DNA from: Candidatus Fermentibacterota bacterium | GTDB taxonomy: Bacteria; JAFGKV01 | Assembly: GCA_030620115.1 (NCBI GenBank) | Contig: JAUXFG010000160.1 | Coordinates: 1-8,580, forward strand | Direction of reading: 5' to 3' | DNA: 8,580 nucleotides | Shown: piece after piece, positions 1 to 8,580 of the stretch | Numbering within the stretch: position 1 is the stretch's first letter | Layout of the letters: each line of letters opens with the position of its first letter | Notes under the pieces: model-generated | Databases searched by the model: none | Seen by the model: the letters and a program-made list of their open reading frames with translations, nothing else | Told to the model about the DNA's origin: nothing | Translations under genes and position numbers: made by a program

Positions 1-5
1 CTCCC

Positions 6-106
6 AGATTCTTCGGTCGCTCCCCTCCCTCAGAATGACAGCTATTCGCACATCCGCATAGGCACTGCCACTGTCATTCTGAGCGACCACAGGAAGCGAA
101 GAATCT
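6..106. repeat. Imperfect inverted repeat, GTCATTCTGAG family
   Basis: Two arm pairs are visible. AGATTCTTCG at 6-15 is the exact reverse complement of CGAAGAATCT at 97-106, and TCAGAATGACAG at 30-41 is the exact reverse complement of CTGTCATTCTGA at 71-82. GGTCGCTC (15-22) also pairs with GAGCGACC (81-88). The centre, 42-70, is unique. The first 13 bases of the window (CTCCCAGATTCTT) recur exactly at 155-167, so a fragment of another copy is nearby. This looks like two facing copies of a dispersed intergenic repeat. No coding capacity is visible. Confidence 0.75.
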
Positions 107-343
107 CTCCTTGCTCCTCGTTCCGCCATCTGAACGCTGAACGCTTCCTCCCCCCTCCCAGATTCTTCCCCGCCTCGTCTTCTGTCTACCCGTCCGGAGG
201 AGTTGAGTCAACAGTATATGACGACGGATAAGCTTCAGGCAACCCTAAATCCCGCTTCCAGCGAGAAACTCTGACCAAACATATTTAAATTTCATTTCAG
301 TTCAAAGCAACATTGATTGCCAATTCCACGCTTCGGGTTATGC

Positions 344-390
344 GGGTGTTCAGGAAAGAACCCGGTCCTTGGCCGCTGATCCCCCCTGAA
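344..390 (+). repeat. 47-base dispersed element, left copy
   Basis: This stretch aligns to the reverse complement of 8522-8564. By hand I count 39 identical positions, 4 substitutions and 4 single-base gaps over 47 columns. The best-kept blocks are TTCAGGA, TGGCCGC and GATCCCCCCTGAA. The element ends in TTCAGG and CCTGAA, which are reverse complements, so it has short terminal inverted repeats. It carries no open frame of note. A small non-autonomous repeat or REP-like unit is possible; its function is unknown. Confidence 0.6.
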
Positions 391-438
391 ATCTGGGGAT
401 GTTTCAGAATAGGCCGGGAAGTGCTTTACACTTTCGGA

Positions 439-550
439 ACCCTCCTTGCAATGACTGAGGCCGTGCCGGGGGTCATCGCGAGCGAAAGCGCGACGAACTC
501 AATGGGCGGATGAGATTGCTTCGTCGCTACCCTCCTCGCAATGACTGAGG
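439..550. repeat. Direct plus inverted repeat, GTCATTGCGAG family
   Basis: ACCCTCCTTGCAATGACTGAGG at 439-460 recurs at 529-550 with one change (T to C at the ninth base). Between them, GTCATCGCGAG at 472-482 is the inverted partner of CTCGCAATGAC at 535-545, with one mismatch. GAGATTGCTTCGTCGCTACC at 512-531 completes the pattern seen in widespread bacterial intergenic repeats of the GTCATTGCGAGCGAAGCGAAG type. The stretch is mostly repeat debris rather than a gene. Confidence 0.7.
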
Positions 551-579
551 GCGGGGCCACGGTTCCGGGATCTCTCTAT

Positions 580-594
580 GGAATATAGTATTCC
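580..594. repeat. Short palindrome GGAATA-TAG-TATTCC
   Basis: GGAATA at 580-585 and TATTCC at 589-594 are exact reverse complements around a 3-base centre. It sits in the most AT-rich patch of this part of the margin, about 270 bases before the first gene. It could be a protein-binding site, but it is short enough to arise by chance and nothing else supports a role. Confidence 0.3.
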
Positions 595-705
595 TAATCT
601 TGAGCCGTAGCGCGAGGCCGAGACTGTAAAACGAGAAAATGAAACCTCCTGAACCCTTGTTTGAGAGTACATTTCATAATCTGCGGTACTCCCAACTCTG
701 GAAAA

Positions 706-728
706 TCTGATGGCGCGGCGCCATCAGA
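706..728. repeat. Perfect 11-bp-arm palindrome upstream of the cluster
   Basis: TCTGATGGCGC at 706-716 and GCGCCATCAGA at 718-728 are exact reverse complements around a single G. The whole is a 23-base GC-rich palindrome, about 134 bases before the first start codon and just before the CTGAACC heptamers. Symmetry this tight suits a dimeric DNA-binding protein or a cruciform/hairpin. With no T-run after it, it is a poor intrinsic terminator. Being upstream of the cluster makes an operator possible but unproven. Confidence 0.5.
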
Positions 729-735
729 GGCCGGA

Positions 736-757
736 CTGAACCCTGAACCCTGAACTC
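736..757. repeat. CTGAACC heptamer run, left copy
   Basis: Three consecutive heptamers, CTGAACC, CTGAACC and CTGAACT, fill 736-756. The 13-mer GAACCCTGAACCC at 738-750 recurs exactly at 8559-8571 and in inverted form at 8505-8517, so both sides of the gene cluster carry it. A lone CCTGAACCC at 648-656 may be a degenerate unit. Confidence 0.7.
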
Positions 758-861
758 CCCTATCCCACTCTTGACCGGACAGCGACAGCTTGCCACCTTC
801 TTTGCTTCAAGTGGGCTTGTATCCTTCAGGCTCCGACATCCTTCTTTCCCGGAGGTGTTTT

Positions 862-1482
862 ATGCCCTGGCGTGTTTCCTGTCTTCTTCTGGCCGGGCTC
901 CTCCTTTCATGTGCCACCAGCCCAAACAGTCCGGACCCGGGCGTGCTCAAGCTTTACGTGACAGCCGACCTGGGTGATTTCTCTGTGGCCGAGAATGATA
1001 CGCTCTTCCTTCTGTTTTGGAATGAGCGGGCCTACAGGGACGACGGACTTTGGGCTGACGTGTACAATGCCTTGGAAGGAGAGCTTGCCAACCGGAACAT
1101 TGTGACCGACACGGTGGAGATACTCTCCGCCCGAGACGTCGAGAAAGGAGCTCGAATCGGGCTCTCTCATCTGCCGCCCGCGTGGTATGACAGCCTCACG
1201 CTGTCAGTCGATCATTTGGGCTACATTATTCTTGATGGCGTAAGGATACCCGTTTCCTCGGCCCTGGAGGAGCGCAGGACGGTTGTTCACTATCGCTTCG
1301 AGATACCGGAAAACGACACCACGGAGATCGTCTTGACATGCGACATCGACAGCTCGTTGGAACGGCATGGAGATGAGTTCAAGTTCACCCCCATCCTGAC
1401 TCCCCCGGCGTCACCGATTAATACTCCGACTACGATGCATGGAGACGAGTTCAAGTTCACCCCCATCCTGACGGTGGAGTAA
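862..1482 (+). CDS. DUF4382-like lipoprotein
   Basis: This encodes 206 residues. The start was placed at ATG 862 because GGAGG at 851-855 sits six bases before it and the product then begins with a lipoprotein signal: W3-R4, a hydrophobic run, and LLSC with the modifiable Cys17. An in-frame start at 790 would bury that signal behind 24 residues. The +2 residue is Ala, consistent with outer-membrane sorting by the usual rule. The mature protein looks beta-rich. Residues about 115-180 (DGVRIPVSS, then a DIDSS acidic strand, then GDEFKFTPIL) resemble the C-terminal half of DUF4382 proteins, which end in a similar DFD..S and G.Y...P. pattern. This is a by-eye match. The last strand motif HGDEFKFTPILT occurs twice, at residues 169-180 and 193-204, from a DNA duplication. 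No catalytic motif was seen. It is the first gene of the cluster, 29 bases before the next. Function unknown; probably a cell-surface or periplasm-facing accessory lipoprotein. Confidence 0.8.
   Translation: MPWRVSCLLLAGLLLSCATSPNSPDPGVLKLYVTADLGDFSVAENDTLFLLFWNERAYRDDGLWADVYNALEGELANRNIVTDTVEILSARDVEKGARIGLSHLPPAWYDSLTLSVDHLGYIILDGVRIPVSSALEERRTVVHYRFEIPENDTTEIVLTCDIDSSLERHGDEFKFTPILTPPASPINTPTTMHGDEFKFTPILTVE
1365..1472 (+). repeat. 36-bp direct repeat inside the first lipoprotein gene
   Basis: Bases 1365-1400 and 1437-1472 are identical except for one silent change (GAT against GAC, base 1374 against 1446). They are separated by 36 bases, so the period is 72 bases or 24 codons and the reading frame is kept. 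Each copy encodes HGDEFKFTPILT. The 36-base spacer encodes a Pro/Thr-rich linker (PPASPINTPTTM) and is not itself a copy. Confidence 0.95.
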
Positions 1483-1497
1483 GACATGTCACGCTCC

Positions 1498-1510
1498 AAG
1501 GAGGTGATCC
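1498..1510 (+). promoter_or_regulatory. Exceptionally long Shine-Dalgarno site for the GTG start at 1512
   Basis: AAGGAGGTGATCC matches 13 consecutive bases of the expected complement of the 16S rRNA 3' tail (GGATCACCTCCTT). The GGAGG core ends at 1504, seven bases before the GTG. It fixes the start of the second lipoprotein and may compensate for the weaker GTG codon. The other genes of the cluster have shorter matches. Confidence 0.85.
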
Positions 1511-1511
1511 T

Positions 1512-2930
1512 GTGAAACGGTTACTTATCGCGGCGCTGCCTCTGTTGTGGTTGATCGTCGGCTGTCAAGGCGATGACAATCTGAGCCCGAACCTCGCTCC
1601 AGAGACAAGCCTCGCCAATGTCCCCGTAGCCAATACGCCGGAGAATCCCTACCTGGCCGTGCTCACGCTGAGCTGGGATGGTGGGGACTCGGATGGCTAC
1701 GTGGTGGGATATGAATACAAATGGACTACCCATCATCTCATCCAAGGCGATTCGCTGGTGAATGATTGGCAATTCATCACCAAGGCAGAGAGCACTTTCG
1801 CGTTCGAGTCCTCTGACTCCGTCAATCTTCAGGCATTCTTGGTGCGAGCCAGGGATAATGACGGCGCGGTCGATCCGACACCAGCCTCGCTTTCGTTCTA
1901 TACCGCTCGTGTCATGGCGCCGGAAACGTACATCCTCGCCCCTGACAGCGGGTCCACTCTCTTCATCCTCTCCACGGAAACCGATTCATGGAGGGGCATC
2001 GTGTTCTCCTACTCGGGAGACGATCCAGATGGCGATGTTGCTGCCTATTCGTGGCAGATCGATGAACGAGACTGGTCGGATTGGACGGATATCAACGCCG
2101 TGACGCTGGTCAAGGGTGACTTCCCTGAACCAGTAGTTGGGCCGCATACTTTCAAGGTACGGGCCCGCGACAACACCCTGGTGGAAGACCCCACTCCCGC
2201 AGAAATCCAGTTTTACCTCGTCGAACCATCATTCGCCAAGAACCTGCTGGTGGTCGATGAAACCAAGGATGGCACAGGCAGCACCGAGAATCCAACTGAT
2301 GAAGAGGTTGATGACTTCTACGCCGCGGCGTTGGGAGGACATAGTTACGACAGTTGGGACTATGCGTCCGAGGGGCCCCCTCCAGTGGAGCTCCTCGGCG
2401 AATACCGGCTTGTGCTCTGGCACAGTGATGATTCCTCTCCCGATCTTGCTGAAGACCCGAGTTCGCTGGCCGCCTACCTCGACATAGGGGGTAAGTTGAT
2501 CATGGGAGGCAAGAAGATCTTGAGAACCATGGCAGGCAACACCAGTGGCGCCTTCGTGCAAGGCGACTTCGCCATGGACTATCTCCATATCAAGGAGTTC
2601 GACCACGAGGGCGGCACCATGTGGGTGGGAGGCGATGGAACCGGCGACTGGGAATGGGCCACCGTGCGACCCGACACCGCCAAACTCCGGTCAAACAGAA
2701 GAGGCAATCTCAATGAGGTAGATGCCTTTGATCCAAGCACCGTGTTCGCACATCCAATCCTTCTATTCAATCACTTCCGGGAGGACTCAACGTACCACTC
2801 CAGACCGTGTGCGTTGTTCTACGACGGCACAACCTATGATGCCGCGTACTTCGGGTTCCCCCTGTACTACACTCAAGCTGATCAGACCAGAGACCTGCTG
2901 GATGATCTCATCAGGAGGATGGGAGAATGA
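1512..2930 (+). CDS. Lipoprotein with two Ig/FN3-like repeats and a Rossmann/GATase-like domain
   Basis: This encodes 472 residues from GTG 1512, a start set by the strong ribosome site just before it. The product opens with KR, a hydrophobic run and IVGC, giving a lipoprotein with modified Cys18. Two tandem beta-sandwich repeats follow. Both begin with APET (near residues 29 and 136), contain an acidic DGG.SDG or DDPDGD strand followed by a W-containing strand, and end with VRARDN (111-116 and 216-221) and D.TPA...FY. They are about 105 residues apart and resemble the Ig/FN3 modules of FCB surface proteins. From about residue 243 comes an alpha/beta domain: NLLVVDE, WDYASEGPP, YRLVLWHSDD, LAAYLDIGGKLIMGG. 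This pattern is typical of the Rossmann or GATase1-like domain found in secreted proteins of these phyla; I see no catalytic Cys-His-Glu triad. Its stop overlaps the receptor start by four bases, implying coupled translation. A ligand-binding partner of the receptor is a reasonable guess, but it does not resemble SusD. Confidence 0.82.
   Translation: MKRLLIAALPLLWLIVGCQGDDNLSPNLAPETSLANVPVANTPENPYLAVLTLSWDGGDSDGYVVGYEYKWTTHHLIQGDSLVNDWQFITKAESTFAFESSDSVNLQAFLVRARDNDGAVDPTPASLSFYTARVMAPETYILAPDSGSTLFILSTETDSWRGIVFSYSGDDPDGDVAAYSWQIDERDWSDWTDINAVTLVKGDFPEPVVGPHTFKVRARDNTLVEDPTPAEIQFYLVEPSFAKNLLVVDETKDGTGSTENPTDEEVDDFYAAALGGHSYDSWDYASEGPPPVELLGEYRLVLWHSDDSSPDLAEDPSSLAAYLDIGGKLIMGGKKILRTMAGNTSGAFVQGDFAMDYLHIKEFDHEGGTMWVGGDGTGDWEWATVRPDTAKLRSNRRGNLNEVDAFDPSTVFAHPILLFNHFREDSTYHSRPCALFYDGTTYDAAYFGFPLYYTQADQTRDLLDDLIRRMGE
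2913..2930 (+). promoter_or_regulatory. ATGA overlap with internal Shine-Dalgarno (lipoprotein to receptor)
   Basis: AGGAGG at 2913-2918 lies within the end of the second lipoprotein gene, eight bases before ATG 2927. The receptor start and the lipoprotein stop share ATGA at 2927-2930. This arrangement favours re-initiation by the same ribosome and roughly matched synthesis of the two proteins. Confidence 0.75.
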
Positions 2931-5674
2931 TAGACCGGCAGTCGACCCGCAGTGTGCGATTCTCTTTCAAGAAGATTGTTTCGGATAGACTCAGGCTCTG
3001 TCTTCCCGTCGCCATCCTCCTTTTCATGAGCCTGCCTTCTACAGGAGTTGCGGGAGTATTCGGGAAGATAGCTGGTCGGGTCATCGATGCGCAGTCGAGG
3101 GATCCTTTGCCCAGTGTCGCAGTCTTCCTTGAAGGTACATCAATGGGCACCATGACCGACAACGACGGCCAGTACCACATGATTCAGGTTTCCCCGGGAA
3201 CCTACTCGCTCAGAGCAGAAAGGATCGGATACAGAACCGTTGTCAAGCATTCCCTTCTGGTCATGGCAGACCTTACCACCCGGGAGGATTTCGCGCTGGA
3301 GTCAGCACCAATAGAGATAGAACCGCTGGAGATTGTGGCGGAAAGACCGCTCATAGTCCTGGATGCCACGAGCAGTATCCGGTCTGCGTCCCGGGAAGAT
3401 GTTGAACGCCTTCCGAACATAAGAGACTTCCAAGACGTGGTGTCGCTTCAGCCCGGTACGGTGGGGGAGGGAAGCAGCATACATGTGCGCGGCGGCAGAA
3501 GCGGCGAGCTTCTGTACATGGTTGACGGCATCCCCATACGTCACCCCATCTATGGAGGTACGGCGGCACTGACCATCCCTGTGAAAGCCATCAAAGAGAT
3601 CGAAATACTCACCGGTGGCTTCAACGCGGAATATGGCAATGCGCAATCAGGTGTGGTCAATATTATCACCCGTGAGGGGACCAAGAGCTTCTCGGGGAGC
3701 GCTGAGTATCGCGCTGACCAGCCCGAGCTTTTCGATTCATGGAACACGGACGAGTTTGATCTGACAATGGGCGGCCCTGAGCCGGTCAGTACTCTTCTGC
3801 TCCCCCTGCTTGGCGTCCGTTTTCCGGGAAGTCTCTACTTCTTCCTGACCTCAAGCACTGAGCTCTCCGACACCTATCTACCCTGGGATGAGAGCCGATC
3901 GCCGCTGGAGCCCTTGGGAATCGACCTGGGAATGGACCAGCGTCAAAGCAACAAAGAGTTGCTCAACGGGAAGCTGACCTATGCATCCAAGGGTGGTCGG
4001 TTGAAGCTCGGGTTCGGCTTTCGTGGCGAGTGGCGACGCTATGACGCCTTTGACTGGGCATGGAGAGATATCCCGGATCGAACCATGGATTATCGACGCG
4101 ATTCGGATCAACAGACTTTTACCATGACCTACACACCGTATGAGAGGGCTTTCGGCACGTTGCGGCTCGGGAGACTTCATACCGCCTATCATGGAGACGT
4201 CAACGGCATGACGCCTCCGGAATACTGGGAAGAGAACAACGAGCGGAAGTACACCTGGTATCGCGACACCGATGGCGACGGTTTCCAGGAAGGAGATTCC
4301 TCGGAGCCCGATGATCCCGACCCGCGTGGCGCCATCCAGATGAGATGGAGGGATGATCAGTCCGACGTATATACCGCCAAACTCGACGTCACCTCCCAAG
4401 TGACGCCGATTCATCTTGTGAAGGCAGGTGTTGAGGTCAACGATCATGACGTACGTTACGTGGATCTCCAATATATCGGATGGCTCTACACCGAAGGCAG
4501 AGACAGCTTGCCGGGCCCGTGGCCCGAATACGGCCTCTACCGATGGTACTTTGAGGGAGCGCCCCTGACCGCGGCCGCCTATATCCAGGACAAGATGGAG
4601 TTTGAGGGGCTCATCGTGAATGCCGGCGTTCGCATGGATCTCATCCGGCCGGGAAGCGCATTCAAGGACTCGGCGTATCAGGCCATGTGGGAAGCCGTCA
4701 CGGATATGGACCTCGAGCTCAAAGAGACTACCACGATCTTCTCGCCGCGCCTCGGTATCTCTCACCCGGTCACGGAGAAGATGGTGATGTACTTCTCCTA
4801 TGGGAGATTCACCCAATTCCCGGAATTGCAGTACTACTACCGTGACCCATGGACGGGAACCTGGGTGGGTAATCCGAACCTCAAGCCTGAGCGGACCACG
4901 AGCTACGAATACGGCTTTGCGTATGAGATCATCCCGAATATCGGCGTGGACATCAAGGGTTTCGCGAAAGACATGAGGGACTATGTCGGTCAGATACGTG
5001 TGGGCGATCCGCCGATGTCATTGTGGACCAATCTTGGATACGGAAGCGCGAGGGGCATCGAGCTCCAGCTCCGGAAACGATACAGTGGCTATGTTGCGGG
5101 AAATATCAGCTACACCTATCAGTATGCATTGGGCTATTCGAACAGCGCCTATCTCGCCTACGATTATAACGCCGGAGAACGGGATCCTATTCGCGAAAGC
5201 CGACTCAACTGGGATCAACGTCACTCCATAACCGCAAATGTGGAGTTTCGAGTACCCGACGGGGATCATCCTTGCGTACTTGGCATGACGCTGCCCGATG
5301 ACTGGTCGCTTTCCTTGCTCTGGAAGTATGGCTCAGGGTTGCCTTATACGCCCCTCCCGCAGGGTCTGATCCCTGAGACCAATACGGCAACGGCCCCCCA
5401 TACCAGTATCCTCGATCTTCATCTCGAGCGTTCCTTCCGCTTCGTGGGAACGAAACTCACGCTCCTGTGCGATGTCCTGAACGTCCTCGACAATGAAAAT
5501 GTCACCGATCATGGTGCATTCTTCAATGCGTACGAAGGACGGCCGTACGTCTACGGAGACGAGGATGGCGATTCCGGGCGAATCATTGCCCACAAAAACA
5601 TCGAATACCGCCTGAGCCCATCGCGTTTCGGTTCACCACGGACCGCGCGCCTTGGACTCCGGTTCTCATGGTAG
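2927..5674 (+). CDS. TonB-dependent receptor with carboxypeptidase-regulatory-like N-terminal domain
   Basis: This encodes 915 residues forming an energised outer-membrane transporter. A basic N-terminus and hydrophobic segment (about 22-43, ending near GVAG) form the signal peptide. Residues 46-126 are a carboxypeptidase-regulatory-like beta-sandwich: AGRVIDAQSRDPLPSVAV, then T.T.NDGQY, then PGTYSLRAERIGYR. A TonB-box-like stretch, IEPLEIVAERP, sits at 131-141. The plug follows to about 250, with HVRGGRSGE (186-194), VDGIP (199-203) and GNAQSGVVNII (237-247). The remainder is a barrel rich in alternating aromatic strands, with DVLNVLDN (849-856) near the end and a terminal RFSW, an outer-membrane beta-signal ending in an aromatic. 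An acidic DTDGDGFQEGD loop (447-457) could bind calcium. Length fits the SusC/RagA-like class. The substrate is not evident and no SusD gene is adjacent. The gene is intact. Confidence 0.92.
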   Translation: MIDRQSTRSVRFSFKKIVSDRLRLCLPVAILLFMSLPSTGVAGVFGKIAGRVIDAQSRDPLPSVAVFLEGTSMGTMTDNDGQYHMIQVSPGTYSLRAERIGYRTVVKHSLLVMADLTTREDFALESAPIEIEPLEIVAERPLIVLDATSSIRSASREDVERLPNIRDFQDVVSLQPGTVGEGSSIHVRGGRSGELLYMVDGIPIRHPIYGGTAALTIPVKAIKEIEILTGGFNAEYGNAQSGVVNIITREGTKSFSGSAEYRADQPELFDSWNTDEFDLTMGGPEPVSTLLLPLLGVRFPGSLYFFLTSSTELSDTYLPWDESRSPLEPLGIDLGMDQRQSNKELLNGKLTYASKGGRLKLGFGFRGEWRRYDAFDWAWRDIPDRTMDYRRDSDQQTFTMTYTPYERAFGTLRLGRLHTAYHGDVNGMTPPEYWEENNERKYTWYRDTDGDGFQEGDSSEPDDPDPRGAIQMRWRDDQSDVYTAKLDVTSQVTPIHLVKAGVEVNDHDVRYVDLQYIGWLYTEGRDSLPGPWPEYGLYRWYFEGAPLTAAAYIQDKMEFEGLIVNAGVRMDLIRPGSAFKDSAYQAMWEAVTDMDLELKETTTIFSPRLGISHPVTEKMVMYFSYGRFTQFPELQYYYRDPWTGTWVGNPNLKPERTTSYEYGFAYEIIPNIGVDIKGFAKDMRDYVGQIRVGDPPMSLWTNLGYGSARGIELQLRKRYSGYVAGNISYTYQYALGYSNSAYLAYDYNAGERDPIRESRLNWDQRHSITANVEFRVPDGDHPCVLGMTLPDDWSLSLLWKYGSGLPYTPLPQGLIPETNTATAPHTSILDLHLERSFRFVGTKLTLLCDVLNVLDNENVTDHGAFFNAYEGRPYVYGDEDGDSGRIIAHKNIEYRLSPSRFGSPRTARLGLRFSW

Positions 5675-5678
5675 GAGG
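5672..5678 (+). promoter_or_regulatory. Stop codon fused to Shine-Dalgarno, TAGGAGG
   Basis: The receptor's TAG stop forms the first three bases of TAGGAGG, whose GGAGG core ends nine bases before ATG 5688. The same heptamer, with the same preceding G, recurs at the next junction. It also selects 5688 over the upstream in-frame ATG 5652, which lies inside the receptor gene and would add 12 residues before the signal peptide. Confidence 0.75.
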
Positions 5679-5687
5679 TTGGGTATC

Positions 5688-7514
5688 ATGAAACGCACGT
5701 ACAGATTCCTGATCCTCATGTGTCTGATCATACCCGCACTGGTGGCCGCCCAACAGAGACCACCCATCCACGTGAAGTATCAAGATGTCAGCAATGTCAG
5801 ACTTCAGGTCACCAACATGGGTGGGATTACCCGATGGGGTCTCCCGGTGGACTGGAAACGAATGGTGTGCGAGTGGCCACAAGGCACGTTCATGGAGCAC
5901 ATCAATGGCGCGGGAATTCGCTTGGGCGCCATGGTCGATGGCGTGCCGCATGTCTCATGGGGATACGCGGAATATGCCGGATTCTCCAAATGCTTCCCCA
6001 GCTACGATCCTGCGGACACCATATGGGAGGCAAGCAGCTACCTCCCCCTTCCCGAGGGATTGACCGACATGTATCCTGGCTATGAAGCCAAGAGCGAGCT
6101 CGACTTCATTTGTCAGTATTGGGACGATATCGTAGAACGACCTGAGCATGTTCCGCTCCACATCCATTTCATACAGAGAACGTATTCGTGGAGTTATGAT
6201 CCCCTCTTCAATATCGTCTATATGGATTACGACATTATCTGCGAAAACGAAGATGGGCTGGATTCTGTATATATCGCCTATTTCTTCGACGCGGATGTCG
6301 GTAAATTCGAAACGGAAGACGATTTTAACTTCTTTTGGGATGACTATAGCTGGTACGATGAGGATGAACGTTTGGCGGTGACCCAGGATGCTCCCGGCGG
6401 TGCTGATGGAGATGCCAATTCAGGTGTTGCCATCAAGCTGCTTCGGGCACCCGGGGACATGAGTGAGCTCACCTTCACTTTTCGCACCGGCCACCGTGAT
6501 GATGTGGACGACCCATTGGACCGGGGAAAGTACGAGAAGATGTCCGAGGGGATTATCATGCCGAGCATGACGCCTGGCGAAGCGACCCAGACCGCCTTTC
6601 TTTTTGGCTTTGGGCCGTTCACCATGGCCTATGGCGATACGCTCCTCATGACATTCGCTCTCACCTGCGGCCACGACGAGAATGAGATCCGGCAAAACGC
6701 CGAAATCGCGCAGTGGCTCTATGACCAAAACTGGGCCTCCCCGAATCCCCCTCCACCCCCACCGCTGAGGGGTTATCCGGGCGACCACCGCGCCATTCTT
6801 TCGTGGCATGTAGGAGAGGGCGACGTCAACCCCGAAACGTACGAGGATACGCTTCGTCTTGACGGCATATTTCAGGACTTCGAGGGTTATCGCGTCTACA
6901 AGAGTGCGGGCAACCGGGCTGGTCCCTGGACGCTCCTGGCGGAATACGACAAACCCGACGATATCTGGGGCAATAACCTCGGTCTTTCCTACGAATTCAC
7001 TGATGACGGCCTTGTGAACGGAACGAGATACTACTACGCAGTTACTTCCTTCGACATGCCGGATACCGTACTCAAGTATCCTTCCTTGGAAGGCGGCATT
7101 ACGCGGAATGTAGTCACTGTGGTGCCGGGAACCCCTCCCGACGAGTCAGGCGATCTCAATGTCTGGGTGGTTCCGAACCCCTACAGGGCCGACGCCGGCT
7201 ATACAGCGCCGGCCGGAGAAGTACGACCTCCAGGCGCTGATTGGGAATGGCCACTCGAAGAGGGACGTGGTTGGGTGGAACACGACCGGAAGATCCAGTT
7301 CGTCAATCTCCCACCCCGCTGTACGATCCGGATATTCACCCTGTCGGGCGATCTGGTAGACACCATTCATCATGATGATCCTGATGCGGGTTACGAGGAT
7401 TGGCATCTCATCTCCCGCGTGGCTCAAGCCATTGCCAGCGAGCTCTACCTGTTCACCGTCGAAGACCTCGACACCGGCAAGACACAGGTCGGCAAGTTCG
7501 TGGTCATCAAGTAG
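5688..7514 (+). CDS. Exported multidomain protein with FN3 and FlgD/type IX-like C-terminal domain
   Basis: This encodes 608 residues. MKR, a hydrophobic stretch and VAA|QQ give a Sec signal peptide cleaved near residue 21. The N-terminal half (about 27-350) is a beta-rich module with NVRLQVTNMGGI (36-47) and CEWPQGTFMEHINGAGIRLG (61-80). I recall this pattern from unnamed surface proteins of KSB1- and Marinimicrobia-type genomes. Six consecutive prolines (354-359) link it to an FN3-like domain (about 361-478) with YRVYKSAG (401-408) and YYYAVTSFD (448-456). The C-terminal part (489-608) has VVPNPY, KIQFVNLP, CTIRIFTLSGDLVDTI (545-560), WHLISR (572-577) and a final GKFVVIK. This is the FlgD Ig-like fold shared with type IX sorting domains. 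The usual ASG turn before the penultimate strand reads ASE (583-585). It lies between the receptor and a PorV-like gene, so it could be a surface cargo or a receptor partner. No enzyme motif was recognised. Confidence 0.82.
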   Translation: MKRTYRFLILMCLIIPALVAAQQRPPIHVKYQDVSNVRLQVTNMGGITRWGLPVDWKRMVCEWPQGTFMEHINGAGIRLGAMVDGVPHVSWGYAEYAGFSKCFPSYDPADTIWEASSYLPLPEGLTDMYPGYEAKSELDFICQYWDDIVERPEHVPLHIHFIQRTYSWSYDPLFNIVYMDYDIICENEDGLDSVYIAYFFDADVGKFETEDDFNFFWDDYSWYDEDERLAVTQDAPGGADGDANSGVAIKLLRAPGDMSELTFTFRTGHRDDVDDPLDRGKYEKMSEGIIMPSMTPGEATQTAFLFGFGPFTMAYGDTLLMTFALTCGHDENEIRQNAEIAQWLYDQNWASPNPPPPPPLRGYPGDHRAILSWHVGEGDVNPETYEDTLRLDGIFQDFEGYRVYKSAGNRAGPWTLLAEYDKPDDIWGNNLGLSYEFTDDGLVNGTRYYYAVTSFDMPDTVLKYPSLEGGITRNVVTVVPGTPPDESGDLNVWVVPNPYRADAGYTAPAGEVRPPGADWEWPLEEGRGWVEHDRKIQFVNLPPRCTIRIFTLSGDLVDTIHHDDPDAGYEDWHLISRVAQAIASELYLFTVEDLDTGKTQVGKFVVIK

Positions 7515-7518
7515 GAGG
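7512..7518 (+). promoter_or_regulatory. Stop codon fused to Shine-Dalgarno, TAGGAGG (second case)
   Basis: The TAG stop of the multidomain protein runs directly into GGAGG, which continues as AGGGA before ATG 7527. The GTAGGAGG 8-mer is the same as at 5671-5678. A ribosome ending translation would cover the next start signal, which suits coupled translation of the last three genes. Confidence 0.75.
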
Positions 7519-7526
7519 AGGGAACG

Positions 7527-8453
7527 ATGAGAACACTGAAGCTTCTATTGATTCTGGGGCTGTTCCCTGCTCTGCTCCTTGCCGATCAGCCTCGGGTGGG
7601 CAGCACCACAGGCCAGATCCTCAAGCTTAACACGTCTGCGCGGAGCTCCGCCTTGGGAGGGGCATTCCTCGCACTGGCGGACGACCCGGCCGCCGCCTTC
7701 TACAACCCCGCGGGCCTGGTGAGATTGGAGGGCAATCAGGTCCTCCTGACCCACACGATGTTGCCCGCGGACATCTCTTATGAATGCGGGGCTGCATCCT
7801 TCAAGGTGAATGAAACCAACACGCTTGGTTTCACTTTCGGCGGTCTCTACACCGACGAGATGGACGTGACTACGCCATACCATCCCGGAGGCACAGGCGA
7901 GACATTCGTCTACAGCGCATTCCATGGAGGGCTCAGCTTCGGCCGGTGGATGACCGACCGTTTCTCCTTTGGGGCCGGAGTGCGTTACCTGCGGATCAAT
8001 CTGATGGACTCAGAGTATACCGTGGACACATGGAACGGCTATCTGGGCAGCCTCTATGATGTCGGCTATCGCGACACGAGATTCGGTGTGGTGATCGGGA
8101 ACTTCGGCCCCGACATTGAATTCATATCAGAGGCCTATGGCCAGCCGCTATTCATCTCCGTCGGCGTGCTGACCCGAGGATACGCCGCAGGTGATCATCA
8201 TCTCGACTTCATGGCTGAAGCCTCAAAACCCAAGGATACTACTGAACAGTACACCATGGGTGCTGAGTACTGGTACCGGGGTCTGCTGGCCTTGAGGACC
8301 GGATATCGATTCGGGCACGATAGCCTCTCATGGGCAGGTGGATTGGGAATCAACATCGGATCGGGGGATGTAGCCTTCCGCCTGGACTATGCGTACGTTG
8401 ATATGGATCTGCTGGGCGAGAATCACCAGATTTCGCTGACCGCAGCATTCTAG
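7527..8453 (+). CDS. PorV/PorQ-family outer-membrane barrel protein
   Basis: This encodes 308 residues with a signal peptide ending near LLLA|DQ (residue 19). The diagnostic block is at 37-64: SARSSALGGAFLAL, then ADDPAAAFYNPAGL. This is the conserved N-terminal signature of PorV/PorQ and UPF0164 proteins, related in fold to FadL-type barrels. The rest alternates short glycine- and aromatic-rich strands (FSFGAGVRYLRI, ALRTGYRFG, FRLDYAYVDMDLLG) and ends in LTAAF, an outer-membrane beta-signal. In type IX secretion PorV binds the C-terminal domain of cargo and delivers it for surface attachment. Many paralogues in FCB relatives have no proven role, so secretion is inferred from the neighbouring FlgD-like domain. 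It is the last gene of the cluster, 12 bases after its neighbour and followed at once by a stem-loop. Confidence 0.87.
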   Translation: MRTLKLLLILGLFPALLLADQPRVGSTTGQILKLNTSARSSALGGAFLALADDPAAAFYNPAGLVRLEGNQVLLTHTMLPADISYECGAASFKVNETNTLGFTFGGLYTDEMDVTTPYHPGGTGETFVYSAFHGGLSFGRWMTDRFSFGAGVRYLRINLMDSEYTVDTWNGYLGSLYDVGYRDTRFGVVIGNFGPDIEFISEAYGQPLFISVGVLTRGYAAGDHHLDFMAEASKPKDTTEQYTMGAEYWYRGLLALRTGYRFGHDSLSWAGGLGINIGSGDVAFRLDYAYVDMDLLGENHQISLTAAF

Positions 8454-8455
8454 TC

Positions 8456-8497
8456 AGAACGGGAGATCGGGTACAGCCGCACCCGGTCTCCCGTTCT
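8456..8497 (+). terminator. 17-bp stem-loop ending the cluster
   Basis: Bases 8456-8472 pair with 8481-8497 along their full 17 bases, with one T-G wobble, around the 8-base loop ACAGCCGC. The stem starts two bases after the last stop. It lacks the T-run of a classical intrinsic terminator (GTTGC follows), so it may instead protect the 3' end or work with another factor. The position strongly supports the end of the transcript. Confidence 0.75.
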
Positions 8498-8504
8498 GTT
8501 GCAA

Positions 8505-8580
8505 GGGTTCAGGGTTCGGTGTTCAGGGGGGATCGCGGCCAGGGATCAGATTCTTCCTGAACCCTGAACCCCGAACCCCC
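8505..8580. repeat. Inverted CTGAACC-type heptamers with embedded dispersed element, right copy
   Basis: GGGTTCAGGGTTC at 8505-8517 is the exact reverse complement of GAACCCTGAACCC at 8559-8571, so this margin can fold back on itself. The right arm continues as CCCGAACC-type units to the window end and may run beyond it. Inside, 8522-8564 is the inverted relative of 344-390. AGATTCTT at 8548-8555 also echoes the arm of the repeat at 6-15. No coding sequence is visible after 8453. Confidence 0.7.

Follow-up and report, generated by a model that had tools for sequence, protein, structure and literature searches.

The window analysed here, a stretch of 8,580 nucleotides, is one whole contig of a metagenome-assembled genome of a Candidatus Fermentibacterota bacterium (GCA_030620115.1, contig JAUXFG010000160.1). 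It carries five open frames, all on the forward strand (Table 1), for two lipoproteins (lpp1 and lpp2), a TonB-dependent receptor, an exported protein with a C-terminal sorting-type domain (CTD; hereafter the S protein) and a PorV-family outer-membrane barrel. This make-up had been proposed in a preliminary description of the cluster and was recovered from the frames, the lipoboxes of genes 1 and 2, the TonB domains of gene 3 and the match of gene 5 to NF033709, while the frame coordinates returned the same intergenic gaps (29, −4, 13 and 12 bases). The strong stem-loop said to end the unit is also present (−35.2 kcal/mol, z −7.5, with none of 200 shuffles equally good), though it has no T-run. 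In a mechanical promoter scan of the window, sites were no commoner than in shuffles, and a search for a plasmid origin gave no match.

Table 1. Features of the five-gene cluster (positions in the window)
Feature	Position	Strand	Basis
lpp1, small exported lipoprotein, 206 aa	862–1482	+	Open frame and lipobox LLSC; putative accessory, poorly conserved
Near-exact 32-base direct repeat doubling the HGDEFKFTPILT end of lpp1	1369–1472	+	Copies at 1369–1400 and 1441–1472
lpp2, lipoprotein, 472 aa, two Fn3-like domains and a GATase1-like domain	1512–2930	+	Lipobox IVGC
lpp2 C-terminal GATase1-like domain, residues 242–472	2235–2927	+	VIA matches
TonB-dependent receptor, 915 aa: CarboxypepD_reg domain, plug, barrel	2927–5674	+	Pfam, over cut-off
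S protein, 608 aa: CTD protein with export signal, proposed to act in capture at the surface	5688–7514	+	Signal peptide, conserved family
S protein N-terminal super-beta-sandwich, about residues 24–350	5757–6737	+	VIA matches
S protein CTD of subtype S2, approximately residues 489–608	7152–7511	+	Alignment, subtype statistics
PorV-family outer-membrane barrel, 308 aa, TonB-linked PorV clade	7527–8453	+	NF033709, tree, profile match
Strong stem-loop, 18-base arms, terminator-like, no T-run	8455–8498	+	Folding versus shuffles

The lpp1 gene starts with ATG and lpp2 with GTG. No Pfam match was obtained for lpp1, whose 32-base repeat gave two matches in the sequence and none in 200 shuffles. In the lpp2 family, the lipobox cysteine is invariant across 26 aligned members. 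Foldseek matched the predicted structure of lpp2 (pLDDT 87.4) mostly to Fn3 domains, while the match of its C-terminal domain came from VIA (Z 15–17.5 against the corresponding domain of GH42 enzymes and GATase1-like proteins). The receptor exceeded the Pfam cut-offs for the plug (PF07715, 51 bits), the barrel (PF00593, 93 bits) and CarboxypepD_reg; against the SusC/RagA subfamily model TIGR04056 it reached 69.4 bits, far below the cut-off of 368, and models for metal, heme and B12 receptors gave weak matches as well. The absence of SusD pointed out earlier for the cluster is true of the whole genome, in which PF07980 was not found; it was likewise absent from 12 of 13 relatives, and the control was detected.

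The signal peptide of the S protein was recognised by eye. The protein had no match in Pfam and none at E 1 to the type A CTD models TIGR04183 and PF18962, and in the NCBIfam scan neither gene 4 nor gene 5 matched the type B CTD model TIGR04131 or the PorP/SprF family at E 1. Its conserved, beta-rich C-terminus, ending in GKFVVIK, aligns with tails of a type IX CTD-like family, and the last 77 residues resemble the PorZ C-terminal domain weakly (E 0.0084, below cut-off). In the predicted structure (pLDDT 86.5), the N-terminal sandwich matched the non-catalytic domain of glucoamylase, GH94 and GH116 enzymes (VIA Z 17–20; rmsd 2.9–4.3 over 230–275 residues). The CTD is a distinct subtype, S2, tied to PorV neighbours: 47 of 57 proteins with an S2 tail had a PorV neighbour vs. 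7 of 58 with an S1 tail (Fisher p 6e-15), the loci that built the S2 profile being left out of these counts. Several S1 tails pass the type A CTD cut-off, unlike the S2 tail of gene 4. Two readings of S2 were rejected. It is not the kind of tail that the uncleaved PorU bears, as PorU tails beside canonical PorV scored 45–65 bits with S1 and 12–26 bits with S2. Nor is it exclusive to the clusters described here; in Zixibacteria, S2 proteins commonly stand in tandem far from any PorV or TonB gene, and contig C211 of the window's own genome carries two S2 proteins likewise lacking an adjoining barrel, so the S2 tail does not need a barrel next door.

Gene 5 scored 148.7 bits over residues 27–308 against the PorV/PorQ family model NF033709 (cut-off 90) and 47 bits against the canonical PorV equivalog NF033710 (cut-off 250); PF19572 gave no match in the Pfam scan, and OMPP1/FadL/TodX (PF03349) was matched with 30.8 bits, just above its cut-off of 29.7. 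A profile of the PorV barrels of the gene triads described below matched 6h3i_F, the PorV of the SprA translocon, with an E-value of 1.8e-35, and TodX with only 1.2e-6. All TonB-linked PorVs, gene 5 among them, form one clade of 65 sequences (support 100/99) apart from canonical PorV, and five of the six over-cut-off PorV genes of the window's genome sit in TonB clusters.

Complete co-oriented triads of TonB receptor, CTD protein and PorV barrel, in this order and mostly with gaps below 50 bases, were found 46 times in 12 genomes, several per genome. A further 11 triads were present among 78 loci chosen by the CTD alone (two of these loci, L127 and L138, repeat those of G005 and G002); the source genomes are labelled Zixibacteria, UBP14, Cloacimonetes, KSB1, WOR-3 and Eisenbacteria, besides bacteria without a name. 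The arrangement is therefore not due to chance, and the window's five-gene set represents one form of a more general module. The preliminary description had named, as a check, conserved co-occurrence of all five families in the same order. This was borne out for the three-gene core and largely for the lpp2 family, which recurs alongside it (27 of 32 members lie within three genes of a PorV). The exact five-gene order was seen in the window only, and lpp1 had a single, weak relative (BLASTP E 1e-5, 88 columns), directly upstream of the TonB receptor at locus G056:C15, where relatives of all five families occur in another order. The core is inherited together: distances between receptors, S proteins and PorVs correlated at 0.79–0.91 vs. 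0.30–0.36 in within-genome shuffles (0 of 2000 as high), and at r 0.86–0.94 for within-genome pairs, although such correlated trees can arise from linked inheritance without contact. Receptor and S protein track each other as tightly as any other pair. In G057 the PorVs are nearly identical (85–98%) while their S proteins are only 52–55% alike, and thus the barrel is not tuned to each S protein.

The preliminary description saw no type IX core gene. This is correct for the window but not for the genome, where the suggested search for SprA located the translocon gene on contigs C28 and C277 (370 bits on C28, with neighbours; cut-off 200) and canonical PorV lies on contig C58, so that the unit cannot be regarded as devoid of type IX secretion. 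C25 peptidases, the family of PorU, are abundant. GldL and GldM had no match in the genome, while both were strongly detected in the Flavobacteriales control genomes G060 and G061; remote homologues could be missed by this search. The missing matches, which bear on how the type IX route proposed below would be powered, count against it.

In relatives the module adjoins genes for GH2, GH43, GH5, amylase, alginate lyase, chondroitinase B, rhamnogalacturonan lyase and GH106, and, by VIA, the S protein and lpp2 are built from domains of carbohydrate-enzyme type. No carbohydrate enzyme was recognised near the window copy or near the paralogous copies of its own genome, where only a sub-threshold CBM_20 lies beside the C7 copy. 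As a control, the surroundings of canonical PorV had no glycoside hydrolase or polysaccharide lyase among the 25 families listed, all with more than one member, if one beta-propeller domain named after a carrageenase is set aside.

A dedicated complex of the cluster products is plausible. The S protein would cross via Sec and then through the SprA translocon encoded elsewhere, be taken up by the co-encoded PorV-type barrel and remain, uncleaved, on this barrel, which would anchor it at the surface, with no hand-over to PorU. Placed beside or over the TonB receptor, it would act as capture subunit, with lpp1 and lpp2 as possible accessories, and the receptor would import the ligand, probably an oligosaccharide, using TonB energy. 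The module would thus work like SusCD, with the SusD lipoprotein swapped for a barrel-anchored CTD protein. We infer both the barrel anchoring and the substrate, and give somewhat better than even credence to the reading as a whole, which sees in the module a SusD-free analogue of SusCD: a TonB importer served by a type IX-exported S protein that its own PorV-type barrel retains uncleaved. Barrels that retain uncleaved CTD proteins have precedents in PorU-PorV and PorZ-PorQ (PMC10202324) and in type B CTD-SprF pairs (PMC12618676, PMC9143113).

The same module could have a non-glycan role, handling peptides or metal chelates, or serving surface assembly or signalling without import. The surroundings of the own-genome copies, in which no carbohydrate enzyme was recognised, and the receptor's weak matches to metal, heme and B12 models are consistent with this, and likeness of fold does not show function; nevertheless, we regard it as rather unlikely, given the glycoside hydrolases and polysaccharide lyases that adjoin the module in relatives, among them at G056:C15 with its relatives of all five window families. 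Less probable still, the PorV paralogue could be a dedicated shuttle only, carrying the S protein from SprA to PorU, where the CTD would be cleaved and the protein attached to lipopolysaccharide, the receptor being co-regulated and not complexed. Bacteroidota PorV does shuttle type A CTDs (PMC12618676, PMC10202324), and both the abundance of C25 peptidases and the profile match to SprA-bound PorV fit such a role. However, a single PorV handles all type A CTDs in the species studied (PMC12618676), so one barrel per cargo is unneeded for shuttling, and receptor-S distances are as closely matched as those of any pair. A FadL/TodX-like role of the barrel, as a channel for hydrophobic compounds in a cluster importing lipids or hydrocarbons, is highly improbable, since the narrow Pfam match in its favour is set against the far stronger PorV-family score, the profile's preference for PorV over TodX and the barrel's constant neighbours, the CTD proteins. 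Chance neighbourhood without common function, for which only the variability of the fourth and fifth genes speaks, has practically no credibility left, being already refuted by triad recurrence across phyla, together with the co-divergence, the single PorV clade and the S2-PorV linkage.

The proposed barrel-anchored capture module shares with SusCD of Bacteroidota a CarboxypepD_reg TonB receptor paired with an exported protein at the surface, presence in many copies per genome and, in some relatives, glycan-degrading enzymes alongside; it differs in the lack of SusD from its genome, a receptor far under the SusC/RagA cut-off and, as partner, a CTD protein together with its PorV-type barrel. 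As in the type B CTD and PorP/SprF systems (SprB-SprF, PG1035-PorP), of which there are many CTD-barrel pairs per genome (PMC12618676, PMC9143113), a CTD gene is immediately followed by its own PorV-like barrel gene, but here the barrel belongs to the PorV/PorQ family and not PorP/SprF, the only matches of the S tail, weak ones, are to PorZ and PorU tails, and a TonB receptor is part of the module. PorZ-PorQ and PorU-PorV keep an uncleaved CTD protein at the surface by a PorV/PorQ-family barrel (PMC10202324), as would be the case here. Those are single copies for cargo processing, whereas the module has many paralogues tied to TonB receptors, and PorU tails in the analysed genomes score as S1, not S2. 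In the xylan locus Rmar_1069-1073 of Rhodothermus marinus, a TonB receptor precedes CTD proteins, Rmar_1071 and Rmar_1073 among them, and a hypothetical protein, with co-transcription of the first part with a xylanase predicted (PMC6987092). The order of receptor and CTD protein resembles that of the module; PorV goes unmentioned in that study.

Tentatively, and with somewhat less than even confidence, we propose a further TonB glycan-capture architecture, widespread in SusD-less candidate phyla related to Bacteroidota, in which a type IX-exported protein would sit on its own PorV-clade barrel by the receptor, some genomes carrying roughly ten or more paralogues, much as Bacteroides does with SusCD. 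The family can be found by sequence, which could improve the annotation of many genes now called hypothetical or PorV/PorQ family, and the module ties type IX secretion to TonB import in a way that is open to test. If true, the proposal would carry over to a PorV clade the pairing of each CTD protein with one barrel that is the rule for type B tails, account for the large number of PorV-family genes in such genomes, and explain polymer uptake in uncultured bacterial groups without SusD.

The window corresponds to contig C262 in its entirety, from a metagenome-assembled genome of 4.1 Mb that is 98% complete. Its five genes run in the same direction with intergenic gaps of 29, -4, 13 and 12 bases, and a very strong stem-loop terminates the unit, which bears out the compact cluster proposed in the preliminary description. 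Genes 1 and 2 have clear lipoboxes, gene 3 encodes a TonB-dependent receptor with a carboxypeptidase-like domain at the N-terminus, gene 4 a protein with a signal peptide and a sorting-like C-terminal domain (CTD protein), and gene 5 a barrel of the PorV/PorQ family. The end of another contig of this genome (C32) matches the end of the window, with the same PorV C-terminus and stem-loop followed by a gene for a 902-aa protein; this copy is a strain variant or a recent duplicate, and the 902-aa protein gene is likely the next gene downstream of the unit. The contig may break where it does because of short dispersed repeats in its flanks.

Repeats and shared sequence in the window
Feature	Position	Description	Sequence
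Direct repeat	1369-1472	Near-exact, 32 bases, copies 40 bases apart; doubles the 12 C-terminal residues of gene 1	HGDEFKFTPILT
Short dispersed repeats	1-860 and 8499-8580	In both flanks	CCTGAACCCTGAA; CTGTCATTCTGAGCGA...GAAGAATCT
Shared contig end	8204-8580 (contig end)	92.8% identical to the end of C32 (locus L071, 3075-3437)	

The core of the window is a recurrent, co-inherited module. When the receptor, CTD protein and a PorV model served as queries against 60 related genomes, the same trio was repeatedly found adjacent. The stretches fetched around matches contained 46 complete triads, co-oriented in the order receptor, CTD protein and PorV. These came from 12 genomes, with as many as 12 in a single genome, a total that overstates their frequency as some stretches were picked for receptor or CTD matches. 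Gaps were mostly < 50 bases in the first 33 triads. In the window's own genome, where this selection bias does not apply, five of the six PorV genes over the cut-off sit in receptor clusters. A second set, 78 loci for which the CTD was the only selection criterion, contained 11 triads (two of them, L127 and L138, at loci already counted in genomes G005 and G002) from Zixibacteria, UBP14, Cloacimonetes, KSB1, WOR-3, Eisenbacteria and further bacteria. In a variant order, two CTD protein genes come first, followed by the gene-2 lipoprotein, the receptor and PorV; it was seen in the window's genome (contig C237), G047, G003 and Ignavibacteriales, and also at two Flavobacteriales loci with an untyped gene at position two. 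Conserved co-occurrence, the check proposed earlier for all five families, holds for the three-gene core and largely for the gene-2 lipoprotein; gene 1 has one weak relative, immediately upstream of the receptor on contig C15 of G056.

The three core proteins also diverge together. Across the 46 triads, distance-matrix correlations were 0.91 (receptor/CTD protein), 0.82 (receptor/PorV) and 0.79 (CTD protein/PorV), and 0.94, 0.93 and 0.86, respectively, for within-genome pairs. Because these lie far above the 0.30–0.36 obtained when partners were shuffled within each genome (observed values reached in 0 of 2000 trials), the partners evidently stay together as they diverge, although correlation alone does not imply contact. 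In a tree of 84 PorV-family proteins, all triad PorVs and those of variant orders and cut triads form one clade (100/99), and canonical PorVs, neighboured by PorU-type or M6-type genes, a separate group (100/95). In G057 (L100, L102, L103, L242, L243), PorVs of separate triads are 85–98% identical, with receptors at about 65% and CTD proteins at 52–55%, as though gene conversion had evened out the PorV genes. This contrast between barrels and CTD proteins suits a stoichiometric anchor better than a partner tuned to one cargo. Three G047 loci (L092, L093, L227) have a second, longer PorV-family gene (506–521 aa) immediately after the triad PorV, and at L216 (G005:C34) and L217 (G011:C22) a PorV-family domain beside a PorU-type gene belongs to long frames (820 and 893 aa) that include a large extra part.

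Two tail profiles were built, S2 from triad tails and S1 from the FlgD-like tails frequent in the same loci. The S2 tail is linked to a PorV neighbour: with the S2-building loci left out, a PorV gene lay directly downstream of 47/57 S2 tails and 7/58 S1 tails (Fisher p 6e-15, a guide only, as the loci are related), and all 42 triad tails scored at least 16 bits higher with S2 than with S1. Among solved structures, S1 matched FlgD, PorU and the type IX CTD substrates of SprA structures, some weakly, and the sole match of S2 was PorU, also weak; an identity of S2 with the PorU tail was dropped, PorU tails in these genomes being S1-like. Zixibacteria loci L142, L153, L161, L166 and L198 contain tandem runs of three to four S2-tailed proteins of about 850–900 aa, with no PorV or TonB genes nearby.

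The window's genome encodes SprA (divided between contigs C28 and C277), a canonical PorV (C58) and 19 C25-peptidase matches, which amounts to a type IX-like route at the outer membrane. Bacteroidota-type GldM and GldL were not found in this genome, with strong matches in the two Flavobacteriales genomes carrying the variant module. The same pattern was seen throughout G000 (the window's genome), G001, G002, G047, G053, G056 and G057: these genomes have SprA, PorV and C25 peptidases but gave no match for Bacteroidota-type GldL or GldM, for which Flavobacteriales were positive. The reported lack of SusD extends to the entire genome, and SusD was not found in 12 of 13 others searched either (control genome positive).

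In Flavobacterium, one PorV serves all type A tails, and type B tails each have their own PorP/SprF barrel, often encoded directly downstream and also anchoring (PMC12618676, PMC9143113). PorU and PorZ retain their tails and remain bound to PorV and PorQ, respectively, and a review proposes that cognate PorV-like barrels shield tails from cleavage (PMC10202324). The module fits this logic, but with a PorV clade and an added TonB receptor. No description of such clusters was found in the open-access literature (subscription papers and preprints were outside the search); a lead in a cultured organism comes from the xylan locus of Rhodothermus marinus, where a TonB receptor is followed by a CTD protein, a hypothetical protein and another CTD protein (PMC6987092).

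Genes around the module in relatives encode GH2, GH43, GH5, alpha-amylase, GH106, alginate lyase, chondroitinase B and rhamnogalacturonan lyase; several of these enzymes bear a type IX tail. The G056:C15 locus combines relatives of all five window families with GH2, GH43 and GH5 genes. Among the 25 families listed for canonical PorV neighbourhoods (control), a list restricted to families with more than one member, there was no such enzyme, and none could be recognised next to the copy in the window. The gene 4 model begins with a super-beta-sandwich that resembles the non-catalytic domain of glucoamylase, GH94 and GH116 enzymes (Z 17–20); an Fn3-like domain and the tail follow. The gene 2 model combines two Fn3-like domains with a GATase1-like domain, the latter matching the same domain of GH42 enzymes at Z values up to 17.5. 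Gene 2 belongs to a family with an invariant lipobox cysteine, 27 of whose 32 members found sit at most three genes away from a PorV gene, many loci having been chosen for the module. Most likely, the core is a unit for uptake at the cell surface that operates without SusD, in which the CTD protein would be exported through SprA, anchored at the surface by the PorV-type barrel as a capture protein, and joined in a complex with the barrel and the TonB receptor that may import a glycan.
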